Shown here piece after piece: positions 1 to 64,000 of a stretch of 64,000 nt of DNA. Under the pieces are notes generated by a model. That model was not told the DNA's origin, made no database searches, and was given only the letters and a program-made list of their open reading frames with translations. The translations under genes and the position numbers were made by a program. Every line of letters starts with the position of its first letter. Within the stretch, counting starts at the first letter, position 1. The DNA comes from Pseudomonadales bacterium (GTDB lineage Bacteria; Pseudomonadota; Gammaproteobacteria; Pseudomonadales; JAHRWD01): assembly GCA_029210125.1 (NCBI GenBank), contig JARGPR010000004.1:186001-250000 (forward strand), in the 5' to 3' direction.

Positions 1-1347
1 GCACGACTGGGTGGCCTGACGGAATCGCTCAATAAAGCCAGCGAAGAGGTGGTGACTGCCAAGGCGCGAAGGAATGCAATCCACGCTGCATTGGCGAGGG
101 GCGAGCCAGTAGTGCCAGCAGGTGAAGAACAATCACTTACAGTACTGGAAGTTACACAGCAGCGTTTGCAAGGCGAGCTGGCTGAACTGGATAGCCGATA
201 TACCCGCGAATACATGGCTCGTCGCCCGTCAATGCAAGCGGTGATACAGCAGTTGGCTGACGTAGAAAAACAGATCAAACAAAAAATCAGCGTCGGTAAA
301 AAACGAGTACTTTCGCAGATAGAGCGGGAATATGAAGCGGCGGTTATAGCGCAGCAAAGCATTCAGCAGCAACTGGATGAGCACAAACAAAAAGCTATCG
401 AGTTTTCTGCACGATTTGCAGAGCATGAGGCGATGAAAGAGGAGCTACTGCAATTGGAGGCCAGCAGCCGGGAACTGCTGCAGCGATTGACCAGTATTGA
501 TATAAAACAGCAACAACGATATCCGCAAATAGAAGTGATTGAGTCAGGCTATCTTCCCACTCGCTCAGTCCGACCCGACTATTGGCGTGACACAGGATTG
601 CTGTTTTTAGTGGCTTTCTTTCTGGGCCTCGCGGCGATCTGGTTCTATGAATTTGTTAGACGGTCAGGGAAGGATGATGAACCCCCCGCTCCTGTGCAGC
701 CCAATATCTTTGCGATGACAGAGGCCAGGTTGCCTTCCTATCCCGCTGACCTGCTGGAGCAGGGACACAGGCCGGTATCCACCTTGCCCGAGCCGGACTC
801 GAAGCCTGAACCCGAAGAGATAGTCGAGCTGGATCTGTACAAGATGGATCGATTATTGGAGGCTGCAGATCTGGAAACGCAGCAAGTGATTGCGCTAGTT
901 CTGTCGGGCTTTACATTAGCTGAATTAGTCGCACTATCACTGGATGATATTCATGTTGAAAATGACAAGTATTTTATAACCGGAAGCGATAACAGGGTAA
1001 TCCGGCTTTCCGCAGCGGTCGCCAATTTATTGGAGCAAACAGAAGGGGCTCCATTCTGGCTTCAAAAAAATGAACCCTGCAGTACAGAGCAGCTCGAAGC
1101 ACTGCTCCGCTGCGCCGCAGTTGACGCGGGTATCGATAGACCCGTTATCGATAGTGAAACTATTCGCCATAGCTACATCGGTTATCTTGTCCGAGAAGGG
1201 ATCAAACTTTCTGAACTAGCGAAATTGGTGGGTGTATTGTCACCTGTAAAGCGGGCGGAGTATGCTAAGTTTTCACCGCCGGGTGCTGGGTTAGTGGTTG
1301 ATCAAATTAACCCCGTCTACCCAGCGTTACAAAATGGGATTGTCTAA
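1..1347 (+). CDS. Wzz/GumC-like chain-length protein with C-terminal degenerate tyrosine-recombinase fold (5' partial)
   Basis: The reading frame is open from the first base, so the N-terminus lies outside the window. Counting from the GTG at 49, residues 1-170 are a long coiled coil of the kind in Wzz/GumC polysaccharide co-polymerases, followed by the typical pre-membrane segment (RYPQIEVIESGYLP) and a membrane helix at about 183-203. Such proteins sit in the inner membrane and set the length of exported polysaccharide. In place of a short tail or tyrosine kinase there is a Pro/Glu-rich linker (about 208-260) and then about 150 residues that match the catalytic domain of phage integrase/XerC proteins: GFTLAEL at 287-293 resembles box I, ETIRHSY at 370-376 resembles box II, and Y405 lies 32 residues after R373, exactly as in the XerD of this window. 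Box I Arg is T289, the box II His is E370 and the third His is V396, so recombinase activity is unlikely. The fusion is seen directly; a sensory or scaffold role is inference. Confidence 0.8.
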   Translation, partial: ARLGGLTESLNKASEEVVTAKARRNAIHAALARGEPVVPAGEEQSLTVLEVTQQRLQGELAELDSRYTREYMARRPSMQAVIQQLADVEKQIKQKISVGKKRVLSQIEREYEAAVIAQQSIQQQLDEHKQKAIEFSARFAEHEAMKEELLQLEASSRELLQRLTSIDIKQQQRYPQIEVIESGYLPTRSVRPDYWRDTGLLFLVAFFLGLAAIWFYEFVRRSGKDDEPPAPVQPNIFAMTEARLPSYPADLLEQGHRPVSTLPEPDSKPEPEEIVELDLYKMDRLLEAADLETQQVIALVLSGFTLAELVALSLDDIHVENDKYFITGSDNRVIRLSAAVANLLEQTEGAPFWLQKNEPCSTEQLEALLRCAAVDAGIDRPVIDSETIRHSYIGYLVREGIKLSELAKLVGVLSPVKRAEYAKFSPPGAGLVVDQINPVYPALQNGIV

Positions 1348-1655
1348 TAAGAAAAACTAACAAGGAACAAACAGAATCCGCTGGTCTTACCCCGCTCCCC
1401 ACCCAAAAAATAGTCTACTCGGATTACTTCAAATCGAATCGATAAAAGTTGGTTTTACCAAATAACATCAATTGACTGAAGATTAAGCTGTTCACTGTTT
1501 TGGCGACTACGATCGTAACCATGCCTTAGAAAATACGCCGGTAATGATTGTCAAATGAAACCTGCGCTCACGCAATGTGACTGGAAAGAGCTTGAAGGTG
1601 ACAGTCATCCCGCTATTTTGAAATAGTAAGGGGTTAGCTTCATGGTTTTGTAGTG
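1348..1655. other. Intergenic region, no gene recognised
   Basis: About 308 bases separate the Wzz-like gene from the convergent DUF2235 gene. I see no credible coding sequence, tRNA or clear terminator. One short open stretch ending at the TGA near 1556 reads as protein-like (FGDYDRNHALENTPVMIVK) but has no start, no ribosome-binding site and no family I recognise; it could be a decayed gene end or chance. Confidence 0.4.
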
Positions 1656-2825
1656 CTAGCCAACTTCCTCATATCTTCCCATCAAACCATTGATAGATTT
1701 CGGGTAGTATCGAATCTTTTCAAGTTTTGAAAATGACTCAAAAGGTGTATTTAAATAGAGGTTGTCAGACTCCATTAATTTAATTACTGATTTGTGAATT
1801 TTGGGTTTTTGTTGACTGCTTTCACCATTATCTAGAACCTCGATTTTTCGCCGTTGTTTTACAGCACCATCTCCATGGTAGTGAAGTTGGAATTCATCAG
1901 CAATATCGTAATTCACTAACTTCTCGAGTTTTTGTTTTTTAAAACTAATGGGTTTTTCAGCGACTGTTTTCTGCAGTTTATCCAGCATATATGCCATGGG
2001 TATTTTACTGAGTTGGTTGTGGCGGTATCCACCCCCAAGATCAGCGTGAACGCCTGCGAACCACACTTCTTCTACGTGGTCAGCTTTATTACACAATGTA
2101 GGGATGAAGGGGTCTCTACTTTCATCAATGCTTACACAATGAACAACCTGGGTCACCTTTGGGGATACATCCAAATTTTTAAATATATTCAATTTTTGAA
2201 AACCAAAGCCAATATCTACCGGTATACCAAAAGCACCTACCGTATCAAAAAGCCCCAGGAAGCAGATGTCTATATCAGTGAACTTTTCATCACTTACAGC
2301 TCCGTACTTTTTATATACATTTTCGATAACGCCCGTGGACTGGTTTTTTTCTCGTTCTGTGTGTACTTCTAATGATGCAACGATACCGTTTTTATGGAGG
2401 TCGGAGGCCAGCATTCTGGCGGTAGCTGCACCTCTACTAAAGCCAAATATGCTAATGGTATCGCCCTTCCGATAGTGTTCTACAATGCCACAGTAGGCAC
2501 TATCCCGAATTCTTTTTTCACTACCTCCAAATGCACCCTTAAACCACGATCCGACCATACTGTTATCGTCATCATTACCGATCCCTCTGTAATATAGAGC
2601 AATGTGTTTTTCATGTTTAACAATATGGGGGATACTTTCTGCAGTATGTTCGCCCTCTAATGCACGAAACAATTTGTATATATTTGTCGTGATGCCATCG
2701 TTTTCGATCCCGTTTTCATCATTCCATGTACCATCCATAAACACCAATAGATGACGGGAGTCACCGCTATAGTCCAGATTGCTATGTACTACTTTTTTAT
2801 CAGTCATGTTTTTATTCTTCTTCAT
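1656..2825 (-). CDS. DUF2235 alpha/beta-hydrolase family protein (Tle1-like fold)
   Basis: The protein starts its domain with LLVFMDGTWND (27-37), has GIGND near 81-85 and the nucleophile elbow GFSRG (S130), and later GVHADLGGGY; these are the hallmarks of the DUF2235 domain, an alpha/beta hydrolase that includes T6SS phospholipase effectors of the Tle1 type. At 389 residues it is close to the bare domain, without an obvious extra effector region. There is no signal peptide and no VgrG, PAAR, chaperone or immunity gene alongside, so an effector role is not supported by context; a cytoplasmic lipase or esterase is equally possible. A second start at M7 is possible. The gene looks more A+T-rich than the flanking core genes and sits between two non-operonic neighbours, which suggests recent acquisition. 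Confidence 0.8.
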   Translation of the reverse strand: MKKNKNMTDKKVVHSNLDYSGDSRHLLVFMDGTWNDENGIENDGITTNIYKLFRALEGEHTAESIPHIVKHEKHIALYYRGIGNDDDNSMVGSWFKGAFGGSEKRIRDSAYCGIVEHYRKGDTISIFGFSRGAATARMLASDLHKNGIVASLEVHTEREKNQSTGVIENVYKKYGAVSDEKFTDIDICFLGLFDTVGAFGIPVDIGFGFQKLNIFKNLDVSPKVTQVVHCVSIDESRDPFIPTLCNKADHVEEVWFAGVHADLGGGYRHNQLSKIPMAYMLDKLQKTVAEKPISFKKQKLEKLVNYDIADEFQLHYHGDGAVKQRRKIEVLDNGESSQQKPKIHKSVIKLMESDNLYLNTPFESFSKLEKIRYYPKSINGLMGRYEEVG

Positions 2826-2888
2826 TTTGACAAGGGCGACGCACTTAATTTGCGAATCCAGTAATGAGTAATAATCGTATCTGATTTG

Positions 2889-3686
2889 TTAACTTGCTAC
2901 CAATGTATCAAGGTTTTCATGTAAAAATTTGAGTGTTCGATTCAGTGCATTGAATGTGGGATGTCCCTGTTCATTAATCAGCTCTGTGGTTAGTACCGAA
3001 TGAGCGCTCTTGGATATGCCATGGCTATTACCCGTGGATGAATCGATCTCAATGGTTTCTAGGTTGTCACCCAGTTCCTGCCTTAGTCGATCAAACCGTT
3101 CCGGCGGGCTGGTTTTATCGTCGCTGAATCGTAACGCCAGTACTTTTTGATTCTGTTCCTTTACGCGTTTTTTAACACAGGCCAGGTCGGAATCGCTGAT
3201 ATGTAGGGCGGAACGTTTATTGGCGCTGACGGGGAATGGCAGCGAAGGTTGACTGAGTACAGGTGCCATTACCGATGGATCTACCATCAGCGAAAGCGCG
3301 AAGTTGCCGGTTAGGCACATTCCAATGGCTCCGACACCGGGGCCGCCGAGTTCTTTATGCGCACTTCGGCAAAGGGCACGCAGGTAGTGTGTAATGGGGC
3401 TTGATCTGCGACTTGCTAGCACTTTGAACTCTTTGCGGATACAGGCGCGTAGTAGTTCCTTGGCAATGTACCCCGGAGAATTGGGTTTGCCGGGGGTGCC
3501 AAACATATGTGGCATAAAAACGCTAAAACCACTGTCAGCGACGAGGGTGGCAAAGCGCGCTACCTCCGGTGTAATACCCGGAACCTCATGCATGATAATG
3601 ACACCGGGGCCGGCGCCCCGGCGGTAAATAGGGTAGCTCTCACCATTGTGGCTAAACTGGTCTAGCGAAAATCCTTCTAATGGCAT
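2889..3686 (-). CDS. Dienelactone hydrolase family protein
   Basis: This 265-residue protein has the fold markers of dienelactone hydrolases: GPGVIIMHEVPGIT (26-39) forms the oxyanion/first-strand region, GMCLTG puts the Cys nucleophile at C124 in the position that is Ser in most alpha/beta hydrolases, and GNSHGISKSAH near the end supplies candidate catalytic His residues. Family members hydrolyse lactones or esters, classically dienelactone in chloroaromatic breakdown, but most genomic copies have unknown substrates. No aromatic-degradation genes are adjacent. It is separated by 45 bp from modA and 63 bp from the DUF2235 gene, all on the minus strand; joint transcription is possible but unproven. 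Confidence 0.85.
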   Translation of the reverse strand: MPLEGFSLDQFSHNGESYPIYRRGAGPGVIIMHEVPGITPEVARFATLVADSGFSVFMPHMFGTPGKPNSPGYIAKELLRACIRKEFKVLASRRSSPITHYLRALCRSAHKELGGPGVGAIGMCLTGNFALSLMVDPSVMAPVLSQPSLPFPVSANKRSALHISDSDLACVKKRVKEQNQKVLALRFSDDKTSPPERFDRLRQELGDNLETIEIDSSTGNSHGISKSAHSVLTTELINEQGHPTFNALNRTLKFLHENLDTLVAS

Positions 3687-3731
3687 GGCTGATTCCCTAC
3701 CGGTTGTGAGTCACATCACGATGGCTATTGA

Positions 3732-4523
3732 TCACTTTTGTAATCCACTGTCGGAATGATCGCTGTAACCGAAGCGTTCGAGGATAGATCGGTTTGAACG
3801 AATAAATTCCAGTAGTGCTTGAGCAGCGAGGTTATTTTTACCCTGGGCTAAAAGTACCGCATCCTGCTTGATCGGGCTGTAGAGATTTTTCGGGATAACC
3901 CAACCAGAACCTCTGGCCAGCTCGCCATTTTCAGTCACCTGTGAGCCAGCAATCATCCCAACCTGGGCGTTACCGCTGCTGACAAACTGGTATGCTTGGG
4001 CAATATTTTGGCCCTGTATCAGTTTCGGTTTTATCTGTTCTGTGATGCCCAAATGATCGAACACCTCAATGGCCGCTCTGCCGTAGGGGGCTAATCGAGG
4101 GTTGGCAATGGCTAGTTTGTTGAAATCACCGCCGAGCAAAATATCGGCATTTTTTTTGATGAGTATTGGCTCAGGCGACCACAATATCAATGTGCCTATC
4201 GCATAGGTAAAACGGCTTTTCGGCACCGCCAAACCCTGCTGCTCAAGAGCTATTGGCTTGCTTTGATCTGCGGATAAAAAAACCTCAAAGGGCGCACCGT
4301 TACGGATTTGTGCATATAGTTTGCCGGACGAGCCAAAGGATATTTGGGCATGGTGACCGGTGATTTCGGTAAATTGCCGGGCAATGAGTTTCATCGGTTT
4401 GATAAAGTTGGCAGCCACCGCAACACTGACCGTATCCGCCGATGCAGGCAAAGAAAGCGCGCAAAAAACTCCGCAACAAAACCAACCCCACAGCATGCCG
4501 AAAAGCCTACTCTCAAATTTCAC
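3732..4523 (-). CDS. modA: Molybdate ABC transporter periplasmic binding protein ModA
   Basis: The 263-residue protein begins with a signal peptide (hydrophobic run ending ALSLPASA, cleavage near residue 29), then VSVAVAANFIKPM and ISFGSSGKLYAQI, the regions that bind the oxyanion in ModA/WtpA proteins, followed by FEVFLSADQSKP and later QAYQFVSSGNAQVGMI. It should capture molybdate or tungstate in the periplasm for a ModBC permease. No modB or modC lies beside it in this window, so the permease partners must be encoded elsewhere or this is an orphan binding protein. It is divergent from rep, with a 107-bp shared upstream region. Confidence 0.88.
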   Translation of the reverse strand: MKFESRLFGMLWGWFCCGVFCALSLPASADTVSVAVAANFIKPMKLIARQFTEITGHHAQISFGSSGKLYAQIRNGAPFEVFLSADQSKPIALEQQGLAVPKSRFTYAIGTLILWSPEPILIKKNADILLGGDFNKLAIANPRLAPYGRAAIEVFDHLGITEQIKPKLIQGQNIAQAYQFVSSGNAQVGMIAGSQVTENGELARGSGWVIPKNLYSPIKQDAVLLAQGKNNLAAQALLEFIRSNRSILERFGYSDHSDSGLQK

Positions 4524-4630
4524 GAAACGGTTCCAAAATAGATCATCTTTGCTTTATACCATAAAAGCCTCGTGTAGAATGTCGCGCTCGATATTCTAAT
4601 GGCACCAAGCATTCACACAGCGGCCCACTC

Positions 4631-6664
4631 TTGAGTTCAAGTTCTACCCCAACACCCAAATTCAGTTTAAACCCGGAGCAGCTTAAAGCGGTTCAGTATG
4701 TCGATGGCCCCTGCCTGGTGCTGGCCGGTGCCGGTTCCGGTAAAACCAGAGTGATTACCGAGAAAATCGCCTACCTTATTAAAGAATGCGATATCGCCGC
4801 TCACCACATTACTGCGGTGACTTTTACCAATAAGGCCGCGCGGGAGATGAAGGAGCGGGTTTCAAAACAGCTGGATAAAAAAGCCCGCCGGGGGCTGACA
4901 ATCTCTACTTTTCATACTCTGGGTTTGAAAATTATTCGCAGTGAGCAGCCTATGCTGGGGCTAAGCGATGGCTTCTCGATTTTTGATTCCCATGATAGCG
5001 GCCAATTGATCCGTGAGCTGATGTTGGCCTCGGTTGAGGAAGCGGAGGATGCGACGGATCGGGTTAAGTTTCATATCTCAAACTGGAAGAACAACCTGAT
5101 CTCCTGCGACCATGCGCTGTCCCACGCGGCAGACAAAGAGGAGCAGCTATCAGCGCGGGTATATGTTGAATATGAACGTAGCCTGCGGGCCTACAATGCG
5201 GTGGATTTTGATGATCTGATTATGCTGCCAGCCCGCCTGTTTGCCGCCGAACCGGCGGTACTTGCCAAATGGCAGTCGCGGATTCGGTATCTGCTGGTCG
5301 ATGAATATCAGGATACCAATCAGTCCCAGTATCAGATGGTTAAATACCTGGTGGGTCAACGCGCTGCCTTCACCGTGGTGGGGGATGATGACCAGTCCAT
5401 CTACTCCTGGCGGGGTGCGCAGCCAGAAAACCTGGCGCTATTGGCGGAGGATTTCCCAAGCCTTGAGCTGATTAAACTGGAGCAAAATTACCGTTCATCA
5501 TCGCTGATCTTAAAAGCGGCCAATGCGGTGATCGACAACAATCCCCACGTTTTTGATAAACGCCTGTGGAGCCAGCTTGAGCACGGTGAATCGATCCGCG
5601 CCTTACGCTGCGCCAGTGAAGATGCTGAAGCGGAACGAGTCGCCACGGATATCTTTAATCACCACCTGCAGCATAAACGGCCTTTCAGCGATTATGCGAT
5701 CTTGTATCGCGGTAATTTCCAATCGAGGCTGATTGAAACCAAACTCAAGACCCTGCAGGTTCCTTACAAGATCAGTGGCGGTAGCTCTTTTTTTGGGAAA
5801 ACCGAGATTCGTGACATCCTCTATTATCTGCGGGTGATTATTAACCCCGACGATGACAACGCCTTTCTACGGATTATCAACGTGCCGCGCCGTGAGATTG
5901 GCCCCCGTACTCTCGAAAAACTCAGCGCTTACGCCCAGCAGCGAGAAAAAAGCCTGCTGGCCGCTAGTGGCGAAATTGGTTTGCGGCACCATCTTCCTGA
6001 ACGAGTCATCGAAAAACTGGAGGTTTTTTCACGCTGGATGACCAAGCTTCAACAGCGTTGCGTGCAGGAAGACCCGATGAAGGCAATCCGCCAGATGATT
6101 GATGATATCCATTATGAAACCTGGTGTTATGAACAGAGCAGCAACCCCCGCGCCGCCGAAAAAAAGATGGAAAATATTGGCCAATTGCTGAATTCCATCA
6201 ATTCAATGCTGGAGAAAAATGAAGATTCTGACCTCAGCGACGTAATCCGAAAACTGGTATTGCTCGATATGCTCGATGAAAAACAGCAAGAGGATGACGA
6301 CGACCGGGTGCAGCTAATGACTCTGCATGCCAGCAAGGGGTTGGAGTTCCCCCATGTCTTTATAATGGGCATGGAGGAGGAACTGCTGCCCCACCGTACC
6401 AGCCTCGAAGAGGATTCGGTTGAGGAAGAGCGGCGGCTATTCTACGTGGGCATCACCCGCGCCCAGCGTGAGCTGACTCTGACCCTTAGCGCCCGCCGTC
6501 GCCAGTACGGTGAAGTCAGTGAATGTACCCCAAGCCGTTTTCTGGATGAGCTGCCGAGAAATGATGTGGAATGGGAGGGTTGGGATCAACAGCGGTCAGA
6601 GGAAGAAACCAAAGCTGTCGCCAGTGCGCATATCAGCAACTTGCGTGCAATTCTCGATAAGTGA
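4631..6664 (+). CDS. rep: ATP-dependent DNA helicase Rep
   Basis: Superfamily 1A 3'-5' helicase of 677 residues, the usual Rep length. Visible motifs: LNPEQLKAVQYVDGPCLVLAGAGSGKT at the N-terminus containing the Q motif and Walker A (GAGSGKT 33-39), TFTNKAAREMKER (Ia), DEYQDTN at 224-230 (Walker B), GDDDQSIYSWRGA (III), QNYRS (IV), TLHASKGLEFPHVF (V) and EEERRLFYVGITRA (VI). Rep helps replication forks pass protein blocks. It is shorter than UvrD and lacks UvrD's C-terminal tail. The start is a TTG: no ATG or GTG precedes the Q motif in frame, and the TTG allows the full N-terminus. It is divergent from modA. Confidence 0.93.
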   Translation: MSSSSTPTPKFSLNPEQLKAVQYVDGPCLVLAGAGSGKTRVITEKIAYLIKECDIAAHHITAVTFTNKAAREMKERVSKQLDKKARRGLTISTFHTLGLKIIRSEQPMLGLSDGFSIFDSHDSGQLIRELMLASVEEAEDATDRVKFHISNWKNNLISCDHALSHAADKEEQLSARVYVEYERSLRAYNAVDFDDLIMLPARLFAAEPAVLAKWQSRIRYLLVDEYQDTNQSQYQMVKYLVGQRAAFTVVGDDDQSIYSWRGAQPENLALLAEDFPSLELIKLEQNYRSSSLILKAANAVIDNNPHVFDKRLWSQLEHGESIRALRCASEDAEAERVATDIFNHHLQHKRPFSDYAILYRGNFQSRLIETKLKTLQVPYKISGGSSFFGKTEIRDILYYLRVIINPDDDNAFLRIINVPRREIGPRTLEKLSAYAQQREKSLLAASGEIGLRHHLPERVIEKLEVFSRWMTKLQQRCVQEDPMKAIRQMIDDIHYETWCYEQSSNPRAAEKKMENIGQLLNSINSMLEKNEDSDLSDVIRKLVLLDMLDEKQQEDDDDRVQLMTLHASKGLEFPHVFIMGMEEELLPHRTSLEEDSVEEERRLFYVGITRAQRELTLTLSARRRQYGEVSECTPSRFLDELPRNDVEWEGWDQQRSEEETKAVASAHISNLRAILDK

Positions 6665-6796
6665 TTCGAAACCCTGATTTGTAATGAGCCGTGATAGAAT
6701 CTGCGCTTTGAGAGCAGCCGGTCATCTGGCGAGTGTCTTGGCCTGTAGATAGAAACTAAAAGAAAGAAATCAGAACAAAATGAGACCCATATTCCA

Positions 6797-7369
6797 ATGT
6801 TGTTGATGATCGATAATTACGACTCCTTCACCTACAACGTGGTGCAATACCTTGCGGAGCTGGGGGCGGATGTAGAAGTACATCGCAATGACGAAATCAG
6901 CGTTGAGCAGATCAGGGCGTTAAACCCCGAGCGATTGGTGATATCCCCCGGCCCCTGTACCCCTAACGAAGCGGGCATTTCAATTGATGCGATTAACGAG
7001 TTTGCCGGTAAATTACCCATTCTTGGTATCTGCCTTGGGCATCAGGCCATTGGTCAGGCCTTTGGTGGGAAAATAGTGCGCGCCAAAAAAGTGATGCACG
7101 GAAAAACCTCGATGATTCACCACAATGATTTTGGTGTGTTCAAGGGGCTGCCAAACCCTTTTCAGGCTACTCGGTACCACTCGCTAGTGATCGAACAATC
7201 CAGTTTGCCGGATTGTCTCGAAGTCACCGCCTGGACCGAAACTGAATCCGGTGAACTTGATGAAATAATGGGTATACGACATCGGGAGCTGGATATTCAG
7301 GGGGTGCAATTTCACCCTGAATCGATACTGACCCACGAAGGCCACGCACTGCTTAGGAATTTTCTTTAG
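6797..7369 (+). CDS. trpG: Anthranilate synthase glutamine amidotransferase subunit (TrpG/PabA)
   Basis: Class I glutamine amidotransferase of 190 residues. It shows [16 protein letters not shown] at the start, the oxyanion region [12 protein letters not shown], the nucleophile motif [10 protein letters not shown] with Cys79, and GVQFHPESI with the catalytic His/Glu near the C-terminus. It supplies ammonia for anthranilate synthesis from chorismate, and the same protein often also serves p-aminobenzoate synthase. It is the first gene of trpG-trpD-trpC, 23 bp ahead of trpD. The large subunit trpE is not adjacent, as in Pseudomonas where trpE and trpGDC are also apart. The upstream 130 bp contain a possible extended -10 (TG-N-TAGAAT near 6692-6700) but no recognisable Trp leader peptide. 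Confidence 0.92.
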
Positions 7370-7392
7370 AAGTAAATCGGGATATTAAGTCA

Positions 7393-8409
7393 ATGGATAT
7401 CAAACAAGCAATCGCACAGGTAATTGAGGGTCAAGACCTCACCCGTAATCAGATGGGCCAGGTGATGACCCAGATTATGACTGGTGAGGCCACGCCTTCG
7501 CAGATCGGTGGTTTTCTGGTTGGCCTGCGGATGAAGGGTGAAACCGTTGAAGAGATTGTAGCGGCAGCAGAAGTGATGCGTAAACTCGCAACGCTGGTAC
7601 ATCTGGATAGCAAAAAACTGGTGGATACCTGCGGTACCGGCGGTGATGAATCCGGCATTTTTAACGTCTCCACGGCTTCAGCCTTTGTGGTTGCGGCGGC
7701 GGGTGGACAGGTTGCCAAACATGGTAATCGTTCGGTTTCCAGTAATACTGGCAGTGCCGATGTGCTGGAGCAGGCTGGCGTAAATTTGCAGTTAAACGCT
7801 GAGCAGGTCGCCCGTTGTGTGCAAGAAGTTGGGGTCGGGTTTATGTTTGCCCCCGCCCACCACGGTGCAATGAAACATGCGATCGGGCCGCGTAAAGAGA
7901 TGGCGGTTCGTACTATTTTTAATTTCCTTGGACCATTAACGAACCCTGCCGGAGCGGCCAATCAGGTATTGGGTGTGTTCAGTGTTCAATGGTGTCGGCC
8001 GTTAGCCGAAGTACTTCAAGCGCTGGGCAGTGAACATGTGCTGGTGGTGAATTCTGAAGATGGTCTCGATGAAATCAGCACTGCTGCGCCGACCCATGTG
8101 GCTGAATTGAAAAATGGTGAGATTCGCGAGTATGTCATTCAGCCAGAGGATTTTGGAATCAAACGACAACCTTTGGATACTATGAAAGTAAAAAATGCGA
8201 CCGAGAGCCTGGCATTGATTGAAGAAGCGTTAAGCGATGAAGGTGGAGCGGCAAGCGATATTCTGGCGCTTAATGGCGGTGCGGCGATCTATGCAGCCAA
8301 TATTTGCTCGACATTGGAGCAGGGTGTTGAAATGGCGCAGGATCTGTTGGCCAGCGGTCAGGCCCGTGAAAAACTGAAGGATCTGATCTCCTTTAGTCAA
8401 AGTGTTTAA
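7393..8409 (+). CDS. trpD: Anthranilate phosphoribosyltransferase
   Basis: The protein (338 residues) transfers the phosphoribosyl group of PRPP to anthranilate, the second committed tryptophan step. Evidence is the glycine-rich PRPP loop CGTGGDESGIFNVST, KHGNRSVSSNTGSADVLE, and FAPAHHGAMKHAIGPRKEM, which are the conserved substrate- and PRPP-binding segments, with the NFLGPLTNPA motif after them. Length is standard. It lies 23 bp behind trpG and 42 bp ahead of trpC on the same strand, consistent with one operon. Confidence 0.95.
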   Translation: MDIKQAIAQVIEGQDLTRNQMGQVMTQIMTGEATPSQIGGFLVGLRMKGETVEEIVAAAEVMRKLATLVHLDSKKLVDTCGTGGDESGIFNVSTASAFVVAAAGGQVAKHGNRSVSSNTGSADVLEQAGVNLQLNAEQVARCVQEVGVGFMFAPAHHGAMKHAIGPRKEMAVRTIFNFLGPLTNPAGAANQVLGVFSVQWCRPLAEVLQALGSEHVLVVNSEDGLDEISTAAPTHVAELKNGEIREYVIQPEDFGIKRQPLDTMKVKNATESLALIEEALSDEGGAASDILALNGGAAIYAANICSTLEQGVEMAQDLLASGQAREKLKDLISFSQSV

Positions 8410-8451
8410 AACTAAAAACATATAGAGACAACAGCATTTAAGGCGAGTCGT

Positions 8452-9243
8452 ATGAGTACAATTCTGGATAAAATACTGGCCCGCAAAGCAGAAGAAGTGG
8501 CGGAGCGCCAGAACAAGGTTTCCCTGGACCAACTTAAATCGCAGCTCGAAACCTATACCGATATGCCCCGTGGTTTTGTTCAATCAATCGAAGCGAGTAT
8601 CCAAGCCGGCGATCCGGCGGTGATCTCTGAAGTAAAACGCGCTTCCCCCAGCAAAGGGCTGATCCGTGAGGATTTTGACCCTGCTGCAATCGCTGAAAGC
8701 TACCAAAGTGGCGGTGCCAGCTGCCTTTCGGTATTAACCGATATCGACTTTTTTCAGGGAGCAGATCTATTTTTGCAACAGGCTCGTGCTGCCTGTTCAT
8801 TGCCGGTTTTGCGGAAGGATTTCACCATCAGCGAATATCAGATTATTGAATCTCGCTTGTTAGGTGCCGATTGTATTCTGCTGATTGTGTCTGCGTTAGA
8901 TGCCAAGCCGTTAAATGAGTTATGCACAATCGCACGCGCCATCGGGCTTGATGTGCTGGTTGAAGTTCACGACAGGCAGGAACTTGAATTGGCGCTACAG
9001 CTCGATACCCGGCTGATCGGCATCAATAATCGCAACCTTAAAGACTTTACCACCTCACTGAATACCACCATTGATCTGCTGGAGTTTATTCCGGCTGATC
9101 GTATTGTGGTGACCGAAAGTGGTATTCATACCCGTCAGGATGTGGAGTTGATGCGCAGCCACAAAGTGAATAGCTTTCTGGTTGGGGAAGCATTTATGCG
9201 CGCCGATGAACCGGGTCAGAAATTGCGGGAGCTGTTTTTTTAG
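8452..9243 (+). CDS. trpC: Indole-3-glycerol phosphate synthase
   Basis: A (beta/alpha)8 barrel of 263 residues that closes the indole ring of indole-3-glycerol phosphate. The start [16 protein letters not shown], the catalytic segment [37 protein letters not shown], the IGINNRNL loop and [12 protein letters not shown] are all diagnostic. This is the stand-alone form, without a fused TrpF domain. It is the last gene of trpGDC; a weak hairpin without a strong T-run lies just behind it (about 9260-9279). Confidence 0.95.
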
Positions 9244-9518
9244 CGATCTGTATCCGTCGGGCTGCCTGCTTAGGTAGCCTGTTCCCTTCTACCTGATTTC
9301 CCAAATCGTGACATCGGCGGTGTGCTGGGATAGAATTTCCCGCTCACAGGTTAACAATAATAATATCCGGCTACCTGAAACAATCCCTGTTATCTGCTCA
9401 ATATTGATGATCCCTTCAACAGGGCTGTCTCGATATTGCTACAGCCAAATCGGCTGACAAGCGCTGGTGTGAAAAGTTGTTTGCCTCTTTTTAAAAACTA
9501 CATGGAGGTCTCAACACC

Positions 9519-10631
9519 ATGAATTTTGAGTTTTCTGACAACCAGAAACTGCTGAAAGATCAGGCCAATAAGTTTCTTGCTGATAAATGCCCACTGACTG
9601 AGGTTCGCAAGATCCTTGAAAGTGATGAGCCCTACCATAAGGAATTATGGAACGAAGTTGTAAACATGGGCTGGACCGCAGCGGTTATTCCTGAAGAGTA
9701 TGACGGCCTTGGTTTAGGTTACCTGGAACTCTGCATGATTGCTGAGGAAGTAGGCAGCTCACTGGCTCCAATCCCATTTTCATCCTCTGTGTATTTGGCA
9801 ACCGAAGCGTTGCTTCTTTCCGGAACTATCGAGCAAAAAGAACATTACCTTCCCAAACTTGCCGCTGGCGAGTTGATTGGCACCCTTGCGGATGCTGAGG
9901 GTTATGGAAGTATCTCCCCTGAGGGTTTTGCTGTGACCTTTAAAGATGGCAAATTAAACGGCGAAAAAATGCCGGTTATCGATGGTGATATTGCTGATTT
10001 TGCAGTGGTAGCCGCAAATGGAGACAAGGGTACATCACTTTATCTGGTAGACCTGAGCGATGCATCGATCTCAAAGGAGGTGCTTAGCACGCTTGATCCA
10101 ACCCGCTCACAGGCGCGTTTAACCTTTAGCGATACCCCAGCTCAGTTATTGGGTAAAGATGGCGCAGGCGCTGCGGATCTCGAGAAGGTGTTTGATAACG
10201 CCGCCGTACTGTTTGCATTTGAGCAGATTGGTGCCGCGGAAGCCGCCCTTGATGCCGCGAAGGATTACGCAATGAATCGCTATGCTTTTGGTCGTTCAAT
10301 TGCCAGTTTTCAGGCACTTAAACACAAAATGGCCGATATGTTTGTAGCCCTCGAATTGGCTCGTTCCAACTGCTACTACGGTGCCTGGGCGTTAAGTACC
10401 GGGGATGCTGAGTTGCCAATCGCAGCCGCAACTGCGCGGGTGAGTGCAACCAAGGCGATGTATCAATGCGCCAAAGAAAATATTCAGATCCACGGTGGCA
10501 TGGGTTTCACCTGGGAGTTTGATTGTCATTTCTTCTATCGTCGTTCCAAATTACTGGCGGACAACCTGGGAAGCCAGGCACTTTGGGAAGAAAAATTAAT
10601 TAGTCGTGTAGTGGCAAGTACTGCCGCCTAG
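9519..10631 (+). CDS. Acyl-CoA dehydrogenase subunit lacking the catalytic glutamate (pair 1, small)
   Basis: This 370-residue flavoprotein has the acyl-CoA dehydrogenase fold: N-terminal helical part (FSDNQKLLKDQANKFL), the middle beta domain and the C-terminal helix bundle with RYAFGRSIASFQALKHKMADM and IQIHGGMGFTWEFD. At the place where isovaleryl-CoA-type enzymes carry Glu in a xxxER helix, it reads FDNAAVLFAFEQIGAA, and no YEGT-type Glu exists at the C-terminus, so it probably cannot abstract the substrate proton alone. Such short members form alpha2beta2 complexes with a larger catalytic partner, here the gene 60 bp downstream; these heteromers are known from cholesterol and bile-acid side-chain beta-oxidation. 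The start has a strong ribosome-binding site (GGAGG, 9503-9507). Substrate is not known. Confidence 0.88.
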   Translation: MNFEFSDNQKLLKDQANKFLADKCPLTEVRKILESDEPYHKELWNEVVNMGWTAAVIPEEYDGLGLGYLELCMIAEEVGSSLAPIPFSSSVYLATEALLLSGTIEQKEHYLPKLAAGELIGTLADAEGYGSISPEGFAVTFKDGKLNGEKMPVIDGDIADFAVVAANGDKGTSLYLVDLSDASISKEVLSTLDPTRSQARLTFSDTPAQLLGKDGAGAADLEKVFDNAAVLFAFEQIGAAEAALDAAKDYAMNRYAFGRSIASFQALKHKMADMFVALELARSNCYYGAWALSTGDAELPIAAATARVSATKAMYQCAKENIQIHGGMGFTWEFDCHFFYRRSKLLADNLGSQALWEEKLISRVVASTAA

Positions 10632-10691
10632 GGCCGCATTAAATGCTAACACCTAACCAATTAGCTTATTTAAGAATGGCAGGAGAAGATC

Positions 10692-11930
10692 ATGGATTTT
10701 AACGATACCCCGGAAGAAGCAGCGTTTAGAGCCGAAGTGCGTACCTTTCTGGATTCAGTAGCAACACGTAAATCAGACCCCCAGGATAGCTGGGATAAAA
10801 ATGTTAAAAGCGAAACCGAAGCGGTAGAGATTGCAAAAAAATGGCAGCGTACCCTGCATGACAATGGTTGGGCCTGCCTGCACTGGCCTAAAGAGTACGG
10901 CGGTCGTGCAGCAAGTCAGATTGAGCGGGTGATATGGGATCAGGAAGAATCCCAGTATCTGGTACCCAAAGGATTTTTCATGATTGGCCTGGGTATGGCC
11001 GGTCCCACCATCATGACCTACGGAAATGATGAGCAAAAGAAAAAATACCTTCCCAGCCTGGCCTCATCAGAAAAAATCTGGTGTCAGTTATTCAGCGAAC
11101 CGGTTGCCGGTTCTGATCTTGCTGGTATACGTACTAAATCTGAAAAAGATGGTGATGACTGGATTATCAATGGTCAGAAAATTTGGACATCTGGTGCTCA
11201 CTACAGTGACTGGGGTATTTTGGTCACACGATCTGACCCCACCGTCGCGAAGCATAAAGGACTGACCTACTTTGTGGTCGATATGAAAAGCCCTGGTGTA
11301 GAAGTGCGGCCTATCAAACAGATCACCGGCGGATCAGGTTTTAACGAAGTCTTTTTTACCGATGTACGTATCCCCGACAATCAGCGCCTTGGCGCGGTAG
11401 GAGATGGCTGGAACGTCGCGTTAACAACTTTGATGAACGAGCGGGTCGCCGTTGGTGAGCGCAAGGGTGGTGATGTTTTAGAACTGATTGAATTGGCTAA
11501 AAACGTCAACATCAATGGCAAGCCTGCTATCGAAGATGGCGCGGTGCGCAACAAACTAGCGAAATGGTATTGTGAATTCAGCGGCCTTAAATTCACCCGT
11601 TTCCGTAGTATTTCCGCGATGTCGCGGGGTGAAGTACCGGGTGCGGAAAACTCCATTGGTAAGTTGGTCGGTGCGGCTAAAAGTCAGGATATGGCCGAGT
11701 TTGCCATGATGCTGATGGACCGTGCCGGAATGATCAATGATAAAGAGATCGCACCTTTCGCTGGAATGTTTCAGCAAACTTTCATGCAGTCGCCCTCCGG
11801 TCGTATCGCCGGTGGAACCGATGAGGTTCTCCGAAACGTGGTTGCGGAGCGGGTGCTTGGTTTACCGCAGGAACCAAGAGCCGATAAAGGTATGCCCTAC
11901 AATGAGATACCAACCGGGACGATGAAGTAG
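10692..11930 (+). CDS. Acyl-CoA dehydrogenase, catalytic subunit (pair 1, large)
   Basis: The 412-residue protein resembles the larger subunits of heteromeric acyl-CoA dehydrogenases (FadE29/ChsE type). CQLFSEPVAGSDLAG and IWTSGAHYSDW are FAD/substrate-binding regions, and the helix LTTLMNERVAVGERKGG places E250 where the catalytic base of the isovaleryl-CoA/FadE29 group sits. The C-terminal IAGGTDEVLRNVVAERVLGLP is the usual family ending but has Gly where medium-chain enzymes have Glu. It follows its small partner by 60 bp, with AGGAG ahead of the ATG, so the two are very likely co-translated. A role in oxidation of bulky or branched acyl-CoAs is inferred from family, not shown. A strong hairpin terminator follows. 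Confidence 0.88.
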   Translation: MDFNDTPEEAAFRAEVRTFLDSVATRKSDPQDSWDKNVKSETEAVEIAKKWQRTLHDNGWACLHWPKEYGGRAASQIERVIWDQEESQYLVPKGFFMIGLGMAGPTIMTYGNDEQKKKYLPSLASSEKIWCQLFSEPVAGSDLAGIRTKSEKDGDDWIINGQKIWTSGAHYSDWGILVTRSDPTVAKHKGLTYFVVDMKSPGVEVRPIKQITGGSGFNEVFFTDVRIPDNQRLGAVGDGWNVALTTLMNERVAVGERKGGDVLELIELAKNVNINGKPAIEDGAVRNKLAKWYCEFSGLKFTRFRSISAMSRGEVPGAENSIGKLVGAAKSQDMAEFAMMLMDRAGMINDKEIAPFAGMFQQTFMQSPSGRIAGGTDEVLRNVVAERVLGLPQEPRADKGMPYNEIPTGTMK

Positions 11931-11960
11931 TTTTTAGTTGTATATTTAAACTACGTAACG

Positions 11961-12004
11961 CACCGACAAAAAAGGCAGCTAAAAAGCTGCCTTTTTTGTC
12001 GGTG
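11961..12004. terminator. Bidirectional intrinsic terminator between convergent genes
   Basis: A perfect 20-bp inverted repeat (11961-11980 and 11985-12004) with an AAAA loop; the stem carries A6 on one arm and T6 on the other around a GGCAGCT core, so it can end transcription of the acyl-CoA dehydrogenase pair on the plus strand and of hda on the minus strand. Confidence 0.92.
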
Positions 12005-12033
12005 TTTATAATGATCTGTGGGTCGCGGCGACT

Positions 12034-12741
12034 TCATACTTCTTCTAACACATCCTTTACAAAAGGGATGGTCAGTTTCTTTTTCCTCAGCCGGACGCCT
12101 TCGGTATCGAGCTTAGCCAGCAAATCAATCAAAAAAACCATTTCCCGTGAGCTGTGGGAAAGAATGTAGTGAGCAACTTTTTCAGAAAGCTCCATGCCTC
12201 GCAGTTGGGCGCGGAATTGAAGCACTTCCATTTTTTCATAGTCGTTAAGGGGATCTAGCCGAAGGGTTAAGCCTGACTGTAGTCGGGTTTTAAGATCGGA
12301 TAGTTTGATCTCAAGAGCTCTGGGAGCAGATTCGGCAGCTACCACCAGTTTGGCATTTTGCGCCATCAGGCGGTTGTAGAGGTGAAACAGCGCGGTTTCC
12401 CATTCACTATTCCCGACGATTTTGTTGAAGTTGTCGATACAGACTAGTTCAAGCCCTTGCAGGTTATCTAGCACTTTGGTTGGGCTATCGAGCAGATCCT
12501 CGGCAAGCAGGTAAACTGCAGAGCCGTCGAGGGAGCGTGATTCGTGGGTAGCGGCCTGCAATAGGTGGCTGCATCCACTACCTTTAGGGCCCCAAAGGTA
12601 GATCAGCCCCGACGAAGAGCCCGAGACAAATTCCTGCAGTTCATAGAGCGTATCGGAGTTAGTGCCGGATACAAAATTCTCGAATCGAGCCTCGCTGTCG
12701 ACGGCAAATCCGAGGGTGATTTGTGAGATCAGTTCAGACAT
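12034..12741 (-). CDS. hda: DnaA regulatory inactivator Hda
   Basis: A 235-residue DnaA-like AAA+ protein without the DnaA DNA-binding domain. GPKGSGCSHL at 51-60 is the P-loop, LVCIDNFNKI is the Walker B region, and DLKTRLQSGLTLRLDPLNDYEK resembles the sensor/Arg-finger segment of DnaA. Hda binds the beta clamp and stimulates ATP hydrolysis by DnaA after initiation. The N-terminal QITLGF at 7-12 stands where the clamp-binding motif is expected, but it is a poor match to the consensus. The start overlaps the end of the upstream phosphatidyltransferase gene by 8 bp, which implies coupled translation; this order is common in pseudomonads. Confidence 0.9.
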   Translation of the reverse strand: MSELISQITLGFAVDSEARFENFVSGTNSDTLYELQEFVSGSSSGLIYLWGPKGSGCSHLLQAATHESRSLDGSAVYLLAEDLLDSPTKVLDNLQGLELVCIDNFNKIVGNSEWETALFHLYNRLMAQNAKLVVAAESAPRALEIKLSDLKTRLQSGLTLRLDPLNDYEKMEVLQFRAQLRGMELSEKVAHYILSHSSREMVFLIDLLAKLDTEGVRLRKKKLTIPFVKDVLEEV

Positions 12742-13291
12742 TTTTCGTGTGTTGATATTTATGCCACCAGGTAATTACGTAACCACTGCCGCTGACGATG
12801 CTGACGAAGGCTACCAGCCCAATAACGAATGTTACAAAAATTGAAGCAAAGGGCCAAAATGAGTTATCGAGTAATATAACGGTTACCAGAAAAAGTTGAC
12901 AGAACGTACAGATTTTACCGGCAATTGATGGGGCCATATCGTATGGCCCAGCCAGGAAATGATAAGCGATGGCACCGCTAAATATGACGATATCACGTAT
13001 CAGGACGATGGCGGTTAGCCAGATTGGCAGTTGTCCCACGTAGGTTAATAATATGAAGCAGACCGTGAGTAGTAGCTTGTCTGCAATGGGGTCTGCGATG
13101 GCGCCGAACCTACTGTGCCAGCTAAATTGCCGTGCCAGAAAACCATCGAGTCCGTCAGAAACCCCCGCGATAATAAACAAAACAGTAGCGCGGACAAAAG
13201 CACCATCATGAATATAGCAGGCGATGGGCACGACCAGCGCAATGCGAATCATGGTGATCAGATTGGGTATTTGGCGATATAACGGGAGCAT
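12734..13291 (-). CDS. CDP-alcohol phosphatidyltransferase (PgsA-like)
   Basis: A 185-residue integral membrane enzyme with the complete family signature: D46, D49-G50, A53-R54, then G63, D67 and D71 with the required spacing. Several hydrophobic helices follow. The family condenses CDP-diacylglycerol with an alcohol such as glycerol 3-phosphate; N-terminal IPNLITMIRI is typical for PgsA. Because many gammaproteobacteria carry a second, true pgsA next to uvrC, this copy beside hda may be a paralogue with another acceptor alcohol. It is upstream of hda in an overlapping pair. Confidence 0.85.
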   Translation of the reverse strand: MLPLYRQIPNLITMIRIALVVPIACYIHDGAFVRATVLFIIAGVSDGLDGFLARQFSWHSRFGAIADPIADKLLLTVCFILLTYVGQLPIWLTAIVLIRDIVIFSGAIAYHFLAGPYDMAPSIAGKICTFCQLFLVTVILLDNSFWPFASIFVTFVIGLVAFVSIVSGSGYVITWWHKYQHTKNV

Positions 13292-13408
13292 GAATTCTCA
13301 GTCGGTGGTTGCTCGGTGCCCTGCAAGGTATCCGCTTAATTCTAGCATGATGCAGGAGGAATCGTTTACGCCCAGCGACGATGCAGCTAAGTCTGGATTC
13401 AACTCGGT

Positions 13409-14563
13409 TTAAGGTTGCCAGTAAAAAAACACGGGTTCCGTTGGCTGTTTGAAACGCCGCGTGGCGGTGGGGATCAATTTTCGATCCAGTTTTATCAGGT
13501 TGTGGAGCTGCGGAAGTGTCAACTCAGTATCAATCTGAAACTGAGTTTTTTCTGCTGAAACAAGGGATGGGTATACGTTATTGACCCCCGATAGCTTCTC
13601 AAGATAACGCGATAGTTCGGCATATTGGTCGACACTGATGATATCTAATACCGTTATGCTAACGTTTTCATCGACCGGATCGACAACCGTGGTGTCCGCT
13701 CCGTTGTGGGTATATTGCGCTGCGAAATAATTAGCGATCTGGTTGATGATGGGGCGAAATTGATTTTGCCCGGCAGCAGATGAAGTACGAAACCGTTGCG
13801 TGGTTGTATCATCGATTAATAGCCAGTCTGAATATTGGGTTCCATTATCAGCGACGTAGCTACGGCCTGCGAGAATAGCGTCCGGCTGGTAGCGGTCCGA
13901 GGCGGAGCGGATAGGGTCTACGATCAGCCCTCCGGCCATCTCCAGCGGCAGCAGTCGTTCGTCGTTAAGGTCGAGAAAGGGCAATTCGAAGGGCAGCCCC
14001 CGTTGTCGAATGGCATCTTCTAATTGCCTGTAGATAGCGGGTTCGGTATTGAAGTGAACCCAGTCTCGGCCAGTCTGGGTTTCCTGAGTAAGCCAGATCA
14101 GAACACGGGGTCGACTCGCCGGCCAGATGCTGATACCAAGAGCTGTCAACTGACTCTCGATGGCCTGTCTTTGAAAATCAACTACCAGCATTTTTTCGGT
14201 ACCATCCGAAACCCGCGCCATGGGTACGACGGGTAGGGTTTGAGTGTCGGCGGGTTGATCGATTTGACGGTAACTATACTGGGTGATGTAACGCCCGGCC
14301 TGTTTAATCAGTGCGTCGATGCCAGTCTTATTGCCAATGTCTGTGTCACCCGTAACACGAATCAGCACCCGTTTAAGTCCTTTTTTTATAGCCAGTTCTC
14401 GGGTTTTAGCTTGCCGATCGACCACGGTGATTTCGGCGCGGTAAAGATAGGGGACATTTGCGGCGCGTACAGGACTGGCGAGCAAAATCAGAGACAACAT
14501 TAGAATGATGTTGAAGCGATAGCATTTTAGGAGGTTATTACTTATCTGGTGTGCCATCAGCAT
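13409..14563 (-). CDS. DUF2066 domain-containing exported protein
   Basis: This protein family of unknown function is recognised by length, by the segments YRAEITVVDRQAKTRELAIKKGL and VLIRVTGDTDIGN after the signal region, and by its place opposite purM, which is where Pseudomonas keeps the same family. A hydrophobic run ending SPVRAA looks like a signal peptide, so the mature protein is probably periplasmic. The start is uncertain: the ATG at 14563 is chosen, but the frame is open to a GTG at 14605 and neither has a clear ribosome-binding site. The neighbours (hda, phosphatidyltransferase, purM) do not reveal its role. Confidence 0.78.
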   Translation of the reverse strand: MLMAHQISNNLLKCYRFNIILMLSLILLASPVRAANVPYLYRAEITVVDRQAKTRELAIKKGLKRVLIRVTGDTDIGNKTGIDALIKQAGRYITQYSYRQIDQPADTQTLPVVPMARVSDGTEKMLVVDFQRQAIESQLTALGISIWPASRPRVLIWLTQETQTGRDWVHFNTEPAIYRQLEDAIRQRGLPFELPFLDLNDERLLPLEMAGGLIVDPIRSASDRYQPDAILAGRSYVADNGTQYSDWLLIDDTTTQRFRTSSAAGQNQFRPIINQIANYFAAQYTHNGADTTVVDPVDENVSITVLDIISVDQYAELSRYLEKLSGVNNVYPSLVSAEKTQFQIDTELTLPQLHNLIKLDRKLIPTATRRFKQPTEPVFFYWQP

Positions 14564-14816
14564 GACAATAGATGTTTGAATAGGTAAAACAAAAGCAGGG
14601 TTCACTCACAAATAGTACATAAAGGCGTTGCCTGGCAGGTTGTTTGCGTATTATTGCGGTATCGGCCGGAAAATCATCTCCACTGTAAAGCGCGCAACCT
14701 ATATAATGCTGCCGGATCTCAAGATGCGTCAATGAGGCGTATTTTTACGATAAATGCGCTATCAAGAAGTCCCAAAGGCGCTCAATATACACTGAAATGG
14801 CAAAAATACCGAACCT

Positions 14817-15872
14817 ATGAGTAATGAATCTAAAACCTCTGGCAAGTCACTAAGCTATCGGGATGCCGGGGTTGATATTGAAGCTGGGAACCAGTTGGTG
14901 AATCGAATTAAGTCGGTCGCTAAAGCAACGCGACGGGAAGGTGTTCTTTCTGGTCTGGGTGGTTTTGGCGCATTATTTGAGTTGCCAAAGGGGCTTGATG
15001 AGCCGGTACTGGTGGCGGGTACTGATGGCGTAGGCACCAAGTTGCGTCTGGCCATAGATCTGAACAAGCACGATCGGGTTGGTATCGATCTGGTCGCAAT
15101 GTGTGTGAACGATCTGATTGTGATGGGTGCCGAACCGCTGTTTTTCCTCGATTATTACGCCACCGGAAAACTTGATCCGGATGTAGCCACCTCCGTCATT
15201 ACCGGCATTGGAGCAGGTTGTGAGTTGTCGGGTTGCGCACTGGTAGGTGGTGAAACCGCCGAAATGCCAGGCATGTACGAAGGCAAAGATTACGATCTGG
15301 CCGGGTTCTGTGTTGGTGTCATTGAAAAGGCCAAAATCATTGATGGTTCAAAGGTTGCCGTCGGTGACCGATTGGTTGCTTTAGCTTCCAGTGGCCCACA
15401 CTCCAATGGTTTTTCATTGATCCGAAAAGTGCTGGAGGTTGCGGATGCAGATCTCGATATGCCCCTGGCTGGAAAACCATTACACGAACACCTGCTAGAA
15501 CCGACTCGAATCTACGTTAAGAGCATCCTGTCGCTGGTTAACTCTTTTGATATTCACGGCATATGCCACATTACCGGGGGTGGCTTAACCGAGAACCTGC
15601 CGCGTGTGCTACCGGACGGAGTAGCCGCTAATATTGATCTTAACTCCTGGCAGATGCCGGAGATTTTTCAATGGATTCAGGAAAACGGAAATATCCAGCA
15701 AAGTGAAATGCATCTAACCTTTAACTGTGGTGTGGGGATGGTGATCGCAGTATCAGAAGAGGACTACGATGGTGTGATGGCAGCGCTTACTGCGTCCGGT
15801 GAAAAAGCCTGGTTGCTTGGCTCAATCGAGTCCGGTGAAGAGGGTCCAGCTCAGGTGGTGTTTAATTCTTGA
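14817..15872 (+). CDS. purM: Phosphoribosylformylglycinamidine cyclo-ligase
   Basis: AIR synthetase, 351 residues, fifth step of de novo purine synthesis (ATP-dependent ring closure of FGAM). Diagnostic segments: [14 protein letters not shown] at the start, [44 protein letters not shown], and [11 protein letters not shown], followed by the [14 protein letters not shown] and [16 protein letters not shown] motifs. The stop overlaps the purN ATG by one base (TGATG), so the two are translationally coupled. It is transcribed divergently from the DUF2066 gene across about 250 bp. Confidence 0.96.
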
Positions 15873-16555
15873 TGGCATCCTTTAGCGATGCTTTACCCAT
15901 GAAAGATGCTTCACCAATAAAAATAGTCGCGCTGATCTCCGGTAATGGCTCCAATTTACAGGCCATAATTGATGCGATTGCCGAGCGTGGGCTCAACGCG
16001 AAAATCTGTGCGGTAATCAGTAATATTGAACAAGCCTATGGGCTTCAGCGTGCAAGCAAAGCTGGGATTCCTGCTGTCTGGATTGACCACAAAAAATATT
16101 CCAATCGGGAACAATTTGATCAGGCATTGATCGAAGCCATCGACCCTTACCAACCTGATTTGATTGTGCTGGCCGGGTTTATGCGAATCTTGACCGAGCC
16201 ATTTGTGTGTCATTATCAGGGCAGGTTGATAAATATTCATCCATCGCTATTGCCCCGTTTCCGAGGCTTAAATACACATCAACGGGTAATCGAAGAGGGG
16301 GATTCAGAGCACGGCGCAAGCATTCATTTCGTGACCCCGGATCTGGATGGTGGCCCGGTGATTGTGCAGGCACGTATATCGGTTGAAGCGAATGACAGCG
16401 CCGAAACACTCGCGCAAAAAGTGCAACAACAGGAACACAAAATATATCCCCAGGTAGTTGAATGGTTTTGTGACAATCGTATCCGGCTTAATCAGAACAA
16501 GGTTTATCTCGATGGAAACGAACTGCACGATCGTGGTTATAGCCCACCCATATAA
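15872..16555 (+). CDS. purN: Phosphoribosylglycinamide formyltransferase PurN
   Basis: Uses 10-formyltetrahydrofolate to formylate GAR, the third purine step. LISGNGSNLQAIIDA is the phosphate-binding loop, AGFMRILTEPFV and INIHPSLLPRFRGLNTHQRV contain the catalytic Asn-His region, and HFVTPDLDGGPVIVQ carries the catalytic Asp. The ATG at 15872 overlaps the purM stop and is preferred over the TTG one codon earlier; a later ATG at 15899 is possible because the first nine residues are not conserved in the family. Confidence 0.94.
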   Translation: MASFSDALPMKDASPIKIVALISGNGSNLQAIIDAIAERGLNAKICAVISNIEQAYGLQRASKAGIPAVWIDHKKYSNREQFDQALIEAIDPYQPDLIVLAGFMRILTEPFVCHYQGRLINIHPSLLPRFRGLNTHQRVIEEGDSEHGASIHFVTPDLDGGPVIVQARISVEANDSAETLAQKVQQQEHKIYPQVVEWFCDNRIRLNQNKVYLDGNELHDRGYSPPI

Positions 16556-16612
16556 TACCCTTCCGGTTGCAGATATTTGGATCGCTGCTATTTTGGATTG
16601 GAGCGCAGTTGT

Positions 16613-17374
16613 ATGACTCGATACTTCAAAAACCTTAAATTAATTCAACAATTCCTCATGCTGTGTCTTGTCGCTATAGCCATATTGGGACCGACATGGG
16701 CAATTGCTGACAACTCTTCTGCATCCAGCGCACCTATTCCCCCGACCCCGTATCAAGCCAGCTATAAAGCCAAAATTAATGGCACCTTCCTCACGCTAAA
16801 GCGGACCTTAAAACAACTTGCCGACGGCCATATACAAATAACCACCACTGCAAAAACATTCTACGCTTCATTTTTCCAGCGCTCGGTATTTGAGTTGAAG
16901 CAAGGGGTTCCATCGCCGCTCATATTTGATCATCAGCAAAAAATGCTGGGCGTTGAGCGCGGATCATATGGTATTCAATTTGAAGATGAACAGGCCCGTT
17001 ATCAAAAAGGTGATACTAAGGTTGAGCTAAATATCCCGGCGGGTGCTCAGGATATTCTGAGCGTACAATATATGCTGCGCAACTGGCTGCCAAAGGGCGA
17101 AACGGAAATTGGAATTCCAGTGGTTAGCAGGGCAAAACTAAAACAATATAAATTTAAAATTACCGGTGAGGCCGTGCTGAATCTGCCTGCAGGTCGTTTT
17201 AATGCGATAAAAGTAGAGCGGGTAGATACGCCGGATAAACAAGGCAGCTACTGGTTTGCTAAAGACTGGAATTACATGCTTCTGAAAATGGAAATGCCAA
17301 ACGGAAAAGGGAAAACGGACTATCTGGAGCTAAGCTCTGCCGTTGTGGGTGGGCGAACGATGATGGGTCGGTAG
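16613..17374 (+). CDS. DUF3108 domain-containing exported protein
   Basis: A protein of about 253 residues with a signal peptide (hydrophobic CLVAIAILGPTWAIA) and the DUF3108 pattern: PTPYQASYKAKINGTFLTLKRTL, KQGVPSPLIFDHQQKMLGVERG, DILSVQYMLRNWLP, and ITGEAVLNLPAGRFNAIKVERVDTPDKQGSYWFAKDWNYMLLKMEM split over the C-terminal half. Function is unknown; it is probably periplasmic. The ATG at 16613 follows GGAG at 16600-16603 and replaces a non-ATG start further up. It follows purN by 57 bp, the order seen in Pseudomonas. Confidence 0.85.
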   Translation: MTRYFKNLKLIQQFLMLCLVAIAILGPTWAIADNSSASSAPIPPTPYQASYKAKINGTFLTLKRTLKQLADGHIQITTTAKTFYASFFQRSVFELKQGVPSPLIFDHQQKMLGVERGSYGIQFEDEQARYQKGDTKVELNIPAGAQDILSVQYMLRNWLPKGETEIGIPVVSRAKLKQYKFKITGEAVLNLPAGRFNAIKVERVDTPDKQGSYWFAKDWNYMLLKMEMPNGKGKTDYLELSSAVVGGRTMMGR

Positions 17375-17394
17375 CGGTATAGTTTTGTTAGGTT

Positions 17395-17790
17395 TTATGG
17401 GTACCAATTTTCAAGCTTCAGTTTAGGTACTCTCGAAAATTCTTTCGTATTATTGGTGATCAAGGTTCCTTTATTTGCCAGCGCGGTACCCGCTATCAAT
17501 AGATCACAAGGACCAATTGGGGTGCCCTTTTTTTCGAGGTTGGCCCGAATTGATGCTGATAAACGCGCCGCCTCACTTTCAAAAGGCAATATCTCAACCA
17601 ATGAACATAGCTCCTTCAGCTGAGCTTGCCGTTTTCGGGGGGATGCAGATTTGGCTATGCCATACTCCAATTCGTACAGCACCACTGACGGAATGCCGAT
17701 ATCTTTTGGCGATACCTCAAGGAATTTGGCAGGAACATTCCCCATTCCTTTGAAGAAATAGATCAGTGTATTGGTATCAATGACATACAT
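17395..17790 (-). CDS. vapC: VapC-family PIN-domain ribonuclease toxin
   Basis: A 131-residue PIN domain. MYVIDTNTLIYFFKG gives the first acidic residue D5, YELEYGIAKS gives E42, and GPCDLLIAGTALANKGTLITNNTKEF gives D96 and the C-terminal part of the site, where an Asn stands in the last acidic position as in many VapC proteins. VapC toxins cut tRNA or rRNA when released from antitoxin. The ATG shares one base with the antitoxin stop (TAATG), so synthesis is coupled. It lies in a short accessory island and converges with the DUF3108 gene. Confidence 0.9.
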   Translation of the reverse strand: MYVIDTNTLIYFFKGMGNVPAKFLEVSPKDIGIPSVVLYELEYGIAKSASPRKRQAQLKELCSLVEILPFESEAARLSASIRANLEKKGTPIGPCDLLIAGTALANKGTLITNNTKEFSRVPKLKLENWYP

Positions 17791-18020
17791 TACAACATCT
17801 CTCGACTGGCATCCTTTCCTTCGTTATTTCTGATCTCATCTAGGGTTGGAAAATCCTCCCACGAACCAGCCAACTCCACTACAGACTGTGGCCACTCGTT
17901 AGCCACTTTGTCCTGAATAAGTTTCGCAATCCACTTACTCTTTGATAAATGCGCAGATTTTGCAGCATCTATCATCTTGCGCTCAATTTCTTCTTCCAGA
18001 TAAATGGTAACTTGACCCAT
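17790..18020 (-). CDS. Ribbon-helix-helix antitoxin of the VapBC pair
   Basis: About 76 residues. MGQVTIYLEEEIERKMIDAAKSAH is a ribbon-helix-helix DNA-binding N-terminus; the C-terminal half (SVVELAGSWEDFPTLDEIRN) is the toxin-binding tail seen in this antitoxin type. The ATG at 18020 is chosen because GAGGG precedes it by eight bases and the family begins MGQVT; an upstream TTG adds five residues. The antitoxin is expected to repress its own operon through the repeats just upstream. Confidence 0.88.
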   Translation of the reverse strand: MGQVTIYLEEEIERKMIDAAKSAHLSKSKWIAKLIQDKVANEWPQSVVELAGSWEDFPTLDEIRNNEGKDASREML

Positions 18021-18041
18021 AACCGAAACCCTCAAAAATAA

Positions 18042-18060
18042 TATATGTTTAATTATATGT
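18042..18060. promoter_or_regulatory. Candidate VapB operator: direct repeat TATATGT x2
   Basis: Two identical heptamers (18042-18048 and 18054-18060) separated by five A/T bases, centre to centre 12 bp, directly upstream of the antitoxin gene. Ribbon-helix-helix antitoxins often bind such closely spaced repeats; binding here is inferred from position. Confidence 0.45.
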
Positions 18061-18132
18061 GTCGGAGGCTATGTGTCAATATTGAAATTAAGGTTGAATC
18101 TAGCGGAAAATCGGTTGCCGTGCAGCTGATTG

Positions 18133-18633
18133 TTAAGGCCTAAGGAGCACAAGACTCGAGTTCAGATATCGTATGGTTTCAGTGATCTCGAAATACTCAC
18201 CTTTGTCTTCCTCGCTGCACTGCTCAGCTAAAAAAATCAAGAATTCGTGCAGTGGCCCGGATAACCTAAGCAGCAGGTCATCAATAGCCCAACTCTCGTT
18301 TCTTGAGTCATCCATCGCGGTTGTGAAATGAGCAACCCGCTTATTAATATTTTTGCGTTCTTCATTCGTGAGAATGCTGCTTGGCTGATAGCCAAAATCG
18401 GATACGATTACGTCATCGTGTCGCGTTTTCTTGTTCTTAAAAAAATCGTCGAACTTGCGGATGGCCAATAGGCTGCTGGTCAGGCATGACATAGTAATTG
18501 CGTCATATTCGTAAGGTAGGGAAAGCTGCTGCTCATTGAGCTTAGGCTTTACCGCAGCCTTCCATGAAACGTACGAACAGCACACACTGACTGTGGAGCA
18601 AACTACGACAACCTGCTCGTAACTATTTTTCAT
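18133..18633 (-). CDS. Hypothetical protein, second gene of HEPN-like module
   Basis: I do not recognise this 166-residue protein with certainty. It begins with a moderately hydrophobic segment (VVVVCSTVSVCCSYVSW, residues 8-24), then is mostly helical. The stretch LTSSLLAIRKFDDFF, HDDVIVSDFGY and LTNEERKNINKRVAHFT (H102) resembles a class of uncharacterised helical proteins with a conserved NKxxAHxT motif, possibly a divergent HEPN-like fold; this is from pattern memory only. Its start overlaps the end of the upstream gene by 11 bp, so the two are almost certainly co-expressed and may form a complex. It lies beside vapBC in an accessory stretch. Confidence 0.6.
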   Translation of the reverse strand: MKNSYEQVVVVCSTVSVCCSYVSWKAAVKPKLNEQQLSLPYEYDAITMSCLTSSLLAIRKFDDFFKNKKTRHDDVIVSDFGYQPSSILTNEERKNINKRVAHFTTAMDDSRNESWAIDDLLLRLSGPLHEFLIFLAEQCSEEDKGEYFEITETIRYLNSSLVLLRP

Positions 18634-19222
18634 TTTTAGTCTTAACGACCAAGTTCACCCGGCGCGCATAATAATCAATAGCGCCTGCAATCTTAACTGC
18701 CATATCAATATATCGTTCAGCTTCGTTTTGCGAAATTGCGAAATCGGGCAAATGGGCTGCTTCATTTCGTATTTTTCTTAATGATTGAAATGCATCAATG
18801 CTATCTTGAGGTAGTTTATTTTCATTTATTAGTGTGCCTAAAACGGCTTTGCCATGAGAGAGGCCTCTCATTCTATCTTTTGATACACCGGCTAATTTTG
18901 CGAGGGCTGTTTCAATTTGTATCCAGGCCTCCATAATTGCTGCCCTTGGAGAAACCTCTAGAATTCTGGATAGCTGCAAATAAGCTTCTTCGATTCTATC
19001 TCTTGGTTCCTCGCCTAGTTCTCTAGGGACTGCTTTAATAACTTTATCAGTTGCAGTTTCTGCATGTTTGAGTTCTTTTTCGAATTTTGCTTCGACATCT
19101 TTGTATTTAAAATGAGACATCCTTGTAAGTAATTGACGTAGTTCGCCTCTAAACATATACCCAAGCCATACCGCAGCAGCTGGCCATGCTATTGCTTCAA
19201 CTAACTTGACGAAGTTATCCAT
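18623..19222 (-). CDS. Membrane-anchored HEPN/DUF4145-like protein
   Basis: A 199-residue protein with a single N-terminal hydrophobic segment (AIAWPAAAVWLGYMF, 10-24), a charged linker (35-75) and a helical C-terminal domain ending in RKIRNEAAH. R152-N153 to H157 matches the RNxxxH signature of HEPN domains, many of which are ribonucleases in toxin or defence systems; the RNEAAH context is also typical of DUF4145. The domain call is from the motif and helical character, not from a search. It is the first gene of an overlapping pair and is separated from dcd by a 143-bp A+T-rich gap. A role as a membrane-tethered RNase or sensor is inference. Confidence 0.65.
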   Translation of the reverse strand: MDNFVKLVEAIAWPAAAVWLGYMFRGELRQLLTRMSHFKYKDVEAKFEKELKHAETATDKVIKAVPRELGEEPRDRIEEAYLQLSRILEVSPRAAIMEAWIQIETALAKLAGVSKDRMRGLSHGKAVLGTLINENKLPQDSIDAFQSLRKIRNEAAHLPDFAISQNEAERYIDMAVKIAGAIDYYARRVNLVVKTKNEK

Positions 19223-19365
19223 TTTCTAACTGCCTGCTAGTGTGAATAGGCGGAAACGACTCTCCACCTATTGTGATATTAACCCACAAAGGTAGAAATA
19301 TTTATAGCTTCATATAGAAGGAAGTATTTCTGAAAAATCTGGTCTCTGGGTTTAAAAAATCTATA

Positions 19366-19935
19366 TTACGCCTTGGGTAAGGTAACTCCGGTCTGTCCCT
19401 GATATTTTCCACCGCGTTGTTTATATGTGGTTTCACACTGCTCGTCGGATTCAAAAAACAGCATCTGTGCTACCCCTTCGTTGGCATAAATTTTTGCCGG
19501 AAGTGTGGTGGTATTTGAAAATTCCAGTGTTACGTGGCCTTCCCATTCTGGCTCAAGTGGCGTGACGTTTACAATGATGCCGCAGCGGGCGTAGGTCGAT
19601 TTTCCCAGGCAAATCGTCAGAACATTTTTGGGGATTCGGAAATACTCGACGGTTCTGGCCAGCGCGAATGAGTTAGGCGGGATAATGCAAACATCATCTT
19701 CGATGGTTACCAGGCTTTTTTCGTCGAAATCTTTTGGGTCAACAATCGCGGAGTGGATGTTGGTAAATACTTTGAATTCTGATGCGCAACGAACATCGTA
19801 GCCGTAACTGGATGTTCCGTAGGAGATTAATTTCGCACCGGAGGCATCTGCTTTTACCTGTCCTTTTACAAAGGGTTCGATCATGCCCTGTTGTTCTGAC
19901 ATTCTCTGGATCCAGAGGTCTGATTTAATGCTCAT
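19366..19935 (-). CDS. dcd: dCTP deaminase
   Basis: A 189-residue homotrimeric enzyme that deaminates dCTP to dUTP for thymidylate synthesis. Recognised by [57 protein letters not shown] (catalytic Arg/Glu region) and the C-terminal lid [14 protein letters not shown]. Length is standard. It lies 24 bp downstream of mrp on the same strand; the pairing of apbC/mrp with dcd occurs in other gammaproteobacteria. Confidence 0.96.
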
Positions 19936-19959
19936 AATAGTTGAAGGGTTCCGGGTCAG

Positions 19960-21051
19960 TTATGGGTCGACGTTTACAGCACTAAACAGGCTGGATTCGA
20001 ATTTTGGTGTTTGTGACAATTGGGCCGCCATGCGGCGTGCCAGATCCCGATAAAGGAGTGCGACAGGCCCCTCAGGCTCCGCCAGTACGGTAGGATTGCC
20101 ACTGTCGGTTTGTTCGCGGATTGAAGGATCCAGTGGTAGCGAGCCCAGAACCGGCACATCGTAGGATTCTGCAACTTGCTCTGCGCCGCCAGTGCCAAAG
20201 ATATGTTGCTGGTAACCGCAATTTTCGCAGATATGAATCGCCATATTTTCAACAATGCCGAGTACCGGAATGTCGACTTTGCGGAACATTTCGATCCCTT
20301 TTTTGGCATCCAGTGTGGCGATGTTCTGCGGGGTGGTGACAATTACCGCGCCGGTTACCGGTGCCTTTTGAGCTAGGGTAAGCTGGATGTCGCCGGTGCC
20401 CGGTGGCATATCTACTATTAAGTAATCCAGATCGTGCCACAGGGTTTGATCTAAAAGCTGCAAAAATGCGCTGCTGATCATGGGGCCACGCATCACCATT
20501 GGGGTGTTGGCGTCAGTCAAGAACCCCATGGACATGGCCTGCATGCCGTGGACTGTCATCGGTGTGAAGAATTTTCCGCCTTCAACATCGGGTCTGGCAT
20601 CGTCGGGAACCCCCAGCATCATGGCCTGACTCGGCCCGTAGATATCGGCGTCGAGAATGCCGACCTTGGCACCTTCTTTAGAGAGGGCTAGCGCGAGGTT
20701 GACTGAAGTAGTGGATTTCCCAACTCCACCCTTACCTGAAGCAACCGCAATGATATTTTTAATCTTAGCCTGTGGCTTCATCGCGGTTTTGGTTTGATGG
20801 CTGACGATTTTCCAGTTCAGTTGAATATCGATTTTCGGAAAGCTGACCTGCCGGCGAATCTGTTGTTCGATCTCCTTGATCATGATTTCACGCACCCCGG
20901 CGGCGGGGTAACCCAGCTGGATTTCTACTTTAAGGGTATCACCCTCAACACTTAGGTTTCGCAGTGCTCCGGTATCCTGAAGATTTTTCCCAAGGTACGG
21001 GTCTTGCCAGCCTGCCAGGGCTGAACGGGCATGGTCGATTGCTGCTGTCAT
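19960..21051 (-). CDS. apbC: Iron-sulfur cluster carrier protein Mrp/ApbC
   Basis: A 363-residue P-loop NTPase of the Mrp/NBP35 group that carries and transfers Fe-S clusters in the cytoplasm. The N-terminal 90 residues are a MIP18/DUF59 domain; VASGKGGVGKST is the deviant Walker A, LDADIYGPSQAMMLG and LIVDMPPGTGDIQLTL are the switch and Walker B regions, and the cluster-binding pair sits in ICENCGY. It is upstream of dcd and divergent from rplU. Confidence 0.95.
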   Translation of the reverse strand: MTAAIDHARSALAGWQDPYLGKNLQDTGALRNLSVEGDTLKVEIQLGYPAAGVREIMIKEIEQQIRRQVSFPKIDIQLNWKIVSHQTKTAMKPQAKIKNIIAVASGKGGVGKSTTSVNLALALSKEGAKVGILDADIYGPSQAMMLGVPDDARPDVEGGKFFTPMTVHGMQAMSMGFLTDANTPMVMRGPMISSAFLQLLDQTLWHDLDYLIVDMPPGTGDIQLTLAQKAPVTGAVIVTTPQNIATLDAKKGIEMFRKVDIPVLGIVENMAIHICENCGYQQHIFGTGGAEQVAESYDVPVLGSLPLDPSIREQTDSGNPTVLAEPEGPVALLYRDLARRMAAQLSQTPKFESSLFSAVNVDP

Positions 21052-21375
21052 GAAAAATAGGTCTCTATTTAGATCTGTATGTAGAATAGCGGCTGATCTC
21101 GGCGCGGCCAGGCTATGAATAGCCTAAGCTTCTAATGCTAAGTAAGCAGGCGGTAACAGCAACTATTATGCAGCGGGAGATTATAACCAATTCGAGTTGG
21201 AAAGCTTGTATAAATCACTTGAAACCCTAAGTGGCTTCACTTAGAATACCGCCCCCGAGAATAAGGGCACGGCGGCTGTGGTTGATTTTATGATCCAGGA
21301 TCAAAATTTCGGCAAGTTACACGGAACTGTCCGGCTAGACCAAATTTGAAACGATTGATTGATCAGGGTTAACCC
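21052..21375. other. Divergent regulatory region between apbC and rplU
   Basis: A 324-bp non-coding stretch. Its right part holds a clear plus-strand promoter (annotated separately) and a leader of about 120 bases before rplU. I see no r-protein binding structure that I can support from the sequence alone. Confidence 0.6.
21219..21247 (+). promoter_or_regulatory. Sigma-70 promoter for rplU-rpmA
   Basis: TTGAAA at 21219-21224 and TAGAAT at 21242-21247 with a 17-bp spacer; each hexamer is a close match to consensus. It points to the ribosomal protein operon. Confidence 0.75.
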
Positions 21376-21690
21376 ATGTACGCTGTATTTAAAAGCGGTG
21401 GCAAACAGCACCGAGTATCTGAAGGTGACGTTCTTAAACTAGAAAAAATCGAAGCGCCTATCGGCGGAAGTCTCGATTTTGAAGAAGTATTGCTCGTCAG
21501 TGACGGCGAAGACGTTAAAGTTGGCGCACCGAACCTCGAAGGCGGAAAAGTAACCGCTGAAGTCGTGGGTCAGGGACGTCACAAAAAAGTCACCATCATT
21601 AAATTTAATCGCCGGAAGCATTTTCGAAAGCAGGCCGGTCATCGTCAGTATTTCACTGAAGTACGCATCACCGGTATTAACGCCGGATAA
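21376..21690 (+). CDS. rplU: 50S ribosomal protein L21
   Basis: A 104-residue protein that begins [18 protein letters not shown] and contains the signature near the C-terminus, [22 protein letters not shown]. It binds 23S rRNA. First gene of the rplU-rpmA operon, 38 bp ahead of rpmA, behind a good sigma-70 promoter. Confidence 0.97.
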
Positions 21691-21728
21691 GATAAATATC
21701 TTGCGCTTAGTAAGCAGAGGATTTAGCA

Positions 21729-21986
21729 ATGGCACATAAGAAAGCGGGTGGTAGTACTCGGAACGGACGCGACTCGGAGTCGAAACGATTAGGCGTTAAA
21801 AGATACGGTGGCGAAGTAGTTCGTGCCGGTAACATCATCGTGCGGCAGCGCGGTACTCGGTTTCACCCGGGCACCGATATGGGTTGTGGTAAAGACCATA
21901 CCCTTTTTGCAAAAGCGGATGGTAGAGTACTGTTTGAGGTTAAAGGCCCAAACAATCGTAAATTCGTGAGCATCGTACCTGCCTAA
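21729..21986 (+). CDS. rpmA: 50S ribosomal protein L27
   Basis: An 85-residue protein beginning [18 protein letters not shown], whose N-terminus reaches the peptidyl-transferase centre. [22 protein letters not shown] is the core signature. A terminator follows directly. Many proteobacteria place obgE next; here the operon ends and xerD follows. Confidence 0.97.
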
Positions 21987-22011
21987 TCTTTAGAGAAGGC
22001 AGTATGATCTT

Positions 22012-22041
22012 AAAAAACCTCGTCCCCGGACGGGGTTTTTT
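22012..22041 (+). terminator. Intrinsic terminator after rpmA
   Basis: Two 14-base arms (22012-22025 and 22028-22041), complementary except for one wobble pair, with a G+C-rich core and six T residues at the 3' end. Confidence 0.9.
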
Positions 22042-22099
22042 GCTTTAGGATGTCCGGATTTCAGAGTCCAGTTTTAATACCTAAAAGATCGGTGATTCA

Positions 22100-22978
22100 G
22101 TGTTGATCGAAAAATTCCTCCGCCATTTATGGGCTGAAAAAGGTTTGAGCGAAAATACCCTGCAGGCCTATCGACGGGATTTAATGGGATTTGATAGCTG
22201 GTTGGTCGCGGAGAAATATTCACTGGAAAAACTGGATTCCGAGCAGTTGAAACGCTATTTGGCATACCGCTCAGAACAGTCCTATAGCCCCCGTTCTAAT
22301 GCCAGGGCGTTGTCGGCTATTCGTAGTTTTTGCCGTTTTGGCCTGGAAACAGAGCTGTACTCTCGGGACCCGAGTTTCGATATTGAAGCACCGCAGTTTG
22401 GTCGGCCACTACCGAAATTCCTCAGCGAAGAGGATGTTGATCTGTTGCTGGCGACGCCGGATGTAGAGACCGTGTTGGGACTGCGGGATCGTACTATGCT
22501 TGAGTTACTGTATGCCTGTGGGCTCAGGGTGTCAGAGCTGGTGGGCATGGAGATTGCGCACATCAACCTAAACCAGGGTTTGGTGCGAATTGTTGGCAAA
22601 GGTGGAAAAGAGCGACTGATACCCTGTGGTGAAGAAGCGCTGGACTGGCTGTTGCGGTACCTGAAGACTGGCCGGCCAGACCTGCTTTCGGGTAAACAGA
22701 GTCACGCCCTGTTTCCTAGTATGCGTGGTCAAATGATGACACGTCAGACATTCTGGCATCGAATCAAGCAGCATGCGACGAGTGCAGGAATTGATAAACC
22801 ACTTTCACCTCATACCTTGCGTCATGCCTTTGCGACACATCTGGTTGATCATGGCGCGGATCTTCGAGTAGTGCAGCTGCTGCTGGGTCACAGTGATTTG
22901 TCGACCACACAGATCTACACTCACGTGGCTCAGGAACGGATGAAAACGCTACATCGTGAGCACCACCCGCGAGGATGA
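22100..22978 (+). CDS. xerD: Site-specific tyrosine recombinase XerD
   Basis: A 292-residue tyrosine recombinase with a SAM-like N-terminal core-binding domain (FLRHLWAEKGLSENTLQAYRRDL) and a full catalytic set: R143 in GLRVSEL, K167 in GKGGKERLIP, H238 and R241 in HTLRH, H264 in LLGHSDLSTTQIYTH, and nucleophile Y273. The sequence is much closer to XerD than XerC (MTRQTFWHRIK, LRVVQLLLGHSDLSTT). It resolves chromosome dimers at dif with XerC. The start is GTG at 22100 or TTG three bases later. dsbC follows, the usual gammaproteobacterial order. Confidence 0.94.
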   Translation: MLIEKFLRHLWAEKGLSENTLQAYRRDLMGFDSWLVAEKYSLEKLDSEQLKRYLAYRSEQSYSPRSNARALSAIRSFCRFGLETELYSRDPSFDIEAPQFGRPLPKFLSEEDVDLLLATPDVETVLGLRDRTMLELLYACGLRVSELVGMEIAHINLNQGLVRIVGKGGKERLIPCGEEALDWLLRYLKTGRPDLLSGKQSHALFPSMRGQMMTRQTFWHRIKQHATSAGIDKPLSPHTLRHAFATHLVDHGADLRVVQLLLGHSDLSTTQIYTHVAQERMKTLHREHHPRG

Positions 22979-23078
22979 CGACTATAGGGATCTGAATACA
23001 GGGAACCGAAGCAGGTGATCGCGTTCTAATGGAACCTTACTTATTAAATTACCAAACTTAACGAGAGTTATTCGAACC

Positions 23079-23810
23079 ATGAACATAAGAATTGCGGTAT
23101 TTGTATTGTTGATGAGTATGGTTGCTCAACCTTCTATGGCAGATTCGGTGGCCTCGACGATTGAACAGATTCGAGGCCGGATATTGGCTGCACAACCGGG
23201 GTTACCGATCAGTACCCTGAGCGAAAGCGAATTTCCAGGACTCTATGAAGTGGAGCTAAGGGGTGGTCAAAAGATATATACCAGTAAAACCGGTGATTAT
23301 CTGCTTGCCGGCGAGCTATATAAAGTGACTGGCCAGGGGCTGGTGAATTTGACTCAGCAAGCAAAGAATGAGATTCGTGTATCGAAAATATCGGCGATAG
23401 ATGAAAGTCAGATGATCGTGTTTAGTCCCAAAAACCGCAAAGCCACGATTACGGTATTTACCGACATTGATTGCGGATACTGTCGTAAATTGCATCGCGA
23501 TGTGCCGACATTGAATGAGATGGGGATCGCGGTACGGTATCTCGCATTTCCCCGGGCCGGTGCAGGTTCCAAGACTTATCAGAAAATGGTATCCGCCTGG
23601 TGTGCTGAAGATAAGCTGGATGCCATGAATAAACTTAAATCAGGCATTCCTATTCCGGTAAAGACGTGTGTGAATCCGATAGAGGAACAGCATCAACTCG
23701 GTCAACAATTAGGGGTAAACGGGACACCTGCGCTGGTATTAGAAAATGGCCGATTGGTGCCGGGTTATCTTGAGCCTCAACAAATGGCAATGGCGGTTGG
23801 GCTGAACTAG
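23079..23810 (+). CDS. dsbC: Thiol:disulfide interchange protein DsbC
   Basis: A 243-residue periplasmic disulfide isomerase. It has a signal peptide (MNIRIAVFVLLMSMVAQPSMA), an N-terminal dimerisation domain of about 60 residues (SESEFPGLYEVELRGGQKIYTSKTGDYLLAG, in parts), and a thioredoxin-like domain with active site C132-GY-C135 in TDIDCGYCRKLH, plus the cis-Pro loop NGTPALV. It isomerises wrong disulfides and is kept reduced by DsbD. It is placed between xerD and hom. Confidence 0.94.
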   Translation: MNIRIAVFVLLMSMVAQPSMADSVASTIEQIRGRILAAQPGLPISTLSESEFPGLYEVELRGGQKIYTSKTGDYLLAGELYKVTGQGLVNLTQQAKNEIRVSKISAIDESQMIVFSPKNRKATITVFTDIDCGYCRKLHRDVPTLNEMGIAVRYLAFPRAGAGSKTYQKMVSAWCAEDKLDAMNKLKSGIPIPVKTCVNPIEEQHQLGQQLGVNGTPALVLENGRLVPGYLEPQQMAMAVGLN

Positions 23811-24043
23811 CCTTTATTCAAGCCTTCCGTCACCTGAATGTTTGCGCTCAGCATAGGTGTGAATTGACATTAGACTATGTGGTGCGTAAGGTTCCGCTCT
23901 TTTATGTCAACCCTGCGGGCAACGGGCTTTGCGCTGCCTGTCCGTGATTATTTTCCGCTGGTAAAGTGAACTCTTCCAGGTGAAATTATTCTGGAATGTT
24001 GCCAGGGAATGAAGTGCGATACTAAACCGATGAGGCGTAGATT

Positions 24044-25357
24044 TTGAAACCAGCAAAAATTGGTATATGTGGATTAGGCACTGTGGGTAGCGGTGTTGTA
24101 AATGTACTGGCCAGGAACGGCCAGGAAATCGAGCGGCGTGCTGGTCGTGGAATCGAGATCGCCCAAATTGGTGCTCGGCGTGATAACCCTGCCTGTGATT
24201 ACAGTGATATTCCTGTCAGTCGGGATATTTTTGATGTAGTCCGAAATCCCGAAATCGACGTGGTTGTTGAGCTGATTGGCGGTTGTACGACGGCACGTGA
24301 ACTTGTGATCGAAGCGATCCAGAATGGTAAACATGTGGTTACCGCCAACAAAGCATTGATAGCGGAACACGGCAATGAAATTTTTGAACTGGCGCAGAAA
24401 AAGGGCGTCACGGTTGCCTTTGAAGCATCCGTTGCTGGCGGCATTCCGATTATTAAATCTGTACGAGAAGGGTTGGCGGCCAACAGTATTCACTGGCTTG
24501 CCGGTATTATTAACGGCACCGGTAACTTTATTCTGACCGAAATGCGTGAGCACGGCAGAACCTTTGAAGATGTACTGGCTGAGGCTCAGGCATTGGGTTA
24601 CGCGGAGGCGGATCCAACTTTCGATGTTGAAGGTATTGATGCGGCTCATAAGCTCACTATTCTTGCATCTATTGCCTTTGGGATTCCACTACAGTTCGAT
24701 AAAGCCTTCACCGAAGGTATTGGCGCAATTAGTAGTGAAGATGTAAGTAATGCGGAAGAACTGGGCTATCGAATCAAACATCTTGGTGTTACCCGTCGCA
24801 CCGAACAGGGTGTTGAGCTACGTGTACATCCAACCCTGATCCCGGAAAAACAACTGATCGCGAATGTAGATGGCGTGATGAATGCGGTACTGGTTGATGG
24901 CGATGCCGTAGGCCCAACCCTCTATTACGGTGCTGGCGCAGGTGCGGAACCCACCGCATCTTCAGTTGTAGCCGATATTGTTGATGTGGTGCGCGCACTT
25001 ACCGTGGATCCCGATAATCGTGTGCCCCATTTGGCATTTCAGCCCGACGCACTTTCGGATCTTAAGATATTGCCGATCGAAGAGGTTGAAACCGGTTATT
25101 ACCTGCGTATCGCGACCCTCGACAAAGTTGGCGTATTGGCAAAAATAGCCACCCTTCTGAGTGAACAGGGTATTAGCATTGAGGCATTAATTCAGCGCCA
25201 GCCTGAAGAGCCAGGCGAGGGTGAGACGATTGCGTCAATTATTGTGTTGACCAATCGTGTGATTGAAAAACAGATGAATCAAGCGATTTCAGAGATCGAG
25301 GCATTGTCTGAAATCGTCGAAAAAGTACATAGAATTCGCGTTGAGCTGCTTGACTAG
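24044..25357 (+). CDS. hom: Homoserine dehydrogenase
   Basis: A 437-residue monofunctional enzyme that reduces aspartate semialdehyde to homoserine, the branch to threonine and methionine. IGICGLGTVGSGVVNVL is the NAD(P)-binding loop; ANKALIAEHG, FEASVAGGIPIIKSVREGLAAN and IINGTGNFILTEM are active-site segments; a C-terminal ACT domain (YYLRIATLDKVGVLAKIATLLSEQGI, about 348-430) suggests feedback control by threonine. The start is TTG with GAGG about ten bases upstream; no ATG is available before the nucleotide-binding loop. thrC follows after 50 bp. Confidence 0.95.
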   Translation: MKPAKIGICGLGTVGSGVVNVLARNGQEIERRAGRGIEIAQIGARRDNPACDYSDIPVSRDIFDVVRNPEIDVVVELIGGCTTARELVIEAIQNGKHVVTANKALIAEHGNEIFELAQKKGVTVAFEASVAGGIPIIKSVREGLAANSIHWLAGIINGTGNFILTEMREHGRTFEDVLAEAQALGYAEADPTFDVEGIDAAHKLTILASIAFGIPLQFDKAFTEGIGAISSEDVSNAEELGYRIKHLGVTRRTEQGVELRVHPTLIPEKQLIANVDGVMNAVLVDGDAVGPTLYYGAGAGAEPTASSVVADIVDVVRALTVDPDNRVPHLAFQPDALSDLKILPIEEVETGYYLRIATLDKVGVLAKIATLLSEQGISIEALIQRQPEEPGEGETIASIIVLTNRVIEKQMNQAISEIEALSEIVEKVHRIRVELLD

Positions 25358-25407
25358 TTATAGGGCTAAACTAGCAGGACAACCGGCAGGAAATAAAATA
25401 GAGGAAT

Positions 25408-26496
25408 ATGAATATGGCAGTTGGAACTCGTTATCTTGGTCTGATCGATCGTTACCGTGACCATTTACCGGTAAGTGACGACACACGGTTGATTAGCCTC
25501 GGAGAGGGTAACACTCCGCTGATCCGACTGAAAAATATCCCCAAATTGCTGGGAAAAGATGTCGATATTTACGTTAAGTATGAAGGCCTGAACCCAACCG
25601 GATCTTTTAAAGATCGCGGTATGACCATGGCGGTGACCAAGGCAGTTGAAGAGGGCAGTGAAGCGATCATCTGTGCATCAACTGGTAATACCTCTGCCTC
25701 CGCAGCGGCCTATGCCGCACGCGCCGGAATTAAAGCTTTTGTTTTGATTCCGGAAGGAAAAATTGCAATGGGCAAACTAGCTCAGGCAATGATGTATGGC
25801 GCGGAAATTATCCAGATTGAAGGTAATTTCGACGAGGGTATGGAGTTGGTGAAGCAGGTTGCTAAACATGCCCCGGTCACCATCGTAAACTCAATTAACC
25901 CGTTTCGCTTGCAGGGCCAAAAAACAGCAGCCTTTGAGATTATGGAAGAGCTCGGCACAGCACCGGATTACCACTGCCTGCCAGTGGGTAACGCCGGTAA
26001 TATCAGTGCCCACTGGATGGGTTATTGCGAGTACAAAGAAGATGGCGTAGTCAATAAAAGCCCTGCTATGGTTGGTTATCAGGCAGAAGGTTCAGCACCC
26101 TTTATGCGGGGTGAGATGGTCGATCACCCGGAGACGGTTGCAACCGCCATTCGCATCGGCCATCCCCAATCATGGGATAAAGCCTGGGCTGTCCAGAAAG
26201 AGTCCAAGGGTTGGTTTGATGAATTGACTGATCAGGAAATTCTGGATGCTCAAAAATTATTGAGCGAGCAAGAGGGTGTGTTTTGTGAGCCCGCCTCAGC
26301 AGCCTCTATCGCTGGCGCCATGCGCGATATTAAAGCTGGAAAAATACCTGAGGGTAGCAAGATTGTTTGCACCTTAACCGGCAATGGCCTGAAAGATCCG
26401 GATACAGCGATTGGCCAATGCCAACAGGCCGGTAGTCTAACGTCTATTCCAGCCACCCTTGATGCGGTCAAAACAGCAGTATTGGCGGGAGTGTAG
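25408..26496 (+). CDS. thrC: Threonine synthase (short type)
   Basis: A fold-II PLP enzyme, 362 residues, that makes threonine from O-phosphohomoserine. [12 protein letters not shown] carries the PLP lysine, [19 protein letters not shown] is the phosphate-cup region and NGLKDPDTA is near the C-terminus. The length and motifs fit the short Bacillus/cyanobacterial-type ThrC, not the longer form of about 430-470 residues common in E. coli and Pseudomonas. It directly follows hom, so threonine synthesis from aspartate semialdehyde is partly encoded in one unit (thrB not seen here). Confidence 0.94.
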
Positions 26497-26534
26497 TTCC
26501 ACCGATTTAGCTACAGTCTTCCTATCATCCTTCA

Positions 26535-28280
26535 ATGACAGCTGATTTACGTACTATTCAGCAACGGCCGATAATCTCCGAGCCGGAGCTGGATTGTGCG
26601 GAGATTGATCCACTCCTTCAGCGGATTTTTGCCAGTCGTGGTGTTACCAGCCCACAGCAAATTCAATATCAGCTTGGCAATCTTGAAAACCCCAACCAAC
26701 TCAAGGGCATATCAGCGGCAACCGCGCTGCTTGAAGAGGCGCTGCGAAAACATCAACGTATCCTGATTATTGGTGACTACGATGCAGATGGTGCTACCAG
26801 CACCACTGTGGTGGTGCTGGCTCTTCGGGCACTTGGTGCGACCTTTGTAGACTACCTGGCGCCGAATCGTTTTGAATATGGTTACGGTCTTACGCCGGGT
26901 ATTGTTGAACTCGCCAGCAACCGATCACCGGATCTGATTATCACCGTCGACAACGGTATTTCCAGCGTTGATGGCGTTGCGGCGGCGAAAGCGCTGGGGA
27001 TTAAGGTGTTGATCACGGATCATCATCTCGCCGGGTCTGAGTTACCTGCTGCCGATGCTATCGTAAACCCTAATCAACCGGGCTGTTTATTTAATAGTAA
27101 AGCGATTGCCGGGGTTGGGGTGGCCTACTACCTCATGATTGCATTGCGAGGGCGGTTAAGGTCGTCCGGCTGGTTTGATGAGTTGGGAATAGCGCAACCG
27201 AATTTGGCGGATCTTCTCGATCTGGTCGCATTGGGTACGGTGGCCGATGTGGTGTCGCTTGATAGCAATAACCGGATATTGGTTGAGCAGGGGCTTCGGC
27301 GTATTCGTGCGGGACGTGCTCGGCCTGGTTTGTTGGCATTGATAGAACTTGGCAATCGCAATCTCGCTAATCTGGTTTCACAGGATCTGGGTTTTGCTGT
27401 AGGCCCAAGGTTAAATGCCGCGGGTAGGTTAGACGATATCTCCCTTGGTATCGAATGCCTGTTGACCGACGATGCTAGTCTGGCGATGGATATGGCGAGG
27501 CAACTCGATCAACTTAATCAGGATCGAAAACAGATTGAGCAGGGGATCCAGCAGGAAGCGCTGCAAATACTGAGTGGTATGCAGTTGGAGTCGACGGAGG
27601 ATCTGCCCCTCGGAATTTGTCTTTACGATGAAAGCTGGCACTCCGGCGTGATCGGTATCGTTGCATCAAGGGTTAAGGATCGCGTACACCGACCGGTTAT
27701 TACCTTCGGAAAAGTGAGCGATACCGAAATCAAAGGTTCAGGACGTTCCGTTGAAGCGGTCCATATTCGAGATCTACTTGAGCGCATTGCTACACAAAAT
27801 CCCGGTTTAATTCAAAAATATGGTGGTCACGCGATGGCCGCTGGACTGTCGATTGCCCCGGAAAATTATAAGCTTTTTGCCGAACTGTTTGATCAAGCGG
27901 TTCGGGACACCGTGAACGAGCAGCAACTCCAGGCAATAGTGATAACCGATGGCGAGCTCGATGGCCAGCATTTAAACCTGCAAAGCGCCGATCTGATGCG
28001 AAATGCTGGTCCCTGGGGCAGCGGATTTCCGGAACCGCTATTTGACGGCGAATTTTTACTGGAAAATCAGAAAATAGTCGGTGAGCGGCATTTGAAGTTT
28101 CGTGCGAGAGAGCCGCGCAGCGGCTTAGCTATTGAGGCCATTGCGTTTAATGTTGATCTGGATAACTGGCCAAGCACCGCCGATCGGGCGCGGTTAGCGT
28201 ATCGGCTGGATGTAAACGAGTATCGCGGCAACCGCAGTGCGCAACTGGTTTGTGACTATCTTGAGGCCATTGGGCTTTGA
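26535..28280 (+). CDS. recJ: Single-stranded-DNA-specific exonuclease RecJ
   Basis: A DHH-family 5'-3' single-strand exonuclease of 581 residues, used in RecF recombination and mismatch/base-excision repair. GDYDADGATSTTVVV is motif I, ITVDNGISSVDG motif II, LITDHHLAG motif III (DHH), DLVALGTVADVVSL motif IV, and GSGRSVEAVHIRDLLERI with the GGHAMAAGLSI loop belong to the DHHA1 domain; a C-terminal OB-like part follows. It lies 38 bp behind thrC, in the conserved xerD-dsbC-(hom-thrC)-recJ-prfB-lysS neighbourhood. Confidence 0.95.
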   Translation: MTADLRTIQQRPIISEPELDCAEIDPLLQRIFASRGVTSPQQIQYQLGNLENPNQLKGISAATALLEEALRKHQRILIIGDYDADGATSTTVVVLALRALGATFVDYLAPNRFEYGYGLTPGIVELASNRSPDLIITVDNGISSVDGVAAAKALGIKVLITDHHLAGSELPAADAIVNPNQPGCLFNSKAIAGVGVAYYLMIALRGRLRSSGWFDELGIAQPNLADLLDLVALGTVADVVSLDSNNRILVEQGLRRIRAGRARPGLLALIELGNRNLANLVSQDLGFAVGPRLNAAGRLDDISLGIECLLTDDASLAMDMARQLDQLNQDRKQIEQGIQQEALQILSGMQLESTEDLPLGICLYDESWHSGVIGIVASRVKDRVHRPVITFGKVSDTEIKGSGRSVEAVHIRDLLERIATQNPGLIQKYGGHAMAAGLSIAPENYKLFAELFDQAVRDTVNEQQLQAIVITDGELDGQHLNLQSADLMRNAGPWGSGFPEPLFDGEFLLENQKIVGERHLKFRAREPRSGLAIEAIAFNVDLDNWPSTADRARLAYRLDVNEYRGNRSAQLVCDYLEAIGL

Positions 28281-28296
28281 GCTACTTTAAAGTAGC
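28281..28296. repeat. 16-base perfect palindrome behind recJ
   Basis: GCTACTTTAAAGTAGC starts at the base after the recJ stop. It has no loop and no T-run, so it is at best a weak hairpin between the convergent recJ and chemoreceptor genes. Confidence 0.4.
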
Positions 28297-28352
28297 CACT
28301 TATTAAAAAGCCCTGGGGGTTAATTTAAGGCTACGGAGGCGACTTGAGGAAT

Positions 28353-29468
28353 TCAGAATTTCCAGGACCTGGCTTCGTGTTTATCCGACTCATCAATGAG
28401 TGCATCCAGCAGACGCATTAAAGTTCTGCTCTCTACTTCCATCTCGTTGCTATATCGATCAGCCTGTTCCCATTGTTCGTTACTGGCGGCTGTGGCGGCT
28501 TTGTTACCATTATCATGTACGTTTTTGAGAGGACCATCCAGTGATTTGAATGCAGGTAAATGCGCATATTTTAGACCACCTTCAGCATCGCGCATCCATT
28601 GTCCAAGTCGACATTCAGTATGGAGAACCTGGTTTACGCTGTATTTTTGAGGGTCGGAAATTACGCGATAAACGTCGAATTTCCATGCCAGATGATCCAT
28701 TTTTACCGATTCAACAAACCCACCGATAGCAGAGTGGTCGATAGTTTTACGCATATCTTCAGACTGAGAAATCACCTCATGTATAACCGATTGAGCGCTT
28801 TCGGAAGAGTTTCGAATGACATCGAGCTTGTCTGAAAGCTCGGTAATAAAGCTACTGGTTGCAGTGGTCTGTTGCTCAATACTGTTAACTAATGTTGCGA
28901 TTTCAGAGGTCGATGAGGCGGTTTTTTGAGCTAACGCTCTGACCTCATCGGCTACAACTGCAAACCCTCGGCCGTGTTCGCCGGCGCGCGCCGCTTCAAT
29001 TGCCGCGTTTAACGCCAATAAGTTAGTTTGATCGGAAATGTCACTAATGATTTTTACGAACTGCGAAATACTATGGGCAGAATCGATCAGGGCGCTAACG
29101 GTTAAGTTACTTTTTTCCGCCAATCCTGCAACCGTTGAGGTCTGCTCAGTGATCTCTGACATGATAGTGAAGCCCGTTGAAATCCTCTCGGAAGACTCGG
29201 ACAACTTATTTTTTTCTGTGTTCATCGTGTCGGCATCGGTAGCAATTTGCCCACGAATATCATCCAGCCCATCCCCAAAATGGTTCCAGAGAGCATTAAG
29301 ATGGTTTTCCGTAGCTGGCTTGTTGTTGAGTGCGCTGAGTTCCGCCTTCAGTGCGTTGAGCTCTGCTGCAAGGGCTTGATTATCGTCCTGCAAGGTCTTG
29401 TTTTTATTCCCTAGCTGGATGTTTTCCTGCTGAGCATCATCAAGTTTCTTCGCTGAAGCAAACCACAT
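28353..29468 (-). CDS. Soluble methyl-accepting chemotaxis protein with C-terminal CZB domain
   Basis: This 371-residue protein has no membrane segment. An N-terminal coiled coil (about 8-50) leads into the MCP signalling hairpin, whose tip reads [31 protein letters not shown], shown here in two parts ([16 protein letters not shown] and [12 protein letters not shown]). The last 120 residues are a chemoreceptor zinc-binding (CZB) domain: [30 protein letters not shown] and VHDNGNKAA supply the 3His/1Cys zinc site. Cytoplasmic CZB receptors sense zinc-linked or oxidant (HOCl) signals and act on CheA or diguanylate cyclases. No che genes are nearby. It is convergent with recJ and divergent from prfB. 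Confidence 0.9.
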
Positions 29469-29732
29469 AATTGGTCCCTGTGTTTTTAAATGTAGATAGT
29501 TGGGCTGGTTTAAAAAACCATCAATAATTCGAAACTGGATTTAAAGTATAGACCTGATCGTTAGGAGCGCCATTTATTGAGGGTAGGAAATAACCTGTCG
29601 TAAAAATATCTTTGGATCGTGTGTCCGATTGATACTCCTGTCTGATTTAAAGGTGTTGAGGGTTAAGGTAGAATGTCGCCCTTTGTACATCTATACATCC
29701 ACCTACACATTTCACTGCGCGGAAAGATCAAA

Positions 29733-30831
29733 ATGCTAGAAACCAATGCCATCATGCAGCAACTACAGGATCTCCAGCAGCGCACCCAGGTGATTAGGGG
29801 GTATCTTTGACTACCCCGAGAAAAAGGATCGGCTTGAAGAAGTTGAGGGTGAGCTAGAAGACCCGGCAGTGTGGGATAACCCCGACCGAGCCCAGGAACT
29901 GGGCAAAGAGCGCGCGACACTGGAACAGATCGTAAATACACTCGATCAACTTCTGTCCGGTGTCGATGATGGGGTTGATCTGCTCGAACTCGCGATTGAA
30001 GAACAGGATGAAGATACCGTAAATGAGGTGGTTTCAGAGATTGCGGCGCTCTCTACAATTCTTGAGCAATTTGAGTTCCGTAGAATGTTTTCCGGTGAGA
30101 TGGATGCCAATAATGCATTCTTGGATATTCAATCCGGTTCCGGTGGTACCGAAGCCCAGGACTGGGCTGAAATGTTACTTCGAATGTACCAGCGTTGGGC
30201 TGAAAAAAAAGGCTTCGCAGTTGAGCTGATTGAAGCCAGTGATGGTGATGTGGCGGGTATCAAGGGCGCTACTATTAAAGTGGTTGGTGAGTATGCCTTT
30301 GGCTGGCTACGTACTGAAACCGGTATTCACCGACTGGTGCGAAAATCACCCTTTGATTCCGGCAGCCGCCGCCACACCTCCTTTGCGTCTGTTTTTGTAT
30401 CGCCGGAAGTAGACGAAAATGTCGATATCGAAATCAATCCATCGGATCTGCGTATAGATACCTATCGGGCAAGTGGGGCCGGTGGCCAGCACGTTAATAA
30501 AACCGACTCCGCTGTTCGGATTACCCACCTGCCCAGTGAAATTGTGGTGCAGTGCCAGAATCAACGCTCCCAGCATCAAAATAAAGCCAACGCGATGGAT
30601 CAATTGCGGGCTAAGCTTTATGAGATGGAGATGTTGAAGAAAAACTCCGAGAAACAAAAGCTGGAAGAATCCAAATCAGATATCGGCTGGGGCAGCCAGA
30701 TTCGATCCTATGTGCTGGACTCCTCACGAATTAAAGATTTAAGAACCAATGTTGAAGTCACCAATACCCAGGCAGTACTGGATGGTGGCCTGGATATATT
30801 TATTGAAACCAGCCTGAAGGCAGGACTATGA
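29733..30831 (+). CDS. prfB: Peptide chain release factor 2, with programmed +1 frameshift
   Basis: The gene is read in two frames. ATG at 29733 opens 25 codons ([20 protein letters not shown], then IRGYL) that end at an in-frame TGA at 29808-29810. The site is AGGGGGTATCTTTGAC: a Shine-Dalgarno-like AGGGGG (29796-29801), the CTT slip codon and TGA-C, identical to the classical prfB autoregulatory signal. A +1 shift continues with Asp-Tyr-Pro-Glu into the main frame to 30831, giving about 365 residues. The main part has the GGQ loop ([20 protein letters not shown]) and the SPF codon-recognition tripeptide (KSPFDSG). RF2 ends translation at UGA and UAA; low RF2 favours the shift. The stop overlaps lysS (ATGA). 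Confidence 0.97.
29796..29811 (+). promoter_or_regulatory. prfB recoding site (+1 frameshift)
   Basis: The sequence AGGGGG-TAT-CTT-TGA-C combines an internal Shine-Dalgarno element, the slippery CUU and a poorly terminating UGAC, with the three-base spacing required for +1 shifting in known prfB genes. Confidence 0.96.
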
Positions 30832-32330
30832 GCGAAATTCAAGATACCCCCGAACAAGATGAAAGCGAGCTATTGGCCCTGCGTCGAGCCAAACTGACCG
30901 AGATGCGGGAGCAGGGTAACGCCTTCCCGAATGATTTTCGGCGCGACTCCCTGGCGCGGGAACTGCATGATAGCCATGGCGAAAAGACCAAAGAGGTTCT
31001 GGCAAACGAAGGGGTTCCGGTCAAGGTCGCCGGACGAATCATGTTGCGCCGCATTATGGGCAAAGCCAGCTTTGTTACCATTCAGGATATGTCCGGGCGT
31101 ATTCAGCTCTATGCACGCAAAGCCGATCTTCCGGAAGGTGTCTATAACGCCTTCAAAAAGTGGGATCTTGGCGATATTGTCGGGGCTGAGGGCAGGTTAT
31201 TTAAAACCAATACCGGTGAACTCTCGATTCACCTCAGCAATCTTGTTCTGTTGACTAAATCATTGCGGCCTCTGCCGGAAAAGCACAAGGGCCTTAGTGA
31301 TCTTGAAGCACGTTACCGTCAACGCTATATCGACCTGATCGTAAACGAAGAGTCCCGGAGAACCTTTGAAATTCGCTCCGGAGTGGTAGCTGAGATTCGT
31401 AATTTTATGTCAGGGAACCAGTTCCTTGAGGTGGAAACGCCGATGATGCAGGTGATCCCCGGCGGTGCCACTGCGCGGCCCTTTGTCACGCATCACAATG
31501 CACTGGATATGGATCTGTATTTACGGGTTGCACCGGAGCTTTTTCTCAAGCGTCTAGTTGTGGGTGGTTTTGAGCGAGTTTTCGAGATCAACCGTAACTT
31601 CCGGAATGAAGGCTTGTCGACCCGCCACAACCCCGAATTCACCATGCTGGAGTTCTATCAGGCCTACGCCGATTATCATGATTTGATGGATCTCACCGAG
31701 CAGATGCTCAAACAGATCACCGAAAAAGTACTGGGCACCACCGAAGTGACCTATCAGGGAACTGCTTACGATTTTGGCAAACCGATCCGCCGGTTAACCC
31801 TGGTAAACGCAATCCTGGAATTCAATTCGGATATTGATGCGGCTGACCTGGAAACCCTTGATAAGGCCCGTGAACTGGCAAAGTCATTGGATATCCCCCT
31901 TAAAGATGGCTACGGCCTCGGCAAAGTGCAGGTCGAAATCTACGAAAAAACCACCGAGATGAAACTGGATCAGCCTACCTTTATCACCGAGTTTCCAACC
32001 GAGGTTTCACCATTAGCACGACGCAGTGATAGCAATCCGGAGGTTACCGATCGTTTTGAACTGATCATTGCAGGTCGTGAGATTGCCAACGGATTCTCAG
32101 AACTCAACGATGCGGAAGATCAGGATCAGCGCTTTAAAGCGCAGGTTATGGAAAAGGATGCCGGTGACGACGAAGCCATGCACTACGATGCGGATTACAT
32201 CACCGCGCTGGAGTACGGCATGCCCCCCACCGCCGGTGAGGGTATCGGTATTGATCGGCTGGTGATGTTGCTCACCGATTCGCCCTCAATACGAGATGTA
32301 TTGCTGTTCCCCCACATGCGTAAGCAGTAA
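30828..32330 (+). CDS. lysS: Lysyl-tRNA synthetase, class II
   Basis: A 500-residue class IIb synthetase. The N-terminal OB-fold anticodon-binding domain spans about 60-150 ([21 protein letters not shown]); motif 1 is in [24 protein letters not shown], motif 2 in [32 protein letters not shown] and motif 3 in [19 protein letters not shown], each conserved for LysRS. It charges tRNA-Lys. It overlaps prfB by four bases and is followed after 19 bp by ung, so prfB-lysS-ung may be one transcript. Confidence 0.96.
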
Positions 32331-32349
32331 CACAGGGGCGTAAAAAACA

Positions 32350-33039
32350 ATGGCAAATGACTCGATCAAGCTGGAAAAATCATGGAAATCGCGCTTAAGT
32401 GATGAGTTTGATAAGGATTATATGATCGAGTTACGGCAATTTCTGAGTGATGAAAAAGCTGCGGGCAAGGTGATTTACCCCAAAGGCGGCCAGTATTTTT
32501 ATGCACTGGATCAAACACCCTATGACAAGGCTCGGGTTGTCATTCTTGGTCAGGATCCCTATCACGGGCCGGGGCAGGCCCACGGATTGTGCTTTTCCGT
32601 AGCGCCAGGGGTACGATTACCGCCGTCCCTTCAAAATGTTTTCAAAGAGATACGGCAACAACTGGATATTGAATTTAACGGCAATGGTTGTTTGCAGCAC
32701 TGGGCAGAACAGGGCGTATTGCTGCTGAATGCGGTGTTGACGGTAGAGCAGGGGCAGGCCGCATCACATCAGGGTAAGGGCTGGGAAATCTTTACTGATC
32801 GGATTATTGAACTGCTCAACGAGCGTGATGAACCCTTGGTATTTATGCTCTGGGGAAGTCACGCCCAGAAAAAAGGCAAGCATATTGATCGTAATAAACA
32901 TCTGGTGCTGACCTCTCCGCACCCGTCGCCCCTCTCGGCACATCGGGGTTTTTTTGGAAACCGCCACTTTGTGAAAGCGAATGAATTTTTGCAGCAATCA
33001 GATCAGCAACCGATCGACTGGAGTGTTCCTGCGCTCTAG
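32350..33039 (+). CDS. ung: Uracil-DNA glycosylase
   Basis: A family-1 UDG of 229 residues that removes uracil from DNA. The water-activating loop [18 protein letters not shown], the Pro/Ser-rich and uracil-recognition segments ([34 protein letters not shown]) and the leucine/His loop [17 protein letters not shown] are all present. The 22 N-terminal residues are slightly variable. It follows lysS by 19 bp and converges with the flavodoxin gene, with nine bases between. Confidence 0.95.
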
Positions 33040-33048
33040 AGAAACCAG

Positions 33049-33510
33049 CTAAAAAATTCCCATCGCAATACCGCAAGCCAACGTTTCACCCAGCTCTTCA
33101 GATTTCTGGATATCCTCCTCCGAAACACTTTTGCGACTGATCAATGCCTCGCAGACTTTTCGCATCGGGTAACCTTTCATAATGCGATCAATCTCCCGCA
33201 CCGCGCCACTGCCATCGTTATCGGCACTCACAAACACCGCATAGGGCAGATTCAATGCCTGATCCAGAACCTCGTAATAGGTGCGATCAAAAAAATCCTT
33301 GATCGCACCGCTCATATAGCCAAAGTTTTCCGGGGTGCCAATTAGCAGCCCATCGCAGTCCAGCAGATGTTCGGGGCCTGCATCAAAGGCATGCAAAAAG
33401 ATGGTTTCAACTTCCTCTTCCCGCAACGCACCGGCATAAACCGCATCGGCCATTTTGCGGGTATTGCCGGTTTTGCTGTGATAAACGATCAGTAGTTTTT
33501 TCATGGCCAT
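33049..33510 (-). CDS. Flavodoxin-like NAD(P)H-dependent oxidoreductase
   Basis: A 153-residue flavodoxin-fold protein. IVYHSKTGNTRKMADAVYAGA is the FMN phosphate loop, and DGLLIGTPENFGYMSGAIKDFFDRTYYE contains the isoalloxazine-binding loop of the FMN-reductase/NADPH-dependent branch. It is likely an electron-transfer or quinone/nitro-reducing flavoprotein; the partner is unknown. It may start at the second Met two codons later. It is the last gene, 26 bp behind hemL, of the minus-strand hemJ-thiD-thiE-hemL run. Confidence 0.82.
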   Translation of the reverse strand: MAMKKLLIVYHSKTGNTRKMADAVYAGALREEEVETIFLHAFDAGPEHLLDCDGLLIGTPENFGYMSGAIKDFFDRTYYEVLDQALNLPYAVFVSADNDGSGAVREIDRIMKGYPMRKVCEALISRKSVSEEDIQKSEELGETLACGIAMGIF

Positions 33511-33535
33511 GGGCCGTCAATAAAACTCCAGTAAA

Positions 33536-34816
33536 CTATAGATTTGCGAAAACCTTTGCGGCCGCTTCAATGGTGGCATCGATCTCTGCATCGCCATGGG
33601 CTGCAGAAACAAAACCCGCCTCAAAGGCCGAAGGTGCACAATATACGCCTTGCTCAAGCATACCGTGGAAGAAACGGTTAAAGGCTGCGACGTCACAGGC
33701 CATCACTTGTTGGAAATTAGATACCTGTTTGTCCTGACTGAAAAATAGCCCGAACATGCCGCCAACCTGTGAAGTGCAAAACGGGATGCCTGCTTTGTCT
33801 GCCTGTTGCTGAATCCCGCTTGTGAGCTGGCTGACTTTTTCTGATAGCTGTTGGTAGAATCCCGGTTTTTCAAGTTGCGATAAAGTGCTGAGGCCCGCCG
33901 CCATCGCCACCGGATTGCCCGATAATGTTCCGGCCTGATAAACAGGTCCGAGGGGAGCAATATGCGCCATGATTTCAGCTTTTCCGCCAAACGCTCCCAC
34001 TGGCATGCCGCCGCCAATGACCTTGCCGAGGGTAGTGAGGTCGGGTTTGATGTTGTAGACAGATTGGGCGCCACCGAGAGCAACACGGAAGCCGGTCATC
34101 ACCTCATCAAAAATAAGCACCGTGCCATGCTGATCGCACTGTTCTCGTAGTGCCTCAAGAAAACCCGGTGCCGGTGGTACACAGTTCATATTGCCCGCTA
34201 CCGGTTCAACGATCACCGCTGCGATCTGCTCACCCTGCTCCTGGAAAAGCTGCTTTAACGGTTCGGTCTGGTTAAAGGGCAGCGTTAATGTCAGATCCGC
34301 CAGTGCGGCAGGAACTCCCGGTGAGCTCGGTACACCTAGGGTGAGGGCACCAGAGCCGGCTTTTACCAGCAGTGAATCCGCGTGGCCGTGGTAGCAGCCT
34401 TCGAATTTCAAAATCTTGTCGCGACCGGTGTAACCTCGTGCCAGGCGCAGGGCGCTCATGGTGGCTTCGGTGCCGGAGCTGACCATTCGAACCTGTTCGA
34501 TCGACGGCATGATTTCGCAAACTTTGTCGGCAAGTTGAGTTTCCAGGGTGGTTGGTGCTCCAAAGCTCAAACCCAGCTCTAATTGCGCCTTTACCGCATC
34601 GATGACTGCAGGATGACGATGGCCCAAAATCAGCGGTCCCCATGAGCCGACGTAATCGATGTAGCGTTTGCCATCCTCGTCTTCAATCCAGGCACCATCA
34701 CCCTTGTGGATAAATACCGGCGTACCTTCAACCGATTTAAAAGCCCGAACCGGCGAGTTTACGCCACCAGGAATATGCTGTTGTGCCTGTTCAAATAGTG
34801 ATTCGGATCGAGTCAT
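33536..34816 (-). CDS. hemL: Glutamate-1-semialdehyde 2,1-aminomutase
   Basis: A 426-residue class III aminotransferase-type PLP enzyme that makes 5-aminolevulinate, the C5-pathway entry to haem. N-terminal [51 protein letters not shown] (in two overlapping blocks), [14 protein letters not shown] and the PLP-lysine segment [18 protein letters not shown] are diagnostic of GSA-AM. Length is standard. Upstream lie thiE, thiD and hemJ on the same strand. Confidence 0.96.
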
Positions 34817-34856
34817 GAAATTGCCTTGAGTATTGTCTTGAGTTTAAAAATGTTGG

Positions 34857-35522
34857 TCACAGAGATTGATCAAACAGTTTTCGAAATTCTGTAGCGCTTG
34901 CGGTGATCGCTTCGGTGTTGATTTCATCGATAACTTCCGTACCGAACAGCGCTTCAATCACCGCAATTGAGTTGATTCCGTGATGAAGCAATTGTCCGGC
35001 ATTGAGGTGAGTAATACCACCGATAGCTACAATTGGAAGTCCTAGTTTTTTGGCCTCGTTCAATACGTCGAAGGAGGCCGGTGGTGCATCTGGTTTGGTG
35101 GCGGATTTAAAAAACCGCCCAAAGGCCAGATAGCTTGCGCCCTGTTGCTTGGCTTGGGTCGCCAGTTCGATGGAGTCATGGCAGGTTGCGCCAATGATGG
35201 CATCATTTCCAAGTAATGTTCGGGCCTCTGCAACTGAGCTGTCCTGTTGGCCTAGATGCACGCCCGCGGCACCGGCTTCCAGAGCTAGTTCAATATCATC
35301 GTTTACAATCAAGGGCTTACCGAATTTTTCGCAGAGCGCAACCAGTGCCTGTGCGGTTTGAAAGCGGTGCTGTTGATTCGATGATTTATCTCTGAATTGC
35401 ACCAGGTTAGCGCCGCCTCTAAGTGCCGCTTCTGTTTCAATCAGCAGTTGATTCATGGGTCGGTTGTTGGGGGTGATGGCGTACAGACCAGCAATGGCCT
35501 GTTTTTGTTTTCCGTTATTCAC
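34857..35522 (-). CDS. thiE: Thiamine-phosphate synthase
   Basis: A (beta/alpha)8 enzyme that couples HMP-pyrophosphate with thiazole phosphate. AGLYAITPNNRP, GGANLVQFRDKSS, LIVNDDIELALEAGAAGVHLGQQD, GATCHDSIELATQA, YLAFGRFFKSATKPDAP and VAIGGITHLNAGQLLHHG are the conserved segments. The frame extends 51 codons further up, but those residues are not family-like. GTG at 35522 is chosen because it overlaps the thiD stop as GTGA, giving a normal 221-residue protein with coupled translation. No TPP riboswitch is visible upstream. Confidence 0.93.
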   Translation of the reverse strand: MNNGKQKQAIAGLYAITPNNRPMNQLLIETEAALRGGANLVQFRDKSSNQQHRFQTAQALVALCEKFGKPLIVNDDIELALEAGAAGVHLGQQDSSVAEARTLLGNDAIIGATCHDSIELATQAKQQGASYLAFGRFFKSATKPDAPPASFDVLNEAKKLGLPIVAIGGITHLNAGQLLHHGINSIAVIEALFGTEVIDEINTEAITASATEFRKLFDQSL

Positions 35523-36319
35523 GGTGTAGATACCCGGATCGGAATCAATTGGCCTTTGCCAAGAGGTTGGGCTGAGGCAAGGGCTTCGTGGGTATATTGC
35601 TGCGCCTGAAACAGGGCTTCGGGAACGGGTAGTCCCTTTGCGATAAATCCGCTGATCGCCGCGGCTAATGTACAACCAGAGCCGTGAAAGTTACCGGTAA
35701 GGCGGGGCCAGCGGAAGGATTGGGGCGATTGCCCAGCGCTGAACAACTGATTAGTAACTTCTTTTCCAGGGCTGTCGCCGCCGGTGATGAAAACGTGGGC
35801 GCAACCGCGAGAATGGAGATAGCTGGCACATTGCTCGCTGGTTTTCTCGTTAGTTGTATCAGAAGCTGGGCAGAGCCGCTGTGCCTCGTTGGCATTCGGG
35901 GTGATCAGAAATGTTTCGGGCAACAGTTGTTCTCGAACTGCATCAATAACGTGCTGATTGGCGAGTTCTGTGCCGCCGCTGGCTTTCAATACCGGATCAA
36001 GAATGACCGGAATATCCGGGTGTTTAGCAAGTTTGGTAGCGATTTGTTTGACCACTGCAGCATCGGCCAGCAATCCAATTTTTACTGCGGAAATCGGCAT
36101 ATCGGCGAAGATCGTCTCAAATTGCCGGCCGATTAGCACCGGGTCAACGCTAACTAAATCAGCGACATTGCTGCTGTCCTGTATGGTCAGGGCTGTGATG
36201 ATTGGCGCGCAGTGACAACCCAGGCTTGCCAGGGTTTCAATATCTGCCTGAATACCGGCTCCACCACTGGGGTCGAGGCCGGAGAGGCACAGTACTATTG
36301 GTTTCAGTTCAGGTTTCAA
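35519..36319 (-). CDS. thiD: Hydroxymethylpyrimidine/phosphomethylpyrimidine kinase
   Basis: A ribokinase-fold enzyme of 266 residues that phosphorylates HMP and HMP-P for thiamine. LCLSGLDPSGGAGIQADIETLASLGCH is the N-terminal substrate region, VILDPVLKASGGTEL and LITPNANEAQRL lie in the core, and LTGNFHGSGCTLAAAISG is the anion hole/catalytic segment. It is coupled to thiE by a 4-bp overlap and follows hemJ by 27 bp. Confidence 0.95.
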   Translation of the reverse strand: MKPELKPIVLCLSGLDPSGGAGIQADIETLASLGCHCAPIITALTIQDSSNVADLVSVDPVLIGRQFETIFADMPISAVKIGLLADAAVVKQIATKLAKHPDIPVILDPVLKASGGTELANQHVIDAVREQLLPETFLITPNANEAQRLCPASDTTNEKTSEQCASYLHSRGCAHVFITGGDSPGKEVTNQLFSAGQSPQSFRWPRLTGNFHGSGCTLAAAISGFIAKGLPVPEALFQAQQYTHEALASAQPLGKGQLIPIRVSTP

Positions 36320-36346
36320 ATCGGATTGCAGGGTCTCAGTCGCCGT

Positions 36347-36769
36347 TTAAAATGGCCGGACGATGACCAGGATTATGACTGGAATCAGAATAAAAACTGG
36401 GAACTCGTTGAACCAGCGATAGAACACATGGGATTGCAAATTCGAGTCGTCCTCAAAACGTTTGATGATACGTCCGCACTGAAAATGGTACAAAAACAGT
36501 ACGATCACCAACGTTAGTTTTGCATGCATCCAACCCTGTTTAAGGAAATAGTCAGGGTTCATCCCAAGCATAATCACCCCTAATATCAGGGTGGCGATAG
36601 CCGCAGGTGTGGTAATGGCGCGGTACAGTTTACGCTCCATAATTTTAAAACGGTCGCGGCTGACCTGGTCTTCGCTCATCGCGTGATAAACGAATAGTCT
36701 GGGTAGGTAAAACAGGCCGGAAAACCAGCAAACCATTGAGATGATATGGAAAGATTTAAGCCAGAGCAT
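36347..36769 (-). CDS. hemJ: Protoporphyrinogen IX oxidase HemJ
   Basis: A 140-residue protein with four membrane helices. LKSFHIISMVCWFSGLFYLPRLFVYH contains the conserved haem/substrate His near residue 8, and GWMHAKLTLVIVLFLYHFQCG the conserved His-Ala-Lys block; both are typical of the HemJ (UPF0093) family that oxidises protoporphyrinogen IX in bacteria lacking HemG and HemY. Co-location with hemL and two thiamine genes supports the haem role. Confidence 0.9.
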   Translation of the reverse strand: MLWLKSFHIISMVCWFSGLFYLPRLFVYHAMSEDQVSRDRFKIMERKLYRAITTPAAIATLILGVIMLGMNPDYFLKQGWMHAKLTLVIVLFLYHFQCGRIIKRFEDDSNLQSHVFYRWFNEFPVFILIPVIILVIVRPF

Positions 36770-36827
36770 AGGTGAGTTTCCTTATTTTATAGGATTGTAA
36801 AGTGGGTAGGCGCAATCGTCATTGTAA

Positions 36828-38663
36828 TTAACGGGGCACATGATAATAGTTTTCAATCTCTTCGCGGGTCAAAATGCCAACAATTGGTCGGATCATCGGG
36901 GCAGAAGTTCGGCACACCAGCAGGGTTTGAACCCCAGTTTCATCGAGTTTGTGTAGCGCTTCACTGAGTGATGCGCGCATATCAAGGGTTGCTGCATCCT
37001 TGCGTAAACCTGGAATAGCGAGCAGATCGATCTGATCTTGAGTATCCCTGGCTGCGCTAGTATTCATTTCGGTATCGAGGATATGCGCAGATTCGCCGGT
37101 TTCCGGTTTGGCAGTTTCTTCGAGATGGTGCGCCAGATCAGCTGCCCGCAGTACAATTCGATCCTGCTCGTTTTGTATGACGATCCACTGGGGCTGTTTT
37201 GCCAGTAGATGAACCGCATCATGCTCCGAGATATGTCGTTGGCACCTCTTGAAATTGGCACTCATGACACTGGTCACGCCGACCCGCTGTAGCAGCGTAA
37301 CCAGTTTGTCGCGCTGGTTTGAAAACTCTTTGCTGTCGATGGCGCTTTCGAAAATTGTTTTTTGTTTGAATAAAATTCTGCAGGTTAAAAATGCGATCAT
37401 CACCGTCATCATTGAAGGCAGCATCATGCCCGGCGCATTGGTTAATTCCAGTACCGTTATCAATGCTGACAATGGCGCTGACAATACCGCTCCCATCATT
37501 GCGGTCATACCGAGCAGGGTAAACAGGCCAATATCTGATGTGCTTTCGGGCCACAGCTGCTGACCTGCGAAACCGACAATTCCCCCTAATAGAGCACCAA
37601 TCAGAAGCGTTGGGCCAATCAGTCCTCCGGGCATTCCAAGGCCAATAACGGCGGCGGAGATCAGTAGCTTGCATATAAAAAACACGATCAGAGTGTTGAT
37701 GGCAATTTGGCCATTGAGGGTTTGCTCCATACTGTCGTATCCGATGCCCATGATTTCCGGTGAGATGATGGAAACCAGCGCAGTGAGTAGCCCTGCTAGC
37801 ATTACGCGCTTAAAAAAATGTACGTGCTGGTAGGTGGTGCAAAGCCGGTAAATATAGATAAATAGCGCAGCGGCGCAGCCAATCACAAACCCTTCAAAGG
37901 CGATGTAGGGCAACTCCCACAACGAGTGCATCGAAATTTCAGGAATCTGGAATGCTGGTGCCTGGCCATGGCTTATTTGGGCAATTACGGCCCCGGTCAC
38001 CGAGGCAATGATGATAGGTGCTAATCCAGCAAGGGTGTATTCCATCATCACCACCTCCATCGCAAAAATCACACCCGCGAGCGGAGTATTAAAGGAGGCG
38101 GCGATAGCTGCGGCGGTACCACAACCGACTAAGGTACGAAGGCTGTTGTTGGGCAGCTTCATCCACTGCCCGAGCAGGCTGCTACTGGTGGCACCCAAGT
38201 GTACGGCCGGACCCTCGCGGCCTACCGACTGACCGCTGATAATCGCAATCGCCGCCCCCACAAACTGCAGGATACCGTTTTGAAGAGGGAGATAACCTTG
38301 ATGATTGTGGAGTCGCTCAATAACGTAAGCAACCCCGGCCTTTCGTTTGTCATCACGAAAATAGGTAAATAAAAGCCCGATCAGCAGAGTACCGGTTAGA
38401 ATAAAAACGATACGTGTGAGTTGATCGAACCCTTCAAAATTTTCAGCAAGCCCGTCGGGCATCCACAGGGTCGGAGGCTGCTCAATGACCCATCGGAACA
38501 GCTCAATGACCGCACCGCTGATCAGGCCTGACAGAAGCCCAAGAATAACCAGCTGGGGTAACGCATCAATTTTGCCCAGCCCAAAGTGAAAATGTCGTAT
38601 CCGCCGGTTAAGGCGGAACCGAATTAAACGTAGCACTGTAAGTAGTTTGGAGGGCTTTGGCAC
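36828..38663 (-). CDS. CLC-family chloride channel/antiporter with C-terminal CBS domains
   Basis: A 611-residue CLC protein. About 10 or more membrane helices span 30-430; GQSVGREGPAVHLGA carries the gating Glu, and GLGMPGGLIGPTL is the late selectivity segment. The first anion-binding motif, GSGIP in E. coli ClcA, is not recognisable (KRKAGVAYVIERL occupies that region). After GVIFAME the position of the internal proton-glutamate of ClcA is Val. Both points fit the CBS-containing bacterial subgroup rather than classical ClcA, so channel or antiporter mode cannot be told. Two CBS motifs follow (about 465-520 and 545-610). It stands alone, 58 bp from hemJ. Confidence 0.88.
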   Translation of the reverse strand: MPKPSKLLTVLRLIRFRLNRRIRHFHFGLGKIDALPQLVILGLLSGLISGAVIELFRWVIEQPPTLWMPDGLAENFEGFDQLTRIVFILTGTLLIGLLFTYFRDDKRKAGVAYVIERLHNHQGYLPLQNGILQFVGAAIAIISGQSVGREGPAVHLGATSSSLLGQWMKLPNNSLRTLVGCGTAAAIAASFNTPLAGVIFAMEVVMMEYTLAGLAPIIIASVTGAVIAQISHGQAPAFQIPEISMHSLWELPYIAFEGFVIGCAAALFIYIYRLCTTYQHVHFFKRVMLAGLLTALVSIISPEIMGIGYDSMEQTLNGQIAINTLIVFFICKLLISAAVIGLGMPGGLIGPTLLIGALLGGIVGFAGQQLWPESTSDIGLFTLLGMTAMMGAVLSAPLSALITVLELTNAPGMMLPSMMTVMIAFLTCRILFKQKTIFESAIDSKEFSNQRDKLVTLLQRVGVTSVMSANFKRCQRHISEHDAVHLLAKQPQWIVIQNEQDRIVLRAADLAHHLEETAKPETGESAHILDTEMNTSAARDTQDQIDLLAIPGLRKDAATLDMRASLSEALHKLDETGVQTLLVCRTSAPMIRPIVGILTREEIENYYHVPR

Positions 38664-38846
38664 GAAGTAGTCGGATCTTAAATGGATCGAATTTTTGACA
38701 AGGGTCTTGATTATATGCAGGTTTTGTATCTCACGGTAATTTGATCGCCGTCGGGGGAAATAATGCTCTCAATTTAGGGTGTCTCTGATCAACTTCTGAA
38801 CCGGTATCTTGCGTCAGAAATAATTAGAGGCCCCTTGGGGTGGAAT

Positions 38847-39458
38847 TCAATCGCCAGCCAGGAATTGCAGTGCCTCGATATGGGCTGGATACCTTTGTAG
38901 GACCTGTCGATAGGTTATTCGCGCTGCATCTTGATGGCCTTGCCAGCGCTGTGCACGTGCCAGGTAAACCAACACGGTGGCATCGCCGGGAAAACGTTGG
39001 TGGAGTTGTTGCGCATGCTGTAACAGGGCATGCCAGTTACGCTGCCCCTCTTCGGAAATCATCAGTCGAAGATGTGCATAGTAGTTCCAGGGCGCAACCG
39101 AAAGTATCTGTTGTCCATATTTTTCAGCCTCTTTCCAGCGCTGCTGCGCTAGCAAAGGCAGCATTAATCCAAGTGCCGCATCAAGAGATTGGGGATTGAG
39201 TGAAAGGGCTTTCTGGTACTGTTTGATCGATTGATTGTAAGAGCCGCCGAGATAGCTCAACCAACCCAAACGTAACATCGCGAATTCATCGTCTGGATTC
39301 TCTTTTCCGTAGGGATTCAGAATTTCCCGAGCCTGCTGATATTGTCCAATGGATTCCAGCCGGTAACTATCTGTCCAGATATCGGCAGATGCATAACTGC
39401 CGAAAATAAAAGGCGTGCTGACAATAAAAGCGATCCACCTATATTTTAAAAATTTCAT
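38847..39458 (-). CDS. Exported TPR protein, last gene of the PqqD/urea-transporter operon
   Basis: A 203-residue protein with a signal peptide (FIVSTPFIFGSYASA) and about four tetratricopeptide repeats, for example YLGGSYNQSIKQYQKALSLNPQSLDAALGL split at its helices, APWNYYAHLRLM and YLARAQRWQGHQDAARITYRQVLQRYPAHIEAL. TPR domains scaffold protein complexes; together with the barrel gene nine bases upstream it suggests a periplasmic assembly factor at the outer membrane. Both exported proteins carry the same SADIW(T/S) motif at the predicted mature N-terminus. Confidence 0.78.
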   Translation of the reverse strand: MKFLKYRWIAFIVSTPFIFGSYASADIWTDSYRLESIGQYQQAREILNPYGKENPDDEFAMLRLGWLSYLGGSYNQSIKQYQKALSLNPQSLDAALGLMLPLLAQQRWKEAEKYGQQILSVAPWNYYAHLRLMISEEGQRNWHALLQHAQQLHQRFPGDATVLVYLARAQRWQGHQDAARITYRQVLQRYPAHIEALQFLAGD

Positions 39459-39467
39459 AAAATGGTC

Positions 39468-40442
39468 CTACCACTGATGTGAAAAATTGATGTAGAAAGA
39501 GCTGCTGTTATAGCGATTATCCAGTGTCGGGTTTTTAAACTCCTGCCAGCTAAAGTGGGCCAGGATTTGAGTCTGGTCTCCTATTTGCCACTGCCCAAAA
39601 ACAGCGGCCATTTGGGTTTGAATATTGGCTAGGCTATAAACCTCTGCTGCGTCTGGATCAACGGCAAATAAACGCTCTCCGGATATCACCTGAAAGCCAA
39701 TATTATTCAGACCAAGTAATGAGTCGGGCTGCAGCCAGTGGGTCCATTTTAGCTCCAGCGCTTTGCTGTCTTGTAGGCCTGTTGTAACTGTATTGTTATC
39801 CAGTTCAATGAAATAGGCGCGCAGTTGAATCCAGTCAGATTGCTGCCCCAGTGCAAACCCAAAGGCCGGGCTAAGCTGATGGACTTTGGAATCCGCAAGT
39901 GCTCTGTCTGGGTATTCATATGAGGACAACGCGTAACCGAGTTCGTAGAAGCGGGTTTTGCTGAAATTTCTGAAGGAGATAATCGGATTGATGACCAATA
40001 GTTGATCCGTTAGCGTGGTTATAGGTCGTCTTATACCTGGAGTGCCTGCAACAAAAACAGAATGTTTTGATTGAGCTGAATATCCATCCAGTCGAATGGT
40101 CGTAACCCCGGGTAAGGTATCAAAAAAAAGTTTGTGGCTGCCGCTTAAATAAAATCGATGTTCTTTAATTGAATCGAGATCGTCAGGGTTGGCATTTAAA
40201 GCTTTAACCGTCGTGTATTGATAGCCAACGCTGAAATGGGTTCTGTCCAGCTTATCAAAGCTGAAGATAGATCCTGCGCTATAGGCAGAATCTCTAACCA
40301 TTGAGTCTGAGTACTGGTTAAAGTTATTTTGCAGTAAAATCTTCGGCGACCAGATATCGGCTTCAGCAAACATTGAAACCAATGGTAAAAAAAGCCAGAA
40401 GAACGATGGAAAGTGAAAGCTTAATTTTTGACAGCGAAACAA
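39468..40442 (-). CDS. Predicted outer-membrane beta-barrel protein
   Basis: A 324-residue protein with a signal peptide (FFWLFLPLVSMFAEA) and then alternating-pattern strands with many aromatic ends and short turns, ending NSSSFYINFSHQW; a terminal aromatic residue after such a strand is the outer-membrane barrel targeting signal. I do not recognise the family beyond this; it may relate to YaiO-like or surface-lipoprotein assembly barrels. It is 15 bp behind the urea-transporter/M23 gene and ahead of the TPR gene. Confidence 0.68.
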   Translation of the reverse strand: MFRCQKLSFHFPSFFWLFLPLVSMFAEADIWSPKILLQNNFNQYSDSMVRDSAYSAGSIFSFDKLDRTHFSVGYQYTTVKALNANPDDLDSIKEHRFYLSGSHKLFFDTLPGVTTIRLDGYSAQSKHSVFVAGTPGIRRPITTLTDQLLVINPIISFRNFSKTRFYELGYALSSYEYPDRALADSKVHQLSPAFGFALGQQSDWIQLRAYFIELDNNTVTTGLQDSKALELKWTHWLQPDSLLGLNNIGFQVISGERLFAVDPDAAEVYSLANIQTQMAAVFGQWQIGDQTQILAHFSWQEFKNPTLDNRYNSSSFYINFSHQW

Positions 40443-40457
40443 TTTTCAAATCTCTAA

Positions 40458-42680
40458 TTAATTTAAATGAGGGTTCGTATCGATATGCCAGCTGGGTATG
40501 CCCTCGTCGCTGGAGAGACCAGTTTCAATGAGCACGGCTTTACGGGTTTTTTCGTTATCGTGTAATGTTATTTCGCAGCAACCCAGAACCGGATCAATCA
40601 GCGACTCGATCTTCACCTCCCAACCAAGCTGCGGCAACTGCAGTTGATGAACACTTTGTTGCCGCCACTGTTTTTCACTGGCGCTCCAGTTTCTTGTGTA
40701 ATGACTGGTTAGGCCGCACCCCAGTGGTCTGAAACAATGTTGAAAAAAGCGTTGAATAAAATTTGCAGGAAATAGCTGAGCCGAGGGTGAATCCTGCCAT
40801 TGGTGGGCGGTTCTCGCGAGGGGGGTAAGCCCGTAGGCCAGCAGCCATAGATCCAGCAGCGGATCCTTCGGACCCTGCCGATCAAAAAAGGCCAATACGC
40901 CATTCGCTTCCACAAATGCGGCACTGGCCCCACGACCACTTACCCCACTGCCGCTTACCAAGCGGAACTGACCAGACAGGGTTAGCTCTACGGTAAGTGT
41001 GTGGCGTGTTTTGTTAGCACTATTCTGTTCCGAATATTCATAGGTCAGTTGTTGACCCACTGGCATATGCAGTGGTTTTTCGAGCTTGTCGTCAATAGTG
41101 GCAGCTTCTATACAGTCGCCAACCTCAGGAATATTGACCAGTAGGTACTCGCTGAGCCCGCCAGCTTTGTGTTTGACAATACTCTGCAGGTGAAACGGGT
41201 AGGTTCGGCTGCCAAGTGCTGAGGTTTCCTGGATCTGCATATGTAAATGAGGCTGTGGCGAGCGCCCTGAATTTCCACAGCGGGCAATTTTTTCACCGGG
41301 CTTGACCCGTGCGCCTTCACTGACACTGATGCTGCTATTTTGCAGGTGAGCCAGCAACAGGTGAAAACCATTATCCAGTCGAATTAGAATGAAATTACCC
41401 CAGTTGTTTTTTGTATCGACTTCACCAGGTGGGTTGTCCGCCAGGCTATTCTGAATTCGAATAACCTGACCGTGGGCGGGGGATACTACCGGTAAACCAA
41501 AACAGTAGAAATCCTTTAGCGTTGCGCCGTTATTTTGAAAACTTTGGTCGTCGACCTTAATATAAAAATCAAGGGCATGTCGCCATGGGCCCTTATGGGT
41601 ATGTGGACCGTCGAAGCCCTGGTAGATTTGCCACTTTCCCAAAAAAGGCGGCAGCAACGGGACACTGTGGATAGCGCCGTTGCGGACCCGCGCCAAACGC
41701 GCATTTTCGTAGTTGATCTCGGGTAAATTGGGTTGTGGTGCCAACCAGGGGGGGCGGATGCTGAACCGTGCTTTCATCGCGATCAAAAAAACCAACGTGG
41801 TGACAACAAAGGGCAGCGCCAGCACCGGCAAACCATATACGAATAACAGCTTCTGGGTAGCGATTAGAATTAATGCGCAGAAGGCTGCTGCCAACAGTGC
41901 CGTGATGAAACTTGCGACCCCAGGAATCATATAGATGCCACCGAGCGCAATCGCTACCAGAGCAAAGTTAAACCCCGTCCAGTTCAGTAGCAAAGGGTAG
42001 TTTTGTATATCCAAAAACAGCCACAGTGTGCAATATCCGGCCAGGTAGCCGGCCAGGGCTAACAGTGCCAGATACCGGGAACGTATCGCAATAACTAACA
42101 AAATGATGGCACCCGCCACGGCCTGGCTAGTGAAAAAAGTAGCACCTAGCGACATCAAAAACTGGTTGGCGGATGGCCCGATGATGGAGGAACCGGACTG
42201 GTATAACGCAGTGAAAGCGGGCGCATCCATTGGGATGAGTTGACTGTTTTGTTGTGCCGCCAACGCTACGACGGTGATGACGATCAGGAATGGCAGGCTG
42301 AGTACCGGTAATTGTCGATCTGTCTCCATCAGCGCAATCAGTGCAGCGCTTAGCACCACGGTTAAGGCTGAGGCGATCAGTATCAGAATGAGTAGATGGC
42401 TGCTAAGAAGATAAAGGGCACCTAGTGCCAGCCCCACCAGTAGGCTGTTGAGCAGATGTAACCCGGTTTCGATTTTCGGAAACTGAAGCAGCCTGGCGAT
42501 CATCAATGCAGTTAGCACTGAAATTAGGCCGCAGGTGCCGATATTAACTTCAAAAAAGGTTACCAGTGCGATAAAAAAACCAGCCCAGGCGTTATTCAGA
42601 AACAAAATGGAAGAGTAGGCCCGAAATAGCTGGGCAATCGCCGTGGTGATCTCGCTGGTGACGGTTTTATCCGTTGGCAT
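40458..42680 (-). CDS. Urea-transporter-like membrane domain fused to an M23 peptidase domain
   Basis: A 740-residue three-part protein. Residues 20-305 are a helix-rich membrane domain with FLNNAWAGFFIALVTFFE near 27-44 and a repeated second half, the pattern of the UT urea-transporter family. Residues 345-500 are a LytM/M23 domain: RHALDFY (367-373), PVVSPAHGQVIRI, WGNFILIRL, LLAHL with H445, the SVSEGARVKPGEKIARCGNSG block, and PHLHMQI with H478 and H480. The usual HxGxD first zinc motif is shifted: R367 stands where His is expected and H368 is one off, so metal binding is uncertain. The last 230 residues match nothing I recognise. UT proteins normally have both ends in the cytoplasm, which leaves the side of the peptidase domain unclear. 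Fourth gene of the operon, 5 bp after the decarboxylase. Confidence 0.8.
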   Translation of the reverse strand: MPTDKTVTSEITTAIAQLFRAYSSILFLNNAWAGFFIALVTFFEVNIGTCGLISVLTALMIARLLQFPKIETGLHLLNSLLVGLALGALYLLSSHLLILILIASALTVVLSAALIALMETDRQLPVLSLPFLIVITVVALAAQQNSQLIPMDAPAFTALYQSGSSIIGPSANQFLMSLGATFFTSQAVAGAIILLVIAIRSRYLALLALAGYLAGYCTLWLFLDIQNYPLLLNWTGFNFALVAIALGGIYMIPGVASFITALLAAAFCALILIATQKLLFVYGLPVLALPFVVTTLVFLIAMKARFSIRPPWLAPQPNLPEINYENARLARVRNGAIHSVPLLPPFLGKWQIYQGFDGPHTHKGPWRHALDFYIKVDDQSFQNNGATLKDFYCFGLPVVSPAHGQVIRIQNSLADNPPGEVDTKNNWGNFILIRLDNGFHLLLAHLQNSSISVSEGARVKPGEKIARCGNSGRSPQPHLHMQIQETSALGSRTYPFHLQSIVKHKAGGLSEYLLVNIPEVGDCIEAATIDDKLEKPLHMPVGQQLTYEYSEQNSANKTRHTLTVELTLSGQFRLVSGSGVSGRGASAAFVEANGVLAFFDRQGPKDPLLDLWLLAYGLTPLARTAHQWQDSPSAQLFPANFIQRFFQHCFRPLGCGLTSHYTRNWSASEKQWRQQSVHQLQLPQLGWEVKIESLIDPVLGCCEITLHDNEKTRKAVLIETGLSSDEGIPSWHIDTNPHLN

Positions 42681-42685
42681 TGGGA

Positions 42686-44125
42686 TTAGTCAGGCTGGCT
42701 CAGCGGGTTAAAAATATCCTCCGGTTCACCCTGTGGGTAGGGGTCCTGTAGATGTTCCGGTAGTCGCTCAAGGTCGGTGATAGTAGATAGCTCTTCGGCC
42801 TGACGAATTAACCAGGTTTTCTCGTGGGTATCGATCATCACTACGTTGGGGCGGTATTCGATAAACTGTAACCACTGGGTGTGGTTGTAGGCACCCACCG
42901 GGCTGAAAATCAGGGTATCACCGACATTGACTGGGGGTAGCATGATGCTATTGCGCATCAGGTCGATATTCATACATAAGGGGCCGTAGATAACCGTATC
43001 TTCTGGCCTGCCCTCCAGTTGGCGGGTTGGCGTGACTTTGTGGTTATACCAAAAGGCTGTAAACAGCAGATTGACTCCAGCGTCGACGATAATGGCTCGC
43101 CGACCATCCGGTAGCCGTTTGTTGGCGATCACGGAGCAGATCAGCGATTCCGCGTCATCAACCAGTGCACGTCCGGTTTCGAGAATGAGGATGGGTCGTT
43201 TCAGGCCCCGTGCTTCCCGTTCATGACCAAGCTCAAGTAGCGTGTCGCAGATTGCTTCGGCATATTGCTCAACACTGGGAACCACCTGTTCCACCGGTAG
43301 ATAGATCCCTTGCAGTGCATTGGCCGAGGCAAATCCCCCGCCAATATCGATGTATTCAATGACTGCGCCGGTCTGTGCTTCAATCTCAGTCAGGAACTGG
43401 TACATGGTGGTGACCTGGTTTTGATAGGCTCGTGGTTCCAGTACAAAGGTGCCGATATGGCTGTGCAAGCCGGTGAGTTGCAGATAATCGCTTGAGGCGA
43501 TGCGCCAAGCCACGTCTCTGGCCTGGCCGTTTTCGATATTAAAGCCAAAGCGGCTCCAGGGTTCGGTAAAGCCGGTATCAAAATTAAGGCGAATGCTGAC
43601 ATTAACCCTGCGTCGTAAACGGGTTGCTATTTCTTCCAGGGTGTAGAGTTCGTCAAGGTGGTCGATATGGATTCGGGCGCCTTCGATGATTGCCGTCTCG
43701 AGGATAGCAGGACGTTTAAAGGGGCCATTAAACAAAATACTGTGGCCCGGTACCCCCAGACTCCTGGCTTTCTGGTATTCAAATTCGGAAACCACTTCCG
43801 CCCAGGCACCCTCCTGGTGGAAACTATTGCAAACCGCGCCGAGATAATTGGTTTTATAGGACCAGGCGCAGATCACTTCGGGGTAGCGTGATTCAAAGGC
43901 ATGTTTAAGGCGTTGCAAATTTCGACGAAGCTTCTTTTCTGATACTACGAAAAGCGGCGAACCAAACTCTTCGACCAGCTGCTTTATTGGAACGCCATCG
44001 ATCGATTCGGTCCAGCTGAGGTTTTGGCTGCCGCCGGATTTATTCAACATACCGCTTCTCAGCGGTGTGATAACCGGTTTGATCCATCTTTTTTTAGATG
44101 AATTATCTGGGGTTTGATCGGGCAC
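42686..44125 (-). CDS. Fold-III PLP-dependent decarboxylase (LysA/ornithine decarboxylase-like)
   Basis: A 479-residue alanine-racemase-fold decarboxylase. CAWSYKTNYL gives the PLP lysine K91, LHSHIGTF gives the His pair at 221-223, IDIGGGFAS the phosphate loop, ETGRALV a substrate/PLP contact, and GPLCMNIDLM the catalytic Cys384 from the partner subunit, followed by GDTLIFSPVGAY. The family decarboxylates D-carbon amino acids such as meso-diaminopimelate, ornithine, arginine or carboxyspermidines; specificity cannot be read here. The start GTG shares one base with the preceding stop (TAGTG) and has GGAGAG upstream. A true lysA would usually be near dapF, which is absent; a specialised role in this operon is inferred. 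Confidence 0.87.
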   Translation of the reverse strand: MPDQTPDNSSKKRWIKPVITPLRSGMLNKSGGSQNLSWTESIDGVPIKQLVEEFGSPLFVVSEKKLRRNLQRLKHAFESRYPEVICAWSYKTNYLGAVCNSFHQEGAWAEVVSEFEYQKARSLGVPGHSILFNGPFKRPAILETAIIEGARIHIDHLDELYTLEEIATRLRRRVNVSIRLNFDTGFTEPWSRFGFNIENGQARDVAWRIASSDYLQLTGLHSHIGTFVLEPRAYQNQVTTMYQFLTEIEAQTGAVIEYIDIGGGFASANALQGIYLPVEQVVPSVEQYAEAICDTLLELGHEREARGLKRPILILETGRALVDDAESLICSVIANKRLPDGRRAIIVDAGVNLLFTAFWYNHKVTPTRQLEGRPEDTVIYGPLCMNIDLMRNSIMLPPVNVGDTLIFSPVGAYNHTQWLQFIEYRPNVVMIDTHEKTWLIRQAEELSTITDLERLPEHLQDPYPQGEPEDIFNPLSQPD

Positions 44126-45204
44126 TAGAGCTCTCCTTCATCTTGCTGACGGTGTTGGCCGCTATCGATGATCATGGCTTCAAATTTATCAAGTGGAACA
44201 ATATTTTCCATCGCGTGGCGAATGAACATGACACCGGGCTTGGGGGGCGGAAAATCCTCTGGGGTTTCTCCGCAAATTAGCTGTATCAGGGTAAGGGGTA
44301 GATTCCGTCCGACGCCTGCCGAGAGGTAGATCCAGGCTGGAAAGCGTGGATTGATCTCGATCAGTTGGTAGTGCCCATGGGGATCCCGCACCACCTCTAC
44401 CTCCAGTGGCCCGCGCCAGTTAATTGCGCGAATCAGTGCGGCGCTGGCATCGTGGAGCGCTTGATCAAAAATCGTCACGCCGGACCAGGCTTTACCTTTA
44501 TCGGTAAGCGCCATCTTTTTCATCATAACCGCACCGAGCATATTGCCGTGACCGTCGCCTAACGCGGTCAAATTGTATTCGGTCCCCGTCGCAAAACGTT
44601 GCACCAGAATCGGTAGGCCCCATTGTGCAGCGAGTTGATGAAAGGCGCTGCTGGCCTGCTCGGCGTTTTTAACGATCTTTGCGCCGTAAAAAAGCCCCTT
44701 AACGACTAACGGGTAAGTCCATCCTTTCTCCTCGCATTGGGAAAAAAATGCCGGATTGGATAATGTTTTTACCTCGGGGCACTCAATGCCCGCGTATTCG
44801 GCGAGCTCCATCAATCGATCTTTGCTGCGCAGCTGGAGCTGCTCCTGTGTGGGTAGAAAATGCCGGATACCCCATTCGTCGAGAAGCGGGGTCAGCCGCA
44901 CAATGCCCGGCAGCTCTGCATCAAGGCAGGGTATAAAAATATCTATTTTTTCGAGCTGATGGATGCGGCCAAACGCATCAAGAAAGGCTTCATCGCCACT
45001 CGATGGGTAGGGCAGCAAGTAGCTGGCATCACAGTATTCGTCGAGATAAAGGCCGGGGTCGAGTGCATCGTACCCAAGCCCAATAATACGGCCTTTGAAT
45101 TCCGGCGCTTCTTTCAGGCATCGCGCTATGGCTAGCCCTGGGCCAGGGTTATCCGCTCTGGCGTTCATGCCGGTAATGGCAACGGTTGCGGTGATAGTGG
45201 CCAT
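44125..45204 (-). CDS. ATP-grasp carboxylate-amine ligase (PylC/CarB-like)
   Basis: A 359-residue ATP-grasp protein: an N-terminal Rossmann-like part (VAITGMNARADNPGPGLAIARCL), DIFIPCLDAELPG, SKDRLMELAEYAGI, YPLVVKGLFYGAKIV (ATP lysine) and LIEINPRFPAWIYLSAGVG with the Mg-binding Glu/Asn. The closest families I recall are PylC and carbamoyl-phosphate-synthase-like ligases, which join an amine and an acyl-phosphate. The product here is unknown; the adjacent decarboxylase could act on the ligated product or supply the amine. The ATG follows directly on the stop of the PqqD-like gene (TGAATG) with no gap. Confidence 0.85.
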   Translation of the reverse strand: MATITATVAITGMNARADNPGPGLAIARCLKEAPEFKGRIIGLGYDALDPGLYLDEYCDASYLLPYPSSGDEAFLDAFGRIHQLEKIDIFIPCLDAELPGIVRLTPLLDEWGIRHFLPTQEQLQLRSKDRLMELAEYAGIECPEVKTLSNPAFFSQCEEKGWTYPLVVKGLFYGAKIVKNAEQASSAFHQLAAQWGLPILVQRFATGTEYNLTALGDGHGNMLGAVMMKKMALTDKGKAWSGVTIFDQALHDASAALIRAINWRGPLEVEVVRDPHGHYQLIEINPRFPAWIYLSAGVGRNLPLTLIQLICGETPEDFPPPKPGVMFIRHAMENIVPLDKFEAMIIDSGQHRQQDEGEL

Positions 45205-45489
45205 TCAGTTATCGAGTAAGCTGTTTATCATGCCTGAAAACTCCAGCAGGTCCCGTTCAAGTACCTGTGGCTCAACATTGTACTCCTGTCGTAGTGACTC
45301 GATGACATCCTCAAGGGTTTTGTTCTGTTGCAGAGCTCTTATCACCACCAAACCGGTTTCGTTTAAGGTGAAATGATCCCCGCTGGTCGGATCAAATACA
45401 AACCCCCGTTCACTCACCGCCAATCGCTCCAGTGTTTTGATGGGGGGTAGCTGTATAGCTGCCTGTAGGGTTGGTTCCGTTTCAATCAT
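45205..45489 (-). CDS. PqqD-like (RRE-fold) protein, first gene of the operon
   Basis: A 94-residue protein with the PqqD pattern RGFVFDPTSGDHFTLNETGLVVIRALQQN, here in pieces (FVFDPTSGDHFTLNETG, VIRALQ), then helical LEDVIESLRQEYNV and LERDLLEFSGMI. PqqD-like domains bind peptides or partner enzymes, in PQQ synthesis and in many RiPP pathways. The ATG at 45489 has AGGAG six bases upstream; the frame is open further but without a good start. No small precursor-like gene is evident next to it, so peptide binding is uncertain. It leads the six-gene unit ending at 38847. Confidence 0.82.
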   Translation of the reverse strand: MIETEPTLQAAIQLPPIKTLERLAVSERGFVFDPTSGDHFTLNETGLVVIRALQQNKTLEDVIESLRQEYNVEPQVLERDLLEFSGMINSLLDN

Positions 45490-45596
45490 CGTTGGCTCCT
45501 GGGGTTTTCTCTCAAAATGGCGTTCGGAAACACTTCTGCTCAGTATCAATAAAGAACCTGTTGCATGTCGTGATCTGGGGCAAAAGATCGGGAAGC

Positions 45597-45634
45597 CTGT
45601 GTCATAACACGCACATCGAGCTGTTATGACACAG
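45597..45634. promoter_or_regulatory. 13-bp perfect dyad upstream of the PqqD-like operon
   Basis: CTGTGTCATAACA (45597-45609) is repeated in inverted form (45622-45634) with a 12-base gap. It lies between two divergent genes, 108 bp from the PqqD-like start and 158 bp from argC, so it cannot be a gene terminator; an operator for a dimeric regulator or a leader hairpin fits better. Confidence 0.55.
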
Positions 45635-45662
45635 TTTTATTCAGCCTAACTCAACTTTCGCG

Positions 45663-45695
45663 TGGTTTGGCGCGTGGTTTGGTCTGCTGGTTTGG
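45663..45695. repeat. Three copies of TGGTTTGG upstream of argC
   Basis: Copies at 45663-45670, 45675-45682 and 45688-45695, with periods of 12 and 13 bp, in the divergent region between the PqqD-like gene and argC. Position suggests a regulatory array, but chance cannot be excluded. Confidence 0.35.
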
Positions 45696-45791
45696 CAGAA
45701 TAAAATGCCTGTTGTTAGCAAAGCCCAATTGTTAGAATCCAACGACTAGAATAACGCGATTAACGATTGACTTCTGTATAGGGTAATTTTG

Positions 45792-46838
45792 ATGATTCAG
45801 GTAGGTATTGTTGGTGGGACAGGCTACACAGGTGTTGAGTTGCTGCGATTGTTGGTCGCGCATCCTGAGGTGTCTGTAAGCGTTATCACATCAAGATCAG
45901 AGGATGGTCTGCGGGTAGATGAGCTTTATCCGAATCTGCGCGGACACCTGGATCTGGCATTCACTAAACCTGATGTAAAACGCCTGTCTGAATGTGATCT
46001 GGTGTTTTTTGCGACGCCCCATGGCGTAGCAATGGAGATGGCTCCAGAGCTGGTGGCGGCCAGTGTCAAAGTGGTGGATCTTTCTGCGGATTTTCGCCTG
46101 CAGGATACTGAGCAGTTTAAACAGTGGTACGGCATGGAACATACCTGTCCGGATTTGCTAACGGAAGCTGCCTATGGACTACCCGAATTGAATCGCGCCG
46201 CCATTACTGGCTCTAGCGTTGTGGCTGTGCCGGGTTGCTACCCCACCGCAGTTCAACTGGGCTTTGCGCCATTGCTGGAAAATGGACTGGTAGATACGGC
46301 TCGCCTGATAGCGGATGCCAAATCCGGCGTAAGTGGTGCTGGTCGACAGGGTAAGATCGATAACCTGCTGTGTGAAACCAGTGAAAGCATGAAAGCTTAT
46401 GCGGTGCCTGGTCATCGACATCTGCCGGAAATCAGCCAGGGATTGCAGCGTATCTCTGCTGATTCGGTTGGCTTGACCTTTGTGCCCCACCTAACACCGA
46501 TGATTCGTGGCATTCATGCCACTTTGTATTCGACCCTTTGTTCCACCCTAACGGGACAATCCACGCAATCACTACAGGAACTGTTTGAGCAACGTTATGC
46601 CGATGAGTATTTTGTGGATGTCATGCCAGCGGGTTCGCACCCGCAAACCCGTAGTGTAAAGGGTTCCAATCAATGCCGTATTTCGGTGCATCAGCCGCAA
46701 GGTCAGGATGTGATTGTGGTGCTTTCGGTTATCGATAATCTGGTTAAGGGTGCCGCAGGGCAGGCGGTTCAGAATATGAATATTCTCTGTGGCCTTGAGG
46801 AAAATTGTGGTTTGAGTCAGGTTGCACTGATGCCGTGA
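45792..46838 (+). CDS. argC: N-acetyl-gamma-glutamyl-phosphate reductase
   Basis: A 348-residue NADPH enzyme, third step of arginine synthesis. [20 protein letters not shown] is the Rossmann loop, [16 protein letters not shown] holds the catalytic Cys, and [13 protein letters not shown] the catalytic His. ATG at 45792 is preferred over the TTG codon in front. It is followed by the DUF6776-like gene and erpA as in Pseudomonas. Confidence 0.95.
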
Positions 46839-46866
46839 ACAGCATTGGTGAGTCAAACGGCGATTG

Positions 46867-47598
46867 ATGGTGCCTACAATTGTTCGACTAATGCGGGGGG
46901 TGGGGTTTTATCTTCGTCATCATTGGCCTGTTGCTGTATCCCTGGTCAGTGCAGTGGTGGCGGTTTTCGTGTTGACCTATCGATCGGGCCTGGCTACTGG
47001 AACCGCATATTCTGATCGCGCCAATGCAGAAACCCAGCGGTTACGTGTTGCGATTCAGGACTCGGAACAAATAATCGAGCAGCAATCTATCGATATAGGG
47101 CAGTTGCGGGCCCAGGTCGAGCTCAAAAAAAAGACTGAGCAATTGACTCGGGCTGAAATGATTCAGCTTACTAATCAGTTGGTAGAACTTCAGAGAGAGA
47201 ACAGAATCTTTCGTAAAGTGATGGATCCGCAATCCTTTGAAAAAGGGTTGAGTATTCGTAGTTGGGATATAAAACCCTCGGTGTTGCTTCATCATTTTAA
47301 ATTTGAATTGGTGATTCAGCAGTTGGCCAGCCGACATCCGCTACTTAATGGTAGCGTAGTGGTGGAGATCTCTGGCGTTGAAGATGGACTGCCGCGAACT
47401 ATCAGCCTTGATAAGTTGTCAGATGAAATTGATAAGCAAAAGATAAAGCTGCGATTTCGTTATTTTCAGGAAATTCGTGGTGAGATGGTTCTACCCGAAA
47501 ATTTTATACCGGAAACCGTTAGCGTTACGGCTCGTTCGCGGGGTAAAAGGCCGCAGCTTCGCGAAAAATCCTTCGAATGGAACCCAGTTGAGCTGTAA
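46867..47598 (+). CDS. Membrane-anchored coiled-coil protein (DUF6776-like)
   Basis: About 243 residues: an N-terminal membrane helix (WPVAVSLVSAVVAVFVLTY), a coiled coil (QIIEQQSIDIGQLRAQVELKKK onwards, to about residue 120) and a C-terminal folded part with FELVIQQLASRHPLLNGSVVVEISG and FRYFQEIRGEMVLPENFIPETV. Its position between argC and erpA matches an uncharacterised gammaproteobacterial family that I recall as DUF6776. Function is not known; most of the protein should be periplasmic. ATG at 46867 is chosen over an upstream TTG. Confidence 0.78.
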   Translation: MVPTIVRLMRGVGFYLRHHWPVAVSLVSAVVAVFVLTYRSGLATGTAYSDRANAETQRLRVAIQDSEQIIEQQSIDIGQLRAQVELKKKTEQLTRAEMIQLTNQLVELQRENRIFRKVMDPQSFEKGLSIRSWDIKPSVLLHHFKFELVIQQLASRHPLLNGSVVVEISGVEDGLPRTISLDKLSDEIDKQKIKLRFRYFQEIRGEMVLPENFIPETVSVTARSRGKRPQLREKSFEWNPVEL

Positions 47599-47695
47599 TA
47601 CTTGACCTTTTTAGTGGGTTAATTGGATAATGCACAACTAGCCCCTATATTTAGGGTATCTATATCTGTTCACCCTGTTTTAGAAGTTTGTAATT

Positions 47696-48043
47696 ATGCC
47701 TGATCTTCAGACACCAAAAACATTGGAACTCACGGACCAAGCTGTCTCCAAGGTGAAAAGCCTGATGGGAGAAGAGGGAAATGCTGAGCTGAAACTGCGG
47801 CTTTATATTACCGGTGGCGGTTGCTCAGGTTTTCAGTATGGCTTCAGCTTTGACGAAGAGTTTGACGAAGAAGATACTCAGATCGAGAAGGATGGCGTCA
47901 CGCTGGTCGTTGACCCGATGAGCTTTCCCTATTTAATCGGCGGCACGGTCGATTATACCGAGGGGCTTGAGGGCTCAAAATTTATTGTTAGCAACCCAAA
48001 TGCAACCACGACCTGCGGCTGCGGCGAGTCATTTTCGATTTAG
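47696..48043 (+). CDS. erpA: Iron-sulfur cluster insertion protein ErpA
   Basis: A 115-residue A-type carrier that delivers Fe-S clusters to apo-proteins, for example in isoprenoid synthesis and respiration. The three ligand cysteines are C43 in [11 protein letters not shown] and C107/C109 in [11 protein letters not shown]. The N-terminal [20 protein letters not shown] and the absence of the IscA extra residues support ErpA. A perfect hairpin terminator follows. Confidence 0.94.
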
Positions 48044-48076
48044 CTCAGTTCTCAATCTCCAATCCCCAACCCTCAT

Positions 48077-48106
48077 AAAAATGCCGCAAATATTTGCGGC
48101 ATTTTT
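48077..48106. terminator. Intrinsic terminator after erpA
   Basis: A perfect 30-base palindrome with A5 at the left and T5 at the right end around TGCCGCAAA; usable from either strand, between convergent erpA and the DUF3106 gene. Confidence 0.92.
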
Positions 48107-48172
48107 GTTGGTGTATGCTCTTAATTAGCGCTCTCTGTTTATTAGTCTCTTTTGTTGAATGGACCCTGCTAG

Positions 48173-48673
48173 CTACGGCACACGCCTCATTGGCTTTGGC
48201 GCAGGGCGAGATTGCTGGATGCGCTGCCTAATGTGAGCACGTTGTTCCGGCGTCATGCTCTTCCATTTGCGTTTGATTTGCGCGCGTTTTTCCCTGGGCA
48301 TACTGTTGAATTGTTGGTGTCTTTGGCGAATTTGCTGCCGCTGTTGGGGAGTCATTTGATGAAACTGACGAAATCGTTCGCGCAGCTTGATTTGTTGTTC
48401 CTGGCTTAGTCCCTGCCACCTCTTCAGGCGCTGCCCGGCGGTTATTCGCTGTTGCGGCGTCATTGCATTCCAGCGGTCCAGCCCCTTAAGTATATGAGCG
48501 CGTCTTTCTAGCGGTAGTTCATTCCATCTGTTTTCCATCCGTTGCAGTGACGTTTTCTGGCTGGCGCTTAGCTCTTTCCACGAAATACCTGCGCTTTGTT
48601 CAGCCCAGCTTGCGGTGCTGGCAAACAATAGCAACAGGGTTAGATGTCGGGTGATCTGTTTTAAATTATTCAT
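48173..48673 (-). CDS. DUF3106 domain-containing exported protein
   Basis: A 166-residue protein with a signal peptide (LTLLLLFASTASWA) and then a chain of short helical repeats of the type W-x3-(S/T)-x2-(Q/E)R, for example WNAMTPQQRITAGQRLKRW and WKSMTPEQRAHIRQRIQQS. This is DUF3106, a basic, Gln/Arg-rich periplasmic protein of unknown role, related in pattern to the repeats of CpxP/Spy-like proteins only in being helical and basic. It is the last gene of the sigma-factor operon, overlapping the one before by 4 bp. Confidence 0.85.
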   Translation of the reverse strand: MNNLKQITRHLTLLLLFASTASWAEQSAGISWKELSASQKTSLQRMENRWNELPLERRAHILKGLDRWNAMTPQQRITAGQRLKRWQGLSQEQQIKLRERFRQFHQMTPQQRQQIRQRHQQFNSMPREKRAQIKRKWKSMTPEQRAHIRQRIQQSRPAPKPMRRVP

Positions 48674-48921
48674 AACGGTTCGGTTGTTTCTGGTGTTTGT
48701 GTTGATGGGTCAGGTTGAGGAACAGCAAAGGGATCACGCCACGACCCGACACTGGGTTTGGGGTTTGAATCGGCAGTCCTTGATTGATGGTTTGCTGAAT
48801 CACCGTCTGGTTCCCACAGGCCAATAAACTCAAGTAATTCGATATCCATCGGTTGACCGCCCAGACTATAAAACGGCGCGCCTAACGTAAGTAGTATCAA
48901 TAAACAGCTGGATTTCTTCAT
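48670..48921 (-). CDS. Small exported protein of the sigma-factor operon
   Basis: An 83-residue protein with an N-terminal signal (CLLILLTLGAPFYSLG). After it comes MDIELLEFIGLWEPDGD, a motif I associate with small proteins encoded in operons of this sigma-factor/DUF3106 type, and a Pro/Thr-rich end. No enzymatic motif is visible. It overlaps its neighbours by 4 bp on both sides (48918-48921 and 48670-48673). Confidence 0.68.
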   Translation of the reverse strand: MKKSSCLLILLTLGAPFYSLGGQPMDIELLEFIGLWEPDGDSANHQSRTADSNPKPSVGSWRDPFAVPQPDPSTQTPETTEPL

Positions 48922-49295
48922 GACTTAACCGCTGGGTCCTCAAGCATCATCCATTGATACATCTCAAGGTTGCTGAGTAATTCAAAGGTTTCGTTTGATT
49001 GAAGAAGTTCAAAATCATCAGCATGGGGCAGTGTCTGAGGCGTTATATCCGCAGTTTGGAAGCGGCTAACGGGGATCAAGACGATGGCAGCGCTGGCAAT
49101 GGCGAGCGCAACCGCAGCCCTCGACCCGGAAAAAAGTGATTTTCTGGCGGGGTTTGCCAGTGCCTGCTCCCGAATGGAGCGCAACTCTCGTCTGGTATCA
49201 CCATCAATATCGTGGATATTGTCATCAAGAGCCTGTTGCGAGCGTGCAACAAAGGTCTGATTTTGAGTGGTTGGGCTGGTTTTTTTAGATCTCAT
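48918..49295 (-). CDS. Probable anti-sigma-like membrane protein (DUF3619-like)
   Basis: A 125-residue protein with a basic cytoplasmic N-terminus (ARSQQALDDNIHDIDGDTRRELRSIREQAL), one membrane helix (AAVALAIASAAIVLIPV, about 64-80) and a short acidic periplasmic tail ending EMYQWMMLEDPAVKS. The layout and the position after the sigma gene fit an anti-sigma or DUF3619-type regulator. No zinc-binding anti-sigma motif is visible, so the function is inferred from context. It overlaps the sigma gene by 11 bp. Confidence 0.68.
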   Translation of the reverse strand: MRSKKTSPTTQNQTFVARSQQALDDNIHDIDGDTRRELRSIREQALANPARKSLFSGSRAAVALAIASAAIVLIPVSRFQTADITPQTLPHADDFELLQSNETFELLSNLEMYQWMMLEDPAVKS

Positions 49296-49914
49296 TTGAA
49301 AACTCCTTTAGCTGCAAGCGCAATTTTTTGACGGCGCGGGAATAGTGGGTTTTGATACTGCCCACACTACAGCCCATAGCTACGGCCGCTTCTTTTTCGG
49401 TTAAACCCTGCCAGCCTCTTAACAAGAAAGCTTGTTGCTGTCGCAATGGAAGTTGATTTAGCGCAGCTTCGAGTGCGCGGTTAAAATATTCAGTCTGAGT
49501 TTGTTGTTGGGGGCCTGGTGAAAACAGGTCGACGGCTTCGATCTGCTCATCGCTATCTCTGTGTTGCGCCGGAGGCTGAAAAATACTCAGAGGGCCTTTG
49601 TTCTTGCGGTGCCAATCCCGGATTCTATTTTGCAGGATTCGGTGAAAAAGTGGCGGCCATTCCCCCGCAGGCTTGTCCGCGTAGCGACTGGATAACTTAA
49701 ACATCGCATCCTGAACGATATCCAGGGCTTCATCTCGATTCCCGGTTGCCATCCGCGCCATGTAGAATGCTTTTAGTTCCACACCACTCAGGAACTGGTT
49801 CAGCGATGGTTGAATGGTTTCCAGCTTGGTTTCACTCTTTAATGGGTGATTTATCGACAGGTTAGCGGAATTTTGCCGACCGGTGCAATCTGTAAATCTC
49901 AATGTGAATGACAA
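49285..49914 (-). CDS. ECF-type RNA polymerase sigma factor
   Basis: About 209 residues. Region 2 covers FYMARMATGNRDEALDIVQDAMFKLSSRY and LFHRILQNRIRDWHRKNKG; region 4 covers LEAALNQLPLRQQQAFLLRGWQGLTEKEAAVAMGCSVGSIKTHYSRAVKKLR, each given here in parts; the last is the helix-turn-helix for the -35 element. The start is unclear: the frame opens with TTG at 49914 and no ATG occurs before region 2. The downstream genes (anti-sigma-like, small exported, DUF3106) form one overlapping operon, so the factor probably controls an envelope response. Confidence 0.87.
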   Translation of the reverse strand: MSFTLRFTDCTGRQNSANLSINHPLKSETKLETIQPSLNQFLSGVELKAFYMARMATGNRDEALDIVQDAMFKLSSRYADKPAGEWPPLFHRILQNRIRDWHRKNKGPLSIFQPPAQHRDSDEQIEAVDLFSPGPQQQTQTEYFNRALEAALNQLPLRQQQAFLLRGWQGLTEKEAAVAMGCSVGSIKTHYSRAVKKLRLQLKEFSNEI

Positions 49915-50050
49915 AATACGATCCTTAGGTTTAGCTGCTGAGGTGCAAGTTTTTTAGTGGTTTCAGTAAATAACGCAGTATCTGGCCGATGGTTGACAGC
50001 GGAATCGAGGAAATTTACCGCCCAGGAGGGTAAAAACCGTATCAAGTCGA

Positions 50051-50079
50051 TGGACGCAAATCGCCGTTTCTCTTACAAT
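50051..50079 (+). promoter_or_regulatory. Candidate sigma-70 promoter for carAB
   Basis: TGGACG (50051-50056) and TACAAT (50074-50079) with a 17-bp spacer; the -10 is one base from consensus and the -35 two. It would give a leader of about 145 bases before carA. Confidence 0.55.
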
Positions 50080-50113
50080 ACGCGCTAATTTGGTTTGACG
50101 GATTCATAGGGAG

Positions 50114-50149
50114 GCGAGACGGGGCAATTGGCTCTCTCTCGCTTTTTTT
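50114..50149 (+). terminator. Terminator-like hairpin in the carAB leader (possible attenuator)
   Basis: GCGAGA (50114-50119) pairs with TCTCGC (50137-50142), followed by seven T residues (50143-50149). It lies between the candidate promoter and the carA start, so it could attenuate transcription, but the stem is short and the loop is 17 bases. Confidence 0.45.
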
Positions 50150-50229
50150 AGGCCGGTTATTAATCCTTCAATATGTTTGCTCTGAATATGGTTTTTGGTT
50201 CAGGGTGAAAATTCTCATAAAGGTATTTT

Positions 50230-51411
50230 GTGACAGAATCTTCAGCTGCGCTCGTATCTCTGCCCGCAATATTGGTCCTTGAAGATAGATCAGTATTCAA
50301 AGGGCGTTCAATTGGTGTTGCGGGTAGCGCCACCGGTGAAGTGGTATTTAATACCTCTATGACTGGCTATCAGGAAATCCTGACGGACCCGTCCTACAAA
50401 GCTCAAATCATCACACTGACCTATCCCCATATCGGTAATACCGGTGTTAATGAAGAGGATGAAGAGTCTTCTTTGATTCACGCTTCCGGATTGGTAATTC
50501 GGGATCTACCAATGCTGGCGAGTAGCTGGCGTAAAGAGCAAAGCCTCAGTGATTATCTGGAAACCCACAATGTTGTTGCAATTGCAGATATCGATACACG
50601 TCGACTAACTCGGTTGTTGCGGGACAAAGGCGCTTTGCGTGGCTGTATTATCGCTGGACAACAACCGGATAACGAACAAGCGCTGGCAGCCGCGACGGAT
50701 TTTGCCGGGTTAAAGGGAATGGACCTGGCGTCGGTCGTGACCACCGCTAAAAAATACCCCTGGACCAGGGCAAGCTGGAGCCTGGAATCCGATGATATAG
50801 AAAAAACAGAGGAGGGTGAATCCAGAGCAGCGCCGAAATTTCACGTCGTTGCCTATGATTTTGGGGTCAAGCGAAACATCCTGCGAATGTTAGTGGATCG
50901 TGGCTGTCTCGTTACGGTCGTTCCCGCCACAACTCCGGCGGCGGATGTGCTGGCGATGAATCCGGATGGCGTGTTTCTGTCGAATGGCCCTGGAGACCCA
51001 GAACCCTGTGATTACGCAATCAGTGCAATTAAGACTATTCTGGAAACGGATATCCCGGTTTTTGGTATCTGCCTTGGCTATCAGCTGTTGGCATTGGCCT
51101 GCGGTGCCAAGACTCTGAAAATGAAATTTGGACACCATGGTGCTAACCATCCGGTCAAGGATCTGGATAGCGATCAGGTATTGATTACCAGCCAGAACCA
51201 CGGCTTTGCTGTAGACAAAGAAACCTTGCCGGAAATCCTGCGCATCACCCACGTATCACTGTTTGATGGCTCGTTGCAGGGATTGCATCACAAGAAAAAG
51301 CCAGCTTTTGGTTTTCAGGGACATCCGGAAGCAAGCCCAGGCCCACAGGATGTAGCCTACCTATTCGATTACTTTGTTGAGCTAATCGAAACGCTACAAA
51401 GCAGTTTATAA
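50230..51411 (+). CDS. carA: Carbamoyl-phosphate synthase small subunit
   Basis: A 393-residue glutaminase subunit that feeds ammonia to CarB for arginine and pyrimidine synthesis. The N-terminal domain shows [16 protein letters not shown] and [21 protein letters not shown]; the amidotransferase domain has [15 protein letters not shown], nucleophile [14 protein letters not shown] and [13 protein letters not shown]. The start is GTG at 50230. carB follows after 68 bp. Confidence 0.96.
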
Positions 51412-51479
51412 ATCTGATCGTTAGGCCTAATAAATAGACCTGACCTCTAAATCTGAATCGTGCCGAGAAAATACGGGAT

Positions 51480-54400
51480 ATGCCAAAACGCAGTGATATA
51501 AATAGTGTGTTGATTTTAGGCGCTGGGCCAATCGTAATTGGTCAGGCCTGTGAATTTGATTACTCCGGTGCCCAGGCCTGTAAAGCCCTACGGGAAGAGG
51601 GGATTCGCGTAATTCTCGTCAACTCCAACCCCGCTACCATCATGACTGACCCGGCGATGGCGGATGCCACCTACATCGAGCCGGTCAACTGGCAAACCGT
51701 TTGTAAAATCATTAAGAAAGAAAAACCCGATGCGATTCTGCCCACTATGGGCGGCCAGACCGCGCTGAACTGTGCGCTGGATCTATTCCATAAAGGCATT
51801 CTTGAAAAGTACAATGTCAAAATGATTGGTGCCGATAGCGCTGCGATTGACATGGCTGAAGATCGCAAATTGTTTGATGATGCGATGAAGGATATCGGTC
51901 TTGGAACACCGCGCTCAGCCATTGCCCACAGCATGGAAGAGGCGGACCAGGTTCAATCGATGATTGGATTTCCCTGCATTATCCGACCCTCCTTTACCAT
52001 GGGTGGCTCCGGTGGTGGTATTGCCTATAACCGGGAAGAGTTTCATGATATCTGCAAACGAGGTCTTGATCTTTCACCAACCAACGAATTGCAGATTGAT
52101 GAATCGCTGATCGGCTGGAAAGAGTATGAGATGGAGGTGGTGCGGGATCGCAACGACAACTGCATCATCGTTTGCTCAATCGAAAACTTTGATCCGATGG
52201 GGGTGCACACCGGTGACTCGATTACCGTTGCGCCTGCACAAACCCTGACCGATAAAGAGTACCAGATACTGCGTAATGCGTCGATTAAGGTACTGCGTAA
52301 AATTGGTATCGAAACCGGCGGCTCCAACGTCCAGTTTGCCATCAATCCAGCCAACGGAAAATTGGTAGTGATCGAGATGAATCCTCGGGTTTCTCGCTCC
52401 TCGGCATTGGCGTCTAAAGCCACAGGATTTCCCATTGCCAAGATTGCCGCTAAACTCGCGATCGGTTATACCCTGGACGAACTACAAAACGATATTACTG
52501 GCGGCGCGACCCCCGCATCCTTCGAGCCATCGATTGATTACGTGGTCACCAAAATCCCGCGCTTTACCTTTGAAAAGTTTGCCCAGGCTGACGACACATT
52601 AACGACGCAAATGAAATCCGTTGGTGAGGCGATGTCGATTGGTCGTAACTTTCAGGAGTCTTTACAAAAGGCTCTGCGTAGTCTTGAAGTTGGATGCTTC
52701 GGGTTTGATCAGAAGATTGATTTAACCCAGGACGGTGCCGCGGCGCTGGTGCGCAATCAACTGATCAATCCGAATGCAGAGCGGGTCTGGTATATCGGTG
52801 ATGCTTTCCGTTTGGGGATGAGTATCGATGAAGTTCATCAACTGTGCGGCGTTGATCAATGGTTTTTGGTGCAGGTTGAAGATCTGATTCGCGAAGAGCA
52901 GAACCTCCAGGAAACGGGTATTGAATCACTTGATAAAGACGCACTTTATCAGCTGAAACGCAAAGGTTTTGCCGACCGAAGACTGGCTGATTTGCTCGGT
53001 ACCGAGCAGAGTATTATTCGCGAATTACGGCATAAACTGGACGTAAGACCGGTCTATAAGCGGGTCGACACCTGCGCTGCGGAATTCTCCTCAGCAACCG
53101 CTTATATGTACTCCAGTTACGATGAAGAGTGCGAAGCAGAGCCTTCGGATCGTGAAAAGATTATGGTGCTGGGAGGCGGCCCAAACCGCATCGGCCAGGG
53201 TATAGAGTTTGACTACTGCTGTGTTCATGCGGTGCTCGAGGCTCGTGATCGTGGTTATGAAACCATCATGGTGAACTGCAATCCTGAAACAGTATCAACA
53301 GATTACGACACCTCCGACCGGCTCTATTTCGAGCCCGTTACCCTAGAGGACGTAATGGAAATTATCGATCTGGAAAAACCCAAGGGTGTCATTGTTCAGT
53401 ATGGCGGCCAAACGCCGCTAAAACTGGCTCGACAACTTGAGGCGCTGGGTGTTCCGATTATTGGCACCGGTTCAGATGCAATTGACCGTGCTGAGGATCG
53501 TGAGCGGTTCAAAGAGATGGTGGAAAAACTGGATTTAAAACAGCCATCCAATGCAATTGTACGAAGTGTTGAAGAAAGCATCACCGCTTCCCGTGAAATT
53601 GGTTATCCGCTGGTTGTTCGACCTTCCTACGTGTTGGGGGGGCGAGCGATGGAAATCGTGCACAGTGAAGAAGAGCTGATGACCTACATGCACGAAGCGG
53701 TGCGGGTGTCTGATGACTCGCCAGTATTGCTTGACCATTTCCTTGATCAAGCGATTGAGGTCGATGTCGATGCGATCTCCGACGGCAAGCATGTAGTGAT
53801 TGGCGGCATTCTCCAGCATATTGAGCAAGCTGGGATTCACTCCGGTGATTCAGCTTGCTCATTACCGCCCTATAGCTTGTCCGCTGAAGTGCAGGACCGC
53901 ATGCGTGCTCAGGTGATCGCGATGGCCAAAGAGCTGGGTGTAGTGGGTTTGATGAATGTTCAGCTTGCATTGCAGGGTGACGATATTTACGTGATTGAGG
54001 TCAACCCTCGTGCATCACGGACCGTACCCTTTATCTCAAAATGTATCGGTGTATCCCTGGCCAGAGTGGCTGCGGCCTGTATGGTTGGGATAGATCTCGA
54101 AGCTCAGGGTTTCACCGAAGAACGCATTCCCAAACACTACAGTGTCAAAGAATCGGTTTTCCCCTTCGCCAAGTTCCAGGGTGTAGACCCAATTCTTGGG
54201 CCGGAGATGAAATCCACCGGCGAAGTAATGGGGATCGGCGATGAGTTTGCAGAGGCATTTTTGAAGGCTCAGTCAGGAGCCGGCGAAGTGCTACCCCGCG
54301 GTGGCCTGGCGTTTTTGAGCGTACGAGAGCAGGATAAAAAGGGCATTGCTAACGTCGCAAAAAGTCTGCTGGAGCTCGGTTTTGAACTCACTGCAACCAA

Positions 54401-54686
54401 GGGCACCGCAGCAGTTATCGCGGACCTGGGTATGCCAGTTCAGGTGATCAATAAGGTAATGGAAGGCCGCCCGCATGTCGTCGATATGTTGAAAAACGGC
54501 GAGATCTCCCTCATTGTAAACACTACTGAGGGCAAACAGGCGATAGCAGACTCCTCGACGATCCGACGATATGCACTGCAAAGAAAGGTGCACTATACCA
54601 CCACGTTGGCGGGTGCCGAGGCGGTTTGTATGGCGCTGAAATTTGGCAATGAAAACAAGATTCGCAGATTGCAGGATTTACACTAA
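51480..54686 (+). CDS. carB: Carbamoyl-phosphate synthase large subunit
   Basis: A 1068-residue protein of the standard duplicated form: two ATP-grasp halves, the first starting [21 protein letters not shown] and the second [18 protein letters not shown] (near residue 560), an oligomerisation region in between, and a C-terminal MGS-like regulatory domain ([26 protein letters not shown] in parts) where UMP and ornithine act in E. coli. It makes carbamoyl phosphate from bicarbonate, ammonia and two ATP. greA follows after 47 bp, the order seen in pseudomonads. Confidence 0.97.
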
Positions 54687-54733
54687 CGACAGGGCTTTGA
54701 GCAGTCCACGTATGAACAATAGAGCTTAAAAAC

Positions 54734-55210
54734 ATGCAAAAAATACCCATGACAAAAGCCGGCGAAGCCAAACTCAGAGCGGAGTTGCTTCACCTCACCG
54801 GTACCGAACGTCCCCGCATAATTCAGGCCATTGCCGAAGCGCGTGAACATGGTGATCTCAAAGAAAACGCCGAATATCATGCTGCTCGTGAGCAACAGAG
54901 CTTCGCTGAGGGCCGTATTATCGAAATTGAAAACAAACTTGGTAACTGTCAGATTATTGATATCACCGCGATTGAGCCAACTGGAAAAGTTCTGTTTGGC
55001 ACAACCGTTGATATTTTTAATACAGATACTGAAAAAAGCGTTTGTTATCAAATTGTTGGTGATGACGAGGCGGATGTTAAGGGTGGTAAAATTTCAGTGA
55101 ATTCACCTATCGCCAAGGCGTTGATTGGTAAAGAAATTGATGATGTCGTTGAAATTACTACACCCGGCGGGCAGGTTGAGTATGAGATCGAGAACGTCCG
55201 GCATATATAA
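54734..55210 (+). CDS. greA: Transcription elongation factor GreA
   Basis: A 158-residue factor with an N-terminal coiled coil ([15 protein letters not shown] ... [31 protein letters not shown] in parts), whose tip acidic residues D and E (DLKENAEY) enter the RNA polymerase channel to stimulate cleavage of stalled transcripts, and a C-terminal FKBP-like domain ([22 protein letters not shown]). It is the third gene of carA-carB-greA and is followed by a strong terminator. Confidence 0.96.
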
Positions 55211-55253
55211 AAGCTCGCAACAGATCGCTGCCAAGTACTAACGAGTTCAGCAT

Positions 55254-55293
55254 AAAAAAGGCCGCTACGTATCAAAACGTAGCGGCCTTTTTT
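55254..55293. terminator. Intrinsic terminator after greA
   Basis: A perfect 17-bp stem (55254-55270 with 55277-55293), six-base loop, A6 and T6 at the two ends; it also suits the convergent acyl-CoA dehydrogenase operon on the minus strand. Confidence 0.93.
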
Positions 55294-55354
55294 GTTTCTA
55301 GCTATTTATTAATCAGTGCGAGGCTAGCTGTACCAAGCCGGCCCGCCATCAGAG

Positions 55355-56500
55355 CTAGAGCCCTAACAGATCACCGTAGCGGTTTTGGTGATAACGAACA
55401 TCACCTAAAGTATGCTCAGTGGTACGTGCACGCTTGAGGAAGAAACCGATTTCCTCCTCATCGGTCATGCCGATACCGCCGTGCATCTGCACCGCTTCGC
55501 TGCTGGCTAGTGTGAATGTTTCACCTACTTTAGACTTGGTCAAACTCGCTGTTTTTGCCAATGCATCACCACGTTGGCCTTCATCAATAGCTTGCAGACC
55601 AGCAATAACAACGGATTTAGCTAGTTCAATTTCAGTGTACAGCTGCGCTGCACGGTGCTGTAGTGCTTGTTTGGTTCCAAGAATCGTATCGAACTGTTCC
55701 CGCATTTTGATGTATTCCACGGTGCGCTCAAAGGCTTCACGTGTGCTGCCCAGCATATCTGCTGAGATGCAGATTTGGCCAATGCTGAGGATATCCTGCA
55801 AATCATCTGCAGCGTTATCAACCTGACCTAGTACATTCGCGGCAGGAACAGAAACATTGTCAAATACTACTGTGCAGGCGTTACGGCTATCGGCCATCTT
55901 ATGTGAAGTGATCGAGACCCCTTTGGAATTAGAGTCCACCAGGAACAAGGTCAAACCGGCGTTGCTGCCCGCTTCGCCACTGGTGCGTGTTACAACAATC
56001 ATTTTGTCAGCCGAAGAGGCATCCAATACGAAGGTTTTAGTGCCGTTGATAGTAAAGCTATCGCCAGACTTGCTAGCGGTGGTACGGGTGCGCTGGGGTG
56101 CGTGAGCCGCGCCCTCTTCAATCGCAAGTGAAAGAATCAGGTCTCCCTGTACCAAAAGGGGAAGCAACTCACTTTTTTGTTCCTGGTTACCGGCAATTGA
56201 AAGAGCAGCAGCACCCAGTACGCAGGTAGAGAATAGAGGCGATGCAGCCAGCGTGCGGCCGCCCTCTTCCAGGATTACGCCGAGTCCAAGGTAGCCAAAC
56301 TCCAGCCCGCCGAACTCTTCTTCAACGGTGATTCCGCTCCAACCAAGATCGACGATCTCTTTCCAGGAATCAGTTGAGTAGCACTCGGTCACTTCATCAT
56401 CACGAATCTGTCGAAGTTGCTTAACCGGCATGCTTTTGGAGAAGAAGTCCTTGGCGGAATCCTTCAGTAGTTTTTGATCATCATTCAGTATTAGAGGCAT
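55355..56500 (-). CDS. Acyl-CoA dehydrogenase subunit lacking the catalytic glutamate (pair 2, small)
   Basis: A 381-residue member of the same class as the gene at 9519. Fold markers are LNDDQKLLKDSAKDFFSKSM, the beta domain and MREQFDTILGTKQALQHRAAQLY, with VQMHGGIGMTDEEEIGFFLKRAR at the C-terminus. The helix that should hold the catalytic Glu reads LQDILSIGQICISADM, without Glu at the LxxER position. It is downstream of a catalytic partner (79 bp gap) in the reverse order to pair 1. The two are expected to form a heteromer; the substrate is unknown. Confidence 0.87.
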   Translation of the reverse strand: MPLILNDDQKLLKDSAKDFFSKSMPVKQLRQIRDDEVTECYSTDSWKEIVDLGWSGITVEEEFGGLEFGYLGLGVILEEGGRTLAASPLFSTCVLGAAALSIAGNQEQKSELLPLLVQGDLILSLAIEEGAAHAPQRTRTTASKSGDSFTINGTKTFVLDASSADKMIVVTRTSGEAGSNAGLTLFLVDSNSKGVSITSHKMADSRNACTVVFDNVSVPAANVLGQVDNAADDLQDILSIGQICISADMLGSTREAFERTVEYIKMREQFDTILGTKQALQHRAAQLYTEIELAKSVVIAGLQAIDEGQRGDALAKTASLTKSKVGETFTLASSEAVQMHGGIGMTDEEEIGFFLKRARTTEHTLGDVRYHQNRYGDLLGL

Positions 56501-56579
56501 TATTTTAATCTCTTATAATTTTTTTGTGGGACGTTCGCTTGCGAAGGTCTCTTCATTAATGGGGTTGGATAGTTCCCGC

Positions 56580-57767
56580 TTAGCCAGTGGGCAGTTCCAA
56601 AATACGTTTGGAAATGATGTCGAGCTGAACTTCAGAGCAACCGCCGGCAATGGTCAGTGCTTTGGTAAACAACCAGGCTCGTGTTGATCCGCGTTCGTCA
56701 TCTGAGAAATTATCACGGTCATCATCACGGCCAAGACCTTGAGGTCCCATAATCGAAACCATCATTTCGGCGCTGTCTTTTGTGAGTTCAGAGCCGTAAT
56801 ACTTCAGCATTGACGTTGCAAAACCAGGGGTAACACCAGACATCGTCTCGTCAGTGATTCGTTTAGTGGTTAACGCAAAAGCCTGGGTATCGATATCCTG
56901 ACGCGTCAATTCTAGCTTCAACAGTGGATCATCGATTTTGCCATTCTCATCGCCACGGTATTTTTTGGCTGCATCATTGAGTGTCATAGAGATGCCAAAA
57001 CGAGAGGAGCCACCGCCACCAATTGAGCTACGCTCGTGTTGCAGTAAGCGCTTACCAACAGTCCAGCCTTCATTGACTTTACCGATCAGGTTGGATTTTT
57101 CAGCACGTACATTATCGAAGAACACCTGGCAGAAAGGCGATTGGCCACTAATCAATTTAATTGGGCTCAAGGATACGCCGGGGTCGGTCATGGGGAACAG
57201 TACAAAGCTGATGCCCTTTTGTTTTTGAACATTTGGATCAGTTCGTACCAGACAGAACATCCAGTCCGCATGCATAGCACCGGAGGTCCAGATTTTTGAT
57301 CCGTTGATGATAAAGTGATCGCCCTTGTCTTCCGCTTTTGTTTGCAGGTTGGCAAGGTCAGATCCCGCATTAGGTTCGCTGTAACCCTGACACCAGTGAA
57401 CATTACCGGAGGTAATACCTGGAAGGTGTTCTTTCTTTTGCTCTTCAGTACCCAGCTCAAGAAGAGTAGGACCGATCATAGTCAGGCTCATGCCGCCAAG
57501 AGGTGCGGGAATATTCATCTTTTTCATAATGCCTACGAGTGCAACGTGCTCTTCGGTGCTCAGCCCGCCGCCACCATATTCTGTTGGCCATGAAGGGGCG
57601 ATCCAGCCTTTTTCGGCACAGCGATCAAGCCACAACAGCGAGTCACCTGAACGTTTTTTACGGGTAAACTCGGCATCTGCGCCGCCGCCGTGTTTGCGCA
57701 TGCTGGCAGGACAATTCTCCTCCAGCCATGCGGTTGCTTCGGATTTGAAAGTCTCTAAATTGGCCAT
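56580..57767 (-). CDS. Acyl-CoA dehydrogenase, catalytic subunit (pair 2, large)
   Basis: A 395-residue acyl-CoA dehydrogenase. YSEPNAGSDLANLQTKAE and IWTSGAMHADWMFCLVRTD are the FAD/acyl-binding regions, VNEGWTVGKRLLQHERSSIGGGG puts the probable catalytic base at E245, and TIAGGCSEVQLDIISKRILELP is the C-terminal signature. The LxxER position matches the partner of pair 1 (E250). It is the first gene of the minus-strand pair. Steroid or branched-chain acyl-CoA oxidation is inferred from the heteromeric type only. Confidence 0.88.
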   Translation of the reverse strand: MANLETFKSEATAWLEENCPASMRKHGGGADAEFTRKKRSGDSLLWLDRCAEKGWIAPSWPTEYGGGGLSTEEHVALVGIMKKMNIPAPLGGMSLTMIGPTLLELGTEEQKKEHLPGITSGNVHWCQGYSEPNAGSDLANLQTKAEDKGDHFIINGSKIWTSGAMHADWMFCLVRTDPNVQKQKGISFVLFPMTDPGVSLSPIKLISGQSPFCQVFFDNVRAEKSNLIGKVNEGWTVGKRLLQHERSSIGGGGSSRFGISMTLNDAAKKYRGDENGKIDDPLLKLELTRQDIDTQAFALTTKRITDETMSGVTPGFATSMLKYYGSELTKDSAEMMVSIMGPQGLGRDDDRDNFSDDERGSTRAWLFTKALTIAGGCSEVQLDIISKRILELPTG

Positions 57768-57906
57768 CTGCGGTCCCTTTTGCTAATTATTATGAATCGA
57801 GCCGAATATTCTAGTCGATTGATCATGCCAAGCATATGGTCAAGAGCCACTCTTGTGGAAACAATAGTGTGCTGAAGGGATGGTTGGAGAAGTGTGATAG
57901 GTTGCG

Positions 57907-58491
57907 TTATGGCTCCAGCGATGTCGCCTTTGATGCTTTCTTCGCAAGCCACTCCCCCTGTGCGCCTTTTTGGGTGCGGATTTCATCCACCGTTAAGCCA
58001 ATTAATTCATGAGGAAATACCAACCACTCCGCAGTTTCACGTAGATAGAAATCAGGTCTTCGGCTTGTCAGGTTTCGGTTCGGTTTGTACCAGGGGCATG
58101 CCACCTTGATATTGCAGGTTTCAGAAAGATTGCTCTGAGCGCTTAGCTCAGCAAGTATTGCTTGAATAGTTCGACCGCTATCAAACACATCGTCGACCAA
58201 TAAAATGTTATCACCAGGGTTGGCCTGGCTGATTAGAGGGTCGAGAGCCTGTACTTGTATCTGTCCTTGTTTTTCGATGCCGGTATAAGAACGGGTGCAG
58301 ATTGAAAAGTGTTCAGTAGCAATACCCACATACTGCAGATACTCCTGCACATAAACCCCAACCGGCGCGCCGCCACGCCATATGCCAATCACAAAATCGG
58401 GCTTAAAATCGCTGAGATGAATCTGTTCAGCCAAACAAAAACTATCGCGGAGTAAATCATTGGCGGAGATATAGATTTTTTTCAGACTCAT
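57907..58491 (-). CDS. Phosphoribosyltransferase (hypoxanthine-type)
   Basis: About 194 residues. The PRPP-binding loop ILLVDDVFDSGRTIQAIL and FVIGIWRGGAPVGVYVQEYL identify a type I phosphoribosyltransferase, and its C-terminal part (WLVFPHELIG) is like bacterial hypoxanthine/xanthine-guanine enzymes. It should salvage a purine base with PRPP; the exact base is not readable. ATG at 58491 has AGGAG upstream and is preferred to the 28 extra upstream codons, which overlap the dipeptidase gene. It lies 13 bp behind that gene. Confidence 0.82.
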   Translation of the reverse strand: MSLKKIYISANDLLRDSFCLAEQIHLSDFKPDFVIGIWRGGAPVGVYVQEYLQYVGIATEHFSICTRSYTGIEKQGQIQVQALDPLISQANPGDNILLVDDVFDSGRTIQAILAELSAQSNLSETCNIKVACPWYKPNRNLTSRRPDFYLRETAEWLVFPHELIGLTVDEIRTQKGAQGEWLAKKASKATSLEP

Positions 58492-58504
58492 CAGAAAACT
58501 CCTG

Positions 58505-59737
58505 CTACCGCTTGTTAGAAAAATCTTCCGCTGCCTGCCACACCCGTAGCAGGTTGCCCGAACTGATCTGGGCAATGTCAGTCTCTGAGTAACCGCGTCG
58601 TAACAGCGCTTCGATCAGTGCAGGGTAATCCGCCACGGTTTTGAGTCCTTTCGGCAAGGTATCGCCGACCCCATCAAAATCGGACCCAAAGCCAACATGT
58701 TTAATACCCACCAGGTTTTTCACGTGATCAATATGATCGACCACACGCTCAATCGGTGAGTAGGGGAATGGGTGTTGCTTGCGGTAGTCTGTGGTAAACC
58801 GTTTGGCTTCAGCACTAAAACGGTCAAGTTGGTTCTCAGCCAGGTAGGCCTTAAAGTGCGAAGTGTATTTGGTCTGCCAGCTTCGCGCAGCATGGTCTAA
58901 AAAGGTAGATCCAAAGTTGATCTGAATGACGCCACCTTTTTTCGCCAGTGCTTTTAACAACTGGTCATCCATATTACGCTCAAAGCCCGGAATGAATTTG
59001 CGTATCGATGAGTGGGTTGCCACCACCGGCACCTCGCTCAGTTCAACCGCCTGCAGTGCCGCCGGATCCGAAAGGTGTGAAATATCGATCATCATGCCAA
59101 GGCGGTTCATCTCTGCAATGACCTTTTTACCGAAGGGGCTGATACCACCCCATGGCCGATTTTTATCGTAGGAGGAATCCGAAATCAAATTGGCCTTGCC
59201 GTGGGTCAGGGTGACGTAACGTACCCCTCGATCATAAAAATGCTTCAGATTGCTTAGCTCGCCCTCAATCGCTGCGCCATTTTCAATGCCCATCGCCAGG
59301 CTAACCAACCCCTTTTTATGATTGTCACGAACCTGCTCAACACTTAACCCCAGAGCAACGGTGTCTGGTGCTCGGCCGACCATCGCTTCAACCGAATCGA
59401 TAAGCTGATTTGCCAGTGCTTTTGCACCACCTTCGGTTTGATGTTTGGCTGGGATATAGATCGACATAAAGGCCACATCAAGCCCTCCCGCCTTAGCTTT
59501 TGGCAGATTGAATTCACCCCGTGGGGCCGCGTGGGTTAAATCCTGGTAGTCACGGGTTAGTCGAAAAGGCGCATCAATATGGGTGTCGATAATCATGAGT
59601 TGACTGGCTAGTCGTTTAGCCTGTTCGGTCTGGGATTCGCCATAGCTGTTTGTAGACACTAACGCCAAGGTTATAGAAAACACTGCGCAAAATCGGGTGA
59701 AAACAGAGCGGCAAAAAGATAACGGCATATTATTCAT
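58505..59737 (-). CDS. Membrane dipeptidase (M19 family), exported
   Basis: A 410-residue protein with a signal peptide (FCAVFSITLALVSTNSYG). MIIDTHIDAPFRL has the first metal His/Asp pair, LAMGIENGAAIEG the bridging Glu, DISHLSDPAAL and VVATHSSIRKF further metal His residues, and HVGFGSDFDGVG the last site; together the M19 (renal dipeptidase) zinc centre. These enzymes cleave dipeptides, often with a D-residue. It would act in the periplasm. The downstream gene is the phosphoribosyltransferase. Confidence 0.9.
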   Translation of the reverse strand: MNNMPLSFCRSVFTRFCAVFSITLALVSTNSYGESQTEQAKRLASQLMIIDTHIDAPFRLTRDYQDLTHAAPRGEFNLPKAKAGGLDVAFMSIYIPAKHQTEGGAKALANQLIDSVEAMVGRAPDTVALGLSVEQVRDNHKKGLVSLAMGIENGAAIEGELSNLKHFYDRGVRYVTLTHGKANLISDSSYDKNRPWGGISPFGKKVIAEMNRLGMMIDISHLSDPAALQAVELSEVPVVATHSSIRKFIPGFERNMDDQLLKALAKKGGVIQINFGSTFLDHAARSWQTKYTSHFKAYLAENQLDRFSAEAKRFTTDYRKQHPFPYSPIERVVDHIDHVKNLVGIKHVGFGSDFDGVGDTLPKGLKTVADYPALIEALLRRGYSETDIAQISSGNLLRVWQAAEDFSNKR

Positions 59738-60106
59738 GGTAGGAGCTCAATAAAAAGATCAAATAATAGATAGAGGGTGCTATGTCCGGGTTGCTACATC
59801 TGCATAGCAACTTTCAAGAAGCGAGCCTTAGGCTTTGTACAATAACAATGTAGGCGATACCTCTACAAATTTACGCCGTGGCTGTTAGCTCGCTCTGTAG
59901 TAAAAGATCAGCCCTGCATGTTGGCATAATAGTTTTGCCATAACACGAGATGGATTTTTTGCTACCTACATTATTTAAAGCTCCATCGCTTACTCGCTCT
60001 TTTCGGCTTTATTGATTTACTCGACTAATTCTTGTGTAGTGGTTTCAGGGAAAGCAGGAGCACAGTTTTATATTGCTGTGTAAAACCATAATAGGAGAAA
60101 ATAATA
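59738..60106. other. Non-coding region upstream of the DUF169 gene
   Basis: About 369 A+T-rich bases without a coding sequence. The last 50 bases contain a CACAG-N10-CTGTG dyad (60061-60080) and a GTTTTA-N10-TAAAAC hairpin (60065-60086), which overlap each other, and then a strong AGGAG ribosome-binding site. No further gene or RNA is recognised. Confidence 0.45.
60061..60086. promoter_or_regulatory. Overlapping small dyads before the DUF169 gene
   Basis: CACAG at 60061-60065 faces CTGTG at 60076-60080, and GTTTTA at 60065-60070 faces TAAAAC at 60081-60086. Their position next to the start suggests an operator, but each half-site is only five or six bases. Confidence 0.3.
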
Positions 60107-60901
60107 ATGGCTACTCAAAACTGCTGGGGTGATACCCACGATTATGACTTCGTTAACCTTGTGGATGAACTGAATCGTTATCTAAGGTTAAAAGCCACAC
60201 CTATTGGTATGAAGCGATTCAAAACCGAAGATGATATGAACGAGATCCCGCGGTTGAGAAGGCCGGATCCGAGTCAAAAACTAGCCATGGATCAGGTTGT
60301 CGGCCAATGCCGCTGGATCGGTTGGACGCTGGGTATTACCTACGACAATTTGATGGGTGCCCAGTGCGGAGCCGTGGTCGGGCTTCACCCAAAAGATGAA
60401 GAGTGGCTCAGTGGCAACCAGATGAATGGCGTTTGGTACGGTACTCTGGAGGATAGTGCCGCTCATCAAAAGGCAATGGCATGTGCCAGTCATGGAGACT
60501 ATGAAGCGATTGCCGTATCACCACTAACTTCCGGCAGGCTTGGCAATCCTGATATTTGCCTGATTTACGCGACACCGGGGCAGATGATCACGCTGATCAA
60601 TGGCCTGCAGCATATGGATTACAAAAAACTGGATTTTACCTGCGTTGGTGAAAGCGCCTGTGCAGATTCCTGGGGCAAGGCACTGCAAACCGGCGAACCA
60701 AGCCTTCCTATCCCCTGCTATGCTGAACGAAAATTTGGGGGTGTGCAGGATGATGAGCTGCTGATCGCGTTGGCTCCCTCCTACCTGCCAAAAATCGTTA
60801 AAGGGTTAGCAGCGTTGAGTAAGGTGGGCTTACGGTATCCGATTCCTAATCACGGCATCCAAAAATCACCCCTAGAAAGTATTGCGAAAAGCTATACCTG
60901 A
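60107..60901 (+). CDS. DUF169 domain-containing protein
   Basis: A 264-residue cytoplasmic protein. LRLKATPIGMKRFKTEDDM at the start, the Cys-containing segments VVGQCRWIG and MGAQCGAVVGLHP, SPLTSGRLGNPDICLIYATPGQM, FTCVGESACADSWGKAL and PSLPIPCYAERKFGGVQDDELLIALAP are typical of DUF169 (COG2043), whose biochemistry is not known. The many conserved cysteines suggest metal or cluster binding; this is inference. It is a single gene with an AGGAG ribosome-binding site and is followed by an inverted repeat. Confidence 0.85.
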   Translation: MATQNCWGDTHDYDFVNLVDELNRYLRLKATPIGMKRFKTEDDMNEIPRLRRPDPSQKLAMDQVVGQCRWIGWTLGITYDNLMGAQCGAVVGLHPKDEEWLSGNQMNGVWYGTLEDSAAHQKAMACASHGDYEAIAVSPLTSGRLGNPDICLIYATPGQMITLINGLQHMDYKKLDFTCVGESACADSWGKALQTGEPSLPIPCYAERKFGGVQDDELLIALAPSYLPKIVKGLAALSKVGLRYPIPNHGIQKSPLESIAKSYT

Positions 60902-60937
60902 TAGCAGCATACCAGCATCCGTAAAATATATTCGGGA

Positions 60938-60978
60938 ATCAAAATGTCTTGGAATCATTAATTCCAAGACATTTTGAT
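60938..60978. terminator. Inverted repeat behind the DUF169 gene
   Basis: A perfect 18-bp stem (60938-60955 with 60961-60978) and a five-base loop. The T-run is only four bases, inside the stem, so termination is probable rather than certain. Confidence 0.7.
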
Positions 60979-61097
60979 GGTTCGTCAGGGCATTATCACC
61001 TTCGCTAATTCCAGAGTTTGATTGGTTTGAGTCTCAAGTGAGGCGCGGGCGATATGCGCAGCAGTGCTTTGATTCAGCCGCCCTGCATTAGCCGTGG

Positions 61098-61481
61098 CTA
61101 CTCAGGTTTTGGTTTAAAAAAAGCGATGGCCGCCAATATAGCCGTCAGTGCCTCAAAGCCCAGTGCTCCATACGTATACGAGGTAACCGGGTCACTGGTG
61201 AGCGCAAACGAAATGCCGCGAGTAATAGCCAGCCCACCTATTGTGCAAATAATCACAAGTAGACCGACTCTACTGTATTCAGCGCGTAGCGCAGCGATGA
61301 GGCAAAATAGCCCTAGACCAGCCTGGAAACCACCATACATCGCTGCGGTTTCAATCCTTGAATCGGCACTGCCTAAAACAACGCCGCTGTAGGTGGCCGG
61401 TATTTGCGGATCAAAAAAACACACCAAACCATAGCCAAGAAAAACTACCGCGGTTACCCATAAGATGATTTTGCTTAACAT
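61098..61481 (-). CDS. Small four-helix membrane protein (DUF4345-like)
   Basis: A 127-residue protein with four hydrophobic segments (about 5-22, 45-68, 70-88, 100-121). YGLVCFFDPQIPATYSG after the first helix and RIETAAMYGGFQAGLGLFCLIAA around the second are the conserved blocks of the family I recall as DUF4345. No enzymatic residues are evident. AGGAG lies ahead of the ATG. It is 87 bp behind the sulfurtransferase gene. Confidence 0.75.
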   Translation of the reverse strand: MLSKIILWVTAVVFLGYGLVCFFDPQIPATYSGVVLGSADSRIETAAMYGGFQAGLGLFCLIAALRAEYSRVGLLVIICTIGGLAITRGISFALTSDPVTSYTYGALGFEALTAILAAIAFFKPKPE

Positions 61482-61568
61482 ATCAATTTTCTCCTGATTA
61501 TTATTTTCGTGACATATAGCGTTTGTGGAAATTGGTTTCTCTGCGCGGGTTGTAAGTAATTAATGCTC

Positions 61569-62474
61569 TTAGGTACAGCTGCTGGGGTCTGTCATAGGTA
61601 GACTATGATCGGATGCCCATTCGAACAGGCTACCGTCGTATACCGAAATATTTTCATGCCCCATCAGTGCCAGACAGAAGGCGTTGACGGTTGCGCCGAT
61701 GCCGCCACCGCAGTAAGTAATGATACGTTCGGCCGATAGTAGCCCGTTCTCCTGCAGCCGTGCGTTTAAAGCTGCACCATCCAGAAATTTCCCAGTTGCG
61801 GTATCGATCAGTTCGGAAAAAGGCAGGTTTTCCGCGCCGGTGATATGCCCTTTTCGGCTTCCGTATATGGGTTTGCTTTCACCTCGATATGAGGAGGGTG
61901 ATAGCGCATCTACAATTCGGGTTTGATCACGTGAATCCTGAGCTTGCAGAATTTGCGTCTTGTCTGCAATAGCATGCAGGCCGTCGTGGTTGGCCTGAAA
62001 AGATGAGCTGGGGTAGATACTGACTTCGGTGGATACCGGGTGATCACCCGCTAACCATTGCTCCCAGCCGCCATTCAGAATTGAGCATTTCACTCCCATG
62101 TGATGCAAAACCCACCATGCGCGGGTACACCACATTATACCGCTGTCTATGCCTGCTCTTGGACTGGCGGCATAGAGGATAACATGGGAGTCTGCGGTAA
62201 CGCCGCAGCGAGACATCAGTTGCTCAAACTGTTCCTTTTGCGGCCACATCCACGGCAGCGGGTTGGCGGGGTCAGATAACACGCCCTTTGCACTTGCAAC
62301 ATCCAGAAATGTTGCACCGGGAATGTGGCCCTGCTTGAAGTGTTTCTCTTCCGCCAAGTTTTCCAGCTTTCCCGTAAGCATTCCGGTGACATCAAAAACT
62401 CTGAGGTGTTTTTGCTGCAGATTCGCTTCAAGCCATTCAGCCTCGATTAGATAGGCGGGATTTTTGTATTCCAT
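61569..62474 (-). CDS. Sulfurtransferase (thiosulfate/3-mercaptopyruvate type)
   Basis: A 301-residue protein of two rhodanese domains. The first (about 9-140) is inactive-type (WLEANLQQKHLRVFDV, GHIPGATFLDV); the second carries the active Cys255 in ITYCGGGIGATVNAF. The active-site loop CGGGIGA differs from both CRKGVT of thiosulfate sulfurtransferases and CGSGVT of mercaptopyruvate enzymes, so the donor is open. YGSRKGHITGAENLPFSEL matches the pre-Cys signature of the SseA group. Confidence 0.88.
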   Translation of the reverse strand: MEYKNPAYLIEAEWLEANLQQKHLRVFDVTGMLTGKLENLAEEKHFKQGHIPGATFLDVASAKGVLSDPANPLPWMWPQKEQFEQLMSRCGVTADSHVILYAASPRAGIDSGIMWCTRAWWVLHHMGVKCSILNGGWEQWLAGDHPVSTEVSIYPSSSFQANHDGLHAIADKTQILQAQDSRDQTRIVDALSPSSYRGESKPIYGSRKGHITGAENLPFSELIDTATGKFLDGAALNARLQENGLLSAERIITYCGGGIGATVNAFCLALMGHENISVYDGSLFEWASDHSLPMTDPSSCT

Positions 62475-62727
62475 GATCGCTCCCGATGTAGCTATATATT
62501 GTTATATTTATGGTTGCTTACGAGCCCAATAACTTAAACATATATTCGGTAGGTGTACACCACCTATTTGTTGACTGCTCGGCATAGCGGGTTTAAAGGC
62601 AAAGAGGAACGCAAGCAGGCAGCAATGTGATGGACGGTCAGGCAAAAGCACGGCACTATCTGTAAGGGCGCAATAACATAACCCGCTGTTTTGACAGGTA
62701 ACTATTTGATTTTTATAGAGAGGGGTT

Positions 62728-62804
62728 TGGCGCGCCCGGCACGATTCGAACGTGCGACCAACTGGTTCGAAGCCAGTTACTCTATCCAGCTGAGCTACGG
62801 GCGC
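62728..62804 (-). tRNA. tRNA-Arg(TCG)
   Basis: The minus strand folds into a full cloverleaf: acceptor GCGCCCG/CGGGCGC, D-arm GCTC...GAGT region, anticodon stem ACTGG/CCAGT with loop CTTCGAA (anticodon TCG, reading CGA), variable loop TGGTC, and T-arm GCACG-TTCGAAT-CGTGC. G73 and an encoded CCA (complement of 62728-62730) complete 77 bases. No integrase or attachment repeat lies beside it. Confidence 0.97.
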
Positions 62805-62986
62805 AAAACTGGGATTTCATAAAGGCGGCAATGTTACGCTTCTATGGGTGATCAGTCCACTGTTTGTATTGTTGAATGTTGAGAATGCTCAGGTTTGGGT
62901 TGCTGGGTTCGATCATGTTATTCATATTCGTGGGTAGAAGGCTTTGTGTCGACCAGATCGCCCCTACCTTGAACTGATTTTATCGC

Positions 62987-62992
62987 TATAAT
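62987..62992 (+). promoter_or_regulatory. Perfect -10 box ahead of the cytochrome gene
   Basis: TATAAT, 58 bases before the cytochrome c5 ATG. A matching -35 at 16-18 bp is not evident (a TTGAAC lies only 12 bases upstream), so an activator may be needed. Confidence 0.45.
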
Positions 62993-63050
62993 GCACAGGT
63001 TTTGGATCAGCCGATAATTTGGTTGAACGGGTTATTCAGTTGAGGTGTTG

Positions 63051-63539
63051 ATGATGTTGAAGGTTTTTTTGTTTGGTAATGCTGCCAGAAAGGTGGTTTT
63101 AAGCGCAGTTTTATTGTTGGTAGGTACGGGGTTTGTCTCGGCATCTGATGATGAGATTTTGCAGCGTATCAAACCAGCGGGTTCGGTATGTATTGAAGGT
63201 CAGGAGTGTAAAAAAGCAGCGATCAAAAAGGTAGTGGCTGTCAGTGAGGTGACTCCTGCAGAAAAAGCTACACCTGCTGTTGAAGTTGTGGCTAGTGCTG
63301 CTTCTGGTGAAGATACCTACAGAAAAACCTGTGCAATATGTCATGCGGGTGGTACAGCTGGTGCACCTAAATTAGGTGACGCAGCTGCCTGGTCTGTCCG
63401 TGCTGAAAAAGGTCTCGATGGCATGCTTGCGGTAGCTAAGAAGGGTTTGAATGCTATGCCACCGATGGGTATGTGCACGTCATGCAGTGATGATGATTTG
63501 AAGGCTGCGATTACGTATATGATGGATCCGAGTGAGTAA
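63051..63539 (+). CDS. Cytochrome c5 family protein
   Basis: About 162 residues: signal peptide (VVLSAVLLLVGTGFVSA), then a linker region containing the family motif IKPAGSVCIEGQEC, an Ala/Glu/Val-rich spacer, and a haem domain with CAICH (C94, C97, H98) and probable axial Met in AMPPMGMCTSC. Such small periplasmic or membrane-tethered cytochromes pass electrons to terminal oxidases. ATG at 63051 has GAGG five bases upstream and is preferred to the GTG at 63045. Confidence 0.9.
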   Translation: MMLKVFLFGNAARKVVLSAVLLLVGTGFVSASDDEILQRIKPAGSVCIEGQECKKAAIKKVVAVSEVTPAEKATPAVEVVASAASGEDTYRKTCAICHAGGTAGAPKLGDAAAWSVRAEKGLDGMLAVAKKGLNAMPPMGMCTSCSDDDLKAAITYMMDPSE

Positions 63540-63599
63540 TACTTATCGGCCGCAGATGCAGATATCGCGGCTTGATGGGTAGCTTGGATTGATGATAGT

Positions 63600-63622
63600 A
63601 AAGGGGCGAAAGCCCCTTTTTT
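63600..63622. terminator. Intrinsic terminator after the cytochrome gene
   Basis: AAAGGGGC (63600-63607) pairs with GCCCCTTT (63612-63619), GAAA tetraloop, six T residues; also usable by the convergent comM gene. Confidence 0.92.
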
Positions 63623-63650
63623 GTGTTTATCTATTGTCCGTTAGATGGAA

Positions 63651-64000
63651 TTACTTTCGGTCGAGCGTGCGGTAGCTGATCGCTTCACTGAGGTGTGCCT
63701 GGGCTATTTCAGCTTTGCCTTCGAGGTCTGCAATGGTGCGAGCTACTTTGATAATGCGGTGATAAGCGCGGGCGGACAGGTTTAGTTTTTCCATCGCTGT
63801 TTCAAGTAGCATTTGGTTGCCTGCAGATAATTTGCAGTGTTGCTGCAGTCCGCTGGTATTGAGTTCGCGGTTGGATTTTTGCTGTCGGTTAAGTTGGGTT
63901 TTTCGGGCGTCAATGACCCGGCTCAATACGTTAGCGCTTGGTTCGCTGTGTAGATCTGGCTGCGATAAGGCGCTTTTGGGTAGGGCTGGAACCGTCAGAT
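63651..64000 (-). CDS. comM: ComM/YifB Mg-chelatase-like AAA+ ATPase (3' part)
   Basis: The frame stays open to the right edge of the window, so only the C-terminal 116 or so residues are visible. KSNRELNTSGLQQHCKLSAGN, QMLLETAMEKLNLSARAYHRI, KVARTIADLEGKAEIAQAHL and SEAISYRTLDRK form the C-terminal helical domain of YifB/ComM (Mg-chelatase-like). ComM is a hexameric helicase that promotes branch migration during natural transformation. The P-loop part lies outside the window. Confidence 0.88.
   Translation of the reverse strand, partial: LTVPALPKSALSQPDLHSEPSANVLSRVIDARKTQLNRQQKSNRELNTSGLQQHCKLSAGNQMLLETAMEKLNLSARAYHRIIKVARTIADLEGKAEIAQAHLSEAISYRTLDRK

Follow-up and report, generated by a model that had tools for sequence, protein, structure and literature searches.

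Six genes (A to F) lie head to tail in the window, the whole 64,000-nt stretch of DNA analysed; their positions are collected in Table 1. Genes A and B meet in TGAATG (0 bp), B and C overlap by 1 bp, and gaps of 5, 15 and 9 bp separate C from D, D from E and E from F. All six ORFs on the minus strand and every spacing were thus reproduced as first described. C starts with GTG and E with TTG. The cassette is flanked upstream by argC, a divergent semialdehyde-dehydrogenase gene at 45789, and downstream by a gene for a ClC-type channel ending at 38663; neither gene neighbours the cassette in loci L034 and L036.

Table 1. Features of the six-gene cassette (positions in the window)
Feature	Position	Strand	Basis
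A: PqqD-family (RRE-like) protein, 94 aa	45205..45489	minus	Pfam PqqD
B: ATP-grasp ligase, 359 aa, predicted amide-bond former	44125..45204	minus	Pfam ATPgrasp_Ter, invariant residues
C: fold-III PLP decarboxylase, 479 aa, FigC-like pocket	42686..44125	minus	Pfam, FigC structure match, pocket residues
D: urea-transporter/M23 fusion	40458..42680	minus	Pfam, AlphaFold2, structure comparison
E: outer-membrane beta-barrel, 324 aa, channel-type	39468..40442	minus	AlphaFold2 model
F: TPR protein, 203 aa, probably secreted	38847..39458	minus	Pfam TPR_14, N-terminus by eye
Perfect 13-bp inverted repeat, 12-bp spacer	45597..45634	none	108 bp upstream of A

The inverted repeat upstream of A is a possible operator. 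In its exact 10-bp-arm form with a spacer of 8–16 bp it occurs once in the genome. A conserved operator was rejected: of the inverted repeats listed in front of A in L040 and L041, and of the 5 of 14 listed for L034, none was the 13-bp repeat of the window.

The grouping of the six genes is not due to chance. Upstream sequence is sufficient in 58 relatives, of which 53 keep the order A-B-C-D (PqqD, ATP-grasp, PLP decarboxylase, urea-transporter/M23 fusion); E and F are both missing beside D in 10 of 58 loci (gene-order counts rest on 80 loci, L068 included). In 74 genomes of one family, B and D occur together in 19 and are both absent from 53, and the two genomes with B or D alone are cases of contig ends (Fisher p 2e-15, kinship uncorrected). 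Identity matrices for the pairs B-C, B-D and C-D correlate at 0.81–0.82, again uncorrected for kinship. The original prediction that the six genes form one unit is borne out by these counts, and the grouping is conserved well beyond one family: in the tree of D, 75 of 85 rows are spread over 16 phylum-level groups. The distribution of the cassette is patchy. A plasmid-borne cassette was rejected: at E 1e-20, PLSDB gave one record, a stand-alone Thermus M23 gene covering 27% of the query. As anticipated, no published account of a system with this six-gene composition turned up in literature text searches at the level of listings.

C matches Pfam Orn_Arg_deC_N and Orn_DAP_Arg_deC over the cut-off. 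Its nearest solved structure is 7kh2 (1e-53), the N-citrylornithine decarboxylase FigC; BtrK is also among the solved-structure matches. Six positions of C forming the pocket and including the PLP lysine (K91, R319, Y360, T356, M385 and Y413) are identical to those of FigC in 63 of 63 sequences, while the citrate-binding H357 and R387 of FigC are replaced, in all 63, by I387 and Q417; W359 of C differs from T330 of FigC. C scores 212 bits against the LysA model TIGR01048 of NCBIfam (cut-off 298) and a similar 214 bits against FslC, both below the cut-off; for the C proteins of L077 and L062 LysA is slightly ahead. The LysA motif is C-E-S/T-G-D, and at its position C has C-M-N-I-D in 63 of 63 sequences. 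A separate true LysA is encoded elsewhere in the same genome (522 bits, motif CETGD). Cut-off, motif and separate LysA together rule out a free diaminopimelate decarboxylase. The original prediction had proposed free ornithine, lysine, arginine or diaminopimelate as substrates to assay; the pocket residues point instead to N-acylated diamino acids, and C is predicted to be an N-acyl-diamino-acid decarboxylase.

B matches Pfam ATPgrasp_Ter over the cut-off (4e-9), and residues K128, K169, E268, E270, E283 and N285 are invariant in 35 rows; phmmer found no PDB relatives at 0.01. B is probably an amide-bond former, judged from family and residues, so that the dedicated decarboxylase would adjoin an amide-forming ligase, as had been predicted. 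A exceeds the Pfam PqqD cut-off (2e-12, 47.7 bits versus 23.4; Pfam and NCBIfam queries ran one codon longer, 45205–45492). Its homologues, 54 ORFs in 80 loci, share the conserved core LAxSExGFVFDPxTGxSFTVNxTG, and 8 of the 54 carry by eye a TetR-like N-terminal extension, confirmed by Pfam in one.

D consists of a urea-transporter fold (residues ∼5–332), an M23 metallopeptidase domain (∼340–500) and a beta-rich C-terminal domain (∼505–740). Pfam recognizes the first as UT (3e-49, 168 bits versus a cut-off of 25) and the second as Peptidase_M23 (1.5e-15). The AlphaFold2 model (pLDDT 92.6, pTM 0.90) matches urea transporters with Z about 38 and M23 with Z 14 in the VIA-align structure comparison, whose rows cover residues 5–501. 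D has thus the complete fold of urea transporters (dvUT, SLC14); it differs from them in its fusion to M23 and in staying below the NCBIfam Yut cut-off (107 of 275 bits). Nor does it keep, by alignment to dvUT, the urea-contacting residues Q24 and E187: position 24 of D has E in 23, A in 16, S in 12, G in 6, Q in 5 and T in 4 of 70 rows, and position 180 has A in 33 and S in 21 of 70 (pore-residue and loop-charge columns were read on 70 rows of 660–760 aa plus the window). The loss of filter residues weakens the idea of D as a simple urea channel.

The M23 motif has the form HxxxD. Since this form is missing from D, where the H-to-D spacing differs, a degenerate peptidase was at first suspected; five invariant His/Asp residues (H362, D371, H445, H478 and H480, present in 79 of 79 rows) ruled it out, with H362 presumably part of the site. 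Charge was scored on these 79 rows and again on the 70. The N-terminus, segment 121–128 and the linker after the channel are mostly net positive, the loops of the second half almost never, and the first-half loop 66–73 is neutral (positive in 26 of 70 rows). From this charge bias we infer that the M23 domain faces the cytoplasm. The last three products had been expected to reach from the inner membrane through the periplasm to the outer membrane; this stands for E, F and the channel of D, and fails for the peptidase of D, because the charge pattern would place it on the cytoplasmic side.

E has no Pfam or NCBIfam match at E 1. Its AlphaFold2 model is a barrel (pLDDT 91.5) of 15 strand segments, predicted to be 14-stranded if 185–190 and 193–198 are counted as one broken strand; the nearest structures are CymA (Z 22), then FadL and OmpG. 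F matches Pfam TPR_14 (1e-16) and has, by eye, a signal-like N-terminus. We considered an export porin for polymers of the PgaA/BcsC type. E found no NCBIfam support for this role, and F matches the PgaA and BcsC TPRs far below NCBIfam cut-offs; polysaccharide porins are not among the best 50 structure matches of E listed, which excludes nothing.

A rarer version of the cassette (type 2) combines D and a TPR gene with another ATP-grasp ligase and an unrelated decarboxylase of the ornithine/lysine/arginine type (OKR). It was found in L036, L105 and L140, which form one clade with L138 in the tree of D (98); L036 and L105 also contain a C45 hydrolase. Flanking genes were surveyed in 223 of 253 picked ORFs (first half 119 of 132, second half 104 of 121; picked from 360), after removal of near-copies, genes of core type and ORFs judged likely to be spurious. 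Response regulators are the commonest family (18 of 223 proteins), and the 25 most frequent families listed per half include none of the cell wall. CzcA-type pumps over the cut-off lie in 4 of 50 loci (L053, L058, L061 and L077) versus 0.47 expected (Poisson p 0.0014, tested after the pumps had been noticed; L077 and L080 are kin). The expectation derives from a hand count of at least 99 matches over some 190.4 Mb (a sum of rounded sizes), scoring being limited to 12 candidates in some genomes, and from 912,230 bases of loci. A link to metals is, perhaps, to be read from this count, post hoc.

We propose that the cassette directs synthesis and efflux of an amide metabolite, perhaps metal-related, and put the probability of this reading somewhat short of even (about 0.45). 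B would acylate the side-chain amine of a diamino acid, e.g. ornithine or lysine, with a carboxylic acid, and C would decarboxylate the resulting N-acyl amino acid to an N-acyl diamine. A would either carry the substrate or supply B and C with a peptide or protein as partner. The M23 domain of D, at the cytoplasmic face, would trim or free the small product ahead of channel entry; D and E would give it passage through the inner and outer membrane, with F as a periplasmic TPR scaffold for E. In type 2 the order would be reversed, the basic-amino-acid decarboxylase yielding a diamine which the other ATP-grasp ligase then acylates; for either version the predicted product is an N-acyl diamine, an amide. 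Rhizoferrin is made by both step orders, ligase first or decarboxylase first (PMC7857480). The narrow and passive pore of urea transporters tells against the proposed reading, as do the near-equal LysA score of C, the loci that lack E and F beside D and the type-2 loci in which no PqqD gene was seen.

The fsl/fig rhizoferrin operon (FigA ligase, FigB MFS protein, FigC decarboxylase) likewise combines a dedicated amide-forming ligase, an AR-fold decarboxylase for an N-acyl diamino acid and membrane passage. The cassette has ATP-grasp in place of the NIS synthetase (none of its six proteins matches IucA/IucC in Pfam) and the UT-M23 fusion in place of the MFS protein, plus PqqD and TPR proteins. 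The outer-membrane barrel of the rhizoferrin operon is FslE. In butirosin synthesis, ATP-grasp BtrJ and the AR-fold decarboxylase BtrK act on an amino acid bound to an acyl carrier protein, a component absent from the six genes by Pfam. For the E-64 pathway, we know of no envelope genes. This pathway, fungal unlike the cassette, uses an ATP-grasp enzyme, an amide synthetase and a PLP decarboxylase, and likewise pairs amide formation by ATP-grasp with a decarboxylase-derived diamine (PMC12568646); the ligases are likened here by role.

A PqqD protein over the Pfam cut-off is a RiPP-type feature, and combined with an intact, predicted cytoplasmic peptidase it suggests a peptide substrate. A would then bind a ribosomal peptide encoded elsewhere, B would add a diamino acid, C would decarboxylate the added residue, M23 would cut off the modified end and D and E would export it. 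Peptidase-containing ABC transporters do couple a C39 peptidase to membrane passage; D shares this coupling, with M23 instead of C39, a channel fold and no ABC ATPase domain in Pfam. The urea-transporter pore is too narrow for peptides, however. Peptide-nucleotide conjugates are substrates of AR-fold decarboxylases such as MccE (PMC8503589). Against a peptide substrate, no precursor gene was found: a conserved small gene, suggested for a search near 45.5–45.8 kb, was seen neither there nor in relatives. Up to 1.5 kb from the core, the 25 largest groups of small ORFs (95 loci, some genomes included twice) consisted of ORFs shadowing other genes, of near-copies or of other matches unlike precursors, in a survey that would miss short divergent precursors. 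The six-gene unit has no other RiPP enzyme by Pfam, and no PqqD gene was seen in type-2 loci L036 and L105. We consider this pathway unlikely.

Remodelling of the envelope is distinctly unlikely. Here a periplasmic M23 would cut peptidoglycan, B and C would produce a diamine or edit the diaminopimelate of stem peptides, and E and F would attach to the wall so modified. Many wall-related enzymes do have M23, ATP-grasp or LysA-like folds, diamine-modified peptidoglycan exists in Selenomonas, and response regulators lead the flanks; yet the charge bias points to a cytoplasmic M23, the listed flank families include none of the cell wall, and an OKR decarboxylase could hardly substitute for a stem-peptide editor. 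Uptake and breakdown, with E and D admitting an amide or urea-like compound, M23 hydrolysing it and B and C processing the fragments, would suit the passive nature of urea-transporter pores and the resemblance of E to the uptake channels CymA and FadL, but is improbable given the biosynthetic logic of an ATP-consuming ligase beside a decarboxylase, the lost urea-filter residues and the lack of a urease in the unit by Pfam.

A bolder and unlikely reading would make D a new class of peptidase-coupled channel. Its UT-fold pore would take up a small amide built on a PqqD-held peptide or protein and freed by the cytoplasmic M23, and hand it to the 14-strand barrel; the same D/E/F exporter would be served by two interchangeable synthesis modules with unrelated decarboxylases.

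A module kept together over many phyla, with central proteins below every NCBIfam cut-off, represents a sizeable annotation gap, and its genes are likely to receive separate names, each from its parent family. If the reading holds, the cassette would make N-acyl diamines by a route independent of NIS synthetases, and both the location of its M23 and its exporter would be unusual. With two exchangeable synthesis modules at hand, the product class can be tested directly, and a testable lead to the physiology comes from the frequent two-component neighbours and from the RND metal-efflux genes that adjoin some copies.

The window, part of contig C16 in a genome of 3.13 Mb, carries a genuine and widely distributed six-gene unit. 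Its genes are co-directional and spaced as the original prediction had it (see the table). Five products were named by Pfam and NCBIfam: a PqqD protein (A), an ATP-grasp protein (B), a fold-III PLP decarboxylase (C), a urea-transporter/M23 fusion (D) and a TPR protein (F); neither collection gave a family for gene E. The AlphaFold2 model of E (pLDDT 91.5) is a barrel, read as 14 strands, with CymA as the closest fold (Z 22, 267 residues, 9% identity) and FadL and OmpG next. By eye, E and F have signal-like N-termini. An inverted repeat lies between argC and the operon; in its exact 10-bp-arm form it has a single copy in the genome, and the repeats listed from the region preceding A in loci L034, L040 and L041 do not include it. 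Contig C8 of the same genome (locus L002) carries an exosortase-A-type PLP decarboxylase gene adjoining, by eye, an acyl-CoA-ligase-like gene.

Among 56 related genomes, the fusion is present in four (G000, G016, G031 and G032); the remaining matches cover the M23 part only or, once (G020), the urea-transporter part only. All six genes are found in the same order in G016 and spread across two contigs in G031; the ATP-grasp and PLP proteins of both genomes are 70–72% identical to those of the window. Scanning genome contigs gave 121 sites coding for fusion relatives, of which the best 80 were taken on. In 58 of these loci the sequence extends 3.3 kb or more upstream, and 53 of the 58 have genes A-B-C-D in order on a single strand. 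Five deviate: in L067 the ORFs of A and B overlap, which is probably an artefact of ORF calling; L085 has a lone fusion; L092 and L106 have C and D; and L105 belongs to a rarer cassette version, type 2. Downstream, E and F could both be recognised in 31 of the 58 loci with 2.6 kb or more of sequence, F only in 13, E only in 4 and neither in 10; in some F-only loci a longer TPR-barrel protein replaces E.

Features located in this analysis (coordinates within the window or the named locus)
Feature	Sequence	Coordinates	Strand	Remark
Six-gene cassette A–F	window	45489 to 38847	minus	ORF coordinates
Perfect 13-bp inverted repeat	window	45597-45634		12-bp spacer
Exosortase-A-type PLP decarboxylase	L002	1360-2601		620 bits
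PqqD behind TetR-like regulator	L047	1857-2648		Pfam-checked
Aquificota fusion gene	L085	9998-12094
Aquificota fusion gene	L089	1482-3599
Aquificota fusion gene	L102	737-2887
Metal-pump genes and fusion	L138	784-10562
DUF2202 protein by cassette	L108	15960-16670		Bacteroidota
DUF2202 protein by cassette	L115	6116-6763		Bacteroidota
DUF2202 protein by cassette	L117	5249-5890		Bacteroidota
Multihaem cytochrome-like protein	L034 (G016)	5149-6861		Pfam Cytochrome_C7
Transposase-like gene	L034	2954-4075		by eye
Type-2 ATP-grasp	L036	4600-6150		NCBIfam PRK06524, 518 bits (cut-off 684)

The cassette is patchy in prevalence: 16/369 genomes at class level, 36/398 at phylum level and 20/74 in one family, which, judged from identity, appears to be that of Ghiorsea and Mariprofundus (two of its fusion proteins are 93% identical to that of L057 and 82% to that of L047). 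It is gained and lost as a unit. Searches of these 74 genomes detected B in 20, D in 20 and both in 19 (Fisher p 2e-15, kinship ignored). In the two odd genomes a contig breaks off: A-B-C lie on a contig of 3,343 bases in G647, and the end of D lies with E-F at the start of a contig of 4,273 bases in G622. Thus the co-occurrence proposed originally for six families held for the two compared, B and D. In a tree of 85 fusion proteins, 16 phylum-level labels on 75 rows change 19 times against a minimum of 15; the rows closest to the window fusion are gammaproteobacterial. No A–C genes were seen near three Aquificota fusion genes (L085, L089 and L102), the latter two having less than 1.5 kb of upstream sequence; L089, L102 and L092 form one clade apart from other Aquificota.

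The solved structure nearest to C is FigC, the N-citrylornithine decarboxylase of the rhizoferrin pathway (7kh2, 1e-53); diaminopimelate decarboxylase 1twi follows (2.5e-37). The available text of PMC7857480 assigns the FigC pocket residues and predicts by docking that H357 and R387 bind citrate. With an offset of 19, derived by hand from the structure-match alignment, the PLP lysine K91 and R319, Y360, T356, M385 and Y413 of C equal FigC K63, R290, Y331, T327, M355 and Y383 in 63/63 sequences; in the same 63, H357 and R387 are replaced by I387 and Q417, and T330 by W359. At the position of CMNID in C, LysA (diaminopimelate decarboxylase) of the window genome reads CETGD; with the LysA model this LysA reaches 522 bits, against 212 for C. 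Four C proteins scored about equally with the FslC and LysA models, always under both cut-offs. Since six FigC positions are kept and the citrate residues are replaced, the most likely substrate of C is an N-acylated diamino acid with an acyl part other than citrate.

In type 2 (L036 of G032, L105 and locus L140 of G286, which is cut off upstream of D), an ornithine/lysine/arginine-type fold-I decarboxylase accompanies the fusion and TPR genes, together with an ATP-grasp protein that differs from B; L036 and L105 have a C45 acyltransferase/hydrolase as well, and no gene matching the PqqD, B or C models. The two ligases are probably distant kin, because that of L105 clusters with B by BLAST. 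The 'biotin carboxylase' label of PRK06524 is probably wrong for the L036 protein. The type-2 decarboxylase is closest to Rv2531c, whose activity is not established according to the part of PMC12910592 available. Type-2 fusions and that of L138 form one clade (support 98, quick tree), so the swap of synthesis module may have happened once. Rhizoferrin is made by either order, decarboxylation first or ligation first (PMC7857480, in part); both orders are likewise proposed here, and the common outcome of the two modules would be an N-acyl diamine.

In the AlphaFold2 model of the fusion (pLDDT 92.6, pTM 0.90), residues 5-332 align with urea transporters along the entire fold (Z 36.8–38.1, rmsd 2.0–3.0, 303–314 residues), and a second region, from about 340 to 500, matches M23 peptidases (best Z 14.4 over 123 residues; structure comparison and Foldseek). 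H362, D371, H445, H478 and H480 are invariant in 79/79 fusion rows. The positions aligned with dvUT Q24 and E187 vary in 70 rows (mainly E/A/S and A/S); F27 is kept in 62/70. The N-terminus (52/70), residues 121-128 (42/70) and the stretch just after the channel (53/70) carry a net positive charge, which is rare in the inter-half loop (4/70), at 224-236 (3/70) and at 281-288 (3/70); loops 66-73 and 90-93 of the first half average neutral (positive in 26/70 and 24/70). The orientation that this pattern indicates is the usual one for urea transporters. It favours, with reasonable likelihood, a cytoplasmic M23 domain.

We propose, at a probability of roughly 0.45, that the cassette makes an N-acyl diamine or similar amide, which would pass out through D and E. 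The full text searched for this gene set, covering few of the subscription journals, gave no paper joining these genes among the matches listed, a weak negative. We clustered 2,779 small ORFs near core genes (95 of 96 loci, L068 being skipped); the 25 largest groups included none that is precursor-like, so a ribosomal precursor, if any, would be divergent or encoded elsewhere.

Of 223 flank proteins, 18 are response regulators and 15 are histidine kinases (with HATPase_c), the two most frequent families. CzcA/CusA-type pumps occur in 4/50 loci against 0.47 expected. On one strand of L138, genes for an RND pump (ACR_tran; by eye CusA-like), a DsbA-like protein, a metal P-type ATPase and a YHS protein precede the fusion; the near neighbours in the window are not of this type, and we regard the metal link as a lead. 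The L138 ATPase carries YHS and HMBD domains, with the fusion directly downstream; the fusion match runs past two stops, and the contig ends soon after. DUF2202 proteins (3 matches in 104 flank proteins) adjoin Bacteroidota cassettes, the three loci being assigned through a protein cluster. A cytochrome-like gene, also present in L038, lies directly downstream of the L034 cassette, with a transposase-like gene further on.

By eye, eight of 54 A ORFs are extended by about 170 TetR-like residues (L044, L045, L047, L049, L054, L057, L058 and L061); TetR_N exceeds the Pfam cut-off in L047, the one checked. This fusion of PqqD to a TetR-like regulator is unusual and may serve to sense the pathway's own substrate or product.
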